A program made the position numbers and the translations under genes. A DNA stretch of 64,000 nt. Origin: Nannochloropsis oceanica (lineage: Eukaryota; Sar; Eustigmatophyceae; Eustigmatales; Monodopsidaceae). Below the pieces are notes generated by a model. It saw only the letters and a program-made list of their open reading frames with translations. It did no database searches and was not told where the DNA came from. The DNA lies in NCBI GenBank assembly GCA_004519485.1, contig CP038111.1, positions 440,001 to 504,000 of the forward strand, written 5' to 3'. Positions 1-64,000 of this stretch are shown piece after piece. Every line of letters starts with the position of its first letter. The stretch's first letter is position 1.

Positions 1-331
1 GTGACGGGGGAGGTTTGCGGCAATGAAATGAAGCCGCGAAATCATTTCGCGGCCTCAAACTGCCTCAATTGACGGCGCAGTGTAAACACGGATCCTACTT
101 GTCCCATCTACTGACAAACCTACGAGACAGGCCGTGAAATGAAGCCGTGGAAAGCGTTCGGGGCCTCAACACGCGGGGGGAATGGGGAGGTTTAAGGCCG
201 TAAAATGAGGCCGTAAAATGAGGCCGCGAAATGTTTTTGCGGCCTCAACTGACGGTGCAGTGTAAAGGGGGTGGTTTAGGTTAATGAGGCCGCGAAAAAT
301 TTTTGCGGCCTCAACTGACGGCGCAGTGTAT
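1..331. repeat. Cluster of short hairpin-forming repeats
   Basis: Three clear units and one degraded unit share a core built as an inverted repeat of GAGGCCGCGAAA and TTTGCGGCCTC, followed by a tail close to AACTGACGGCGCAGTGTA. Cores lie at 33-53 (a perfect 10-bp stem with a one-base loop), 220-246 and 286-312; a degenerate unit sits near 138-171. Spacing is irregular, 65-100 bp. The repeats contain no supported gene. The palindromic core and conserved flank suggest remains of a small non-coding mobile element or a local satellite that may continue to the left of the window. The family is not recognised. Confidence 0.75.
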
Positions 332-1000
332 TTGAAGGAGAGAGTTCCTCTCATATTAGATCATACTTATCCATCATCTAGCGATCTCCCTAGTCTTGTC
401 CATGCTTGTACTTGTAAATCTATAGCTTACTGGGAGTATCGGACTGATACTAAAGAAGCTATGATATACTGTAGTATGAAGATATAAGCCTGACCACCTT
501 TGGCTAGGTTTAGACGCTAATTACAGTATTTACTCGCAAAGCTCTCTCAAATGATCTACAGCTCGGATCGAAGCACCTTCTTAAATTCTGCACTAAGTCA
601 TCCTCCTCCTGTCATCAAGGACCCCACGCTGTAGATAAAAGGAATTGCTTTCTTAAGCATCGGTCGGGCATCATGATGCATTTCCCACACATTTCGAAAT
701 CGAAAAGGTAGGAGCAGCAATACGGTTCGCCACCTAATATGTCCCGTGGACACGTGATTTCACATCACGTGAATGTTCCCCGCAAGAGGACATTCTGTGG
801 TGCTTGCCTCCATTGAACCTGTGGACAGGCGTCGTGTTGTACTGGGACGCTCGGAAAGAGCGTCCTCTTTTTCACAATGCCGTGCCGTGCAGGTTTCGTA
901 TTTTTGGGTCCAAAGATGCACCATTTACCACTTCCCCATTCCTCCTTCAAGATACCCAGGCCCAGAGTGTCAGCGGCAGGAGCAGGAGCAGCCAGGCAAG
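332..1000. other. Intergenic, no gene seen
   Basis: This stretch lies between the hairpin repeats and the first exon of the phosphatase inhibitor gene. Only short overlapping open frames are present and none resembles a known protein. The right half probably holds the promoter and 5' UTR of the inhibitor gene. Confidence 0.5.
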
Positions 1001-2123
1001 ATGGGCGACAACAACGACGACGAGAGGGGCAGGAGAGGGTACGTGTGATAGGCACGATGGCTGGGAGGGGTGGATTGACCGACTACATGAGTGAGGCACG
1101 ACGTAGTGGGCAAATGCGGATCGATTTCCTTTAGCGTGAGCCCCTGTCAATCATACACCAGCACCACACTTTCCCATTCCTTATCTTCCAAGTAGCATCC
1201 GATGGGATGAGGAAACGATTGCGGAGCACGATAAGCTTCGTGGGACCCGACAAAAGGTATGTTGTCCTGCCCTCTTCAGATTCCTGTCGATGTGTCTTGA
1301 TGTTGACGCTATACACCCATGTCCTCTATTTGTGCTGTATCGACGCGTATGCGTGATCGCACTCTTACCTTTTTCGTCTTTCTGTACTCCACGCGCTCAT
1401 TTAAACTACTCCAATTCATGGACACCATCATCTCAACCTCCCTACCCACCTCCCCACCTACCCCCACCACAGATCGATGAACCCCCTACGCCGTACCACG
1501 TGTCCTACGAGCCAGCCGACGCCGAAGACAGCAATATGGACATTGGTATTCCTGATGGAGGAGGAAGAGGGGGACGTCAAGGGAGCTACGGCACCGAAAG
1601 CATCAGCAGCAGCTACGGTGGCAACGACGTTGGGGGCCCTTTCGACCAACACCGAGTGTCCCGCTCGGGGTCTGTGTGTTCGGGTCCCGACACGCCGGGC
1701 GATGCTGCGAAGAAAACACAACCTAGTTATCTTGCTGAGAACTGGCAAGCCCTTACAACAGCCCTAGAGCAAGCGGCCCGGAACCGCGAAGCCTTAATCT
1801 CCCGCTCTTCCTCCTCCTCCTCTGCCTCTGGAAGTGGAGGGGGGGAGTCGTTCTCGCCATCTATGTCCAGGAGTGGCAGCTCAAGCAATAGCAGTAGGAG
1901 GGAGAGGGCAACCAGTTTTTCGTCTGACTCGGACATCGAGAGATTGGCAGAGGAGAAAAGGATAAAGTGTCCCGAGCATAAGGCATTTGCCCAGAAGAGG
2001 TTGAGTCATTATGATGAGTATAAGAGGCTGCAGGAGTGGAGGCAGGCGCATGAGAAAGAGGAGGAGGAGGAGGAGGAGGAGGAGGAAGAAGAAGAGGGAA
2101 GGGAGGAGGGACGGGATGCATAG
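1001..2123 (+). CDS. PPP1R2: Protein phosphatase 1 inhibitor 2 (I-2/GLC8 family)
   Basis: Three exons join in phase: 1001-1038, 1193-1256 and 1473-2123, with GTACGT and GTATGT donors, giving about 250 aa. Exon 2 encodes the family hallmark RWDEETIAEHDKLRGTRQK. Exon 3 opens with IDEPPTPYH, the conserved segment whose threonine is the GSK3 phosphosite in animal and yeast homologues. Near the C terminus KAFAQKRLSHYDEYKR matches the FxxxRKxHYdE motif that sits over the PP1 active site. Family role: intrinsically disordered regulator and inhibitor of type 1 phosphatase in nucleus and cytosol. The classical N-terminal GILK motif is not seen, so an upstream exon may be missing. The protein ends in poly-Glu encoded by a GAG repeat (about 2055-2096). 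Identity is firm; the start is moderate. Confidence 0.88.
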
Positions 2124-2340
2124 GAGAAGGGACCGAGGGAGGGAGATGAGTGATGAAAAGGCAGAGGATGGAGGGGAAGGGAGCAGCGGTGGCAGGGGTG
2201 TGAAATGTAGAGGAAAGAAGATAAAGCAAGCCAACAAAATCAATGGTGAACATAGGAAGGAATTCGTTAAGGAGAAGAGAGAGGCGATATGTTTGCAAAT
2301 GATCTCACTGGCTCCCTCGTGAAATGTTTGCCCTGGATCG

Positions 2341-2505
2341 AGATGCCCACTCTCTCTCTCACTCTCTCACCCACACACCCACCCACCCTCCCACCCTCCA
2401 ACCCATACAGACACACGCATACGCACACACACACAGGCATAAACACAGGAATACACACACATAAGCATACATGCACATACGCACGCACACACACACAGAG
2501 GAAAG
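2341..2505. repeat. CT- and CA-rich microsatellite tract
   Basis: An imperfect run of CT dinucleotides (2349-2370) passes into CACC/CCAC and then CA-rich simple sequence up to about 2500. It lies in the short spacer between the inhibitor-2 stop and the GST start. The hydrophobic or Val/Cys-rich frames across it are repeat artefacts. Confidence 0.8.
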
Positions 2506-2625
2506 AACGATATCAAGTCCAACACGGTTCGACCCTCGCGTTTCCTTTCCTTAAATGCTGAGTCCATTTGCCGACCCTTTTCCCTTTCCTGTCTTCCCCC
2601 CACCCACACAAGACAGGAGACGTTG

Positions 2626-3477
2626 ATGCGGCCCCTACAAGAGAAAAGATCAAGAGGGACACTCAGCCTCGCGGGCCAAAAACTTCCGCTTTCCTCCGTT
2701 CTCCATCTTCTCATCCTAGCCCTCGTGCACCATACACTCGCCTTCACTACTTCGCCTCCCATGACGCGAACAAGGATGTCTGCTGCTGCTGCTGCTGCGG
2801 GTGATCCCTCCGACCCAAGCCGCCTCCGCCTCGTGACCAACAAAAAATGCCCCTTTGCACAAAAAGCATGGATTGCCCTCGACGCTTACTATCACAGCAA
2901 CGGCAAGAGTATCCAGACTGGTAACGGCGACATCAGCGGATCCACAGCCATAGCTGCAAGCTCAGGGGGCTACGAATTGCTGGAAGTGGGGTTATATGGA
3001 GGGAATGGCAAGCCAGGCTGGTTCAGAGAGATAAGCCCCAAAGGACAGGTACCTGTTTTGTGGTTGCCCAGCGGTCGTATTATCATTGAGAGTGACGTTA
3101 TTTTAGACCACCTCACCACCCTCCCGGAGCCCAACCCTCTGATCCCTCCTTCCCACGAGGCCTACAGACAATGGCAGGCCATCTTAGTACCATTTCTTAA
3201 GACAGCTCGTACAGCTATCGAGCATGGGGATGATGCCTCCCTTTTCTCCGCCTTGTCGCAACTCGAGGAACAAATTCCCACCCCTGGTCCTTTTTTGGCC
3301 GGCGCGACATTTTCTGTGGCAGACTGCAGTGTCCTACCATTCATGCAGCGGTTAAACGATAAGTACCAGGAGGTGGTGGAGAAGGCAGCGCCGAGTCTGA
3401 ATGCATGGTATGCGCTCGCTCAAAAAGAGCGGTGTTTTCAGGCGACGCGTGTGGGGGAATACTGGATGTGGTGGTGA
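2626..3477 (+). CDS. Glutathione S-transferase, omega/lambda (Cys) type, plastid-targeted
   Basis: A single-exon gene of about 283 aa. Residues 22-40 form a hydrophobic signal-like segment ending LAFTTSPP, the A-F step of a heterokont bipartite plastid signal, followed by a transit-like stretch. The thioredoxin-fold domain starts near residue 67 and carries KKCPFAQKAW, with Cys75 as the expected catalytic cysteine of omega/lambda/DHAR-type GSTs. PKGQVPVLW (cis-proline loop) and IIESDVILDHL (glutathione gamma-glutamyl site) follow, then an all-helical C-terminal domain with FSVADCSVLPF. Family role: thiol transfer, dehydroascorbate reduction or deglutathionylation; the substrate cannot be read from sequence. 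The ATG at 2626 is chosen because it precedes the signal segment; a later ATG at 2761 would remove targeting. Confidence 0.87.
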   Translation: MRPLQEKRSRGTLSLAGQKLPLSSVLHLLILALVHHTLAFTTSPPMTRTRMSAAAAAAGDPSDPSRLRLVTNKKCPFAQKAWIALDAYYHSNGKSIQTGNGDISGSTAIAASSGGYELLEVGLYGGNGKPGWFREISPKGQVPVLWLPSGRIIIESDVILDHLTTLPEPNPLIPPSHEAYRQWQAILVPFLKTARTAIEHGDDASLFSALSQLEEQIPTPGPFLAGATFSVADCSVLPFMQRLNDKYQEVVEKAAPSLNAWYALAQKERCFQATRVGEYWMWW

Positions 3478-4023
3478 GAGGTGGTTGAAAGATAAGAGGG
3501 GAGAGTTTTCCCCCTTGCCCTTCCACCGATTGCTTTTGCGAAAGGAACGAGAAAGAGTAAGAATGAAAAACCAACTTTATACAACAATCATTAAAAGAAT
3601 CAAAAGACATCACAGGCCAAACAAGTTCGTGTCCCGGGACGGCAATGGGGCACGTAACATCCTACGGGTGTACCGCGGCAAGATATGCGGACACTCTATG
3701 TGTAGCGTTCCCGCTGACCTCTTCTTTTATCCTCCTTCCCCTTCTCCTCCTGGCCCTGTGTGGGCCGTCCGGGGACTTTGCCTGGTCGAAAAACCTGTCA
3801 AAGTCGCTAGAAAAACTGGGACAAGGAAATAAGGGGTGAATATGCAACAATTTCTTGTTGGAAGGCTCCCCCTCGTATGCAAGACCTCGAAGACGCAGGT
3901 AGCATGCGATAGTTCTAGAGGGATGTAGGAACGCCAAAAGAACTAGAAATACATGTTGTTTGTCTTTTGTTTGTTCCCTTCTTTTCCTCGTCCTCCATTT
4001 CGTCCTCGCCGTCCTCCGCTCTC
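3478..4023. other. Convergent intergenic region
   Basis: This is the space between the 3' ends of the GST (plus) and PDCD2 (minus) genes. It holds pyrimidine-rich stretches on the plus strand next to the PDCD2 stop. A 64-codon open frame at 3645-3839 has a leucine-rich stretch but no recognisable homology and is not called as a gene. Confidence 0.5.
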
Positions 4024-5622
4024 TCACGCCATCGGCTTTTGCCGCCACACGAATTCCTCTACATAACTTCCCTCTTCCTCTCCCCCTCCCTCCCCTCCAC
4101 CACCCCCACAGCTCTTCATACACGTATACACGGCCAATGTTCCCCAATCCATCGCCCCCAACCTGAACCCTTCACCAGGCTTACTCGGAAAAATCGCCTG
4201 TGAATCCACTCTCAAATAATGCAACAGTTGGGGCATCACCTGAAATTCAAATGCTCTTCTACCTCCACACCTCTCACAAGCGGGCACATCAATATCTATA
4301 GAAGGCTGGTCTTCTTCGGAGACCCATAAAGGGGCTTTATCATTCCACCTCGCATACCTCAATATCTGCTCTGGTTCCCTCCCTATCACAGCCAGAAAAC
4401 GCAAGCTTTGCCGATCTTTTAATGAAAACTTTGCCCCCGTTGCTTCGTCCAGATGTCGTTGACCAACACGGGCGTCGTCGTCTGTCTCGTTTACTACCAC
4501 ATCTCGGTACTTTTTCAGAAGAGCCGCGTTACCGTCATCCTCCTTGTTCTTCCCCTGCCCTTCTCCCTCTTCTCGCTTCTCTTCCTCAATCACGATTTCA
4601 AACTCAGGAAAGACAGACAAAGAGGGGGGTGGGGAATCTCGTGCTTCTGGTGCTGCTGGTGCTGCTGGTGCTGCTGGTGCTGCTGCTCCTTCCCCTCTTC
4701 CTTCTCCTTCTGCTGGTGCTGATCCGTTCGTCGCCGTCGCATCATCAGTCCCACCCTCCATTTCGTGGCACTGCCCTTCCGCATCCCCTTTCCCGTTCCA
4801 TAGTCCTTTACACACGTGTTTATGTCCCGCTTTCCATCCCTCCTTCTGATGGGTCCGGGTGCAGTAATTCACACCCTTGCAACCCGCACATACCTTATCC
4901 GCGCCCTGCCCACACAAGTCACAGGTCTTCGCCGCCAGACTCTCCCTCGCCTCCCTCATCTCTTTCAACTCCACCTTCTTACTTCTCCCGCTGTCCCCAA
5001 CATAAGCGTAGAATGCATTCTTTCTCGAAAGCTGACACCGTAGGACCTTGATACAACCTTTCCCGTAACACCGAGGCTTGCGACACGCAAACACATATAA
5101 CACACGATGAAATGCCTCCATAGGTTCGTCCAATGGGCAATATATCTGCAAAATAAAAACGAGTGGGTCCTGACATGATGCACAATCCAACATAGCGCGT
5201 GAGGGAAGATCGCGTGGGTTGAGCCAGATGGGTTTCCCTCCCACCTTTCCCCCATCCCATTCATGCCAGTCTGGATCTTGAAAGAGCAACTTGCCTTTTA
5301 GCTCTGAGGTAATGGACTCCACAAAGCCAAGCTGCACGCCATCGTCGTCCTTTCCGCTCGAAGACTCATCGTCACTGTCGTCGTCATCCTCCTTTTGGCA
5401 GCCTTTCGTGGCGGAGGGCGGGGCCGAGGCGGAGAATGGAGAGGATGGTTTGCTTCCCTCCGTGGGCTTGTTGTCTTCGGACAAGCCCTTGCTGATACCC
5501 ACCGTTTCCCAACTCACCTCCTCTTCCTTCACGGCTTCGCCCTCATCATGACCTTGCGGTGGTGTTGAGGGCACTCCGGGTTCCGCCTCCGCCAAGCCCG
5601 CTTGAGCTGCCTCGGCCGCCAT
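4024..5622 (-). CDS. PDCD2: Programmed cell death protein 2 (PDCD2/Zfrp8) with MYND zinc finger
   Basis: One uninterrupted exon of about 532 aa. After a low-complexity acidic N terminus (about 1-95), LGFVESI and the WDGGKVGGKPIWLNP segment open the TYPP-type PDCD2 N-terminal domain with CxxC pairs (CASC). A MYND finger lies at about 234-271 (CDLCG, CAGC, YCTRTHQ, HKHVC). An Ala/Pro/Gly linker follows, then the PDCD2_C domain (about 360-532) with PACERCGGRRAFEFQVMPQLL and DWGTLAVYTC. Family role: dedicated chaperone of ribosomal protein uS5 (Rps2), needed for small-subunit biogenesis. The ATG at 5622 is the first in frame. A GCT/GGT repeat codes Ala-Pro repeats. Divergent from the secreted-protein gene on its right. 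Confidence 0.93.
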   Translation of the reverse strand: MAAEAAQAGLAEAEPGVPSTPPQGHDEGEAVKEEEVSWETVGISKGLSEDNKPTEGSKPSSPFSASAPPSATKGCQKEDDDDSDDESSSGKDDDGVQLGFVESITSELKGKLLFQDPDWHEWDGGKVGGKPIWLNPRDLPSRAMLDCASCQDPLVFILQIYCPLDEPMEAFHRVLYVFACRKPRCYGKGCIKVLRCQLSRKNAFYAYVGDSGRSKKVELKEMREARESLAAKTCDLCGQGADKVCAGCKGVNYCTRTHQKEGWKAGHKHVCKGLWNGKGDAEGQCHEMEGGTDDATATNGSAPAEGEGRGEGAAAPAAPAAPAAPEARDSPPPSLSVFPEFEIVIEEEKREEGEGQGKNKEDDGNAALLKKYRDVVVNETDDDARVGQRHLDEATGAKFSLKDRQSLRFLAVIGREPEQILRYARWNDKAPLWVSEEDQPSIDIDVPACERCGGRRAFEFQVMPQLLHYLRVDSQAIFPSKPGEGFRLGAMDWGTLAVYTCMKSCGGGGGEGGGEEEGSYVEEFVWRQKPMA

Positions 5623-6086
5623 CACAATCTAGCAGGAAGCTTTGCTCTGCGGAAAGCGACTTGCAAAGACCACCGCTGCAATTTTGTGCCTGAATGTAAG
5701 ATTTAGCGGTAACGTCCGAGGTTAGTGCAAGCAACGATGCCGCAAAATGCGCAGCCACAAGGATTCCCTTGATCCACCTCCCCTGGAAACGGCTTTCGCC
5801 GCGTTTGTGCTGCTCCTGCCGTGTGTGCTCGCGAAGCCTGGCCCTCTCGGCTCCCCGCATGTGCTGAATTTGGCGGCAAAATGGAGTAACAAGCGCCTCA
5901 CACGCTACAACCATCAACATGCTTATGTGCCCTGCGATGGCATACGATCATAAAAGTCATGCTTTCCTCCTAGCTCGGCCCACATGCCCCCTTTCAATCG
6001 AGCCCCTCACGACACTGTCAACCGATTCGATGCGCATTAACCACAGCACAATAAAAGCACCACCAGCCGAGAGGACTGGCCAAAAA
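5623..6086. promoter_or_regulatory. Divergent 5' region, PDCD2 / secreted protein gene
   Basis: A 464-bp space separates two outward-facing start codons and must hold both promoters or one shared promoter. No TATA box or other named element is convincing, and no gene is seen. Confidence 0.45.
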
Positions 6087-7802
6087 ATGCGTCCGATAAT
6101 GGCAGCCATCCACATACTTGTGGCGATGCTTCTCGTTGTCTCCAGGTAAGTCCACATCACGCTCCTCATGCTTTCGATCCTTCCACCAGCTGCCTATTCT
6201 GGCCTCGCTCACTGTCGGCCACACGCATCCACACCACAACACCATAGCGCGAACAAGAAGGCAGCTCTCTATCATGCCAAAAAACTCCGTGAAAAGGGGG
6301 CAGCTGTTGCCATTGAGGCTTCGGGATACGCCGAGGATGTGCATACATTCAAGGAGCTCGAGTCCAAGCTGTCCGGATGCCACCTCAAGGGGCCCTGCGC
6401 CTGGCAGTTCAGCTTCACGCCCACTGACGTCAGTGTCATCGCACCGGAGCCCCATGTCATTTACCACTACTCCTTGCACACCATGTTTGAGCATGACACG
6501 ACCGTCTATCGCATCCGGGGCCAATTTCCCAAGGTACGCTATTTCTCCGTGCAGACCTACACCTTCTTGCGGCAGCCCATCGACGGCATAGCCGACTACC
6601 ACATGACGCCTTCCACTGGCATCAATCCCTTTCTTAATCGTGTGAATTCTTCAGATGATAACGGGCACTACGAGGTTTACTTCACAGCCAACGGCGACCA
6701 CGGTTACCCTAACGAGCTCCGCGCCTACCAACCAGACCGCGGCCTGACGACGCTGCGCGGCGGGAAAAACACGTCCTTCAACCTCTTCACCATGGCTATC
6801 CGTTTTTATGCCTCCGATCCAAGCAATGACCAGAGCGTGATCTGGGGCCGGGGCCCGTCGCTGTTTGGGTTCGTGGATCCGCCCACAGTGGAGTGGCGCA
6901 AGCACGACAACGGCGCATGGCAGGTTATTCCTCAGTGCTCCCCTACAGAACAGCAGTGCAACACTGCCATCTTGGACAGCTTCATGAGCTTTCCACAATT
7001 TCTTTTACCCCTTCGTGACATCCCTGGCTTCATTTGCCCCGTGGCAGAGAAGGACAAGATTAACTCCGACTTTTACCTGTGGCGAGCGAAGCTCCCCCAA
7101 ATTCTTGATTTGTATATTGGCTTCAAAAATTCAGACGTCACTTACCTTTACTGGTGTGACATTGCCGCACGGATGGGCAAAGACTTTGTGCTCAAGATCA
7201 CCGGTACTCTGGGAAGCACGCCCAAGGGTTTGTATGACGAGCCGTTGGTGTCGCACCCGTGGGAGTACGACTCCCGCTACATCTCCTTTCACGCCGTGGA
7301 CCTGCGCCCACCCATCCCTTCCTACTCGGCTATCTACGACGGAGACCTGTGGGCGAAACATGGCCCGGGCTGGAATCGGCAGTACACCATAATCTCGGCA
7401 GAGGATGAGTCCGTGGCGGAGGCATGCGGACTTCTGGACCGTAGCAAGGATTCGTTCCTCGCTTTCAGTCGCGCCGATGGGAATATGAGCTCTCGGCATG
7501 TGGCGACTCCTGGCATTATCTACCGAGAAATTTTGCCGCGCATCACACGTTTGAAAGAAGGCGGCAAGTCTCCCACGGACGTGGCCCAGCAGTGTGGCAT
7601 GGAGACTGACCTCCCCGATGCCGTGTCGAGCGAAGACATTGCTAGCTCTTCCATGGGCATGGGTGGCCACGCTCTGAAGAAGCCTCACAACCCCCAGTGC
7701 GACGATCCCAACTTCTCCCGTCTCGTGATGCAAGAGCGCTATCCCGAGATAGCCGTCTACCACTGCGATGTGAATTCTGGCGTTGCTACGCTACTCGCGT
7801 AA
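6087..7802 (+). CDS. Unrecognised secreted or luminal protein, DUF1254/1214-like pattern
   Basis: Two exons: 6087-6145 and 6248-7802, joined AG|C in phase with a GTAAGT donor, giving about 537 aa. Exon 1 is essentially a signal peptide (IHILVAMLLVVSS). The mature protein has an N-terminal helix, then a beta-rich region with YRIRGQFPKVRYFSVQTY, DDNGHYEVYFT and FTMAIRFYASD. It contains about ten cysteines and a potential N-glycosylation site (NTSF). The run of Tyr/Phe-rich strands followed by a PN-L block recalls the DUF1254/DUF1214 beta-sandwich proteins, but the likeness is weak. No catalytic motif, membrane anchor or ER retention signal is seen. The coding sequence lacks the triplet repeats common in its neighbours. 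Function unknown; the gene model is well supported. Confidence 0.8.
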
Positions 7803-8516
7803 TTGCAGAGAAAATGTGTACTATAGGAAAAGACAAAAAGAATGGCAAGAGAGTAAAAGCAACCGAGCATCCTACCACTTGAGTCAAACAATATCAAAAT
7901 ATATTGCAATAACAAAGCCAAAGGTGAACATCTATCCCAGCAACTAATCGTTTTTGTTTTTCCCCTCTGATCTCTGCTTTCACGCGCAGCCTGCCACCGT
8001 ATGAATGCGTAGAAAAGGTCAAGATTTACATTAACAAGAGTTTGGTAATTGCCATGTCTTATCAAAGAAAGTGAAGGGGCAGGTGGCTAAAAAATAAACA
8101 GGCATCTACCTTCGACTACACAGGTATGCCTATCACCAAAGCAAGGGGGTAGGAGGTTAATTGCGATGTTGCGACAGATGGCAAGGTAACTTTGCGTTTG
8201 CTGCTTCCTTTGGCCCTGTCTTAACTGGTAGAAGTGAATTTCTCGGGGAGAACGAGAGAATCAAGAAGGGCGGGTATTGCAAGAGACAAACAAGTCCCGA
8301 AGAGCACGGCCCACCTGCTGCCTACAACTTCGCATGCTACACCAAAATTTCCCTCATACCCGGTCAATTCATGTACACATAGCTCTTACACTCCACTTGA
8401 CACCCTCTTCTTCCACTCAGGTCGCTTCCCGTGGCAGAGGGCCCGTGGTTTGCTGAGTTCCCTTACCCAGTACCATTAATTGTTCTTCCAGGCGACATCC
8501 GCATCTTCCCCCCCTC
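7803..8516. other. Intergenic, no gene seen
   Basis: This space lies between two plus-strand genes and includes the 3' UTR of the secreted protein gene and the promoter and 5' UTR of the PSI-domain gene. Only short frames without resemblance are present. Confidence 0.5.
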
Positions 8517-9866
8517 ATGTCAATCATCGCCACCAGCAGCGCCATCTCTACAGCACCCACAAGCGCAAAAACATGTTCAGGCACATCCCCAAAGAGAAAG
8601 AGCAACAATCGCCCCCGCTCCTTCGTTGGCGTCCTCTCTCTCCTCCTCTTCATCCTCGCCCTCCAACTTCGCAGCGTCCACGCAGAATCCTGCGCCTCGT
8701 TCACCGACTGCTTCACGTGCAGCAATAGCAGCTTCTCCTGTCATTGGTGTGGAGCAGACAACAAATGTCACACCATCGGCTCTCCTTACGGCTGCTTGAC
8801 AGGCGTCAACTGCTATACAAGCAAAGCATGCGTCCGCTCTGAGCCTCAACCCATGCCCCATCCTACCCCTTCTGGCTCGGTGTTGGTGGGGTTAGGCGTC
8901 TTCCTCCTATCCTCACTCCTTTGCACAAGTGCTTGTTTTTTTGTGGCAAATGAGTACGTGCATCACGCTACGGTGGTCCGCGTGGAGAAAGATCCAAATT
9001 ACCAGGAATTGCGGGCGTTTGATGACGAGGAGGAGGAGGGAGGGAGTGAAGGAGCATGGGGCGGAGCTCGACGAGGGCCTGGAAGGGGCAGCAGCCCCAT
9101 CGATAGCGTCTATGTACGAGGAGGAGGCATCGAGAGCGATATATGGGACCCTATCCCGAGAATAACAGTGATTGAACGCTCTCGGTTTTTGATAATATTT
9201 TCAAAGCTCATTCGAGCCATGCTTGTTCTGGCCGTGGGGTGGCTAGTGCTGGTGGCAGTGGCTGTGTTGCTGTATACTCCACAGATGCCCGATGTGAATG
9301 TGTGTAATACGGCCTTGGATTGGGGCTCGATCTTCTCGGGCTTCGAAAAGTTGAAACTGGAGGCCGACTATCAATTATTGCTGTCCGTGTAAGTATTTTT
9401 TTTATTGATTATTCAACTAACTAACGAATTAACAAATTGATTGCCCTAGTTGATCATTAGTTCATTCATGTCTGAACTGATTGTTCCTCTATTCCTCTCT
9501 CTCGCCCTCAGTTACAACCCTAACAGGCTCGACGTCGCCATCACTTCAGGGCAAGGCGTCTTTAAGCACGACCATGAGCCAATCGGGCAAGTCGAAATCT
9601 CCCCCTTTGTAATCAAAGGTGGGGCAATCACTGATGTTCTTGTCACTTTAGTCTTCACCCCTTCCGTGTGGAAAAGCCTCCAATTAGACTTGGCCTTTCA
9701 AACAGGCTCGTTAATGGTTATGGTGGATGTAAATGTTGCCGGTAGAGTGATATGGAAGAAGAGAAGGTTGTTTCCATTCGCCTACAATCTACAGAACTAT
9801 TTTATTCATGTGGGTACGGAGACGACGAGTGGTCCCAGACATTTGTGTAATTGTACGGCTTGGTAG
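8517..9866 (+). CDS. PSI-domain membrane protein with C-terminal LEA2/WHy-like domain
   Basis: Two exons, 8517-9388 and 9512-9866, join GT|T in phase (donor GTAAGT), giving about 408 aa. Order of parts: a basic N terminus; a signal-anchor (SFVGVLSLLLFILALQL); a cysteine-rich PSI domain at about residues 59-105 (CASFTDCFTC, CHWCGADNKC, GCLTGVNC, CVRS); a first membrane segment at about 120-145; a charged Glu/Gly/Arg cytosolic segment; a second membrane segment (AMLVLAVGWLVLVAVAVLLY); then a domain with VYNPNRLDVAITSGQGVF, which matches the start of LEA2/WHy domains, and further beta strands. PSI modules normally act in extracellular binding; LEA2 domains occur on membrane-anchored proteins in plants. 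The combination is unusual. The role is unknown and topology is inferred. Confidence 0.82.
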
Positions 9867-10689
9867 CACGTAAGCGTGGGTTGGAAGGGAGGAGGGGAGG
9901 AGGGGATGTGATATATTTCGACATGTACAGAAGGAAAAGAAGACATACATAAAGCAACAATAGAAATGGTGTGAAGAGAGGCGCTCAAATTCTGGCTAGG
10001 ATTTTTTTAAAGTAAGACGAAAAATCGGTGAACAGAAACACAAAGACAAATCAGTCTTCATCGTCGTGGTAAAACAGGTTGACTTTTTCGTTTCCCTCGT
10101 AGGACACCTGCCTGTTTTATCTTTTATTTGTGAATGGAGGATTGTCGCGGCAGCGTCAAGCCACCACTATTTCCTCAGTATATGTGGGTGATCGCGGGGA
10201 CTGGGGGACGCATATGTCATTTCCCGGGTATTGTATTTACCTCTCGTTTCTTCTATCTAGTCCCTCTTTTCCTTTGCTATCCTCCGCAATCGCCCGTCAA
10301 GTATCATTACATCTCCACGCATTAACCGCTCGCTTCCCATGCTTATTCTTCTTGTCCCTTGTTTTTATAACCACAGGACTGACTTACATACACTCAAACA
10401 CTCTCTCAATTTCCCTCTCACATAAGCTTACACAACGACTGACACAGACACGACGCACAAGCTTTCCCTGAGCTCCGATTACCATTTCCCCTAGATTCTG
10501 TCTCTTCAATCCCTTCGCGCCTATAGGTCCTCTCTCTTTACATTAGCACCACCGGTACATGCCTTCCTCCTCGCCTTTGCCTCTTACGCCTTGCCCGTTA
10601 TAGCAGGCCTTGTCGCACCTAGATCTACACCCCTTCTCACGATTAGTCCCTCCCACCTCTATCGCTCGATTCACTCACCACATACGTAC
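9867..10689. other. Convergent intergenic region
   Basis: This space lies between the 3' ends of the PSI protein gene (plus) and the transporter gene (minus). It has purine-rich sequence just after the PSI gene stop and pyrimidine-rich sequence toward the transporter stop, as expected for two facing 3' UTRs. No gene is seen. Confidence 0.5.
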
Positions 10690-12930
10690 CTATCCTTGCG
10701 CCAAGCCCATCGCCATCTCTTCTTCCCTCACATCCTGCCCCTCCTGCTCATCATGCGCCTTCCCTCCTCCATGACCACCGTGGCCCCCTCCTCCCTTCCC
10801 CGCCGGAATCCCCAAAACCTGCCGAATTACAAACATGGTCACCGGCACGGCCAAGAATACCCCCTGCAACCCCGCCAAATGCTCCATCACATACAAAGCA
10901 CTCACGATCAACACCGGATGTAATTTGACCGTGGCCGAGTAGATCAAGGGACTGAGGCAATAAGCCTCCACGACGTGAATCCCAATCACCATCAGGATCA
11001 CATCAATCATCTTCCCCACACCGTACTCACTCACCGCCACCAATGCCATTGGAAACGTACTGAGGAAGACCCCAAACACGGGGATAAAGCTCGTAATCAA
11101 TACCACCAAGCTCATAAACCCGTACCCAGGAATCTTCAACAAAATCAACCCTAAAGTCGTCAACAGCGTATTTACCAAGGCAATCACACTTTGTACCTCA
11201 AAACTCTGGCCAACCAGCCGCCCGAAAGCCGCCACCTGAGGCGCTAGCACGTTGTACGCAAAGCCAAATCGACTCTTTCCCAATCTTTGCGTCCCCTTTG
11301 CAAGGCGTGGCAGGTCCCATATAATCATGAAGGAGAACAAAAGAGACAAGACGCCTTTGTAGACCAGTTTCGTGCTACTTGTCAACAGCTTTTGGATGAC
11401 GTAGTAGGCCTGTTTAATATATCCCTTCAAGGAATACTCCATCAACTTGGCAAACCTCCCCTTCCTCACAGCTGTCCATGCTCCAGATGACAACTCGCCC
11501 GCCTGCTGCCCCAAACCCTTCCTCGCCATGGTCGCCGCCGCCGCTGCCGACAACGACCCCGATCCTCCCAAACCACCAGCACTCGAAGATGAGGACGAAG
11601 CCGATAACACCCCACTCGCAAACGCCCGTCCTTCCTCCCCTGTCACAGACAGCAAGAAAGCCTCCAATTTCCCTGACACGTCGGGGCCTAGAAACCCTCT
11701 GATTCCATCTGCCACGAAAAAATACGGGTTCTCACTCTCAACCAGCAGGGCCAAGTAGTTCGTCTCCCCCACCACCCGCGGCACCGTCACTACCGTTAAA
11801 CTTACAAAGCTGCTCAACACCAACACAATGTACGCGCAGGCCCAGAATCGTCTCGGGAGTGCGGGGAGTTTCAAACGTTTTATTATCTCATTCCCTTTCT
11901 TCTCACTCCACCTCACCGCCGACGACCCAATGTAAGACAAAACGAATGTCCCTAAAATTATACCGTAGAAGGACCGCAGCTTCCATCCGAGCCCTAAGAA
12001 GGAAAACCAAACCAATAATCGCTTGAATTCGTCCGAAGCCATCAGGTTTATGAGCACTTGCATATTGGTATCAGAATTCTGGGGCTGTTGGCTAGCAGCA
12101 ACGAGAGAATTGTCCATGACGTCCGTGCCACTACTGCTCCTTGCGCTGCTGGTGGTGCCGGAGACCGTCGCAGCGTTTCGGAGGGTAGTGAGGAAGGAGG
12201 AGGTGGTGGTCGATGGAGAGGAGGAGGAGGAGGACGAGGAGGCGGACGCGCTGGCCACTACAGTCATGCCCATTGACCGGGTATTACTTGTGCTGGGGTT
12301 ACAAGGTCGGAGGCTGCTGCTACCGACTCTACTGGACTTGCTCTTGCCGAAGAAGCCAGGGTGGGTCCTTCGGTGACAGCCCTCGGTCCCTCCCCCACTG
12401 ATGGCTTTGAAGACATTGAAACCCCTGTTTTTATTCTTGTTGTTCACTGCGTTTTTTTCGCCAGACTCCTCGTTCGTCGATACCGCCTCCACTACCATAT
12501 CCTCGGTCGCTTGGCTTGCCTCTGCGCGTGCTATGCCTTCGTGGAGCGGGGCGGCTCCACCGATCGAACGGCCTTTCCAGTCCTCCTCCTTCAAGGCCTC
12601 AACTTGATCCTCCCTTTTGTCATTTCCCCGTATGTTTTGCATTGCGGATGGAATGCCGGGATGCTCCTCCGTAATGCACCATTCCTCTAACGGCGTCGTC
12701 CTGGTGGGGTCAAGCCAGAATGAGGAAAAGCGGAGCTGCTGCCGCTGTAGCTGTTTGTGCTGCTGCTGATGCTGTTGCTGCTGGAAAAGGGGTGATTCCA
12801 CGGGTACAGACGTGGAAACGGCCTTGGAGGAGAAATGAGGCAAGGGTGAGAGGACAAAGGCCTGCATGAACGTCAGGGAGTGGCAGCAGAGTAGGACCAT
12901 GGCGATGGCGGCATACGTGGGAGGTCCCAT
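10690..12930 (-). CDS. AI-2E (UPF0118/PerM) family transporter, plastid-type leader
   Basis: A single exon of about 746 aa. The first about 30 residues form a signal peptide ending LTFMQAFVLSPLPHF, an A-F bipartite plastid signal. A long Ser/Gln/Arg-rich linker follows to about residue 300. The family core then starts with two membrane spans, a soluble stretch and the diagnostic block of hydrophobic helices containing QSFEVQSVIALVNTLL, KIPGYGFMSLVVLITSFIPV, GVFLSTFPMAL and HPVLIVSALYVMEHLAGLQG. The C-terminal tail is Gly/His-rich. Bacterial relatives export autoinducer-2 or exchange sodium for protons; plant and algal members are mostly uncharacterised. The likely site is a plastid membrane. 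The gene is divergent from the RhoGAP gene. Family call firm, substrate unknown. Confidence 0.86.
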   Translation of the reverse strand: MGPPTYAAIAMVLLCCHSLTFMQAFVLSPLPHFSSKAVSTSVPVESPLFQQQQHQQQHKQLQRQQLRFSSFWLDPTRTTPLEEWCITEEHPGIPSAMQNIRGNDKREDQVEALKEEDWKGRSIGGAAPLHEGIARAEASQATEDMVVEAVSTNEESGEKNAVNNKNKNRGFNVFKAISGGGTEGCHRRTHPGFFGKSKSSRVGSSSLRPCNPSTSNTRSMGMTVVASASASSSSSSSSPSTTTSSFLTTLRNAATVSGTTSSARSSSGTDVMDNSLVAASQQPQNSDTNMQVLINLMASDEFKRLLVWFSFLGLGWKLRSFYGIILGTFVLSYIGSSAVRWSEKKGNEIIKRLKLPALPRRFWACAYIVLVLSSFVSLTVVTVPRVVGETNYLALLVESENPYFFVADGIRGFLGPDVSGKLEAFLLSVTGEEGRAFASGVLSASSSSSSAGGLGGSGSLSAAAAATMARKGLGQQAGELSSGAWTAVRKGRFAKLMEYSLKGYIKQAYYVIQKLLTSSTKLVYKGVLSLLFSFMIIWDLPRLAKGTQRLGKSRFGFAYNVLAPQVAAFGRLVGQSFEVQSVIALVNTLLTTLGLILLKIPGYGFMSLVVLITSFIPVFGVFLSTFPMALVAVSEYGVGKMIDVILMVIGIHVVEAYCLSPLIYSATVKLHPVLIVSALYVMEHLAGLQGVFLAVPVTMFVIRQVLGIPAGKGGGGHGGHGGGKAHDEQEGQDVREEEMAMGLAQG

Positions 12931-13593
12931 GATACTCTTTCGTTGGCGCTTGGTCTATCGGGCAAACAAGGGGCACGAGAACGGAGCAGGACACACTGGC
13001 GATGACAAAGTGACCTCGCGCTTGTAATGGCTGCGCAAGCAGTGCCTGTTTCGGTTTGTTTGTGCAGAGGGACAGGGCAATATCAACGTCAATGTACGTG
13101 CTTTCGCTGGGAGGCATCGGATAGATAGCAAACGTCGACGCACACCCCTGAGCGAGAAAACGCAGAGTAAAGCTGGAAGAATGAAACCTGTGGGCGGGTA
13201 AGACGGTGGTCCAGCGGCCGCGGTTGGGGAGGAAGCAGCATGCACATCGCATGAGAAACGATAGGAAGCGAAGCTGAGGCAGACAGGGAGGAGGACGAGT
13301 TGAAGGGGCTGCTGTCTGCTCTTTTCTCCTTGCCGCTTGTCGGCAGTTGGGAAGCAGGCGTTCCTATGCCAGTGATCTACCTCCACGTTTTGCACAGTTT
13401 TTCCTACCTCACACATCATACCATGTACACAATAGTTCGCTTACTAAAGTCCCTTCTTTTCTTCCTACACAGGACGTGACCTGGTCGTCCGTCTGCCGCC
13501 AAAGCCAGGCATAGGATTGGAGTCTCTCAGAAAACTGGCCCATAGCCTGCTTTGGAAAAACGACGGGTACGACCTATCAGCGGGCAATCACGC
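12931..13593. promoter_or_regulatory. Divergent 5' region, AI-2E transporter / RhoGAP
   Basis: A 663-bp space lies between outward-facing starts. A pyrimidine tract ending CTACACAG at about 13464-13471 looks like a 3' splice site, so the RhoGAP gene could have a 5' UTR intron. The long minus-strand frames here lack recognisable protein features. Confidence 0.45.
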
Positions 13594-16500
13594 ATGTATT
13601 CGGGCGCGATGAAGGGCGAAGACATATATGACGACATTCTGTACGTGGATGAAGGGGAGGGAGTGGCGGCAGGGATGGACGAGTCCAGGTTGCCTGTGGC
13701 ACCAAGACCGTTTCGAGTCGATGACCGGGGCGGAGGTGGGGAGAGCAGTGACGAGGATGGGAGCAGCGAGGGCTATCCCGATGAGGAAGAAGATGACGAT
13801 GACGAAGAACTGGACGATGATGCGTATGACTCAGATGTGGACGACATGGATGAGGATGATTCGTTGATCTCCGCCTGGGACCGTGAGTTGGGGATGACAA
13901 GAGGAGGACAAGGGATCCGAGGAGGCTTTGGCGGCGCGCGCCAAGATTTTCTAGAGCTCTCACATAGCTGCATCAAGGAGGGGGGGGAGTTGACCACAGA
14001 GTTTTCGTTTGATGTCACCCCGGGTCGGCGGCGGAGCACATTGCACCAGACGTTTACACAGAGCCTGTTGGAGGAGACCAAGCAACGACAACGACAACGA
14101 GACAACTTTGAGAGGGAGCGTCTCCGTCGTGCCGTCTTCATCCTGCAACGCGGCTCCAGCCTGAAGAAGAAGACGGAGCACGAAAAGACGTACAAAGATC
14201 GTTTTCTTTTCTTGAGCAATGATCTTAAATCCCTGTCTCTGGCCAAGTCCAGTCAGACGAGACATAAAGCCAAAGTAAGTAGACGGGCGATTTTCCTTCC
14301 TTCATTCTCTCCTCTCTCCCTTCCTCCCTTTCTCCATTCCTCCCTTTCTCTCCCTTCCCATACTGTCCGTTTCATTGTAAAAAGCAAGCTCATATCCATA
14401 GCTTTCCCCTGGACTAACGTGTGTCTTCTTTTCTTCCCCTTTCCCCTCTCACCTCCTCCTCTGTAACCACAAGGTTTTGGTCTCTATCAAGGGCGGTCTA
14501 CACGCCACGCGCGGTGGTCCTACCCTCCGCCATCGAAAAGATGCTGAGCATGTCACTTTCCACAACACTACCTTTTCGTTGCATATTCCCAAGGGGAAGG
14601 ACGTGGGGAGCGTCAGTAGTTACAGTGGTGGACCAGCATCAGCTCCAGCAGTAGCAGCAACAGCAGCAGCAACAGCAGCAGCAGCGGGAAGTGAAAAGAT
14701 TTTAGACATTTGGTGTAGGTCGGATGGAGAGTGTGAGGAGTGGTTGAAGTACTTACCGTTAATCGTGGAAGCGATGACCAATCCCTCGGTCGGACCCCGG
14801 GAATTGATCTGGAGTGAGGAGGTGGAAGAGGGGGAGGAAGGAGGGGAGGGAGGAGGAAAAGGCGGAGGAGGAGGAGGAGGAGGAGGAGGAGGAGGAGGAG
14901 GAGGAGGATGGGTTGAAGGACCGAGGCATTACTTGGAGGGATTAGTGGAGGATTTGGGGAGGGGGAGCGTAGTTTGGTACATGGATCAGATACAGAAGAG
15001 GGCGAGGAGGAGAACGAGGAGGAGTGTTCAGAGGGGGGGGGGAAGGAGGGGAGGAGGGGGAGAGATGGGAGCGGCGGTGCTGGCGGCGACCGCGGCGACG
15101 GCGCCAGCGACAACGACAACGACAAGTAGTAGCAGCAGCAGTAGCAGCAGCAACAGTAGCCACCTACAGAATGCGATGAGAAAAATGCATATGGAGCACT
15201 TACTTCCTTCTGCTGCCGCTGTAACTACTGCTCGCGGAGCCAAGGGCGGCAGCACTACCGGTGGTCTCGGAGGTAGGGAGGGAGGGTACCACAATGCCGT
15301 TGCTAGCCCTGCTGTCCTCCTTCTACACCCTCGTTCCTTGCACGAACTTTTGTCTTTTCACGCGCATCCAATCAAGCGCCCTTTCCATCCGGAGATGTCT
15401 GAGGGAGCGGCAGCAGCAGCCGTGAAAGCTTTCCGTTTAGTAATGCAATATATGGGGGACATTGACGCGGTCGTTCAGGAGGAGGAACAGGACGTGGCGG
15501 GGGAGGAAGGTAGGGAGGTGGGGAGGGGAAGGGTTTCCCCGCGAAAACACTGGAGTGGTACTGCTGCAGGGGGAGGGGGAGGTGGAGGGAGTAACAGTAA
15601 CAGCAGAAGCAACAGCAGGAGTAGCAGTAATGCGGAAAAATACCGCCACCATTCCTCTTCTACCACCACAGCTAGCACTATTTCCGCTGCATTCTCCTCC
15701 TTAGGCATTCACACGTCCATCTCGCCCCCTCCTTCATCTCCTTCTACCTCCATCTCCACTACCACCTGCACTACCATCTCTCCTCGCAGCAATCCCGCTT
15801 CAGCTGCGGCTTATGCTGCTACTTCCGGTGGATTCAACGAAGACACCCTGCAACACTCACTCTTACTTCAGCTCTGTGCCTTGGGACAAGAAGGGGCTCA
15901 GAGAGGGAGGGAGGCCGATTTGCGCAATGAACTGTACGTGGCGTTGATTGCTCAAACCACCTACAATCCCGACCCTCGCTCTCGTTTGAGAGGATGGAGA
16001 CTGCTTGTGGCGTTCGCACATTCCTTCATGCCCGCTGATGACGACTTGAGGGAGTGTCTGGTGTGGCATGCGGATCGAGCGTGTCATCAGTACAGTAATG
16101 CTGCTGATGCTGTTGTTGCTGCTGCTGCTGGTGATGGTGTTGGAGCGTCTGGGGGTTCGCTATCATCGTTGTCGTTGGCAAGTACGGAGGGGGGAGGGAA
16201 TGTAGGAGGGGGCAAGGAGGGAGGAAAGGGTGGAGGAGGAGGAGGAAGTTGGAATGTGAGCGGTTTGGCGTATCATGCACTTGCTTTGTTTAGGGACATA
16301 GACTGGGAGCCACATGGAAGGGAGGGAGAGGGAGAGGAAGGGGGAGGTGCTGGGTGTATCACGCTTGCGGAACTGGCGGCGATTCAATGTTTGGTAGTGC
16401 CTCCTTCTGTGTTTGGCTGTACATTGGAAGAAGTATTACGGAAAGAGTTAATTGTTGCCCGAGGTGGTGGGGGAGGAGAAAGAGTGGAAGAAAGCGAGGG

Positions 16501-17158
16501 AGGAACAGGGGTAGATACACCCGCGAGCGGGTTGTTGTTGGAATCGGGGAATGTGCCTTTGATTTTACAGGTGTTGATCAAGAAGTTTCAGCAGCTGGAT
16601 GGATATCAGGTGGAGGGAATCTTTCGACGGGCGGCTCATACGGACGTGGTGAGTGGGATAAAGAAGAGGTTGGAGGATGGGAGCTACGTCGTGTACGGAG
16701 CTGAGGTGATTGAGACGGGGGACGCAATGGTCGTTGCGGATTTACTGAAAATCTGGTTAAGGCATCTAAGTGAGCCGTTAATACCGATGCGGTTGTACCG
16801 GGCAGCACTGGATGCAGGGCAGGCGAAAGACATTAAGCCAGTGGTGACTTTACTCAATGAAATGCTACCGCCCGCGAATGCGGCGACATTGGTATATCTT
16901 ATGCATTTTTTGAATCACTGCGCGGAGCTGAGTCAATTCAATCAGATGACGTTAACCAACCTTGCGATTGTGTTTTCGCCGAATTTGCTCAGGCATCCAA
17001 GTAATGACCCGATGTTGATGGTCCAGAATGCGGAAAATGAACGGAAATTTGTAATTCAGTTAATGCAGGCCGTTGCAAGTCCTATGTCTCCTTCTCATGC
17101 TCTTCCAAGAGAGGAGGGACGCGGCCGCGGAGAAAGTGGCCAAGGGCAATTAGTGTGA
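13594..17158 (+). CDS. PH-MyTH4-RhoGAP protein (Rho GTPase activator)
   Basis: Two exons, 13594-14274 and 14474-17158, join in phase 0 (donor GTAAGT, acceptor ACAAG), giving about 1121 aa. An acidic N terminus precedes a PH domain (about 175-320) that spans the intron: exon 1 gives KTYKDRFLFLSNDLKSL, exon 2 gives IWCRSDGECEEWLKYLP. A poly-Gly/Ser/Thr linker leads to a MyTH4 domain (about 540-680) with LRNELYVALIAQTTYNP and RGWRLLVAFAHSF. The RhoGAP domain (about 917-1100) has the arginine finger in EGIFRRA, LLKIWLRHLSEPLIP and LTNLAIVFSPNLLR. The MyTH4-RhoGAP pair resembles ARHGAP39/Vilse. Expected role: GTP hydrolysis on Rho/Rac at actin- or microtubule-linked membranes. The TAG at 13543 blocks an upstream extension of this frame. 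Confidence 0.9.
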
Positions 17159-17645
17159 AGAAAGATGGAGGGAGAGAGGAGGAGAGGATGGGGGAAAAGT
17201 GAAGTAATTGTATTTTTGATGAAAACAGCGCACACGAAAAAGATCATGCGATCTTGCGTCTTGGACAGAGAGCGGTAGTTTTCAATGTAGCACAGATAAT
17301 GAATGGGTTATAAACTAAGGCAGTAAAGACGAGGGAGAAAAAGAGACATAAGCCCGTGGGCGGGAAAAGATAAGGAAACGACTGAACGATGATTTCGTGT
17401 CCCTGTACGTGTACATTCTTCTCATGAGTATAGTTTATGCACATGAGTGGGCATGTACCATGTAACTACTCGCTAAGGATGTTTCTCTGCCCACCAATCG
17501 TCTACATTCTGCTCGTTAGGAAGCATTTTGGCAACAGCTTACCCCCCTCCTCCCCCCCGTCCGGTACAACCACGACATCAGCTCAGCTCTCTCATTCCAG
17601 TGTGGAGACCCTTCTTTTAGCTTTTGGTCAGTCTTTCCCACCTCC
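17159..17645. other. Convergent intergenic region
   Basis: The space holds the facing 3' ends of the RhoGAP (plus) and mitochondrial carrier (minus) genes: purine-rich next to the first, pyrimidine-rich next to the second. No gene is seen. Confidence 0.5.
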
Positions 17646-18101
17646 CTACTCTCCAGAAAACATTTTGACAATCCCCTCATATGCCACGAGCAACACTCCA
17701 CTCCCCGGCCCCGCTCGATACAATCGTGCATTTAATCCTTTGAAACAAGCCCGAAGGCCTTCTTCCTGGTACAGCTGGCGCAAGAACGGCAGCACCCAAG
17801 GGAGAGACACTTTTGTATTCACATTTGTAGCCATGGCTGTTGCTCCTCCTCCTCTTCTTCCTCCTCCCCCTACAATCTCTCTCCCTCCTCCTCTTCCCCT
17901 TCCCCCTTCTCCTCCAGTCACCAATCCTCCTCCCCCTTCGCTGCGATACCCACCACCCGTACGGAAACCAATGGCATCACCAGCACCAGCTACACTACTC
18001 ATACACTGCAAGCGTGTCTTACACACATCAAACGGAGTGTTGACCACGGTAGCTACACACCCAGCAACTAGACCAGTGGAAAAGTCATAGACACGACGAC
18101 G

Positions 18102-18134
<33 letters not shown>

Positions 18135-19736
18135 AGAGAAGAAGGAGGATCCAGAATTAGGGAGAGGTGATGTTGGAGGGCAGTACTCACGAATAGACGC
18201 AACACCCCCAAAAAATAAGCCATTCCATAATCCCTGCCTCCACAAATATGCTTCCCATCCTTGGTAGAAGGCACGTAGCCGCCCTCCTCCTTCCCCCCAT
18301 CCTAATCCCTGTCTTGCCTCCCTTGCTCCTCTAGCTCCTCCTGCCGATGCTGCTGCTGCTGCTGCTGCTTCTTTTCCCCATATTTCCAAGGCACATGCGT
18401 AGGTGTTAGAACAGTGCGCGAATTCTCGGGTTTGAAGTCGAACCTTCACGAGCTCGAAAGGCGTATGAAAAAAGGTTTCAGTCAGGCCGGTGAGCATACC
18501 GGCGAGGGTCGCCTGCGTAATGGAGACTATGGGTGAAAGAAAGGAAGGAGATAAGTAATCATGGTCAGAATATCGATCACTCAACCCATGAAATACACGC
18601 GCCCCATACACAACAACTACAGAGTTATAAACGCGAAAAATAAAGCATAGAAAAAGGGTAAAAATTGTCTGGAAGGTACCAGGGCCCCGTCTCATAGGAA
18701 AAGTCGGCGGCCCAACTAAAAACCTGTACCAATCGAAATGTTATATTTGATTTTTTTGAAAAAAGAATCAAAAATTAAAAAAAACAGTTCGAAACATTTC
18801 TATCGCACACAACTTTGACCGCAACAGCCCATGGAAGGAAAACGCTGTCGGGAGATACCAGGTGCTGTTATCTTGAGAAAAAGAGAGGGGGGGCAAGTGA
18901 TGGAAGGGAGAAACAAGGGACGGGACGAAAGCACATGCTTTCTGGAAAAAAAATATTAAGAGAAAATAAATAGACACATTTCACTCCAAAAAATATAAAA
19001 CCAGGAGGAAGGTGAAAGAATTGTCCTTATCCACACACGAGAAATTGAACTTACGCTTGTTATTGGGGGAAGGACCCGATTGTGACGAAGGCGGTTGCAG
19101 TAGGTCTATGAAGAAATCATTCGCACTGAATTTGAGAGCTCGCCTCGGCACTTCCGACAGCAAGGGCGGCAGAAGACCACGATACAGATGGAAGAAACCT
19201 TCGTCTCTACAAATTTGCATGAGCATGCCGGCGACGGTTGGAGAAAAGCGTGGTGGGCGACCGAGCGCATCCGGTTTGGTGATGATGCTGCTGTTGCTGC
19301 TACTAGTAAGGTCAGCGTTCCGCGCCATTTGAAACCGTGTTCGCACCAAGTCCAAGGGATACGTGAGTATGGTCTCTATTATACCGGCTCCACCACCGGC
19401 CATGAGGTTGAGGGTAAAAGAAGAGTAGGGAGGCGGGGATAGGAAGGCCGGCGGTCGAGGAGGCTGGGGATTCTGCGGTTGGCGTACTGGCTCGCCACGT
19501 GCGGATGTAGGTAGGACAAGAGGAAGGGCATACTGCAGCTGCTTAAGGTCTAGGGCAGTGACTGATGGAGCCATGGCAGAATTGTCATTTTCTTTGGGCG
19601 TGCTGCGCATGAAGGATGATGAGGAGGCAAGGGGCGACGGGAGGAGGTCGTCGTCTTGATGTCTTGTTCCTTCCGCCGCCGATTCTGATACAACGTCGTC
19701 ATCGCTACCCCCTCCTCCACCCCGTCGTAGCGGCAT
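17646..19736 (-). CDS. Mitochondrial carrier, 2-oxodicarboxylate (SLC25A21/ODC) type
   Basis: Two exons, 19736-19055 and 18526-17646, join C|TC in phase across a 528-nt intron (GTAAGT donor, CATAG acceptor), giving about 520 aa. Three carrier signatures are present: YPLDLVRTRFQ, TPFELVKVRLQ and TPFDVCKTRLQ. YRGLLPPLLSEVPRRALKF, followed after the junction by ATLAGMLTGLTE, and YRAGPGSGVLLVAYE match the order in 2-oxodicarboxylate carriers, which exchange C5-C7 oxodicarboxylates such as 2-oxoadipate for 2-oxoglutarate across the inner mitochondrial membrane. Odd features are a roughly 100-residue Ser/Pro N-terminal extension, poly-Ser from a CTG/AGC repeat near 18100-18133 and a Gly/Arg insertion before the last signature. 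The start is uncertain; substrate assignment is by similarity only. Confidence 0.83.
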
Positions 19737-20246
19737 GCATACGCCGCTGCGAATGTAGGGTACGCGTGTATAATATCGGTAGTAGTGTCAGATGCAGGCG
19801 CAGATGGAGTTACTTGACGGGACTTGTTTCTTTTGAGTGCACTCTCGACAAGGGCTTTTGATGGCGCATGCCATAGCAGGCCGCACGTGCATAGCTTGAC
19901 GTGGCAATTGTGTTTTCTTGGAAGTGCACCGTCCGGGAGTGTTTTCCGTAATGCGTGCCGAAGCAGGCCGACAAGAGCCATCCAGTACCCTTCCAACCTC
20001 CCCTTATCCCCTCGTGGCCCATAAACAAACTACAAGTCATGGCTTTTCATTTTTACTTCTCGCTCGCATTGTTTCTTTGGTATACTACCAATAGTTCGCT
20101 CGAGATGCTGCGCCCTGGCTGGCCTAAATCAAAAATTGTACATGCTAGGACAAACGGAAGCGCTCCCCGCCCGCTCTCCCTCCCTCCCTTCCTCTACTTC
20201 TACCGAACCTTCACCGTCTTTCGTTTCCCCTAATGTCTTTTGTCAT
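19737..20246. other. Intergenic between two minus-strand genes
   Basis: This space holds the 5' region of the carrier gene and the 3' UTR of PTOX. Short open frames across 19824-20040 lack recognisable features. No gene is seen. Confidence 0.45.
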
Positions 20247-21746
20247 TTACATTCCCCTCTTCGGGTTGTTAAGTGGGTTCAAGGTGTTCGGTGAGGTGAT
20301 GCCTAAGTCCCCCCCGACCTTTTGCATCTCCGCCATGGTCATGAAATGCTCGCGTTCATCGTTGCGGATGTTGACAAAAACATCGTACAACGTGTCGATT
20401 TTGGGCCGACGCCGCTCGGCAGGGGTGGTGGTGTGGAACTCATCAAACATATAGAGGTCGCCTGTGGTCGGAAGAAGGGAAGGGGGGAGGGAAGGAAAGG
20501 GGGTAAGTAGACCGATGGAGGAGGAGTTAGGCGTAGGCAGCTTCTGATTTCCTTGCGAGCACAGGCTCACAAACTGATCAGGTACATTCCCTTAGCCCAC
20601 ACGCAAATACCTGTCTGATAGTACTCCTTAGCCACCTTGGGCGGGGGCAGGCTCTTCAATTCCTCCTCGTGCGTCTCGAGAAACTTGTCGTACGTATCGA
20701 AAGCATGCCTCTCCACCTACAACGAGCGAGGGAAAGAGGGAGGAAAGACAGGGGTAATAAAGAAAAGGCGTTTTAGTAAAAGTGGATCATAATATGTCAA
20801 TGCATAGCCATGCCTTCTAATCCTCAACGTCATCCCTCCCTTCCCCTATCCGTACCTGCTCGTTCAGGTTGTACGCCGTCTCGGGCGAGGCCATATACAA
20901 TGCAATCGCCACCCAATAATAAAAGAAGGCCAGATGCACCGCAACCACTCTGTCCCCCCATTCCTTATTCCCACCCAGCTCTTCCATAATCAGCAAGTGA
21001 TGCAACTCGTTCCAGGACTCGGCGAAGTGGACCTTCATTAAATCCGACCGCCTCCTCCACCCCAATGTCTCATACAGATGCAACACTGAGGTGTAAGCAA
21101 AATACGGAACACGTGCAATGGTCTCCAAGGCATGAAAACGAGCATAATGCCTCTCACCATACAAAGCGAACAAAGCACCTTTAATCGTATCAACGATAGC
21201 CTTGTTGGCATCTGCGACATAGCCAGGGACCTTTCCACCGGAGACGTAGGAGGAGGCAGCGGTATTCTTGCTGCTGGGAGAAGGAATTGGGATGTTCTTG
21301 ATCAGGTTGCTACTACTCCTGTCGCTGCTGCTACCGCTACTGACGTGAGGAGGTGTGATATTGATGTTAGTGGCGGTGGTGGAACGGGCCTCGACTTGGT
21401 TAGTGACGCTGCTCTTGAAAATGGGGAGCTGGTTGAAGCGGCCACTGGTTTTGTTGTGATTGGCCTTCTTATTTTTGTCGTTCTTGTTGCCGCTGCTGGC
21501 GGACATGACGATGCTGCTGCTACTGCTGCTGCTGCCACTTTGAGTGCCGGTGCGTGCACAAGGATTGGTAAGTGGTGGAGGCCGTAGGAAGGCAGCCACG
21601 GAGGAGGAGGAGGAGGAGGAGGAGGAGGACGGCACTACAAATCGTCCCGCGGCCGCGGAGGCCAGGAGAAGGTGAACGAGGATACGGCAGAGAGTTGACG
21701 CACTAGCAGCTCGCCGCTGCTGCTGGTGGTGGTTGTGGTTGTGCAT
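20247..21746 (-). CDS. PTOX: Plastid terminal oxidase (PTOX/IMMUTANS, alternative oxidase family)
   Basis: Three exons join in phase: 21746-20856, 20716-20611 and 20461-20247, giving about 403 aa. The N terminus has a hydrophobic leader (ILVHLLLASAAAGRFVV) and a Ser/Asn-rich transit-like region to about residue 190. The di-iron core has its ligands in HALETIARVPYF, HFAESWNELHHLLIMEELGG, VERHAFDTYDKF and NIRNDEREHFMTM. The short middle exon (106 nt) encodes the helix and loop unique to PTOX rather than mitochondrial AOX, including PPPKVAKEYYQTGDLYMFDEF (split by the intron). It oxidises plastoquinol and reduces oxygen to water in thylakoids, supporting carotenoid desaturation and chlororespiration. 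Donors are GTACGG and GTATTT. It is divergent from the CXC gene. Confidence 0.94.
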
Positions 21747-22491
21747 GGTTTGTGGGAAACAGGTGTGGCGACGAGGGTGTTGTAGTTGAGCTCACAGCAA
21801 GTCGACAGGAGGAGAATAGCCTAGAACAGGTCCCTGAATTTACTTGGTGATATGAACAAAGGTAAGAGCGAGGTGTTTGCGTCGTTGGTAGAATGAGACA
21901 GACAGCAGTACAGCAGGACAGCAGCACATGCGTTTGCAATTTGTTCCTACTCCCCAACGCCGCGCTCTTCAAACAAAACATGGGATGTGACGAACGCCAT
22001 GTGTGGACCCCCTCGGCCTTCGGTGGTAGACGAGTTAAAGCCTTTGAAATTTGAGTCGTTCAAAAGTCAAAAGATGAGGACTCAGTTTACCGGGGGTACC
22101 AGATCATAATCATTGCCTTCCCCGCGGCAGATAGTCCCACCTGCGTTCTAAAAAGGCAGAGATGGAACGGATGCGTGTCTTCTAGGTGTGGGATCGTTGC
22201 GTCCATGGAGCGTGTTTTGTACGAGCTCTGGCTTTTCCCTCCTTTCCAGCATCACCAGGCCGCCAAAAACTTGTTCTTATCCCATCCACCGCCCTGCGAC
22301 CACCATTGCTACGAACGCATGTCCCGCAGACCCTATTGATCACGCTCCTTGCTATCTCCATTCATCATCAAACAGGACAATTGACATCGCGTTTTCCTTT
22401 TTGGTGCCGACCCCAGGGAAAAATCCAATCCCCAAATCATCACCAGCATCACATCCTACGATTGAAAACCAAAAGCTAAGCCACGACAAAC
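21747..22491. promoter_or_regulatory. Divergent 5' region, PTOX / CXC regulator
   Basis: A 745-bp space separates outward-facing start codons and must contain both promoters. No TATA box or named operator is evident. The plus-strand frames at 22186-22577 read into the CXC gene out of frame and are not supported. Confidence 0.45.
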
Positions 22492-24395
22492 ATGTCGGAG
22501 GTCGAGACCATGCCCATGTCGTCCAGCACAATAGAGGGACAAGATCAGCAACAACAGTGCGAGCACATGAAAGGTAGTGCTGGCCCCGAGCCGGAGCCGT
22601 CGTCGACAGCCACCGATGGCGCGGATGCTGCTGCTTCTCCTGCTGCTGCCGATGTTGCGACGGGCGAGGGAAAGCAAGTCGAGGAGGCGGAGGCCCCCGT
22701 CGCCACGGAGCGTGATAATCTGTCACTGAAAATCAAGGAGGAAGTGGCCGAGGCAGACGGCAAGGAGCGCAAAGAGGAAGGAAAGGGCGATGTAGAGCAA
22801 CCACCACAACAGACACCGCAGCCACCCTCTTCTTCCCCCCAACGCGACGAGAACGAAGTCGAGGACCCAGAAGTAGCCAGCGCCACGAAGAAGGAAGAAG
22901 AAGAGAAGCAGGGCCCTCTAAACAACAACGCTCCCTCCGCGGCTATCCCTTCGACAGCAGGCGCCAGCGTGGGGGCCTTGCCGCAACCTCCTCACTCAAT
23001 CAGCACGTCGGTCAGCAGCAACAGGGTGGTGGATATAAAACAAAATTGGGAAGACCAACAAGCCCACGCAATAACTATGGCCACCTCTACCACCGCTAAT
23101 GCGGTCCAAGCCACGAGTGCGGGCCCTCTCTCCGATGACCGAGGAGGGGGAGGAGGAGGCGGGGAAGGGGGAGGAGAAGCGTCTCCTGCCTCCTCCGCTG
23201 GCCTGCAGCAAGCCGCTCAACCATCCTTGCCTCCCGCCCTGGCCATGCCCTACCTTCCTCAGTTTACCGAGATGGATGGGATGGCCCCTGGGTGTAATTG
23301 CAAGCGAAGCCGATGCCTTAAGCTCTACTGTCAATGTTTCGCCGCCCAAGCCTGTTGTATCTCGGCGTGCAACTGCCAAGGCTGCCTGAACCTGCCAGCA
23401 CACAACCACATCCGCGCGGAGGCCATCCGCCAAATCGTGGAACGGAATCCCAATGCCTTTCAGACCAAGTTTCGCCCCGATGGCGAAGACGCCGTCCACA
23501 AGCTCGGCTGCAAATGTCGGAAATCCGCGTGTCTGAAAAAGTACTGCGAATGCTTCAATGCGGGCGCCCGCTGCTCCGACAAGTGCTCCTGTATCAACTG
23601 CCAGAATGTAGCTGGCATTGGTCGTCCCTACGAAGAAGCAGTGATGGCTGCCCGTCGGGGAGCAACAGCGGCAAGACAAGCAGCCCAAGTGGCAGGACAG
23701 AACCCGGCCTTGGCTACACCGCAACCGCACATGATGGCCTCCATGGTAGCGGCGGCCCTGCGGCAGCAGCAGCCATACCACCAGCTGATTGGAGGTGGAG
23801 CGATAAAAGAGGAAGGTGTTGGGGGAAGAGGCTTGGGGGGGGGGTCGCCGGCGCACAAGAGAAAGAGGAGCGGGAGTAGTGGGGAGGTAGGGGTGGGAGG
23901 AGAAGGAGGAGGAGAAGGCGGAGGGGATGAGCAACACCAGCTCCATCGTCCCCCCATTATGTCCCCTATCTCCACAGGACTACGTGCTTCTCCTTCGCAG
24001 CAACAGCAGCAACAAACACCAGCAGCCGCGGCTGCGGCGCAAGCACAGGAGTTTGCGAGTCAGGGCTTGTTCGGGATTCCTGGGCACCCTGGCTTCCTTC
24101 CCTTCCTCCCCCCCGGCCAACCAGCGGCTTTCTACGAGCAACAGGCCGCGCTTATGGCATCGCAAACATTGCAGCAGCAGCAGCAACAGCTGGAGTTCAT
24201 CCAGCGGCAGCAGCAAGCTCAATTTCAGTTGTTCCAGCAGCAGTACCAGCAGCAGCAGCAGCAGAACCAGCGGCAGCACCACCAGCAGGCTATGCAGCAG
24301 TCTTTGTCCCCTACCCAGCTCCTACTCCTCCAGGCACAGCAACAACACCAATATTTCCAGCAGCAGCAGTTGCATCAGCAGCATCAACAGCAAAT

Positions 24396-24431
<36 letters not shown>

Positions 24432-24981
24432 ACGGCAACAGGCAGGAAGGGGAGGAGGGAGGGGGGGAGGGAAAAAGTCCGCCGAGGCGTCAGGAGGGGA
24501 CGACCTTGAAGAGATGGTGCAAGCAGCGGAAGACTTGGCATTCTTGAAAGGGTCGAGTGGTCCGGGAAGTAAAGGCCATGCAGAAGTGGAGGCACAACTC
24601 AACCAAGCCAACCACCAGCAGCAGCAACAGGCAGCGCTGCAGCAACAACAACTCATGGCCGCAGCGGTCGCGCTGGCCTCGGCGCAAGGCGGTGGCGGAG
24701 GGGGAGGAGAAGGAGGAGGAGGAGGAGGGGGAGGAGTAAGGCCGGAACAGCAACTTTATGCGCAGCAGTTCATGGGACATCCGGCTTTTGCTGCTATGGC
24801 CATGCAGCAACAGCTGGATCCCGCTCAGGCGGCGGCAGTTTATGCACAAATGCAGCAGCAGATGCAGGAACAGCAGAAACAGCAGCAACAGCAACAACAA
24901 CAACAAGTTGGTGGTGGAAGAGGAGGAGGAGGAGGAGGAGAGGGAGGGGAGGGAGGATTAGGACAGCATGAGTCGGTGTGA
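22492..24981 (+). CDS. Tesmin/TSO1-like CXC (CRC) DNA-binding protein with long poly-Gln
   Basis: A single exon of about 829 aa. The CRC domain lies at about residues 266-375: the first CXC repeat ([18 protein letters not shown] through CNCQGC), the conserved hinge ([11 protein letters not shown]) and the second CXC repeat ([20 protein letters not shown] through CSCINCQN). This is the architecture of LIN54, TSO1 and tesmin, which bind CHR-type promoter elements and, in animals and plants, act in DREAM/MuvB cell-cycle complexes. The N terminus is Glu/Ala/Pro-rich with acidic stretches. After residue 400 the protein is mostly Gln with Gly and His blocks, from CAG/CAA repeats (longest near 24395-24427). 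Expected nuclear transcription regulator; target genes unknown. Confidence 0.92.
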
Positions 24982-25869
24982 CGGAGGAGGGATGAAAGGA
25001 TGTAGAGAGGGATGGAGAGCAAGAATGAATGACGAGTATTGTTTTCAAAGAGGTAGGTCGGAGACATAGAGCAAAGCTCGGTCCCACAGAAGGCGAAACG
25101 GGAGGGAGGAAAGTTTAAAGAGGGCTCGGCGGCGTCGGTCGTGCAGGGAGGGGATAAGGAGTCAAAATGGAAAGCCTGGAGAAACGCCAAGAAATAAAGT
25201 CCTTTGAGACGATGAGGACGAGAAAGGCAGAGGCGAGTCGTTTAAACTGACATGAAGACTTTTTAAAGAGCAAAAGAGAAGAATTTTTCATGAGTAGCGA
25301 TTGTAGCAGCAGCAGGATGCAGCGGCAGCAGCAGCATTAATACAAAGGAATACATACGAGCTTTATACCTTGAAATTAGCGCTGTAATCTCCTTCCTTCC
25401 CCCACATGCGGCCGTCCTTTTTTCCTTTCTTTAACTTAAGGGGCTCAAGCGCAGGCAAGAAATGTGTCGGCGGTGAGTGCATCGAGGAAAAAAAAAAGTA
25501 AGAAGGGGAAATGGTAGGCAAGGAAAGCACCACGAGACGATCCCCTACACCCACATCCATCCGTCTCAAAATAAAAGAACGCCAGGCACCGAATGAAGAA
25601 GAGACAATTTCGAGTCGAAAGGCAAGTGCGTTGCTTTATCGATCGTACAAGGTGACCATGAACTGCGGCTTCCATTTTTCCCCCTTTTTTTCTTCTTCGT
25701 TTTCTCTCGTTTCTCCTGTCTTCTCACTTCCGTCTCTGATCCCAATGCAACTGTTTCCTACCCCCTCCTCCCTTCCGTGAGATTCCTTGCACACGTCCTT
25801 CCCTATCTCCAGACCTACTATCTAGACACAACCACCTACCACCTTACCTCCCTCTCTCCCTCTTCCTCC
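24982..25869. other. Convergent intergenic region
   Basis: The space lies between the facing 3' ends of the CXC (plus) and OSCP (minus) genes. A GCA/CAG-rich microsatellite lies at about 25303-25338, and a CTCCCTC-rich tract precedes the OSCP stop on the plus strand. No gene is seen. Confidence 0.5.
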
Positions 25870-27212
25870 TTACAAAGCCATCGTCTCCTGGTAGGCCTTC
25901 GACCAGACATCTTTCGTTGCAGTGACCTTGCGGGTGATGGTGTTGTCGATCAGGGTGCTCTTGTACCGAATGCGCAGGCCGGCTACTAGGTCCTTGTCCA
26001 CGTCTGTCTGGAAATTCACCTGGGGGAGAATCGAATGGGGAGGGATGGAGGGAGGGGTGTAAGTGGTGTTTGTAGCCCGGGGTAATCGTGGTCTATGCAT
26101 GTCTTCTCTTTGCAGGTGCTGCAAGGCCTTGTCGTGCACACCGCCATTTCATCACAATCCTCCTTCCCTTTCCCTTCCGCCCTCCTTCCCTTCCTTTCCG
26201 CTCCCTCACCTTGCTCGCCGCCGACGACCCAATCTGCTTGATGATAAGCCCCTCCAACTGCTTCAACGTGGCCGCATCCAGCGGGTCCGCACTCGTCACA
26301 AACACATCAATCTCCCCGCGCTTCTCCTTGACGAGCTTGAAAAACAAATCCTTAATCTCAGGCAAATGCTTCAACATCTTCTGCTCCACAAAGTAAGGTA
26401 GCAACTCCTTGGTAAAGCTAGACAAAGAACCGGCCTTTGCCACGAATTTATTCACCAACTCCAGCTTCTGCGTTGTCGTCCATCCATTAGAGTTCAACCA
26501 TTCTTTTGTCCCAATCAAGTCTTTTTCAATCAACTTGAAGTCCTTCTCCACGGCGTCCAGTACGCCGTTCATGGACGCGTAGAAGTACAGATTGCTTGTG
26601 ATCTTCCCCACGGGCCCCGCGAGCTTCATAGGGGGGGTATGCTCAGGAGGGGGCTCGACCTTAATGCGCTCGAAGATCTTTTGCGTCTTCCCGTCGCCAA
26701 GATCTAGCGTTTGGGCGACCTGGGGGGAGAAGGGAGGGAGGGAGGGAGGGAGGGGTCCGTGAGTTCATGGAATGAGACGAAATGCTTGGCAGAAAAGGGA
26801 GGGTTTATTTGATCGTCAGACAAACACACGGAGACATAGCTTGAGCGAGTGTCTTTCTCGTACAGAGCATCGGAAGGAACAGTATCACAGCATGGCCAAA
26901 GGCTGTAGTCAGGAAAAGCGGACTCGACAAGGCTCGCACGAATGATACATGACGAATAGGGAGCAGCCAGACAACCACAACAAAAGCCAAAGCATCCGCC
27001 GTTCGATATCTACCCCATCACTATTATTATCCCTCTCTCTTGCCTACCTTCTTGGTATTGAGTCGGTCCAAGGAGTGGGTGAAGGGATTATACTCTCCGC
27101 CCGCAGAGGACAGGCAACGCACGGGCATGCCCACGGAGGCGGGCGAGGCACCCGAGCGGGCAAGGACGTTGCGGGCCGCCCTAGAGGCAGCCACACGGAG
27201 CGCGGCAGCCAT
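25870..27212 (-). CDS. ATP5PO: Mitochondrial F1Fo ATP synthase OSCP (delta-type) subunit
   Basis: Three exons join in phase 0: 27212-27048, 26719-26210 and 26019-25870, giving about 274 aa. Exon 1 is a mitochondrial presequence rich in Ala/Arg/Ser (MAAALRVAASRAARNVLAR). Exon 2 carries the helical OSCP N-terminal domain (KLAGPVGKITSNLYFYAS) through to the ADPLDAATLKQLEGLI segment. Exon 3 holds the C-terminal signature with FQTDVDKDLVAGLRIRYKS and LIDNTITRKV, matching VDPSLIGGL-type ends of OSCP and bacterial delta. The subunit links the peripheral stalk to the top of F1. It is longer than the roughly 210-aa norm because of the leader and an insertion around TQKIFERIKVEPPPEHTPP. A shared divergent 5' region faces the CaMK gene. 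Confidence 0.92.
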
Positions 27213-27817
27213 CTCTTCTGTATGATCATGATGTGTTGGTGGGATAGGTGGACTGTTAAAGGTGGTGATATGATAACGAGAAGCTTTTCTTGATGGCAGC
27301 GCCAAAGGATTGTTGGCTCTCTTGCTTGTGGTCGTCTTGCTTGCAACATCCATCCACCGTGACTGCGACCAACACATCCCTGCGCCACAACATTCAAAGA
27401 GCTGTAGGCAGCCAGACTGTGCGAGCTGAACAAAAAGAAGTGGAGGAATGCTTTGTCGGACACTGGCAAATAACATGCATACAAGGGCGAGGCATGTCGT
27501 CTCCTCTTGGGCAATTGATGGTGGTATGATGACCGAAAAGACGCCTCCGTTTGCTTGTTCCTCATCCTTCGTGCTTCCAATTTTGGTCGCTTTGGTACAA
27601 TTGCTATTCAATCTCCACCGTTTCTCAGGAGTACCTTCACCAAGTCCCAAACATAGGGAGAAACTAGGCCAAGCAGGAGGAGGTGCCAGCGGAAGAATCG
27701 CGTCTCTTGACATAAGGGATCCTCGAGAACATCTCTCAAGGGCATTGTTGAAAAGAAAAACAAGCAAAAAACCCTCAGCGACACTCTCTCACACACACAA
27801 GCGGCAAGACTGAAGTA
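27213..27817. promoter_or_regulatory. Divergent 5' region, OSCP / CaMK
   Basis: The 605 bp between the two outward-facing ATGs contains no supported gene. The minus-strand frames are continuous with the OSCP 5' UTR and show no conserved features. Confidence 0.45.
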
Positions 27818-29837
<2,020 letters not shown>

Positions 29838-30797
29838 GGCGGAGGAAGGGAGGGAATGTAGGAGGGTGGGACAGGATGAGAATGGGCTGTACATCGGCCA
29901 TCAGATTGAGGAAGCATGGATGAGTATGTGTGTGTGTGTGTGAGGGAGAAAATAGTGTATGAATGTTATGTGTGTATGTTAGATCATATGGCGGAGAAGA
30001 GGTGCGGTTAGTCTGAGTGCGGATGGACGAAAGCAGGCACTATGGAGAAAATGAGGAACAACATAGCAGGCAAGTATCGAAATAACATTTGTGAGGAGAT
30101 TCAGCTTTGCAGAATGAAAAAAAAATAATGATAAGATAGGAAAAACATAATGGTGTGGAAGTCAGAGAAAAAGAAAGCGGTCACTTGGTTTGGAAGAAGA
30201 AAGAGAAGTCAAAAACGAAAGACAAAAAGGAGGCCCTTGAATTTTCTTTAGCCAATTTCCTTGTCCACCACACAAGCCTTCCTTCCGTCGATAAGAACTC
30301 ATGCCTAATTGGTGCCCAGTGGCCGCGTGAAATCACCCTACGAGTGCATTTACTCACTACATGGGGCTGCTTTTTGGTTTGTGGGCCATGACGACTCTGT
30401 ACGGCATTTTGCGGCCAAGGTGCTGGTCATCTATCACGGCCCAGCAGCACTCGCAAATGTATTGAAGAGCGGGAGGCGCTCAAATGCTCCGTGAAAGCTT
30501 GGTTCCGACATCGATGGGGAGATTTAGCTGCACAGAACCAAAAGAGATGGGAGATGATGGCATCCTCCGTCATCGAAATGATCCCCGGATCACTCGGTGC
30601 ACCAGACTAGAGCCCCGATATGCTTCTGTCCGGTGACTACATGAGACATGTACATGTAGACTACCGCATTCAAAGCCTCCTCCATCCACATCCATAGACA
30701 ACCCAAGGCCTCTCTAAGGCTTCTTCCTTCCGTCGCCCCACCTCGCAATAGCCATAATCAACGTAATCAGCATCATCACGCCCCCACTTCTGAAGCC
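29838..30797. other. Intergenic, no gene seen
   Basis: This 960-bp space lies between two plus-strand genes. It contains a short GT-rich stretch at about 29922-29941 in the CaMK 3' UTR and A-rich sequence near 30115-30145. No convincing exon was found; the right end should hold the cyclophilin-SYF2 promoter. Confidence 0.5.
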
Positions 30798-32580
30798 ATG
30801 GCCTACAGCACGAGCAGCGGCAAGAACAACAAAAGAACGGGAATGCAGGTGTATATGGACATTAAGATTGGGCCTCGATTTGCCGGGCGGATGATCTTTG
30901 ATGTGAGTCTGGAACCCTTCCCTCCTTCCTCTCTCCCTCCTCAACTCTCCCCTCCCTCGTCCACCTCCCAGCTGTTGTCCACCCGCCGGCAAAGTTTAGA
31001 AGCCTGGCACGCTTCTATGCAGCAGATTTCCTGCATGATTGCCCCCTCCCCCCCTTCCCCCCCCTGCTACAACATGCACTCACCCCTCCATCGTCCCTCT
31101 CACCCACCCACCTACCCAGCTCTTCACCGACCAGACCCCGCGGACAGCTGAGAACTTTCGTGCCCTCTGCACCGGCGAGCGGGGCGTCAGCCCGTTGTCA
31201 GGCCACCCACTACACTACAAGGGCTCGACCTTTCACCGTGTCATAAAAGGCTTCATGGCGCAAGGAGGGGATTTTACTGCGGGTGATGGGACGGGGGGGG
31301 AGTCCGTGTACGGGTAGGTGGCGAAAAGATGGGGGGCACCGAAGGGAGGAGTGGACCAGAAAGGATGTGCTGTCACACGAAGCTATGGCTTCATAACTTA
31401 TCGCTCATCTTCATCCCCTCCCTCCTTCCCCTCCCTCCCTAACTCCCTCAGCGCCAAGTTCGCCGACGAGAATTTCCATTGCCTGCACACGGAGCGGGGC
31501 ATGCTCTCCATGGCTAATGCAGGACCCAACACCAACGGCAGTCAGTTTTTCCTGACATTTCGGGATACACCCCACTTGGACGGGAAACACGTTGTCTTTG
31601 GCCAGTTGGTGGAGGAAGGAGGAGGAATGGATGTGTTGCGGATGATCGAGGCCGTGGCGACGGATGGAAGGGATAAGCCACGCATGCCTGTTGTGGTGGT
31701 GGAGTGTGGCCAGGTGGGGGAGAGGGTGCGGGATGAGGAGGAGGAAGAGGAAGCAGAGGAGGTGAAGGTAGGTGTGCCTGGGAAGGAAAAGGGGAAGAAG
31801 AAGGGTCAGCAGGAAGAGAACGAGGGAGACGAGGATGATTTCGCGGAGGAGGAAGGGAAAGGACAGCGAGGACGGGCTACGGTACAGGTGGAAGAGGAGG
31901 AGGTGGAGGAGGAGGAAGAGGTGGAAGAGCAGGAAGAAGATATTAGCGGGATGACGGACGCGCAACGTCGTTTGTTCCAACTTAAGTTAAGATTAAACCA
32001 AGGACGCAAATTGAACCGACTGGCCGTTAAGGAAGAGCACGCCCGAAAATCAACGCCTAATTATGAAGCTAAGCTCAGGGCTGAGGAACGGAAAGACTCC
32101 AACGAACGGTGGAGAAGGGAGTTGCTCTCTCGGGGGGTGAAGCCTGAAGAGGCGTACCTCTTTGAGACGGCCGAGGCGGCGGGGAAGAAGATGGCCGCAG
32201 CGGCAAGAAAGGAGAAGGGCAAGGCGGCGTTTGGATGGGACGTGTTCAACCAGGATGCCCTGTATAAAGCTTACAAGAAGAGGCTGGCAAAATTGCCGTC
32301 GGAAGGAGGGGAAGGGAAGAAGAGGGGGGAGGAACCGGATCCCTTGGCTTATGGGACGGCAGGGAAGGGGGATGAGGAGGGCCTTGAGAGATTGGCGGAT
32401 GAGTTGGGGGAGAGGGAGAAGGCACGGAAGAATTTCAGTCGGCGACGGGCTGAGTACGAGGGGGCGGATGTGACCAGCATTAATGAGAGGAATAAGATGT
32501 TCAACAAGAAATTGAAGAGGGCATATGATAAGTACACAGTGGAAACGCGGCAGAATTTGGAGAGGGGGACGGCCTTGTAG
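30798..32580 (+). CDS. Cyclophilin-SYF2 fusion (prolyl isomerase plus spliceosome factor)
   Basis: Three exons join in phase: 30798-30902, 31120-31313 and 31452-32580, giving about 475 aa. Residues about 17-190 are a cyclophilin with active-site [15 protein letters not shown] and [14 protein letters not shown]. The cyclosporin-contacting Trp of CypA is His here ([12 protein letters not shown]), as in Cyp40-type proteins. A Glu-rich linker (about 195-265) follows. From about 265 to the end the protein is a SYF2/p29 domain: [65 protein letters not shown] and the canonical end [11 protein letters not shown]2 is a Prp19/NTC-associated factor of the catalytic spliceosome; several cyclophilins also sit in spliceosomes. 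Part of the cyclophilin, the linker and SYF2 lie in one open exon, so the fusion is not a joining artefact. Confidence 0.9.
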
Positions 32581-33017
32581 GCTTGTAGGGTGGGTTAGAA
32601 GAGAAAAAGAAGAAAGTAAGAGCAGCAACAGGATGATGTTCTGGATCCCCTACTTCCTTCTTGTTTTCACAGCTGTTTTTCATATCTTTGATGTGCCTTA
32701 TACTCACGCGCAAAGGAACTCATGAAGTATCTTGACTTGTTTCCTCATACAGCCTGCCCCACTTTGGGAAACTTGATACCCGGACATACCCCATGTTTGT
32801 TTGGACCTTTAACCCACGCAGGCGCAGCGCAGCTACACAAACCCTGGCGGCGGTACCGCGACAACACGCACATCTGTTCGATTCTATGGTTTTGCGGTAG
32901 CTGTCCCCCTTAGCCGCTCTCGTTGAGGCAAGCAAGGACTCACGCTCGATACGATCACTCGTGCACACGTACGTATGGCCTTCCATCACATTCGGTTCGC
33001 ACAGACAAAGCAAAATT
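32581..33017. other. Intergenic, no gene seen
   Basis: The 437-bp space covers the 3' UTR of the cyclophilin-SYF2 gene and the 5' region of the CDGSH gene. No conserved frame is found on either strand. Confidence 0.5.
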
Positions 33018-33790
33018 ATGGCCTCAGAGCTCTACAAAGCCCTCGAAGGGCACGAGATGGTGATCGCTGCTGTATTGGCCTTACTAGCGACGGTCTTCAT
33101 GATTTTCAAGGACAAGAAAGTGACCATGCACGTCAACCCTTGTAAGATTAAAAGGAGAGGTTTCGACTGATGTGTGCGCAGTTAAGTGCGGGGTCTCATG
33201 CTTGTCTTTCACGTATTTCTCACCTTTACAACAGCTATAAAGAAGGATCAGCCCAAGGTAGTAGATGCATTTACCGTGAAGGGTACGTTGCGAAAAGGAC
33301 GGATGCGGCGGGAAGTGTGCATGGATGTGTCTTCCCTGGGTGCTTGCTTGATTTGTGCAGCAGAGCATGCCTTGGACTACATGTTTGAGGCTGGTGAACC
33401 TTCGCTTCACCCATTGGTAACTTTCCCAGCCCACCTTGTAGGAGTGAATCACAGCCTTTGTGTCCCATTCACACTTGTCGTCCTTCAACCTTTTCAACAC
33501 AATCAGACATTGAAGACATGATGAAGAAAGATAAGAACGGGGTGGTAGCCATGTGCCGGTGCTGGCGCAGCAAGACCTTCCCCTTGTGTGATGGCTCACA
33601 CACCGAACACAACAAGAGATGTGGCGATAAGTAAGTTGTTATGGCAGGCCGTTCCCTCCTTCCTCTCTTCCTCCTTCCTTCCCCTTCTCCATTAATCACT
33701 ACACATCTTCATTCCCTCCCTTCAACTTCCGCCCCTCCCCCCTTCCATCCTCCCTACCCTAGCGTTGGGCCCGTGGTGCTCAAAAAGTAG
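33018..33790 (+). CDS. CDGSH iron-sulfur (NEET/CISD) membrane protein
   Basis: Four small exons join in phase: 33018-33141, 33235-33282, 33507-33630 and 33763-33790, giving about 107 aa, the usual size of CISD1/CISD2. An N-terminal helix ([19 protein letters not shown]) anchors the protein. [11 protein letters not shown] opens the soluble part, then [16 protein letters not shown] contains the complete 3-Cys/1-His ligand set of the NEET [2Fe-2S] cluster. It ends VGPVVLKK, as in animal mitoNEET. Family role: redox-sensitive cluster transfer at the outer mitochondrial or ER membrane. The 48-nt exon 2 is easily missed by gene finders. Donors are GTAAGA, GTACGT and GTAAGT. Identity and structure are firm; the membrane is not decided. 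Confidence 0.93.
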
Positions 33791-34150
33791 GGGAAGAGGG
33801 TGTAACTGCCTGAATGAACGAACAGAAAAAAGACGGTGGAGATGGGTAAAGGGAATCCCCCCCCAAAAAAGTGGCAAAAAGAGCAGATGAAGAACGGAGA
33901 GAAAGTCCGCGGTGGGTGGAAAACGAATGCATGATAAAGTCTGATGAGTCTCGTAGACCCTCGATCAAGAAAGCTACAAGGCCAAGAACGAAAAGAAAAA
34001 AAGAAAGAAAGAGAAAGAATGAAGAAGAAGAATCATCAACCAAAGACAAGCAAAGTTTCTCGAAGTTGTCGGCGTTCGCACGTTCTTTCATACCTCGAAT
34101 ATGTTCGCTTCATTGGCATAATTGTACTTTGATTTGTGAAGAAGGGGTTT
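33791..34150. other. Convergent intergenic region
   Basis: The space lies between the facing 3' ends of the CDGSH (plus) and G-patch (minus) genes. It is purine-rich on the plus strand (AAAGAAAGAAAGAG near 34000). No gene is seen. Confidence 0.5.
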
Positions 34151-35701
34151 TTACCTGCCTGACTTTTTCTTGGTCTTGGTCATCCCGAAGCTCATCGAGA
34201 GCTTGACAGGTGCTCGATCCTGGGTTGGAGGGAGGGTGATGGCTTGTGCGGCAGGTGATAGAGGAGGAGGTAGGGAGGGGGGGATAGGTGGTGGCGGTGG
34301 TTGAAGGTGAGATGGTGGTGGTGGAGGAGGAGCGGGAGAAGGAGCCGCAGATGGATGATGGTCTTGTGGTGGGCCTTGGTAGTAATGTTGATTTGTGTAG
34401 GGGTTGGCGTGCATGTGTGGCTGCTGCAGGTGCTTGTGCTGCTGCTGGTGAGGGTGATGATGGGGGTGGTGGTATGAAGGTTGAAGAGATTGGTGGCTAT
34501 ATTGTTGGTGTTGGTGGAAGCCCGAACCAGAAAAAGCGTGCGGGCCGCCGTGGTGGGAATGGTGATCGTGCAGAGGAGGAGGAGGAGGAGGAGGAGAAGG
34601 AGGAGGAGGAGGAGGAGGAGGAGGAGGAGGAGGAGGAGGAGGAGGAGGAGGAGAAGGAGAGTAGGAATTATGCTGGTGGTAGTGGTGGCGGTGGTGGTGA
34701 TGCTGTTGTTGAATATTTGGAGCGAATGTAAGGGGAACCGTGTGCGCTGCTGGTGGTGGTGGCGGTGGTGGTGGTTGGGGGAGACCACTGCCAACAGGAG
34801 GAGCTGCAACCGCAGGAGCAGCACCGCCGGGCTTTCCCGCAGCTGCAGCGATGCGTCTTTGCATCTCCTTTTCCTGCCGCAATTGATCCTGCTTTGCTTT
34901 ACTCCCCGCCTTGCCCGCTGCTCGCGCTCTGTTTGCCTCTTTTGTTTCCTTCAAGCGTTTCGTATGCCCGTGCTCGTAACCGTCGAGGTGGACCGCAAAT
35001 TCGGAGACGCCCGTATATTGCTTGTTACATATGTCGCAGTAAAATTCCTTGACAACCGCTTTCAATTCCTGCTTGAGCGTCTCCTCCCTGGCCGCTTTAA
35101 TGGCTCGCTCTTCTTTTATCTCCACTGTCTCTACTACTTCGACGTCTAGCAGTCGACGGCTTTTCGTTGCTTCCTCTGCTGTCAGGTCATACTCTCGCCC
35201 CTTCCCCAACCCTTCCCCTCCCACGTTCGCATCGACGAGCTGCAATGGTGCCACTAAGCCAGTGATACCATCTTTTCCCAAAGGCGTGTCCTTCTTCCAC
35301 CCCATTTTAAGAAGGAGCCTCATGCCGCGGTTGTCGTCAGCCAAGGGCGTATCGACAGAGGCTTGACTGAAGGAGCCATGGTCTAAATAGCCCGTGGTTT
35401 GGTAGCGTTTGAAACTGATTTTGGTGCTGCTGCTACTTATGGCCATGGAGGAAGCACGAGTCTCAAAGATGTCGTCGTACGACATTGTGTCGTCTCGATT
35501 GTCTGCCTCAGTGGAGTGAGGAGGTAGAGGTGCTACTGGTGAAATGCTGCTGGTGCTCATGCTACCGCTGCTTGGCACTGCTACGGCACCGTCCGACTTT
35601 GGCTTGCGCTCCATGCTGCCATTGTCTCGCAATGCAACGTCATCAGGTGGTTGTGGTAGCAATGGCATCCTAGTGCTGCTACTAGGGCTGGAGTTGGCCA
35701 T
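34151..35701 (-). CDS. G-patch and C2H2 zinc-finger protein (GPATCH8-like)
   Basis: The frame is open from 35944; the ATG at 35701 (MANSSPSSS) is preferred because the upstream part reads like 5' UTR and would nearly abut the HIBCH start. This gives about 516 aa. A Ser-rich N terminus leads to a G-patch (NRGMRLLLKMGWKKDTPLGK through GLVAPLQL), a basic/acidic coiled stretch and a single C2H2 finger (FYCDICNKQYTGVSEFAVHLDGYEHGHTKR, broken here only by naming: Cys-Cys at YCDIC, His pair at VHLDGYEH). The C-terminal half is Pro-, His- and Gln-rich and ends KLSMSFGMTKTKKKSGR. The order G-patch then C2H2 then KLSMSF-like end matches GPATCH8 and related splicing-associated proteins. Long poly-Pro comes from a GGA/TCC repeat at 34573-34661. 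Confidence 0.82.
   Translation of the reverse strand: MANSSPSSSTRMPLLPQPPDDVALRDNGSMERKPKSDGAVAVPSSGSMSTSSISPVAPLPPHSTEADNRDDTMSYDDIFETRASSMAISSSSTKISFKRYQTTGYLDHGSFSQASVDTPLADDNRGMRLLLKMGWKKDTPLGKDGITGLVAPLQLVDANVGGEGLGKGREYDLTAEEATKSRRLLDVEVVETVEIKEERAIKAAREETLKQELKAVVKEFYCDICNKQYTGVSEFAVHLDGYEHGHTKRLKETKEANRARAAGKAGSKAKQDQLRQEKEMQRRIAAAAGKPGGAAPAVAAPPVGSGLPQPPPPPPPPAAHTVPLTFAPNIQQQHHHHRHHYHQHNSYSPSPPPPPPPPPPPPPPPPPPSPPPPPPPLHDHHSHHGGPHAFSGSGFHQHQQYSHQSLQPSYHHPHHHPHQQQHKHLQQPHMHANPYTNQHYYQGPPQDHHPSAAPSPAPPPPPPSHLQPPPPPIPPSLPPPLSPAAQAITLPPTQDRAPVKLSMSFGMTKTKKKSGR
34573..34661. repeat. GGA/TCC triplet repeat inside the G-patch gene
   Basis: About 89 bp of nearly pure GGA on the plus strand is read as CCT proline codons on the coding minus strand. 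Its homopurine-homopyrimidine mirror symmetry makes it prone to length change and triplex formation. It is the longest tract of this kind in the window. Confidence 0.85.
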
Positions 35702-35969
35702 GACGAGGACGTTAGGGAGATGTGGTAGAGCTGGGAAATTAAGACGCCACACCCGCGGGGCCTCGGTCAATGCGGCTGACTGCTGCGTCGAGCTTATCTT
35801 ACCGTGCAAAGCTACCTGTATCTTGAGAGTAGAGCAGTGTGCGGGCGAGAGGCAGGGGGGACGCGTAATGAGTACAGGCGTTGGAAAACGGGATGAACGA
35901 TGACGGGAGCTTCTATGGACTCTGACGTGAAGTAGTCTACACACCCCATCCCACAGGATTCCGGTGTGG
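35702..35969. promoter_or_regulatory. Short divergent 5' region, G-patch / HIBCH
   Basis: Only 268 bp separate the preferred start of the minus-strand G-patch gene and the plus-strand HIBCH-like start. If the G-patch gene used its first in-frame ATG at 35944 the two start codons would be only 25 bp apart. The region must contain both promoters. Confidence 0.45.
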
Positions 35970-37847
35970 ATGCCGCGACAATCGTGGAGGAACTCTACCG
36001 CCGCTTGTGCTCTTCCTGCAGTCTATCTGAGTCTATTCATCGTCCAAGCCTTCGTCTGCCCTCCTGCATTGCCGCCTCCCCCAGGTCTCCTTGTACGTCC
36101 CACAACACGACTTCTCCCACTCACCAATACCACCCCGATGGCATCCTCCACGCACAACCAAGCGGACCAGCAGCAGCACCAGCATGTTCTAGCCACGCTC
36201 TATCCCAACCGGGTCCTGGAACTGCAGCTAAACCGGCCCAAAGCGCTGAACGCGCTCTCCACTCAAATGCTTGTTGATTTAACCAAGCACGTCCAGCAGG
36301 CTTTGGAAAATGAAAAGGACGTCGAGGGCAACGACCTGATCGCAGCCGTGCTTCTGACCGCCGTGGAGGGCTCCCGTGCCTTTTCGGCTGGTGGGGATAT
36401 CAAAGAGCTCCTGGGCAGGCTGCTCTCGGAGAAGTCCGGAGCGATCACCAAAGGTAAGTGGGAAGGGATGAGATAAGGAGTGCTTGTACTCGAGAAATAA
36501 CCCAACAAACCAAAAATTGGATGTTGGACAATGCTTTTTTTCTCATTTCCTGATGGAAATACTTTTTGATAACTTTCCCTCCCATCGATGTCTATCTCCC
36601 CAACCCTTCCGTGCTCCTTCCTTCCTCTCCCCCCACTTCTCCACCTAAGGCTCCAATCCACTCGAGTACATCACCATTGAATATCAACTCGATTCCCTCC
36701 TGCATAAGCTCTCCACGCTCAAACCTGTCCTGGCCATCTGCGACGGCATCGTCATGGGCGGCGGGGCAGGTATATTCCAAGCGGCCAGCCTGCGAGTGGT
36801 CACTCCTGCCTCAACATTTGGCATGCCCGAGTGCCGCATTGCCATCCTGCCCGATGCTGGTGCCATGAGCTTTCTGTTCCGAGCCCCAGGGGAGGTGCCG
36901 TTGTATTGCGCGTTGACGGGAGCCAGGTTGGGGGGGGAGTGTATGAAGGCGGTGGCGTTGGCGACGCACGTGGTGGAGGGCAAAGATCTACCAGAATTGT
37001 TGAATATAGTGCGGACACAGGCGTTTTCGAAGAAGAGGGAGTGGGAGCAAGTGTTGGATGGGTTTGAGGAGGGGAGGGGGAGGAGTGGTGTCACACCGGT
37101 AGGTGGGCATTGTGTGGAGGGTGAACTGTTGACGGTAGTGAAGCGGGCAGAGGGTTTGGGGAGTGGTACCTAAATTTTGATGAGGAGAAGACGGGTGGGG
37201 GAATGTCGGTGGATGGGACGAGGCCTGTAAATGGAGGGTCAGGATTGGGGAGCGATGCGCTGAAACTCGTTTTGCTTGACGAGCCTTAGGGACTACTGGA
37301 AATGATTTTATCGATGACTCCATTCACACATCACATGTCACAGATTGAGGCCATCCGGTCACAAATCGACGCCCTTTTCAAGTACAACACGGTGCGCGAG
37401 ATCTACACCGCTCTGCTGCAAGAAAAACAGAGGCAAAAGGAAAGTAATGCAGCATCGTCCTCCGTGGCCGAAGCAGGAGGAAATGGTGGCCAAATACAGG
37501 AAAAAGACAGCGGGAAATGGATCGACACAGCCTTGGCGGCGTTTGACTCTGAATGCCCCGTGTCGCATGTCGTGTCTTTACATGCCATCCGCACCGCTCA
37601 ACGCCGTGGCCTGCATGCGTGGGACATTGATCAAGGTTTGGGCATCGAGCATGTCGCCAATCGTTGCCTGGGGTTTCGGCCAGATTTCATCGAGGGTGTG
37701 AGTACCGTCGTTGGGGCGAAAAAGGGGGAGACGCCGGTGTGGACCCATGCGAGTTGGGAGGCCGCCGCTGAAGACCCAGAGATTGTCCAGTTGCTGGACC
37801 GCATGACCAACGCAAAGAGTGTGTGGGAGGAAATCATAATGGAATGA
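35970..37847 (+). CDS. 3-hydroxyisobutyryl-CoA hydrolase-like protein (HIBCH, enoyl-CoA hydratase fold)
   Basis: Three exons join in phase: 35970-36453, 36650-37098 and 37344-37847, giving about 478 aa. Exon 1 has a hydrophobic leader ending IVQAFVCPPALPPPP, then the crotonase start NRVLELQLNRPKALNALS and the oxyanion-hole segment FSAGGDIKELL. Exon 2 carries CDGIVMGGGAGIFQAASLRV and FGMPECRIAILPDAGAMSFL; the Glu in MPE and Asp in PDAG match HIBCH catalytic residues and distinguish it from plain hydratases. Exon 3 has the HIBCH C-terminal extension (HVVSLHAIRTAQRRG, GLGIEHVANRCLGFRPDFIEGV). Family role: hydrolysis of 3-hydroxyisobutyryl-CoA in valine breakdown, normally mitochondrial. The leader looks like a signal peptide with an A-F step, so a plastid or other location is possible. 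Another CoA-hydrolase specificity cannot be excluded. Confidence 0.86.
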
Positions 37848-38124
37848 AAAATGAAGAAATAGAGAAAATGGCTTCAAAAAGAGTACAAAAATGAAGGGAC
37901 GTCGCTTGTTGACACGTTGGAGAGGCTGGGCCATGGGGCATGCATGGCAGTTGCATTCTCACTAATATGGGCCGCCTTACCCTTCGCGCAACTTGAAACT
38001 TAACTTGAATGCACCCGCAATTTTCTCGCTCCAGCGTGCATTCGTATTCGTACGCACGCCCTGACTTCCCCTGAGGCAGTGGCGGTGGGGATGGGTTTTC
38101 TGGTTGTATGCATTGACAAACCTT
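37848..38124. other. Intergenic, no gene seen
   Basis: This stretch holds the HIBCH 3' UTR and possibly the start of the tentative small gene to its right. No first exon could be identified. Confidence 0.4.
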
Positions 38125-38145
38125 GCCACACGTTGTGCAATGACA

Positions 38146-38653
38146 GAACATGGTGCCATGCTGTGAATGCGGTGAGAGCAGATGCCGAAGTGGTTGTGTT
38201 CAAAGCTTCAGGCATTGAAATAGCTATCGAGCGCGTTGCCATTGCTTTCTCTCTTCAAGTACCCATTCCTTAAGGCCATGCATATTCAGTTGCGTGGGGC
38301 ATAGACTCATTGCCAACCCTCTACGCTATCCTAAAACAGGAGGCGGAAGCGAGCGGGCTACGCCAGGACAAAACAGTGCCCTCTCGCTGCGCCCTTGTGA
38401 AGCGGTTGAAAGGTTGGCTCCGGTGGTCATCTCGTTGAACGTCGCGACCGTACGCATTCAAGGCTTCAGCTTCAGGAGTCTCTGTGGTACGTCGACGGTG
38501 TCAAGTTAACAGTGGGTGTGCTTGTTGCGATCCTGGTTGCGCCACTGTTGTTCATGGGATGGAAAAGTAACAGCCGGGCGGGCAAGCAGGAGAGGCATAG
38601 TCACGCTGTTTTCTCACTCCCTCCTGCCCTCCCTTCCACAGGAAAAATATAGA
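38146..38653 (+). CDS. Possible small multi-exon gene: Alba-like segment plus C-terminal membrane helix
   Basis: A tentative model. A frame starting after an ACAG acceptor near 38146 reads VNAVRADAEVVVFKASG then IEIAIERVAIAFSLQ, which resembles the beta-strand, KAxG turn and helix of Alba/Rpp20-type domains. A GTACCC donor at 38260 and an AAAACAG acceptor at 38340 allow an in-phase 81-nt intron, leading to EAEASGLRQDKTVPSR. A further in-phase join, of similar size, to an exon at about 38477 reads ESLWYVDGVKLTVGVLVAIL then VAPLLFMGWKSN, a clear membrane helix, with stop TAG at 38651-38653. The first exon and start codon were not found and the second intron has a weak GTGAAG donor. It may be one gene, two, or a pseudogene. 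Confidence 0.3.
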
Positions 38654-38689
38654 GTAAAAGATTAGCCACACATCAAACTTAGAACAAGT

Positions 38690-39674
38690 ATGAAGTTCCT
38701 AATGGCAGCCTTGCTTGGCGTGACCAGTACACAGGCGTTCTTGGGTATCCGTCCCTCTCCCGTCGTTTGTCCTCCCTCATCCCTGTCGAAACGTGGTGCC
38801 ACTACCCTGCACGACTCGGACGCCTTTCTCCCCCGTTCTCCCCCCTTCCGCGCACCACAAAGCACGCAACATGCCGGTGAAGACTTGGACACGTTGCAAG
38901 GCCGGTTATTTGCCAGAGACACCCGACGCGTGATTTTGTTTGACGGCGGTATGTGAACCTGTTTCGTTGGTTTGGGTGGTGTGAGCCCAAGTGCTTTTGT
39001 ACTTGTGTGTATGTCCATGAACTTTGCCTTCTTTCCTTCCCCCTCATTTCCCTTCCCTCTTTTTTTGTGCTCTACCGTCATAAACAGAATGCGGTTTCTG
39101 CTCGGATGTTGTTAATATTTTCATCAATTTTGATGGGGATCCTCGCGGGGCTTTTCGCTTCGCGTCCCTGCAAGGCGAGATAGGACAAGAATTGTTGAAG
39201 GCCAACGGGATGGACACAAAGCATTTTAATACGATTGTATTGGTGGATAAGGAGCAGGTACAACTTTTGAGCTCGCTGAGTGCTCCATGGAATGTGTGTG
39301 GGTGAATTTTGTGAAGAGCTACGTGCATACATGCATGGGCACCAAAAAGGCAAGAAAAAGCCTCATGAGTGCTTTGATTACTCCGTAAAATGTTTGGAAT
39401 CACAGTGCTTCAATCCTCACTCACATCCCCTCCCCTCTTTTTCCCCCTCCCACACACCTAGGTCTTTACCTCCTCCGACGCCGTTCTTCAAATCGCCTCG
39501 CGGCTTAAGCAGCCCCTCCCTCAACTAGCCAAGCTGGCCAAGGCCATCATTCCCCACGACATTCTAGACGCCCTCTACCACTTTGTTTCATCGAATCGGC
39601 ATTTGTTGGCAGGCGAGAAAGATTCCTGTCGCATCCCAAGCGAGAGTGAAATGGAGCGGTTCTTGGACCAATAG
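38690..39674 (+). CDS. Plastid-targeted DCC-family (DUF393) thiol-disulfide oxidoreductase
   Basis: Three exons join in phase: 38690-38948, 39088-39257 and 39462-39674, giving about 213 aa. MKFLMAALLGVTSTQAFLGIRPS is a textbook bipartite plastid signal with cleavage before Phe. The domain begins RRVILFDGG in exon 1 and continues ECGFCSDVVNIFI in exon 2, giving a CxxC redox pair; the family name motif DxxCxxC is shifted by one residue. Then come DPRGAFRFASLQGEIGQELL, TIVLVD and, in exon 3, VFTSSDAVLQIASRL, IIPHDILDALY and CRIPSESEMERFL, all in family order. Expected role: plastid thiol-disulfide exchange or electron transfer; partners unknown. The exon 2 donor (GTACAA) is non-ideal but phase and homology support it. 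Confidence 0.9.
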
Positions 39675-40731
39675 AAGACGAGGAAGGGATGGAAAAAAGG
39701 GAGGAAGGCGGGAATGCATGGTAGAGACACAGTATATGGATGGTGGTTGAAAATGTAGATATGAATTAGAGGGGCTGTGCTTTTAGTAGGTGGGTTTTAC
39801 GTCGCGTTTTTCCTGAATACTTTCCTCGTTTTTGGTTGTTGAAATCAGGCACGGGATACGTTTTTGTTGTACGTGAGTAAAAGAGGGGGATGGGAGGAAT
39901 CATGAGTAAGGACGAAGATGAGAAACATCACGAGAGAGAGGTGAGCAAGAGTGCTCCCAACACCAAAGAGACTACTTTTTTTTCATACATTGATCTGATT
40001 TCCCCCTCCCTTTTTAAAAAAAACTAAATTATCTTTTTTCCCGCCGAGCGCCTTTTACCCACTGGGGCAACGAATGATCCTTGCGTGCCTTGTCTAGGCA
40101 CGTGTGGATTTGGGTGGGTTGTGTGTGCTTTGAGAGCGTGTGTACCAAATGAGTAACGATTCCGGGAGGGGAGCAGGGCGAGTAGAGGGAAGGAGAGCTG
40201 GAAGGACGGCCCATACACATACAATTTTGTCGCCCCAGGCGTCTAGTAATATGTACGCAAACGTTCACAGAAAGAGGAGGAGGAGGAGGAGGAGGAGCCT
40301 CCGCTCCACCCCACAAGAAAAATACGGAAGTAATGAGAAAGAGAGGGAGACTGAATATGACGGGAATAAGCACTCATGGAAGAAAAAGTGTGTGAAGACC
40401 AAATAGGGAGGAAGCGGCGCGGCGACGATGTGATGTATATAGGAAGGACGAAAAATACCATCTGCAGGAAAAGGATTAAATGACAACTAGGATCAAGACG
40501 CACACGAACATCCTGCTCTCTTTCTCTGTCGACCTTTGCTTTCCATGCCATCTATCCCCTCCTCCCTCTTTTCTTCGATAAAGAAAGTACTAAGTCCACC
40601 AGCACCGTTTAAACAATCTTTGCTCCGATCAACTACGACGTGCTTTCCTTCTTTTTTGTTTCTTACATTTGCTTCTCTCCTCTCCCACGCTGTCGCCCCT
40701 TTTTCTCCCTCCCTCCCTCCCTCCCTCCCTC
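39675..40731. other. Convergent intergenic region, about 1.06 kb
   Basis: The space lies between the facing 3' ends of the DCC (plus) and PPWD1 (minus) genes. It contains A- and T-rich stretches (39976-40035), a GGA repeat at about 40275-40297 and a (CCCT)n tract at 40708-40733 directly after the PPWD1 stop. No gene is supported on either strand. Confidence 0.5.
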
Positions 40732-42789
40732 CTAAAGAATATCAACATTGATGATCTTCACGTCCGCGTAGGGCTTATCCTGGTTGTCCACCTTCACCTC
40801 CTGCAACTGACTTACTACGTCCATCCCCTGAACCACGCGCCCGAACACGGTGTGCTTCCCATCCAACCACGGCGTCGGCACCGTAGTGATGAAAAACTGA
40901 CTCCCGTTCGTCCCCGGACCCGCGTTCGCCATCGACACAGTAAACGGACGATCATGCCTCAGGTTCCGATGGAACTCGTCCTCGAACTCGCCCCCCCAAA
41001 TCGACTCTCCCCCCGTCCCGTCCCCCTGTGGGTCCCCTGTCTGGACCATGAACCCCTTAATCACCCGGTGGAACAAGACATTGTCGTAATAACCCTTCCT
41101 GGCCAGGCCCACGAAATTCTCAATCGTCCGCGGACACTCCTCCTTAAACAATTTCAAGTGAATGTCGCCCATAGTGGTCCTCAAAATTGCCGCCTTGCCC
41201 AACTGCTGCTGCGCGTCGTCGACGACAGCTGACGCCACCTTGGCCTCCTCCGCCGTGGGTTTCTCGTTCAATACATCCCTCCCCCCCTCCCCCCCTCCTC
41301 CCCCCTCCCCTTCGCCCCCGTCGCTCGGCATCCTCCTCGTGAACAAATAAAATCTCCTCTTATTAAATGCAGTCGCCACCACTGTCGGATCCGGCTGCAA
41401 CTGCGCACGCATTTCCTCGACACTACTGGCGGTCTTGCCCTTGTTCAATGCCTTAACCAGCTGACTGTCCACTCTAGGGACCCCCTGAAACAAACACACC
41501 CGCAAAAACCGCTCCCCACTCTCAATCTTCCCCAACACCTTCACCACCCGATTCGTCTCCACATTCACAATCTTAATCCCGACCAAACTTGCGTACACCA
41601 AAAAATGACCCGTCTCATCAAATACTGCATTCCCCCTCCCCCCCACCTCCGCCCGTGCCCCCTCTAGCTCATGTTCCACGGCGCTTCGCCTCCCGAAATC
41701 AATCGTGTCCAGCCCCAACATTCCCGTCGCCATAGCCGCCTCCGCAACCTCCATTCCCTCATTATACACCCTCATTAACTTTCCCTTCCTCAAGTCGAAT
41801 ACCCGGATTTGACGATCCTTCCCCACCACCGCCAGTTTTCCCCCATCCTTCGAGACATCCAAACTCGTCGCATAAGTCTTTTTCTTCATCAATTCAAACA
41901 AATCAGAGTCCAACTTACTCTTAAACCCCACTTTTGCCCGCGGGAAGCCATAGCAAGCCTCCTTCCCCTCCCCCTCCAAGTCGGTAGACCAGTACTCCAG
42001 CATGCCTTTCCCATCCCCCGACACCATCAATGCATCCGCGCATGAAAACGCCAACGCCGTCACCGGCGCAGCATGCAAGGATGGCAAGACATGAATAGGC
42101 TCTTGACTCCCATCAGATCGATAGATTCTCACGCAAGGGCTGTCATCATCAGCAACTACCAGCCTCCCATGTGCCTCCCCCGGGCGATGACACCACGCCG
42201 CATGCGTCGGCGCATACTCTACATCCATCATATACGTCAAATCAAACGTCAGGACATCATAAAATTTTACAGCTTTATCCACCCCCGTCGTCGCAAGCCG
42301 CAGTCCATCCGCACTCACGGCCAACCCGCGAACACCCCCCAGATGAGCGTGGTAATGCTTGACAAATTCGAGGCCATCAGGCATCTTTTTCCAGAATTTG
42401 ACATGTCCGTCCTCCGACGCCGTCACCAAAAAGTCCGTCCGTGGGGTAAAGGCACAAAACGTGACGATATCTCGATGCATGTAACTCTTTTCGTACATGT
42501 CCGCATTGGGCAACGCGGCAACAAAAGCCTCCTCGTGGTCGAGCTTCCGCTTCTTCTTCTTCTTCTTGGCCTTCAGTGTAGGGCCAACCTCGTCCTCGTC
42601 CTCGTTCTCTTCATGACCAGCTGCAGCGGCACTGCCAGCAGCCACGGGCACGGGGCCAAAGTCGTCATCGCTGTCTTCGTCGTCGCTCGTGTGGGCGGGG
42701 GGAGGGGGAGGCGGAGGAGGGGCCGGGCCATCGTCCTCGTCGTCGCTGCTGTTTTCGACCCGCTTTTGCTTGCTGCTCCTCCTAGACAT
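40732..42789 (-). CDS. PPWD1: PPWD1/CYP71-type WD40-cyclophilin peptidyl-prolyl isomerase
   Basis: A single exon of about 685 aa. The N terminus has Ser/Asp and Pro-rich blocks and a lysine patch ([14 protein letters not shown]). WD40 repeats occupy about 100-420, starting [20 protein letters not shown] and [11 protein letters not shown]. The cyclophilin domain (about 535-685) contains [46 protein letters not shown] and [12 protein letters not shown], keeping the active-site Arg, Phe, Gln and the cyclosporin-contacting Trp. PPWD1 is a component of the catalytic spliceosome in animals; the Arabidopsis homologue CYP71 acts on chromatin. An insertion of Gly/Glu (about 505-520) interrupts the linker. 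A nuclear location is expected. It is divergent at short distance (about 150 bp) from the zinc-knuckle gene. Confidence 0.95.
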
Positions 42790-42937
42790 TATATTTCCCC
42801 TCCGGTATCTGTGTATTCGTGGGACGGAGAGTGTGAGAGGCGTGTGTGATATTGCAAGACGAAGGGAGAAGAGACGGAGAAGGAGGAGGGAAGCGAGGAT
42901 GCGATACTTCTAGTAAATCATGTCATTTTTCTACTAA

Positions 42938-44629
42938 ATGCACCCACAGAGAAAGCGTACGGCCTTCAAAATAACGACGACGACCAAGAGGACGCCGAAG
43001 GCATGGCAGTTGACGAACAGGTCAGTGCACAGAGGGGTTTGGTGGTGAGATCATAAGACTGGAGCGAGGATGCTGAGTGGTGGCGGAGATGGCAACGATC
43101 CCATGGTGCGACAAGCAAGTCAGTCTCTTTGTTTTTGCGCAGTGCGGCGCCGCCCACCCGAGCCATGGCTTCACTTACCCATCGGTTGGGTCAATAGATC
43201 ATCGCTCGAGCGGTCGTGGTGTTGCCTCTACATCATAAGGCATGTCCATACAACAATCTCGACCTCCCCACCCTTTGCCCAGCACCACCACCGGATTAAC
43301 CCGATTTCATCAACTCCTGCGGAAAGGGCACAAATGTTATCTGACGCCGAGTTTATCCCTTCACATGACATTCAGACAAAGATCATTACCAACAAGGGCG
43401 AACGGAAGCGCCTAGCCAAAAAGCGGCGGTTGGAAGCGGAGGCTGCTGCTGGTGGTGGCGGCGGTGCCAACAACAACAATGGCGGCGGTGCCAACAACAA
43501 GAGCAATACAAATGAAACAGCCACAGCCTCCACCGACAACAAGAAATCTAAGCCCAAAATGACGTACGAAGAACGCCGAGCCAAGTTTTTGCGGCCCAAG
43601 CAGAGCGATCGAGGGACTTTTAGTGAACGAGGACGAGGAGGAGGAGTAGGAAGGGGAGGGTTCCAGCACGGAAATAGCAACCGGCCTGGATCGCACAAGT
43701 GGAAGGCGCTGAAAACGTTTTGTTATGGGTGTAGACAGCAAGGACATATGTTGCAGGATTGTCCAGAGGCAGGAGGAGGAGGAGGAGGAGGAGGAGGAGG
43801 AGCCGAGGCCGCGGGCAGCAGAAGCAGTGCCAAGAGGATCTGTTTTAATTGCGGTTCGATGTTGCATCGACTGGCGCACTGTCCGCGACCGCGTGTGAAT
43901 GGTGGGTCTACGTACGCGACGTGCTTTGTGTGCGGGGAGCAGGGGCATTTGTCTTCTATGTGCGCAAAGAATGAGAAGGGGTTGTACCCCAAGGGAGGGG
44001 CCTGCCATAGGTGTGGAAGGAAGGACCATTTGGCGGCGAGGTGTCCGACGAAGGAGAGGGAGGAGGGGGAAGGAAAGAAGGAAGAGAAAGAAGGAGAGGA
44101 GGAGGAGGAGGAGGAGGAAGAGAAAGAGAGAGGGGTGGAAGAAGACGACAGGGAGGAGGAGGATGAGGAGGTGCCTACAACCGCTATAACTAAAGCGGTA
44201 GCAAAAAGCAAGGGAAAAGTGGAGGAGCGAAATACGAAGGGGAAAGAGATGGCGTCGACCAGCGCCAAGAAGAGAGCAGCTGTGACAGCAACAAAGCCCG
44301 TCAAACCCCAAGGAGGGGATGATTTAAACGATGACGATTTTTTGTATGAGGACATGGATGGCGATGGTAGTCAGGAAGAGGAAGGAGAAGAAGTGGCGGG
44401 AGCGCCATCGCAACACAAGACGGGCAGCGGTGAGGATGGGAGAGAAGGAAGGAGGGGTCGAGGAGGGAGAGAAACAGGAAGGGGAGGGAGGGGAGGGAGG
44501 GGGGGACGAGGATATGGTTGTAGTCGTGGGGCAGAGATGCGATCACGGGGAGGAGAGAGCAAAGGAGAGGGAGCATCGGGGCCGAGTAAGAAGAGGGTCA
44601 AGTCGACACCCAAAACGGTGATGTTTTGA
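42938..44629 (+). CDS. ZCCHC9-like zinc-knuckle (CCHC) RNA-binding protein
   Basis: The main exon ends at 44629. Four CCHC knuckles are present: CYGCRQQGHMLQDC, CFNCGSMLHRLAHC, CFVCGEQGHLSSMC and CHRCGRKDHLAARC, with NEKGLYPKGG between the third and fourth exactly as in ZCCHC9 (NPKGLY-DGG). The protein ends TPKTVMF, resembling the PKVVNF end of that family. The acidic Glu-rich and Arg-Gly-rich segments between are lineage-specific. The 5' end is uncertain: an ATG at 42938 with exon 42938-43020 joins in phase to an acceptor at 43197 (about 504 aa), but the TACTAA-pyrimidine-CACAG sequence at 42932-42949 also looks like a 3' splice site, with an alternative acidic reading of the same exon. Family role: nucleolar RNA handling, exosome or ribosome assembly. 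Confidence 0.85.
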
Positions 44630-45256
44630 GGTGTGGTTTGGATGGGTGAGGGCCATGTTAATATAGAAAGGAGTATGTATGTGTGCCACTCCAGCGATCG
44701 AAAAAACAACCAGTATGGCAAAAAAAAAAAAAAACAGATGTTTGAAAACATCTTGTAACAAAACGACTCCACCCGTGTTTCCCCACCACCACCACGTCCC
44801 AAGGAGGGGGAATTTGTGTCCATTTGGAGTACGGAACGCTCTCGCTAGTCGCTCTCTTATTTCGAGATGGCGGCGATGACCGGCCTGTCTGGGTCCAGAC
44901 CTGGACCCTCTCGTTACGTTGATGAGGTGTCCCGAAAAGAGTGGGGGTTGCACCACCATCGCTCGGGCGAGCTGTCTAACAAATATTCCGATTCTCATGT
45001 GTTCTAGAAATTGCCCGCACCATGTCCTAGTAGCCAAGTAAGATGCGTGGATGTGGTTGTCGTTGGTCGGTGGTTGTAGGTGGTTGGTGGTCGACCGGTT
45101 AACACGGCACATGCTCTGACCGCTCGAATCGGCTCGCATGCCAAGTGAAGTCTCGCGCGGGAAGACGTCCCTACATTTGCCTTCGGCGTCTATTTGCGCT
45201 TGTCACAATCCCACCACCACTACACCCTGGCTTGTGCCTCTCTATATAGTTTCCCA
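44630..45256. other. Intergenic, no gene seen
   Basis: This space covers the 3' UTR of the zinc-knuckle gene, an A run near 44719-44735 and the upstream region of the CCT gene. A TATATA at 45243-45248 could be a TATA box for the CCT gene. The long minus-strand frame at 44543-45139 shows no conserved features. Confidence 0.45.
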
Positions 45257-45430
45257 ATGACTGCTGGTTCGTCTGTACCTCACTTCCCCCCTTTCCCACG
45301 CGGGTGGCTCCTACAAATCACAGCATCAACTAAGGCAAAGCTTCTGCGGTTGGTAAAACCCGCTGCTTGTGTGACCGCACAGCCGCACCCAGACGGGTCG
45401 AACCTAAAAACACCCCACTTCAGAAGAACA

Positions 45431-47759
45431 ATGATCATGGCTACCCCTGCACCGGCCGCTCCCACGGCGGATGTGATAACTGGTGCTCCCGCCGCGGTCA
45501 ACAAAGCCACGCACCCTGCTGCAACATCGACGGCGACTAAGGCAGGTGGTGTCACGACAGACCCCGTCCCGGCTGCGGCCACGCCCTGGGAACTTAAGAC
45601 CGGATCGGAATGGTACGTTTGTCTGAACGTTTGAAAGGAGGGAAGAATGGAGGAAGGAGTGGGGGGAGGAGGCGGAGCTTGAAGGCGGTGGTTGCTGCTT
45701 TGCCTGCCCTAAGGGCGGACTGACCGAGATTCTGTTGACCAACTCGCATGCATTAAGCAACCTAAAAGCATAAAACCCCAAACTCTCTCTCCCTCTCCTC
45801 TTGTACTTCTATCCAGGCTGGTTCTCGCACCACCAGCTAGCCTAAGCTTCTCTTTGCTTAATCCATTCAGATTCTGTCCCTTATCCCCCCTCCTCCTCTT
45901 CCTGCTTCTCCCCCACCTCCCCACACCCAACAGGGCGTCTATCAGTGAGACCTCCAGCAATGCCACCACCGCCGGCAGCTCCGTGGCCAGCAGTGTTGGA
46001 AGTGTCGGTAACAGCCCTGGCCCCCACCTTAACAATGACGAGGAGGAGGGAGCCTCTTCAGAACACGACGACACATTAGTCGCTGCTGCCATTCCCTCGG
46101 CTGCTGCCCTTCCCGCCCTCCGTCAGGTCACCCTTCCTGCAGGGCTTGTCGTCCCGGCCGCGGGAGAGGTCAAGCGTGACGTATCTGTAGAGATGGATTC
46201 GGAGGACGCGGAGGCTGCGAGTATTTTGTCTAAGGTCTTACCTGACATGCAGAAGCTCACGAGCACTTTTGCTGACACCCGAAGCAGTTGCAACAGCAGC
46301 AGCACCAGCAACAACAACGGCGGCAGCAGCAACAGCATTAGCAACAATAGTAGCACTATCGCCAACAACACAGATCCACAGGACATGAGCCAGGGCGGCA
46401 GCACTACAAGCAGTAGGAGTAGAAGAAGTGGGGCGAAGGGTTACGAGGACTTGTTAGATTGTCTTGCCTCTCTGGCATCGAACCGCGCGCCGTTGGGGCC
46501 GTTGGAAGTGTTACACCGTCGTGTTTCCCGAATGACTATGTCGGTGGATGACATGGACGTCATCCCATCCCGTAGTGGCGGCCAGGGAAGGGAGGGAGGG
46601 AGGGAAGGAGGCCAGTTTTCGAGTCCTTTCGCCCCGAGTCAAATGTTAGCGGCGATGGCGGCACGGATGGAAGAGAGCGAAGAGGAGGAGGAGGAGGAGG
46701 AGGAGGAGGAGGAGGAAGAGGCAGGTCGGTATTACTATGCGGCGACGGGGATACGGGGCCATGGTAGAGGGGAGGAGGAGGAGGGTGGGGGGGAGGGAGG
46801 GGGAGGGCGTCGGGCGCGGGCAGCCTCTAATCCAGAGGGATGCGATGTGTGGCGGCGGTACGAGTCTGCTGCTGGTACTGGAGCGATGGGAGGCGCTGGA
46901 ACTGGAGCAGGGGCAGGCACGGCTTTTGCCCGTAGCAACCTTTCGGGTGGCTTGCCTCCACTCCACCCCAACAGCAGCAGCAGCAGCAGCAGCATCATCA
47001 ACGTCCAGAGCGGGAAAAGTTCGCCCGGAAGGACCAATACCATGGCGTCAGCTGCCGCGACTGCAGCAGCAGCAGCAGCAGCAGCGGCCGCCGCGGCGGC
47101 AGCTGGAGGGGCAGGGAGGGAGGGGGGGCAGAGAAATGGCAGCATTTTGCCGCACATGCTTGCGAAGTACGCGGATGTTTATAATAAGCACGGCCGGATC
47201 GGGATTTATACGAGGGTAGGTTGGAGAGAGGGAGGGAGGGAGGGAGGAAGGGATTATTAGACTTGGTTTTGTTGCCTCGGTGGTTTATTTTCTCTCTTCG
47301 TTTAATTAAATGTTTTTCAATTTCCCCTCCTCCTCACTCCTTACTATCTCTTCATTCATTTCCGTCGAACAGGACGAACGTGACGCCATCATCGCTCGTT
47401 TTCGTGAGAAACGGCAACGACGGGTGTGGAAGAAGAAGATCCGTTACTCATGCCGCAAGAACCTGGCCGACAAGCGCATACGTGTGAAGGGACGCTTCGT
47501 GAAGTTGCTATCCAAGGAGGAAGGAGGGAGGGAGGGAGGGACTGAGGGAGGGGGGATGGGTCGCTCGGTGTCAGGGCATACATTGGCAGTGATTGAGGAG
47601 GGGGTGGTGGGAGAAAGGGTGGAGGAGGGAGGAGGGGAGGAATCGGAGGAGAGCGAGGAGATGGAGGAGGAGGAGGAGGAGGAAAAGGAAGAGGAGGAGG
47701 AAAAGGAAGAAGAGGAGTTGCCCGTCCGTCGGATGCGAAGACATAGTATTGCTTTCTAG
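45431..47759 (+). CDS. CCT-domain (CONSTANS/TOC1 type) nuclear protein
   Basis: Three exons join in phase: 45431-45612, 45934-47215 and 47373-47759, giving about 616 aa. The CCT motif is cut by the last intron: exon 2 ends KHGRIGIYTR and exon 3 opens DERDAIIARFREKRQRR then VWKKKIRYSCRKNLADKR and IRVKGRFVKLL. This is the full CCT motif, which in plants gives nuclear import and binds NF-Y partners and DNA in flowering and clock proteins. No B-box, receiver or GATA domain is found in front of it. The rest is Ser-, Ala-, Gly- and Glu-rich, with poly-Glu (near 46680-46718), poly-Ala and poly-Ser from triplet repeats. A TATATA at 45243 favours the ATG at 45431 over an in-frame one at 45257. The start is tentative. 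Confidence 0.87.
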
Positions 47760-49384
47760 AGGGGACGGAGGGAGGGAGGGAGGGAGTGAGTATTTGTGCG
47801 AAGTGCCTGTATCATACCTGCATGCAGGCCACGAGAGGGAGAGGGAGGAAGGGAAGGAGGGAAGGATATCGGTTGCATTTGATCCATTGCATAAGTGGGT
47901 CAACAATACCATGTACAGGCAAGCAATGAGACTGAGGGAAAAGAGGAGAAGAGAAGGTGGAGAGAGAGGGAAAACACAATATTGACGTTTGTAGCTCGTG
48001 CTCGTCATGTGCCTGGATAGGAATAGAAAAGAGGGGGAAAAGCAAGATTGAGAATGCTTGGACTGGTAGAGGAGACGAAGGAGATGGAAGAAAATGATTG
48101 ACAGATGACAGATTGAAAATATGTGTGAGAGGGGGTCATGAAGTGAGGGAGGAAAAAGAGGGGGGAACATGTGCGGGGTGGAGTATAGGATAATAACGCA
48201 CAACGGATGAAGCATAAGCGCGAAGAGAATGATAAGAAATTTCATGATAGAGTTATAGCAACTTGTACAGAGTGAGAGACGAAAGAAAGGGAGGGAGGGA
48301 AGGGAGAAAGTTAAGCATGGAAAAGCGAGCAGGTTGTGTAGCTTTGCTTCTTGCTCGATATATGAAATTACGATAAAAGCAACAAGTAGTAATACTCACA
48401 TGCACCCAATCACGTTGAGAGTGAGCGCACAGACACGATCAGAAGGGCGTTTTCTCAGTCATTACGCTTTCTCTGTCTGTCTGTGTCTGTGTCTGTTTTG
48501 TGGGGGAAAGAAGAAGGGGAGGGAGGGCGGGAGGGGAGCATATGTGCTATTGACTGCTCGCTGAGCAGGATTGCGATTAATGCCTGGATGTGAGACGCTT
48601 TGGTTTGAATTTTTGGAGATATGTGGGACTATAGAAAGACGAGAGATGAAGAGGGAAAAGGTGCCCGTATGAGGGAAAAGAAAGAGGAAGGTGTGGGTAT
48701 GTGTGGGCGTGTGGGTGTGTAGGTGCTTGTTTGTTTGTCTTTTTTGTTGTTTGATCTTTAAATCCTAGTGTATATATATATGTCGTGGCACAAACCAAAA
48801 AAAGACGAATATGCAACAGAAGAGGAATGCAGGCCCTCCCACAACATCGACGTCTAACCATAACCACAACAAAAAAGAAGGAGGGGAAAGAAGCCGAATC
48901 AGAATAAGAAGAAACTCCCCAAAAAATAACAGTGCTGACACAGGAAGAAAGAGAAGAGGGTGAAGAAGAGGAATAAAAAGGAGAACCAGAAGGAGAAGAA
49001 TAAGAAGGAAAAACAGAAGGATGAGAAGAGGAAGAAACTCTAAATGATAAGGAAAACACATCATCAAACACATCACAATAACGGACCTGACAAGCTGCTG
49101 CATGTCAGGAGAGTGCATTACCCTTCCGCTTTTCCTTGATGACATAATTTCCCTTCTGTGTCTTTAAATCGCTGCAACTACAGTTGCTTCCGCTGTTGCT
49201 GCATTTGCTGTCTTTTTGGCGGGTTTTGTTACCTGCTGCCATCATAGCTGCAGCCCTGTTCTTCACTTCTTTTCCTACACTCGCTCCTATTCTGCCTCTC
49301 ATATCGTCGCTCGTTTTCTCTTTCATCTTGTCGTCTCTACTATCCTTCTCCCACTTACATGCGCCATCTTCCCTTTCCTAACCA
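47760..49384. other. Large convergent intergenic region, about 1.6 kb
   Basis: The largest gene-free stretch lies between the facing 3' ends of the CCT (plus) and BRR2 (minus) genes. It contains GGA/GGGA purine tracts to about 48300, a CTGT/TGTCTG-rich stretch near 48471-48500, TATATATATA at 48771-48780 and a purine-rich (GAAGAA)n zone at 48900-49050. No exon, RNA gene or mobile element was recognised. Confidence 0.5.
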
Positions 49385-52300
49385 TTACTTATCAACCTCC
49401 ATTCCCTCCCCCTCACTCTCCTCTTCACTACTTTCCTCCCCAGGCAACACCGACAATGATAAGTCATACTCTTGATCCGCCCCCATATAACTATCACAAA
49501 TGAAAAACAACTTCAAGTCATGGTCGCCCGCCTCCGCCGGCGCCGCAAAATTCAATTTGGTTCTCGTCCGCTTCGTGATCTTGTTCACCCTCTTAATAAA
49601 CAGTAGCGAATTCCTGGCCGGATCCCCCACAATCAACCACCACGCCTCCATCTTCGGCTTGGGGAACAGGGGCGCCACTACCATCCCTCCTCCCTCGCCT
49701 TCTTCTTCATCATCATCGGCTACCCTCTCCAGGGTCACCACGACACTCACAGGCTTCCCCGCCACCACCTGATCCGCCCCTCCGGCAATCTCCCACTCCA
49801 AGTCGATGTTCGGGTACGTGTTACAAAACCGCGCCACATCCGCCATCTTGGCAGGCGGCAACTGCAAGAGCTCCTCTCGCACCTCGTCCTCCAGCTCCAG
49901 GATGCCCAAGGGGCTTTCAATCCCCTCTCCACCCTCGTAGGCCTCACATCTCTTCACAATCTCCTTGGTAAAGTGAGGAATTTGCATTAAATAGCTATCC
50001 TTGTCCCACAGCCCTTGCACGACCATTTGGCATAATTCCATCGCCGCAATGCAGGGCTTCAACCAGCACTCCGATGACACCACATCCACAAGCGCCTGCA
50101 GCATCCGGGGGGCTTCCCCTACCACCATCCGTTGATCCTGCCTCAATTCCGTCGGCAGCGCCATGCGGGAGAACTGCGCCTGCAGCAAAATCAACGCCTT
50201 GACGTGAGTCTCCGTGAACCTCGCCCCCTCGGGTAGTTTTTGCGGCAACCTTGTCGCCAGCGTTTGCAGCACCCTCTCCTCCCCCTGCCTGATGGCCAAC
50301 TCCCCATACTCAGAGGCCGAGGACAGGATCTCCAAAAGCCCCTTCACCTTCGTCTTGGCCGTCACAGAGGAAGCAAATAGCTCAATCGTCGTATATTGGA
50401 CATAGTAATAAGCAGCGATCATCCCCAAATTCAACGGCGACAGATTCACATCCTCCTCCACCTCGAGCATCTTCGCCCTGGCCAGGTCTTCCACCACCCC
50501 CTCCACCAGATCCGATAAGTACTCCGACAGCTGCCGTGAGCCCACGGCCCTCAAGCCATAGTAATTCGGATTTTGGACCAGCCGGCGATAGAAAAATGTC
50601 CACGTCAGAATCTGCAGTGCCTCATGCTGGGTCTCCACCGTCTTATTCACCACCTCCGCGTTCAAGTGATCGTGCAGGAAGTGGTTAAGGTGGCTCTCCA
50701 CCGGCAGCGGCTCGTACAGCAACCGTTTCAAAAACTCCTTCTTGGTGGCATGGCACATCACGACACACAACCCCAACTTGTCCTTCCCCTCCCTACTCGC
50801 GAGGCCCATAATCTGCAGCAGGTCCGTCATCGGGTAGTCAACATACCTATGCTCTCGTCCCTCGTAGTACTCTGTCCCCATCACTATCACCGCATGAGCT
50901 TTGACCGTGACTGACCACACCAGAGAATGCGGCACCACCACCACCTGCAACATCCCCCCTTCATACAGCTCCCACACTCTCCTCTGATCCGCTTCCGTCA
51001 TACCCTGATGTACAAAGCCTACTCCTTTCTTCAATACATCCCTCAACACCACTTCCTTCACTCCCTCCCCCACACACTCCTCCTCCTTCTCCCCCGCACT
51101 CCCCGGCAAATGCAAAAATTGCCTCGGGGTTCCCGCTGCCGCCGCATACGTGATCAAGTCAATCGCTGTCAACTGCGCCTGCTTCCTCGACGGCACAACA
51201 ACCAAACTAGGCTTCCCCTCTCGCCCTCCATGCCCCACCACCGCGTTGAACACCGGCTTTGCCATACTTAACATCCGAGACGAAAAATGGGAAATTTCAA
51301 ACCCCTGCAAATGGATCTCCAGCGGCACCGGCCTAACCCCAGGAACATCCGGCCTGAAATTGAACAAGCCATGCGCCGTCGCCCCGATCCAATCCCCCAA
51401 ATCCTTCGCATTGGCCACACACGCCGCGAGCCCCACAATTCGCACTTTCCTCTCCAGCTCAAACGGAAACAGCCTCATCCGGCTCACCACCATCTCCAAG
51501 GTACTCCCTCCCGCCGACCCCACCAAATGCAAGTCATCCGCAACAAACAACACCACTTGCTGGACGCTCTTTCTCTGCCTCCACCGCCTGCTCAGTACGT
51601 CCCACGCTTCCACTGTCGACACAGCTATATCCGCCCCCTCCAACAAGCTGTTATCCAATGTCGCATCCCCCGTTAACATTACCACGCTCTTCCTCAACCC
51701 TCCCTCCCCAAAACTCTCTTTCCATTCCTCATACTTCTGCTTCACCACCTCCTTCTTGCTATGTACATATACTACCTTGCCCTCCATTCCTCCCTCACCC
51801 TCGCCTGCGGCCTGCTGCTTGAACAAACGGAACATAGCCACCTCTGCACAAAGCGTCTTTCCGCTCCCCGGCGGGGCACACATCAAAACATTATTCTCTG
51901 TGTCGTACAACTCTGTGAATGCCTGGGTCTGCAATGCATTGAAATGCGTCAAACCGCGCCTGACCAACACAGGCTCCAGGAATTCCGGCGCCCGCAAGGC
52001 CGAAATCGGCAATGGCTGCAGGTCCAAAAGTTCTGTGTGCGGGGCAAATTTGTTCGGCAATATCAATGACCGAAACGAGATGGGTTGTACCGTTTCGGAA
52101 TGCAACCACCTATCCGCTACCACCCTGACGAAGTACTGCGGGGGCAAGGGATCCAAGATCGGCACCGTGAAGTTGACCACGTGCTCGTCCCCGGCAAATG
52201 CCGCCTTGAGCAAGAACGACTCGTGATGCAGGATCACCTCCTGATCCACGTCCTCCACCACAATCCAAAACAACACCCCATTGTCGTGCACGTCAGGGTT

Positions 52301-55300
52301 AAAGACAAAATCCGGATGGATCGTCAGTTCTACCTTGAGCAAGGACCGGGTGATCGGTTGGACATGCACACTCAACTCTACCTTAGGGAACTGATGCACG
52401 AACTGGTGGAGAGGTTTCCCCATCCTCGGCAATTTAATCAGCTCGCCGAGGTCTTGAGGGGTCATATCAAAGTACCGACTCCAGGATATATCCTTTTTCT
52501 CCAACTTCCGGGCAATCGCTTCGGGGATTGCCCGAAATTGGCGGAGGGGGGATTGCGAGAGCCACATTTTCCGCTCGGCCATTTTGCAAAGATTGAGGGT
52601 TTTGTCGGCCAGGGCGGCCCAGCCCTTCTTGAGGGAGATCTCGAACAAAGCGCGCATAATGCGATTGGCGGACTGCTGGACGTATTGCATGTCAGCGACC
52701 AAGGCAAAACCTTCTAGCCTCAACCCAGAGATGTACGCCTGCAACAACACGTTCACCTTAGCCAGCGAGTCCTCAATTGAATCCTTTATAGGGATCGGCA
52801 CCCGCGCAGCGAGCTTGGCGAGCTCGAGTTTCTCCTCTTCCCGGACATGGATGTTCTTGAACTCCGAGGAGAGGGAAAAGAGGCGAAATAGCTCTATATC
52901 ACTCATGGTCGGCTTGAGGTAATCTGCATACACCGCCATGCTCTGGTGAGTAATATAATAATAAGCCGCAACCTTCCCCAACGCCGTCACCTGGAAAGCC
53001 CCCGTTTTCCGATCGTACTTGATGAGATTATTCTTGTCCAGTGTACTCGCTGCCGTGTGTAACAAATCTGTCCTCCTCTGTTCCAGCAGCGGGTCTTTCT
53101 CCGCTTCCTCCACCCCCACCCCATACAACGCCGGGTTCCGCAACATCCGGACATACAAATACGTATATCCCAACCAATGCACAGCCTCCCTCAGCGTCTG
53201 CACCGTCCCTAAGACAATCTCTGCGTTCAAATTGTCGGTCAGCTTTTTCACATACTGACTTTCGACCGGCAGCTGGCGGTTCATCAGACTCAAATAGTAC
53301 TGCAACTCCGAATGCTGCGTAATAATAATCCCTTCTCCACTTGAGTCGTATTGGGGCCGACCTGCCCTCCCCATCATCTGCATGATGTCCAACGGGCTCA
53401 GCTCCGTCCACCGCCCCTTTTCGGGATTATAGATTTGAGTGCCCTTAATAATCACTGTGTGTGCCGGCAGATTCACACCCCACGCCAAGGTGGCCGTGGA
53501 CACCAACACTTGCGCGTGCTTGGCCGCGAATAGGTCCTCAACGGCCGTTCGATCGGCGCGATTCATGCCGGCGTGGTGGATGGCAAACCCATAAGGCAGC
53601 AATTCCTTCAGATCCTCATTCTTCGTCTGCTCTGCCTCGTGCATCAACACTGCCTTGCTAGCCCCGGCCTCCGCCACGAACTGTCCCACGGTGTCATTCT
53701 CAATCGCGAGCTCCCGCAACGCCTTGGCTGTCTTGGCCGTCTCCGCCCTCGAATGTACAAAAATAAGCACTTGATTTTTTCCTGCTTGTTCCAAAACCTT
53801 CTCGTAACAAATCTCATTCATTAATTGGAACCGTTTAATCGCCTTCCGCTCCGTGATACCAATGTACTGCTGCTGCAACGGCACGGGCCGGTATGAGTTG
53901 TCGAAGAAAAACAACCCTTTATCTGGATTGACCCTCAAAAACGTCGCCACGTCCTCATAGTTAGGCAAAGTAGCCGACAATCCCACGATCCGCACCATCT
54001 CCTGCGTCGTCTCAATCTGCCGGATCGTTCGTGCCACAATGCTCTCCAGTACCGGCCCCCGTTCATCATGCAATAAATGAATCTCGTCAATAATCATCAA
54101 CCGTACCAGTTGAGTGTACGTCCGATCCCCCGCCTTCCGCGTGATGATGTCCCACTTCTCGGGGGTCGTCACAATTATTTGGGTGCTGTTAATCTGCGCC
54201 CTGGTCAAGCTTTGGTCCCCACTCAACTCCCTGACCGAGATCCCAAACGGCGCCAGCCTCTTTCCAAAATTCAACACACATTCCTGGACCAGCGCTTTCA
54301 TGGGCGCTACATAGACGATCTTGAATGCATCAAGCGCCACCGTCCCGTCCTCTCTCACGTGCTGCCCAATCTCATTCAGCATGGTCAACATCGCCACGTT
54401 CGTCTTGCCGGCCCCCGTCGGCGCACACAACAACAAGTTTTCCGAGCTGTAGAAGGCAGAAGGACACATCTTGGACTGCACACGATTCAACGTCGTCATA
54501 CCTTCGAAGGCCTTATGCGTCCATTCCGGCAGCTCGTCAATATCCACCAGTCGTTCACCTTCATCGGGGAGATGCTTGATCGCCGGGACGTGCACCTCTT
54601 CATACCCCTTTTTTAATGCCCTCCATGTCCCCTCGGGCAGCACCACCTTCTTGTTGCTGTTAAGATGACTCCCTTGCGAGAAACCCAACGCCTCCAAATC
54701 CAACACCTGCTGCGGCTTCTTCCCCTCCCTACCCCCCACCTTCACCATTCCCCCCTCCTCTGTCAGGACATACCCCTGTGCATCCTCCACCACCCCTCCC
54801 CCCCTCCCTCCCTCTCTCCCCGCCAAGTCCCGTGCCTCCCCTTTCGTCTTCCGCACAAACTCCCCCTGGCGATCCGCAGCCCAACTCTCTGCGCTCGCCT
54901 TCTGATATAATTCCTTCAAGATCCCCGGGCCTCCCAACTCCAAATCAGCGAGCATCTCCCCCTCCACCTCCTTCTTCTCCGCGTCGCTCTGTGCTTGCTT
55001 CAGACGGGTACAATACAACACCTTTCCCCGGTTCTTCATCAGCTTCTTGATGAAGTCAAATTTGTCCACATCGAGGAGCACCACCAGCTTACTCTCACAA
55101 TCCAGTTCATCCCTACCCCCCAAGATGGCCAACACATCCTCAGCGAGCTTCGCGCTGATGTTCGCATCCTCGTAAAACTTTGACAGCTGTCGCTGCAGCC
55201 AAAAGGCATCAATGTCATGCACTGACAGCCTCATCGCTGCCTCCCCTTCGTCCTCCACCTCCATCTCACTAGCATCCCTCGCCGCCCTCACCCCCCCAGG

Positions 55301-56125
55301 CCTCCCTCTCTCCCGCTCCTCCCCCTCCTCTTCCCCTTCTCCCAATTCCTCCTCCTCGTCGTCCTCCTCCTCCACCACCTCGTCCAAGTCACTCTCTTCC
55401 TCCTCCTCCTCGTCCCGGTCAAACTCCACCCTCACGCCCATCTCCTCATCCAACATTTTGTCCTCTTCCTCCTCCCCCCCATCCTCCCCCCCGCCTTCCC
55501 TCCCTCCCTTTCCCCCCACATTAAAATCATGAATCGCTTTACCCAGAGTCACCAGCTTGTTGAATTTCTCCGGACCTACCTTTCTAATCATCTTCTCAAT
55601 CTCAACCAACCTCCTCGGGTCCGTCATTTTCTCGTCCTTTAATATAGCGAGGACCTCATCCGCCGCCCCCCTAAGAATATCTTGCGGCTGGTCCCCAATA
55701 TTTCCCTGAATCAACGACAAAATCTCTTCATAAGCTCTCTTACTCTCCGAATGCCTCGGCCGATAGTTTATCGCTTCCAGCGCCTCCGTCTCCGTCAGCA
55801 CCGTCGCTCCCCTCCCTGCCGAAAAAACACCTTCTTTTCCTTTCCCCCCACTCTTTTTCTTCCTCCCCTCCACCCCTCTAAACTCCCTCTCTTTCTTCTC
55901 TTTGCTCTTCTTCAGCCTCTCCTCCACCTCCGGGGCACGTGTGCGTCCTCCCACCCGGTCCCCCATGCGTTTTCCGGCAAGTTTGGCCTCGTCCCACACC
56001 TCTACTTCACCCGTCCCTTCATCCTTCCGCCGACGACCACCATCACCACTCCGATCCGCTTCCAAGACCAAGTTACTATTGGCCTTGTAGTCATACTTCT
56101 TCTGCTGCTCAAACTCGAGGGACAT
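49385..56125 (-). CDS. SNRNP200: U5 snRNP 200-kDa helicase BRR2 (SNRNP200)
   Basis: One uninterrupted exon of about 2246 aa, the normal length for BRR2. After a charged N terminus with a PWI-like region, the first Ski2-type cassette has CAPTGAGKTNVAML (about 563), IIDEIHLLHDERGP (about 678), VGLSATLPNYEDVA, VSTATLAWGVNLPAH and a MMGRAGRPQYD motif, followed by a Sec63 unit. The second cassette keeps CAPPGSGKTLCAEVAMF (about 1415) but has VADDLHLVGS in place of DExH, with a weaker MGLASREGKD, then a second Sec63 unit. This asymmetry is the BRR2 hallmark: the first cassette unwinds U4/U6 and the second is regulatory. It acts in U5 and tri-snRNP in the nucleus. An acidic Glu/Asp insertion lies at about 205-290. 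It is divergent from the FMO gene. Confidence 0.97.
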   Translation of the reverse strand: MSLEFEQQKKYDYKANSNLVLEADRSGDGGRRRKDEGTGEVEVWDEAKLAGKRMGDRVGGRTRAPEVEERLKKSKEKKEREFRGVEGRKKKSGGKGKEGVFSAGRGATVLTETEALEAINYRPRHSESKRAYEEILSLIQGNIGDQPQDILRGAADEVLAILKDEKMTDPRRLVEIEKMIRKVGPEKFNKLVTLGKAIHDFNVGGKGGREGGGEDGGEEEEDKMLDEEMGVRVEFDRDEEEEEESDLDEVVEEEDDEEEELGEGEEEGEERERGRPGGVRAARDASEMEVEDEGEAAMRLSVHDIDAFWLQRQLSKFYEDANISAKLAEDVLAILGGRDELDCESKLVVLLDVDKFDFIKKLMKNRGKVLYCTRLKQAQSDAEKKEVEGEMLADLELGGPGILKELYQKASAESWAADRQGEFVRKTKGEARDLAGREGGRGGGVVEDAQGYVLTEEGGMVKVGGREGKKPQQVLDLEALGFSQGSHLNSNKKVVLPEGTWRALKKGYEEVHVPAIKHLPDEGERLVDIDELPEWTHKAFEGMTTLNRVQSKMCPSAFYSSENLLLCAPTGAGKTNVAMLTMLNEIGQHVREDGTVALDAFKIVYVAPMKALVQECVLNFGKRLAPFGISVRELSGDQSLTRAQINSTQIIVTTPEKWDIITRKAGDRTYTQLVRLMIIDEIHLLHDERGPVLESIVARTIRQIETTQEMVRIVGLSATLPNYEDVATFLRVNPDKGLFFFDNSYRPVPLQQQYIGITERKAIKRFQLMNEICYEKVLEQAGKNQVLIFVHSRAETAKTAKALRELAIENDTVGQFVAEAGASKAVLMHEAEQTKNEDLKELLPYGFAIHHAGMNRADRTAVEDLFAAKHAQVLVSTATLAWGVNLPAHTVIIKGTQIYNPEKGRWTELSPLDIMQMMGRAGRPQYDSSGEGIIITQHSELQYYLSLMNRQLPVESQYVKKLTDNLNAEIVLGTVQTLREAVHWLGYTYLYVRMLRNPALYGVGVEEAEKDPLLEQRRTDLLHTAASTLDKNNLIKYDRKTGAFQVTALGKVAAYYYITHQSMAVYADYLKPTMSDIELFRLFSLSSEFKNIHVREEEKLELAKLAARVPIPIKDSIEDSLAKVNVLLQAYISGLRLEGFALVADMQYVQQSANRIMRALFEISLKKGWAALADKTLNLCKMAERKMWLSQSPLRQFRAIPEAIARKLEKKDISWSRYFDMTPQDLGELIKLPRMGKPLHQFVHQFPKVELSVHVQPITRSLLKVELTIHPDFVFNPDVHDNGVLFWIVVEDVDQEVILHHESFLLKAAFAGDEHVVNFTVPILDPLPPQYFVRVVADRWLHSETVQPISFRSLILPNKFAPHTELLDLQPLPISALRAPEFLEPVLVRRGLTHFNALQTQAFTELYDTENNVLMCAPPGSGKTLCAEVAMFRLFKQQAAGEGEGGMEGKVVYVHSKKEVVKQKYEEWKESFGEGGLRKSVVMLTGDATLDNSLLEGADIAVSTVEAWDVLSRRWRQRKSVQQVVLFVADDLHLVGSAGGSTLEMVVSRMRLFPFELERKVRIVGLAACVANAKDLGDWIGATAHGLFNFRPDVPGVRPVPLEIHLQGFEISHFSSRMLSMAKPVFNAVVGHGGREGKPSLVVVPSRKQAQLTAIDLITYAAAAGTPRQFLHLPGSAGEKEEECVGEGVKEVVLRDVLKKGVGFVHQGMTEADQRRVWELYEGGMLQVVVVPHSLVWSVTVKAHAVIVMGTEYYEGREHRYVDYPMTDLLQIMGLASREGKDKLGLCVVMCHATKKEFLKRLLYEPLPVESHLNHFLHDHLNAEVVNKTVETQHEALQILTWTFFYRRLVQNPNYYGLRAVGSRQLSEYLSDLVEGVVEDLARAKMLEVEEDVNLSPLNLGMIAAYYYVQYTTIELFASSVTAKTKVKGLLEILSSASEYGELAIRQGEERVLQTLATRLPQKLPEGARFTETHVKALILLQAQFSRMALPTELRQDQRMVVGEAPRMLQALVDVVSSECWLKPCIAAMELCQMVVQGLWDKDSYLMQIPHFTKEIVKRCEAYEGGEGIESPLGILELEDEVREELLQLPPAKMADVARFCNTYPNIDLEWEIAGGADQVVAGKPVSVVVTLERVADDDEEEGEGGGMVVAPLFPKPKMEAWWLIVGDPARNSLLFIKRVNKITKRTRTKLNFAAPAEAGDHDLKLFFICDSYMGADQEYDLSLSVLPGEESSEEESEGEGMEVDK

Positions 56126-57021
56126 GCTTGATCAGGAAGGCGGAGGAGGACGTGTGTGTTTGGTTGTGGCCGCAGCTGCTATTGCTGCTGGTGCTGGTGC
56201 TGCTGTGCTGCCTAACGCGGATGATCCGCCCGGCTAGACGACCTCAAGAAATTCGATTACGGTGCTACGGTCCTTCCACGACGGACAGGGATGCGTACGA
56301 GTGTGGATGGCTGCCTGTCGAGTGTGTATGTGTGGTATGAGATGATAAGTATGGTGACGAAGAGAGAGGAAGATAACCAGAGTCAGCTACGACCGCGACC
56401 ATTGCTAGGCAAATACACTAAGATTATAGGGTCATTGTGGCTCCAGTGGCTGGTCGGGGGGCGACGGCGAATGAGGATACTTGAGCCGCAAATAGGGCAT
56501 GATGGTGATGCACAGGCGGACAAGCAAAGGGGAAACCCAAAATGCATCGCCGCGCCTGCCGGCTCCAAGCGAAATGAAGTCCAAAACATTGTGCGTGGAT
56601 ATTTATGCGTGGGCCTCGGCACACACGGAATTGGATGAGCCCCCAGAGGCAAGAAGAAGAAGAAGGCGAGAGCCAGGTTAGCCACGCAAGCAGACGGCAT
56701 CGGCATCAAGCAATCCCTTACCCACACCAGGCCATGCCTGCGTTACCGCGCGCAGAACATCAAGGCCAATGAGCACTGTATGCGTGATGAGTGTTGGTCG
56801 CTATAAAGTAAAGGATTAGTGTGTGGCATTCACCATGAAGAAGAGGACCAACGGCAACGCTCGGTTGCTTTCTTGCTTCGCCCCACACCCTTACATGAAG
56901 ACATGCTTCACCGCGTCCATTCAAGCACACCAACTCCACCATCACCATACCCCACCACCACAGGGATTCCACGATTGGCAAAACGTGCCGACCAAATGCA
57001 CGGGGAGGGTTATCATCCTTG
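56126..57021. promoter_or_regulatory. Divergent 5' region, BRR2 / FMO-like
   Basis: The 896-bp space between two outward-facing start codons begins with a GCT/GGT-rich stretch (56170-56210) in the presumed BRR2 5' UTR. Frames across 56291-56681 have no recognisable features. No gene is seen. Confidence 0.45.
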
Positions 57022-59034
57022 ATGCCTAACATTGGCGCAGACAACCTCCTCTCGGCCGTGCTCCTGACTGCGTGTGCATGCTTCTACTCCTTTGCGTGGT
57101 CCCCCGTGCCCCATCCCATGCACCGGGCTTCCTTCCCTACAAGCATTACATCACGCAATAACAGAGCAAGACAGCCTTTCCGTAGCAACCCCTGGGTCGC
57201 CATGAGCTCGGCAGGCTTGGAGGCACCTAAGAGGGTCGCAGTCCTTGGCGCTGGCGCCGCGGGCCTCGTCGCAGGACGGCTGTTGCATGATGCAGGCTTC
57301 GACGTGCATATCCTGGAAAAGACGTCCACCGTGGGCGGGGTGTGGAAGTACCGGCCCAAAGACGTGGTGTACAAGTCATTGACCACCAACTTGCCAAAGG
57401 AGATCATGGCATTTCTTGACGCGCCCTTCGATCCGACCCTTCCTTCTTTTTTGGGACATGCACAAGTCCAGGAGTACTTGGAGAACTACGCGGAGCAGCA
57501 TGCTTTGAGTGACCTCATTGAATTCAACACGGAAGTCAAGGCGGTGAGGCCTGTACGGCGGAGCGGCAGCAGTAGCAGCAGCAGTAACGGTTGTGATGTT
57601 GGGGAAGGGAAGAAGGACGGATACGTGCCGTGGCCGGCGGGAGATTACACGGTGTTGAAAGAAAACGAAAGGGATAAAGAAGAAGAGGGAGAGGGGCCAT
57701 TGTGGCAAGTCACAACAGCAAGCAGCAATCATCGCCACCACCTCAACCAACAGCAACAGGGAGAACGGCAAGAAATATACGACGCCGTCGTCGTCTGCAA
57801 CGGCCATTACGACGTTCCCTACACCCCCTCCCTTCCGGGCCTCTCCGGGAATTATAAGGGTCGCATTCTTCATTCACGCGAATACGATAATCCAGAGATG
57901 TTCAGAGGATTAAAGGTGTTGTGTGTGGGGTACAAATCAAGCGGCACGGACATTGCCAGGGAAGTGGCGTCGGTGGCCAAAGAAGTGCATGTGGTGGATC
58001 GACGGCTGTCGAAGGCGGTGAAGGAGGGAATGAAGGAGGTCGAAGAGATCGGTGTACACTTGGGGAACATATATCGAAGGCCGGACGTGCTCGGGTTTTT
58101 CCCGGGGGACGATGGCGAGGGGAAGAGCGTGGGCTTTGTGGATGGAAGTGTGTGTGACGGGGTGGACGTCGTCCTGTTCTGTACTGGATATTGTTACAGC
58201 ATGCCATTTTTGAGTGGTGGGACTCTTGATGAAGAGATGAACCCGTCCTCGTCCTCGTCCTCGCTCCCCACTTCGGATGCACGATTATTGCGGATTAAGG
58301 ACCGCGCTGTATTCCCCCTCTATCAACATCTCTTCCATGCTTATTTCCCTTCGCTCGTTTTCCTGGGCCTGCTGCATTCTGTGGTGCCTTTTCCTATGTT
58401 TGAGCTGCAAGCGAAGTGGCTCGTGCGATCCCTCCTGTCCTCTGCACAGCAAGAGCAAGGGAGGAGCGCTGGTACATCTTCCTCCCTTCCTTCCCCCCCC
58501 TCTCCTTCCCTTCCCTCTCGCCGCGCTCGTTTCCAATGGCTGGAGGAGGAGAAGCATCGAAGAAAACAACCTTTAACAGATAATTTTGTATCGGCAGCTT
58601 CAGGAGCGACTTCAACAACATCAACAACGGCGGCGGCGGCGGCAGCAGCATCATCATCGCCAACGGTACCACCACAGGTAGTAGTGCCTGAAGGACCAGC
58701 AGGGCCACCACCTGCAGCAGCAGCAGCAGCGACTGCAGCGACCACAGGACTCGGAAGGGACTGGTTCTACATGGGTCCCAACCAGTGGGCCTACAACCGC
58801 CTTCTCGCCACCCAAGCCCAATGTCTCACCCCAGAACTAGAGCAAGACCTGCAAATTAGAAAGGGTATATACGATGATGTGTCCAAACGACGCCCGATTT
58901 TTCCGGGAGGGCGGGATAGTTATCGCAAGTGTGAATATAGAATGGAGGAGATTAAGAAAGGATGGACGGTGATGGAGGGAGAGGAGAAAGAGGAGCAGCC
59001 TGCGAAAAACGAGAGGAAAGCCCAGTATTTGTGA
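57022..59034 (+). CDS. Flavin-containing monooxygenase-like protein
   Basis: A single exon of about 670 aa. The leader (LLSAVLLTACACFYSFAWSP) is hydrophobic and may be a signal peptide or the first part of a bipartite plastid signal. KRVAVLGAGAAGLVAGRLL (about 71) is the FAD-binding GxGxxG, with LEKTSTVGGVWKY next. VVCNGHYDVPYTPSLPG then YKGRILHSREY matches the FMO identifying motif FxGxxxHxxxY. KVLCVGYKSSGTDIAREV takes the place of the NADPH-binding GxGxSG and is altered. VVLFCTGYCYSMPFL matches the ATGY motif. The C-terminal third has a Ser/Ala/Thr low-complexity insertion before DWFYMGPNQWAYNRLL. FMOs oxygenate soft nucleophiles (N or S) using NADPH; the substrate is unknown. The ATG at 57022 is the first in frame. 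Confidence 0.86.
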   Translation: MPNIGADNLLSAVLLTACACFYSFAWSPVPHPMHRASFPTSITSRNNRARQPFRSNPWVAMSSAGLEAPKRVAVLGAGAAGLVAGRLLHDAGFDVHILEKTSTVGGVWKYRPKDVVYKSLTTNLPKEIMAFLDAPFDPTLPSFLGHAQVQEYLENYAEQHALSDLIEFNTEVKAVRPVRRSGSSSSSSNGCDVGEGKKDGYVPWPAGDYTVLKENERDKEEEGEGPLWQVTTASSNHRHHLNQQQQGERQEIYDAVVVCNGHYDVPYTPSLPGLSGNYKGRILHSREYDNPEMFRGLKVLCVGYKSSGTDIAREVASVAKEVHVVDRRLSKAVKEGMKEVEEIGVHLGNIYRRPDVLGFFPGDDGEGKSVGFVDGSVCDGVDVVLFCTGYCYSMPFLSGGTLDEEMNPSSSSSSLPTSDARLLRIKDRAVFPLYQHLFHAYFPSLVFLGLLHSVVPFPMFELQAKWLVRSLLSSAQQEQGRSAGTSSSLPSPPSPSLPSRRARFQWLEEEKHRRKQPLTDNFVSAASGATSTTSTTAAAAAAASSSPTVPPQVVVPEGPAGPPPAAAAAATAATTGLGRDWFYMGPNQWAYNRLLATQAQCLTPELEQDLQIRKGIYDDVSKRRPIFPGGRDSYRKCEYRMEEIKKGWTVMEGEEKEEQPAKNERKAQYL

Positions 59035-59204
59035 AAGAGATAGCGAGATGGTGATGTATCAAATGAATAACACACCATTAGACCTATAAAGCAACAAAAA
59101 TAAGACTAGAAAAGAACAACAAATACGGCAAAGAATCGTTATCACGTGCTTCCTGTTGTCCTACCGTCTTTTCTTCCTTGATATTTCTTCTATGCCGTAT
59201 ACCC

Positions 59205-59272
59205 TAATCATATAAGTATATATATGTATGTATCATATAAGTATATATATATATGTATATATTATACACATT
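59205..59272. repeat. AT-rich repeat in convergent spacer
   Basis: Two tandem copies of a unit reading ATCATATAAGTATATATA, about 25 bp apart, lie in the short spacer between the FMO stop (59034) and the end of the minus-strand hypothetical gene (59305). It is among the few strongly AT-rich tracts of the window. It may act in 3' end formation of one or both genes; that is inference. Confidence 0.7.
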
Positions 59273-59304
59273 TTCCCTGACTTGTCCACCGCCCTCCCCC
59301 TCTC

Positions 59305-59979
59305 TCACCATGCCTCCAGCTCCTTCTCCATCGCTTCAAACGCATCCTCCACCACCCGGAGTACCCTCCTCCTCATCCGCCCTTCCCCACAACACAACTT
59401 GAGCCGCACAAATCTACACGGCGCCCAACACCAGACACACAATCCCCCCTCCCTCCTCCCTCCGTCTTCGCCCCCCCAGTCCCACCAGTCCTCACACGGA
59501 CCCGCCTGTAACTCACGATGGTGCTCATCCAGGGTCCTAAAAATTGTAGCGTACCCATACACTATCTCCCTCTCCTTCCTCTCATCCCCCGCAAACCCTG
59601 CCAAGTAGTTTCTCGTCCTCGCCATGGCCGGAAGAAGGGCCCGGGGGATGAAGGGGGGAGTGGGCGTAACACCTAAGAGCATCGGGAGGATATTTCCGTC
59701 CAAGATCGAATAGTAGGCCACGGTGGGGTCTGCCTCGGGGGAGGAAAGGAGGACATGAAATCCATGAATTACATCAGGGCGAATGGAAAATAAGGCCGCG
59801 GGGCGATAATAGGTATGCTGGATGCTCCTACTGCTACCATTGCTGGTGCGACTGAGGCGTCCTGAGGGAGGGTGTTGTTGGTGGAGGTGGAGGATTGCTG
59901 CTGCCGCGCCGCCGTGTGGGGGGGGAGAAGGTTGGGGGGGGGGGGAAGGCGGGCGGGAGGAGGAAAGGGAGTTTTCCAT
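59305..59979 (-). CDS. Hypothetical protein with Trp/Cys-rich segment
   Basis: A single-exon frame of about 224 aa, not recognised. A Pro/Ser/His-rich N terminus (about 1-55) is followed by a region with folded-protein composition: RPAALFSIRPDVIHGFHVLL, PTVAYYSILDGNILPMLLG, FIPRALLPAMARTRNYLAGF and YGYATIFRTLDEHHREL. A compact Trp/Cys cluster (DWWDW, CVWCWAPCRF, KLCCGEG) follows, then a helix ending EAMEKELEAW. The cysteines could bind a metal, but no known finger pattern fits. The balanced composition and absence of triplet repeats in the core argue for a real gene; an upstream exon cannot be excluded. Confidence 0.6.
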   Translation of the reverse strand: MENSLSSSRPPSPPPQPSPPPHGGAAAAILHLHQQHPPSGRLSRTSNGSSRSIQHTYYRPAALFSIRPDVIHGFHVLLSSPEADPTVAYYSILDGNILPMLLGVTPTPPFIPRALLPAMARTRNYLAGFAGDERKEREIVYGYATIFRTLDEHHRELQAGPCEDWWDWGGEDGGRREGGLCVWCWAPCRFVRLKLCCGEGRMRRRVLRVVEDAFEAMEKELEAW

Positions 59980-60449
59980 ACCGAAGAGGAGGAGGATGGG
60001 TGTCTTTTTTTAAATGCTTATGTGCCTGCCTGTTTGAAGGGGGAGGGGGGAGGAAGGGGTGGGGACGAGAGGGGTAAGTAAAGGAATCATTCAGTCTAAG
60101 CGGAGGTGACGCATCATTTACCACCGTCCATATTCGCGGTTGACGCAGTCAACTTCATTCTTTCCTAACTCGTTTACGCCCCCCCCGCCGTCCCATGGCA
60201 AGTGTCTGTAGTCTCATTCGGCTTGATCTGGTGACACTAATAAACCGGGTACAAGAAAAGGATACAAAGGCCTATATGGCCTCACAGAATGTTTGTATTG
60301 TCTCCGTGCTACCGTGATACTCACGCCTACCCCCAACGTTCACCTGCTGCACCGTCGCAGCATGAAGCCTCGCCTCATGACGCTACATTCAGGACTTCAA
60401 AATTTGCCCTGCACATCGCATTCTCCCCCTCCCTCCCTTTCCCCCCCTC
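59980..60449. other. Intergenic between two minus-strand genes
   Basis: The 470-bp space holds the presumed promoter of the hypothetical gene and the 3' UTR of the DUF2470 fusion gene. No gene is seen. Confidence 0.45.
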
Positions 60450-61949
60450 CTACGACGCCGTCGAATTTTCCCCACAAGCGCACCCGTCGCACTTCCCCTC
60501 CTTCAGTGCCACCTGCTTCTGCTCCTCCTCGGCCAAGCCCATCTGTCCCCTCCATACACCCTCCAGCAACTCTCCCTTTACAAGGTGTCTCTCCACTAAA
60601 TCCTTGACAACCACCGGCGTGACATACCCCCACCAATCCCCCACTACCCTCCCTCCCTTCCTCCCTCCTCCCTCTTTCTCCCTCCTGCTGAATGTGATCA
60701 CATTCCCAGCATACGCATGGCCTCCAACATGACTGCAAGCTCGTACCGGACACTCAAATTCAAACACATCGTTATTCTCCCCCTCCTTCCCTCGCTGTAA
60801 CGTAATCAATTTCCTGAACTCCCTGATCAAAAAAGGGCCCACCAACCCACACCTCTTATCCCTCTTTAAATGGCAGCACACAAACACATGATTCCGCGGT
60901 ATCCGATCCATCACATCCACCCCCTCAATCCCCGCCAACCTACCCCTCGTCTCGGCCACCCGCTCCCCTAGACCCCCTCCCACCTCCGCGTCCTCACCTC
61001 CCCCCTCCGTCCCCACCAACAGAGCTTCCACCACAGCCTCGGCATTCTCCACAGTCACTCCGGTAATACACAATTCCTGGGGGAACAACAACAGAGTCCC
61101 GTCCTCGTCGCCTTCCTCCTCACTGCACTCGGCCACGTTCAACTTAGCCTTGCCTGTTGTAATTCCTTCCGCGTGTTTCTTTAATGCAGCATGCAAGGCC
61201 TGAGGGAGGGTTATAGCAATACTCCCCTTTTCTCCATCCTCCACATTTTTAGGCCAATCAGTCGCTTTCTTCCACAAAACAAACACATGCGTATCATATT
61301 TCTTCACCGTACCCGCCAAGCACTCTTTACTGCCCATTTCCATGCGCCCCAAGCCGAATTTTGTGTCTGTCAATGGATCAAGCTTTGCCAGAATCTCTGC
61401 GTCTGACTCCTCGATTTTGACGGCTACGCCGAGTGCTCTTCCTGCTTCATCTGCCATGGACACCAGCACGGTTCGGGCATCTATGGGAGAGGTGAGCAGG
61501 CCTTGGGGGAAGGAAATGCGCACTAGACGAGGAGTGGAGGAGGAGGGGAGGATGACAGAGAGGTCCATCCCCGCCGTATCGATGCTGAGAATGCTAGCGG
61601 CGGTGGCGCTCGCCAGACCTGCGAAGTGCTTGGCATACAGAACAAGATGCGGCCTGTGGTCAGTATTCATGTGCGTGATAATCCGCTCGGCGGCCTCGCG
61701 GGGTAAAGGCTGTCCCTTTCGGTGGTGTTGCCACTTGAGAAGGCGCATGAGGAGACCTTGACGATGCAGCACTGTGACTAGTATTCCCCCTCCAACGATG
61801 GACGAGAGCACCAGCGCCAGGGATCGGGAGCTAGAGAGGGACGAAGACGAGGAAGGAGAGGAAAAGGGCTTCATGGGCGTGTGCTGCATGTATCGTGTAG
61901 GGCACAAGATGGGGGAAGTGAGGGAGGGCGGGCATATGGAATAAGTCAT
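60450..61949 (-). CDS. DUF2470-sucrase/ferredoxin-like (Apd1/Aim32-type) fusion protein
   Basis: A single exon of about 499 aa from the first in-frame ATG at 61949; Met at 61889 is an alternative. A Ser-rich N terminus and a membrane segment (SLALVLSSIVGGGILVTVLH) precede a DUF2470 domain (about 85-190) with RIITHMNTDHRPHLVLYAKH and SIDTAGMDLSV, a split-barrel module linked to haem-utilising proteins. From about 200 to 480 it is sucrase/ferredoxin-like: ECLAGTVKKYDTHVFVLW, LLLFPQELCI, FVCCHLKRDKRCG (C-x8-C), CSHVGGHAYAGNVITF (H-x3-H) and WWGYVTPVVVKDLV. The two Cys and two His match the bis-histidinyl [2Fe-2S] ligands of yeast Apd1. Likely membrane-anchored redox protein; cellular site and substrate unknown. 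A CDGCACG tail adds three cysteines. Confidence 0.86.
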   Translation of the reverse strand: MTYSICPPSLTSPILCPTRYMQHTPMKPFSSPSSSSSLSSSRSLALVLSSIVGGGILVTVLHRQGLLMRLLKWQHHRKGQPLPREAAERIITHMNTDHRPHLVLYAKHFAGLASATAASILSIDTAGMDLSVILPSSSTPRLVRISFPQGLLTSPIDARTVLVSMADEAGRALGVAVKIEESDAEILAKLDPLTDTKFGLGRMEMGSKECLAGTVKKYDTHVFVLWKKATDWPKNVEDGEKGSIAITLPQALHAALKKHAEGITTGKAKLNVAECSEEEGDEDGTLLLFPQELCITGVTVENAEAVVEALLVGTEGGGEDAEVGGGLGERVAETRGRLAGIEGVDVMDRIPRNHVFVCCHLKRDKRCGLVGPFLIREFRKLITLQRGKEGENNDVFEFECPVRACSHVGGHAYAGNVITFSRREKEGGGRKGGRVVGDWWGYVTPVVVKDLVERHLVKGELLEGVWRGQMGLAEEEQKQVALKEGKCDGCACGENSTAS

Positions 61950-62155
61950 GGAGAGCAACGTCCTTGGACTCCTTCGATTTGATACTCAGTGATACTCGGG
62001 TTGCTAGAGACTGAGTTTCCTCAGCCGTTTTCCCCACGTACACAGGCAGCACCTCCCATGACTCTCATTCCTTGTGGGTCATAGCCCCCCTGGCAGTGAT
62101 TTTAACCCCTCCCTTTACGCCCCAACACAGGCAGCAACGGACGCGCAGCGTCATC

Positions 62156-62806
62156 ATGCTGCCAGTCGTGCGACGCACCGCCCGGGCCTTGCCCTTGCTA
62201 ATGCCCCCCCGCCTTTCCCCCACGACCACGCCCACGTCGACCAGCACCATTATAGCCGTTCGACACTCCACCATCTGGCGAAAGGTGCAAGGTGCGATTC
62301 AAGAGCGGCAAGGCACCAAGGAAGAGGAGCAGTTCCAGTCGGAGCTCACCCGCTTGGCAAGTATGACCAAGTACGACTTACGGGCTTTCAAAGAAGCCAT
62401 GGACAACGCGGAGAAGGGCTCATGGTTTTCGTGGGTGAACAAGGTGCCTGGCGTGAGGAGCATGCCGGAGGTAATGATGGGGGAAAGGTACAAGAAGATT
62501 TTGGGGGCGCTGACGGAGGAAGAACTGTCCAACCCAGAGCTGATTAAGTCGCGGGAGAAGCAACGCGTGGCCACGCAGAGTGGAGAGTCGGTGCAGGAGA
62601 TCAATTTGTTACTGAATTTATACGAGAACTCACAGTCGCTGCACAAATGGGTGCGGCGGCGCGTGGCGGACAAGAAGGAACTGCCCAAGACGAGAAGTGA
62701 ATGTCAGGTATTGATGATGGGGGACCCGGCAGGTATTTCCGTGAGTGCGATGCAGCAGAAACAGCAACGACGAGCCTCGCGACGAGGGAGCCGGTTGCCG
62801 TTTTAG
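62156..62806 (+). CDS. Free-standing SRP54 M-domain-like protein, mitochondrial-type leader
   Basis: A single exon of about 216 aa from the ATG at 62156. The N terminus (MLPVVRRTARALPLL and following Arg/Ser/Thr residues to about 45) is an amphipathic Arg-rich presequence without acids. The rest is helical and follows the plan of the SRP54/Ffh M domain: TKYDLRAFKEAMDNAEKGSW, WVNKVPGVRSMP (the GxxxxxxPG finger region), KILGALTEEELSNPELI (matching the IIdSMTxxELxNP helix), REKQRVATQSGESVQEINLL (matching RxxRIAxGSGxxxxEVNxLL) and a Ser/Arg-rich tail. No NG GTPase domain is present. Family role of M domains: binding signal sequences and SRP RNA. A mitochondrial role, perhaps with mitoribosomes, is inference. 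Confidence 0.75.
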   Translation: MLPVVRRTARALPLLMPPRLSPTTTPTSTSTIIAVRHSTIWRKVQGAIQERQGTKEEEQFQSELTRLASMTKYDLRAFKEAMDNAEKGSWFSWVNKVPGVRSMPEVMMGERYKKILGALTEEELSNPELIKSREKQRVATQSGESVQEINLLLNLYENSQSLHKWVRRRVADKKELPKTRSECQVLMMGDPAGISVSAMQQKQQRRASRRGSRLPF

Positions 62807-63152
62807 AGTGAGGATCGAAAAGAGAGGTACGAGAAGAAAGAAAACAAGACGCACATTAGGAGAGGCGCTTTGGTAGCCTGAGTGGCAAGCGGGCGGGCGC
62901 CAACATAATTTAAAGTTTACTCTCTTAGGCTTTTTCGAGGGCAGTAGCGGCGTACCTAACATAAATTTCTTTCATTTGCCCTCATCCTGCTTCTCTTTTG
63001 CTTTTTAAGTTACAACGAATCAAACCAAGACCTGCCTCCCCTGCCCTCCTCCTACGCCATGCTTTCCATCGGACGACCCGGAAAATCGTTTTGAGATGCA
63101 TATATAATGGTGTTTGCGATAGCACGGATACACATGAACCACTTACAGCCAC
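62807..63152. other. Convergent intergenic region
   Basis: The 346-bp space lies between the facing 3' ends of the SRP54-M-like (plus) and FAD oxidoreductase (minus) genes. No gene is seen. Confidence 0.5.
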
Positions 63153-63863
63153 TTACAGCGTGTAGTCCAGTCCTGATCCAAACTCCCAATTCTCCACCTG
63201 CCTATCCCACCGATACCTCATCTTCGGCGACAGTCCCTCCCACCCCTTGGTCCCCTTCAAGGTCTTGAACAAAACTGTGTACACACACAGCATGAAAAAA
63301 TGCCGGAACCATCCAAAAAATGCATCGCCGCCCACGTGAAAGAGCACGGTGGGGGTGTTGAAGAAATCTTCCTTGGCGATGCCGGCCATGGCTTGGAACA
63401 GAGGCCCTGCCTGGACGACGTCTTGGAGGAAAGGCTTGAGGACAGGGTCGCCCAATTTGCTCATGGACTTAAAGTTGTTGATCAGGCTACGGTTGATGAA
63501 ATATGGCCTGGGATTGGCCCCGACCGGGACGGACATGGCGCGTTGGAACATCCAGGTGACCGAGAGAGAGGGCTGGTATGCATTGATGAGACCGAGCTCC
63601 TCTTTCGAGAGTGAATCAGTGAGAAGAGCATCGGAGAACGCCAAAGTCAATCGTCGAATATGTCGAGAAAGCGAGCCAAAGCCCCCAAAGGACAGGGGCG
63701 ATTGAATCCCAGAGGCATCACCAATTGCGCACAAACGATCAAACTCCGTGCGCAAGGGGCTGCTTTTATATGTAGGGAAAAAGTTGCAGACGGCGCGTTT
63801 GAAGGTGAGGGAGTCGATCCCACCGTCCACATGTTGGTAAGCCGGCATGAGGTCCCAGTAATC
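63153..63863 (-). CDS. Plant-type plastid FAD-dependent oxidoreductase (lycopene cyclase-like), 3' part
   Basis: The last exon runs from about 63863 (acceptor in GGAACAG after a pyrimidine tract) to the stop at 63153, about 236 aa; earlier exons lie beyond the right edge. Features: DYWDLMPAYQ, FKRAVCNFFPTYKSSPL, RLCAIGDASGIQSPLSFGGF (the GD motif contacting FAD in geranylgeranyl reductase and lycopene cyclase-like flavoproteins), FQRAMSVPVG, LGDPVLKPFLQDVVQAGPL and a C-terminal hydrophobic helix (FGWFRHFFMLCVYTVLF). The whole pattern matches a protein family conserved in plants and algae and annotated as FAD/NAD(P)-binding oxidoreductase. The reaction is not established. Identity good; the exact exon start is uncertain. 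Confidence 0.8.
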   Translation of the reverse strand, partial: DYWDLMPAYQHVDGGIDSLTFKRAVCNFFPTYKSSPLRTEFDRLCAIGDASGIQSPLSFGGFGSLSRHIRRLTLAFSDALLTDSLSKEELGLINAYQPSLSVTWMFQRAMSVPVGANPRPYFINRSLINNFKSMSKLGDPVLKPFLQDVVQAGPLFQAMAGIAKEDFFNTPTVLFHVGGDAFFGWFRHFFMLCVYTVLFKTLKGTKGWEGLSPKMRYRWDRQVENWEFGSGLDYTL

Positions 63864-64000
63864 CTGTTCCATGAGGACAAGGGAAGGGGAGAGTAAGAGA
63901 GGAATAAGTGAATACGAGAGCAATTAAAGAAGAAAGGAGGAGAGAGGTGTCTGTGTAAGATAATCTTCCCTCTTCCCCTCCCCCCCAAAGTCCCAGCTTA

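Follow-up and report, generated by a model that had tools for sequence, protein, structure and literature searches.

Proteins that carry a cyclophilin and a SYF2 domain in one chain have been known since 2009, when Krücken et al. defined a subfamily of cyclophilins with a SYF2 domain in apicomplexans (TgCyp66.2, BbCyp57.3, PfCyp80.9, PyCyp74 and others) and pointed to a single such protein in each of Tetrahymena, Paramecium and Ostreococcus (PMC2713222; statements on published proteins, here and below, follow the available parts of the papers cited). Tetrahymena CSY1 (EAR98967) was also described as a cyclophilin-SYF2 fusion in the Gene deFuser paper (PMC3143110), and a 2024 review describes PfCyP81 and PvCyP65 as having a region related to SYF2. 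A fused protein has moreover been deposited as a single chain: chain M of PDB entry 8XI2, the C* spliceosome of Chlamydomonas reinhardtii, is 563 aa long, contains both domains and bears the name Syf2. The paper on this complex counts Syf2 as one of six NTR components (PMC11833078). In the available main text 'cyclophilin', 'PPIase' and 'fusion' are each absent (0 occurrences), and 'isomerase' occurs twice, both times with reference to PPIL1 (PMC11833078). The chain M sequence may be simply that of the full predicted protein, with the cyclophilin half perhaps absent from the purified complex; the structure supports the seating of a fused protein at the SYF2 position of the spliceosome, but lends no support to any location or activity of its cyclophilin.

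The gene described here lies in a stretch of 64,000 nucleotides of the Nannochloropsis oceanica genome (contig CP038111.1, positions 440,001 to 504,000 of the forward strand), referred to below as the window, and adds one member to this fusion type. By published description, the apicomplexan fusions (predicted masses of 48.8-80.9 kDa) share its layout, with an N-terminal Cyp_ABH domain, a middle region of low similarity and SYF2 near the C-terminus (PMC2713222). The Tetrahymena CSY1, Paramecium and Ostreococcus tauri relatives, likewise compared through their published descriptions, combine cyclophilin and SYF2 too (PMC3143110, PMC2713222). Compared directly, the whole window fusion matches 8XI2 chain M with an E-value of 9.4e-83, and both halves contribute to the match. 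The two proteins have the same domain order, and in chain M the SYF2 domain is closed by the same NLERGTAL, three residues before the chain end. Their SYF2 parts are 40% identical and their cyclophilins 59% identical.

The earlier note left it open whether the fusion had been described; novelty of the fusion as a kind is unsupported, because the same combination of domains has been published for apicomplexans, ciliates and Ostreococcus and is seen in 8XI2 chain M. Its statement that SYF2 is normally free-standing holds for human SYF2 (a PDB chain of 243 aa) and for rice, and fails for these same fused proteins. Searches of the open-licence literature brought up no report of a cyclophilin-SYF2 fusion in a stramenopile; with the present gene the reported spread of the fusion would extend beyond alveolates and green algae, to a stramenopile. 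A survey of 21 oomycetes lists FKBP, GRX, RRM, WD40 and U-box as the ubiquitous partner domains of cyclophilins; SYF2 has 0 mentions in the available text, and 23 additional domains are detailed in the supplements (PMC7168621). The available part of a dinoflagellate paper reports SYF2 as undetected in Amoebophrya. Searches with the window's SYF2 part against a viral collection, and with an alignment of three SYF2 sequences against viral and prokaryotic collections, returned no relative; they say nothing on the spread among eukaryotes, which such collections are not built to cover. A survey of plant SYF2 genes, reportedly published in Planta in 2019, may bear on green algae.

Structure of the fusion gene and its product

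The features of the gene are collected in Table 1. The spliced product is 475 aa long and ends in NLERGTAL. A scan of splice sites found two choices that keep the frame open, and the model adopted here, with exon 2 ending at 31313 (donor GTAGGT), restores a cyclophilin motif of 14 residues. The exon organization differs from that of the apicomplexan genes, in which, TgCyp66.2 with its six small exons excepted, the cyclophilin lies in a large first exon that also takes in at least the start of SYF2 (PMC2713222), whereas the cyclophilin in the window is distributed over three exons.

Table 1. Coordinates of the cyclophilin-SYF2 gene in the window
Feature	Position	Strand	Basis
Exon 1: start codon, N-terminal cyclophilin segment (aa 1-35)	30798..30902	+	Spliced model; GT donor at 30903
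Intron 1, 217 bases, GT-AG	30903..31119	+	Spliced model
Exon 2: central cyclophilin segment with the 15-residue active-site stretch	31120..31313	+	Spliced model; pocket check
Intron 2, 138 bases, GT-AG	31314..31451	+	Spliced model; the unspliced cyclophilin match crosses one TAG here
Exon 3: last cyclophilin segment, linker, entire SYF2 and stop codon	31452..32580	+	One open frame; spliced model; Pfam
Acidic linker, about aa 190-261	31720..31935	+	45% D+E over aa 189-261
SYF2 part, aa 263-475	31939..32577	+	Pfam SYF2 match itself at aa 328-470

Two Pfam families are found in the product at E<=0.001, Pro_isomerase (PF00160, aa 19-186, 6.5e-48) and SYF2 (PF08231, 2e-26, 93.6 bits against a curated cut-off of 23.5), which bears out the earlier note's view that a single gene encodes both domains in full, with an acidic linker between them. 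The assignment of the N-terminal domain to the ABH-type cyclophilins is based on the PF00160 match and on its PDB neighbours, and not on cd01926, the model that defines the ABH type. Rows of Cyp40, PPIG, PPIH, PPIE, NKTR, PPIB, PPIF and PPIA are included among the best 60 of the 162 PDB matches of the cyclophilin half. The SYF2 domain lies in the same polypeptide and the same open exon, and besides a score above the family cut-off it has the conserved C-terminal block: FNKK and NLERGTA belong to the positions that are unchanged in human and Chlamydomonas SYF2.

The frame of exon 3 (31318-32580), which begins inside intron 2, runs on for 420 codons without meeting a stop between cyclophilin and SYF2, so that the third exon is indeed continuous across the end of the cyclophilin, the linker and SYF2, as had been claimed for it. 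The unbroken run of this frame to the SYF2 stop means that the DNA itself links the two domains. Over the linker (aa 189-261), each of the other two forward frames has two stops. That the linker is open counts by itself as modest evidence, because 5.8% of 20,000 base shuffles of this stretch are open as well, and the case for the join rests on two matched domains in the same frame, one on either side of the linker. As read from the DNA, the gene joining cyclophilin to SYF2 in one polypeptide is real. That the gene model wrongly merges two neighbouring genes is extremely improbable: the join falls within one exon without a stop, and relatives with the same order have been published in other groups, one of them deposited as a single chain (8XI2 M).

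Nine of the ten positions checked in the cyclophilin pocket are kept (R75, F80, M81, Q83, A121, Q131, F133, L142 and H146, numbered as in the fusion), and the cyclophilin half is probably active as an isomerase, judging from its sequence. H141 of the fusion occupies the W121 position, where 8XI2 chain M has W. The numbering by which the pocket positions, W121 included, were placed we take to be that of CypA. The change W121H in cyclophilins is expected to weaken the binding of cyclosporin.

SYF2 and PPIE-like genes in the genome

A second stand-alone SYF2 gene, the finding that the earlier note had named as counting against its reading, was sought in the whole genome (29,264,788 bases, 29.26 Mb, in 32 contigs) with three queries. 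The SYF2 family model gave one match, human SYF2 gave one match at E<=10, and the window's own SYF2 gave two, namely itself and one at E 3.09. None of the three revealed a second stand-alone SYF2 in these searches, which read the genome exon by exon and which a second SYF2 heavily split by introns could escape. No second SYF2 being detected, the fusion gene is therefore probably the SYF2 of this genome. The NTC-related partner SKIP is present. Isy1, another NTC partner, had no match in the genome, and the controls of that search were silent too, so its absence does not follow.

Human nuclear cyclophilins in catalytic spliceosome structures include PPIE (RRM-cyclophilin) and PPIG (cyclophilin with an SR tail) (PMC6315705); unlike the window fusion, they are anchored by domains other than SYF2. 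Searching the genome with the RRM of human PPIE produced 47 matches, of which three on contig C25 (L041, 179500-185000, minus strand) look like exons of one gene with a PPIE-type tail, VWSxDxW. Its spliced product is 134 aa long, ends in a stop, has PPIE as its first PDB match (2.6e-33) and contains only RRM families in Pfam. No cyclophilin was seen in this 5.5-kb locus, the best of 19 queries reaching E 0.068. Only one of the 47 matches, C3:1005320, lies near any of the 22 cyclophilin loci of the genome, within 5 kb and likewise within 20 kb, and the protein encoded there has a cyclophilin followed by an RRM, the order of PPIL4.

These data, with the PPIE-like gene being RRM-only in a genome whose SYF2 is fused, are suggestive of a trade of the cyclophilin domain between PPIE and SYF2. 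The same direction is indicated by the lack of PPIE-like cyclophilins in all the apicomplexan genomes surveyed, as far as the available text goes (PMC2713222), and by the naming of PPIE in the human and not in the Chlamydomonas C* complex in the available part of that paper (PMC11833078), a difference that may reflect only what was resolved in the model. PDB entry 9l5r weakens the idea that the PPIE cyclophilin moved to SYF2. In this entry a chain of 153 aa matches the RRM and has no room for a cyclophilin, and a SYF2 chain of 326 aa stands alongside. The SYF2 chain is absent from the best 60 of the 162 cyclophilin matches and, judged without its first 252 residues, is probably free of cyclophilin. 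The trade is not established, because an RRM-only chain is here paired with a probably free SYF2. Land plants have an RRM-only relative of PPIE together with a free SYF2.

Origin of the cyclophilin half

The 22 cyclophilin loci were obtained by merging 29 genome matches at 5 kb, and the eight that look ABH-like, the fusion included, were used in trees. The rows of L007, L011, L012, L013, L014 and L015 are rough, being assembled from tblastn pieces (L015 was later lengthened), and the row of L020 is without the stretch after HVVFG, possibly an intron or insertion. The tree of 19 cyclophilin domains pairs the window half with its own paralogue L020 (C22:222272-222772), with a support of 95/93, and puts the Chlamydomonas half into a weakly resolved group with 4hy7, 4jjm and 2mc9, which we take to be plant CypA, and with others. 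Among the rows compared, the cyclophilin of 8XI2 chain M is closest to 4hy7 (73%), and it groups with such rows in the tree.

The constraint that both fused halves form one clade has a cost of 24.4 log units with 19 rows (AU p 0.038), 29.4 with 15 rows (AU p 0.009) and 16.7 with 14 rows, L020 left out (AU p 0.054). With L020 allowed inside the clade of the two fused halves, p rises to 0.27 in a comparison with one fused relative and short domains, so that a single fusion whose cyclophilin was later duplicated is compatible with the trees.

The cyclophilin half may be of the PPIG type. Its nearest row, L020 (in L032, C22:219500-225500, minus strand), has a long tail rich in K/E/R/S, for which the Pfam SR-25 score of 19.9 bits lies below the cut-off of 40. 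What speaks against this assignment is that human PPIG, NKTR and 1a33 make up a starred group of their own; a single clade of five rows, these three with the fusion and L020, survives the test (p 0.138). In identity the window cyclophilin reaches 54% with PPIG and 66% with 4jjm and 2mc9.

A broader proposal is that spliceosomes repeatedly anchor an ABH-type cyclophilin next to the NTC and intron-binding proteins but differ in the anchor: in animals the RRM of PPIE, here SYF2, in a genome whose PPIE-like protein is cyclophilin-less. On this proposal the window and Chlamydomonas cyclophilins would derive from different branches and the fusion would have arisen at least twice. We put it forward tentatively, as an unlikely reading. 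Repeated acquisition of the cyclophilin half, if it took place, would be strong evidence of the usefulness of an isomerase at this place in the spliceosome.

Proposed function, alternatives and further genes

We consider it likely that the fusion is the working SYF2 of this genome, joined at its N-terminus through a flexible acidic linker to an ABH-type cyclophilin, and that it carries an isomerase into the catalytic spliceosome. The SYF2 part would dock with NTC-related proteins as it does in other spliceosomes, and the linker would let the cyclophilin reach nearby segments containing proline. The cyclophilin would be delivered at a fixed one-to-one ratio with SYF2, and membership in NTC-containing spliceosomes is assumed by analogy with 8XI2. 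The earlier note's tethering of a prolyl isomerase to such spliceosomes is accepted in this sense, as a natural inference. In human C complexes SYF2 contacts another cyclophilin, PPIL1, on its back face (PMC6315705), and rice OsCYP20-2 binds OsSYF2 in two-hybrid and pull-down experiments (PMC7483694). The human contact and the rice binding lead us to favour a built-in isomerase brought by SYF2: one chain would do here what rice does with two proteins. The correspondence between the rice pair and the single chain supports a direct functional link between cyclophilin and SYF2 in the spliceosome.

Alternatively, the cyclophilin half might be a passenger, with SYF2 working as usual and its appendage neutral, or chaperone-like with no role in the spliceosome. 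The acidic make-up of the linker, which is probably flexible on that ground, would suit such an appendage, as would the very low similarity between the domains of the apicomplexan members (PMC2713222) and the silence of the available Chlamydomonas C* text on the cyclophilin half. Among eight recombinant cyclophilins of P. falciparum, all had chaperone activity and only PfCYP19A and PfCYP19B isomerase activity, in a text that is silent on the SYF2-type member (PMC2963238). Against this stand the retention of nine of the ten pocket positions checked and reports of an identical domain order from alveolates and green algae, and we regard a passenger role as unlikely.

It is unlikely that the gene gives two products, the full fusion and a stand-alone SYF2. 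An ATG at 31951, just ahead of the SYF2 part (within a stretch of 12 residues), would supply the start of the shorter protein; however, no non-coding gap precedes it, exon 3 being one open frame from cyclophilin to SYF2.

Some further genes were noted in the window and elsewhere in the genome. About 8 kb from the fusion, the window contains on the minus strand (40744-42600) a gene with WD40 (3.5e-20) and cyclophilin (Pro_isomerase, 1.1e-53) domains, the architecture of the spliceosomal PPWD1. Two cyclophilin loci somewhere in the genome fall within 9.7 kb of each other in 14% of uniform draws. Four of the 22 cyclophilin loci lie within 152 kb on contig C14 (C14:329263-481184), a clustering noticed post hoc that uniform placement reproduces in 0.45% of 20,000 draws. 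In L037 (C19:311000-315500, about 1973-2944 on the plus strand) a cyclophilin, perhaps plastid-targeted, is preceded by a domain that by eye looks PDZ-type. Exons downstream of the fusion (window 33018-33792, plus strand), also read by eye, contain a CDGSH motif, presumably that of the CISD/mitoNEET iron-sulfur proteins.
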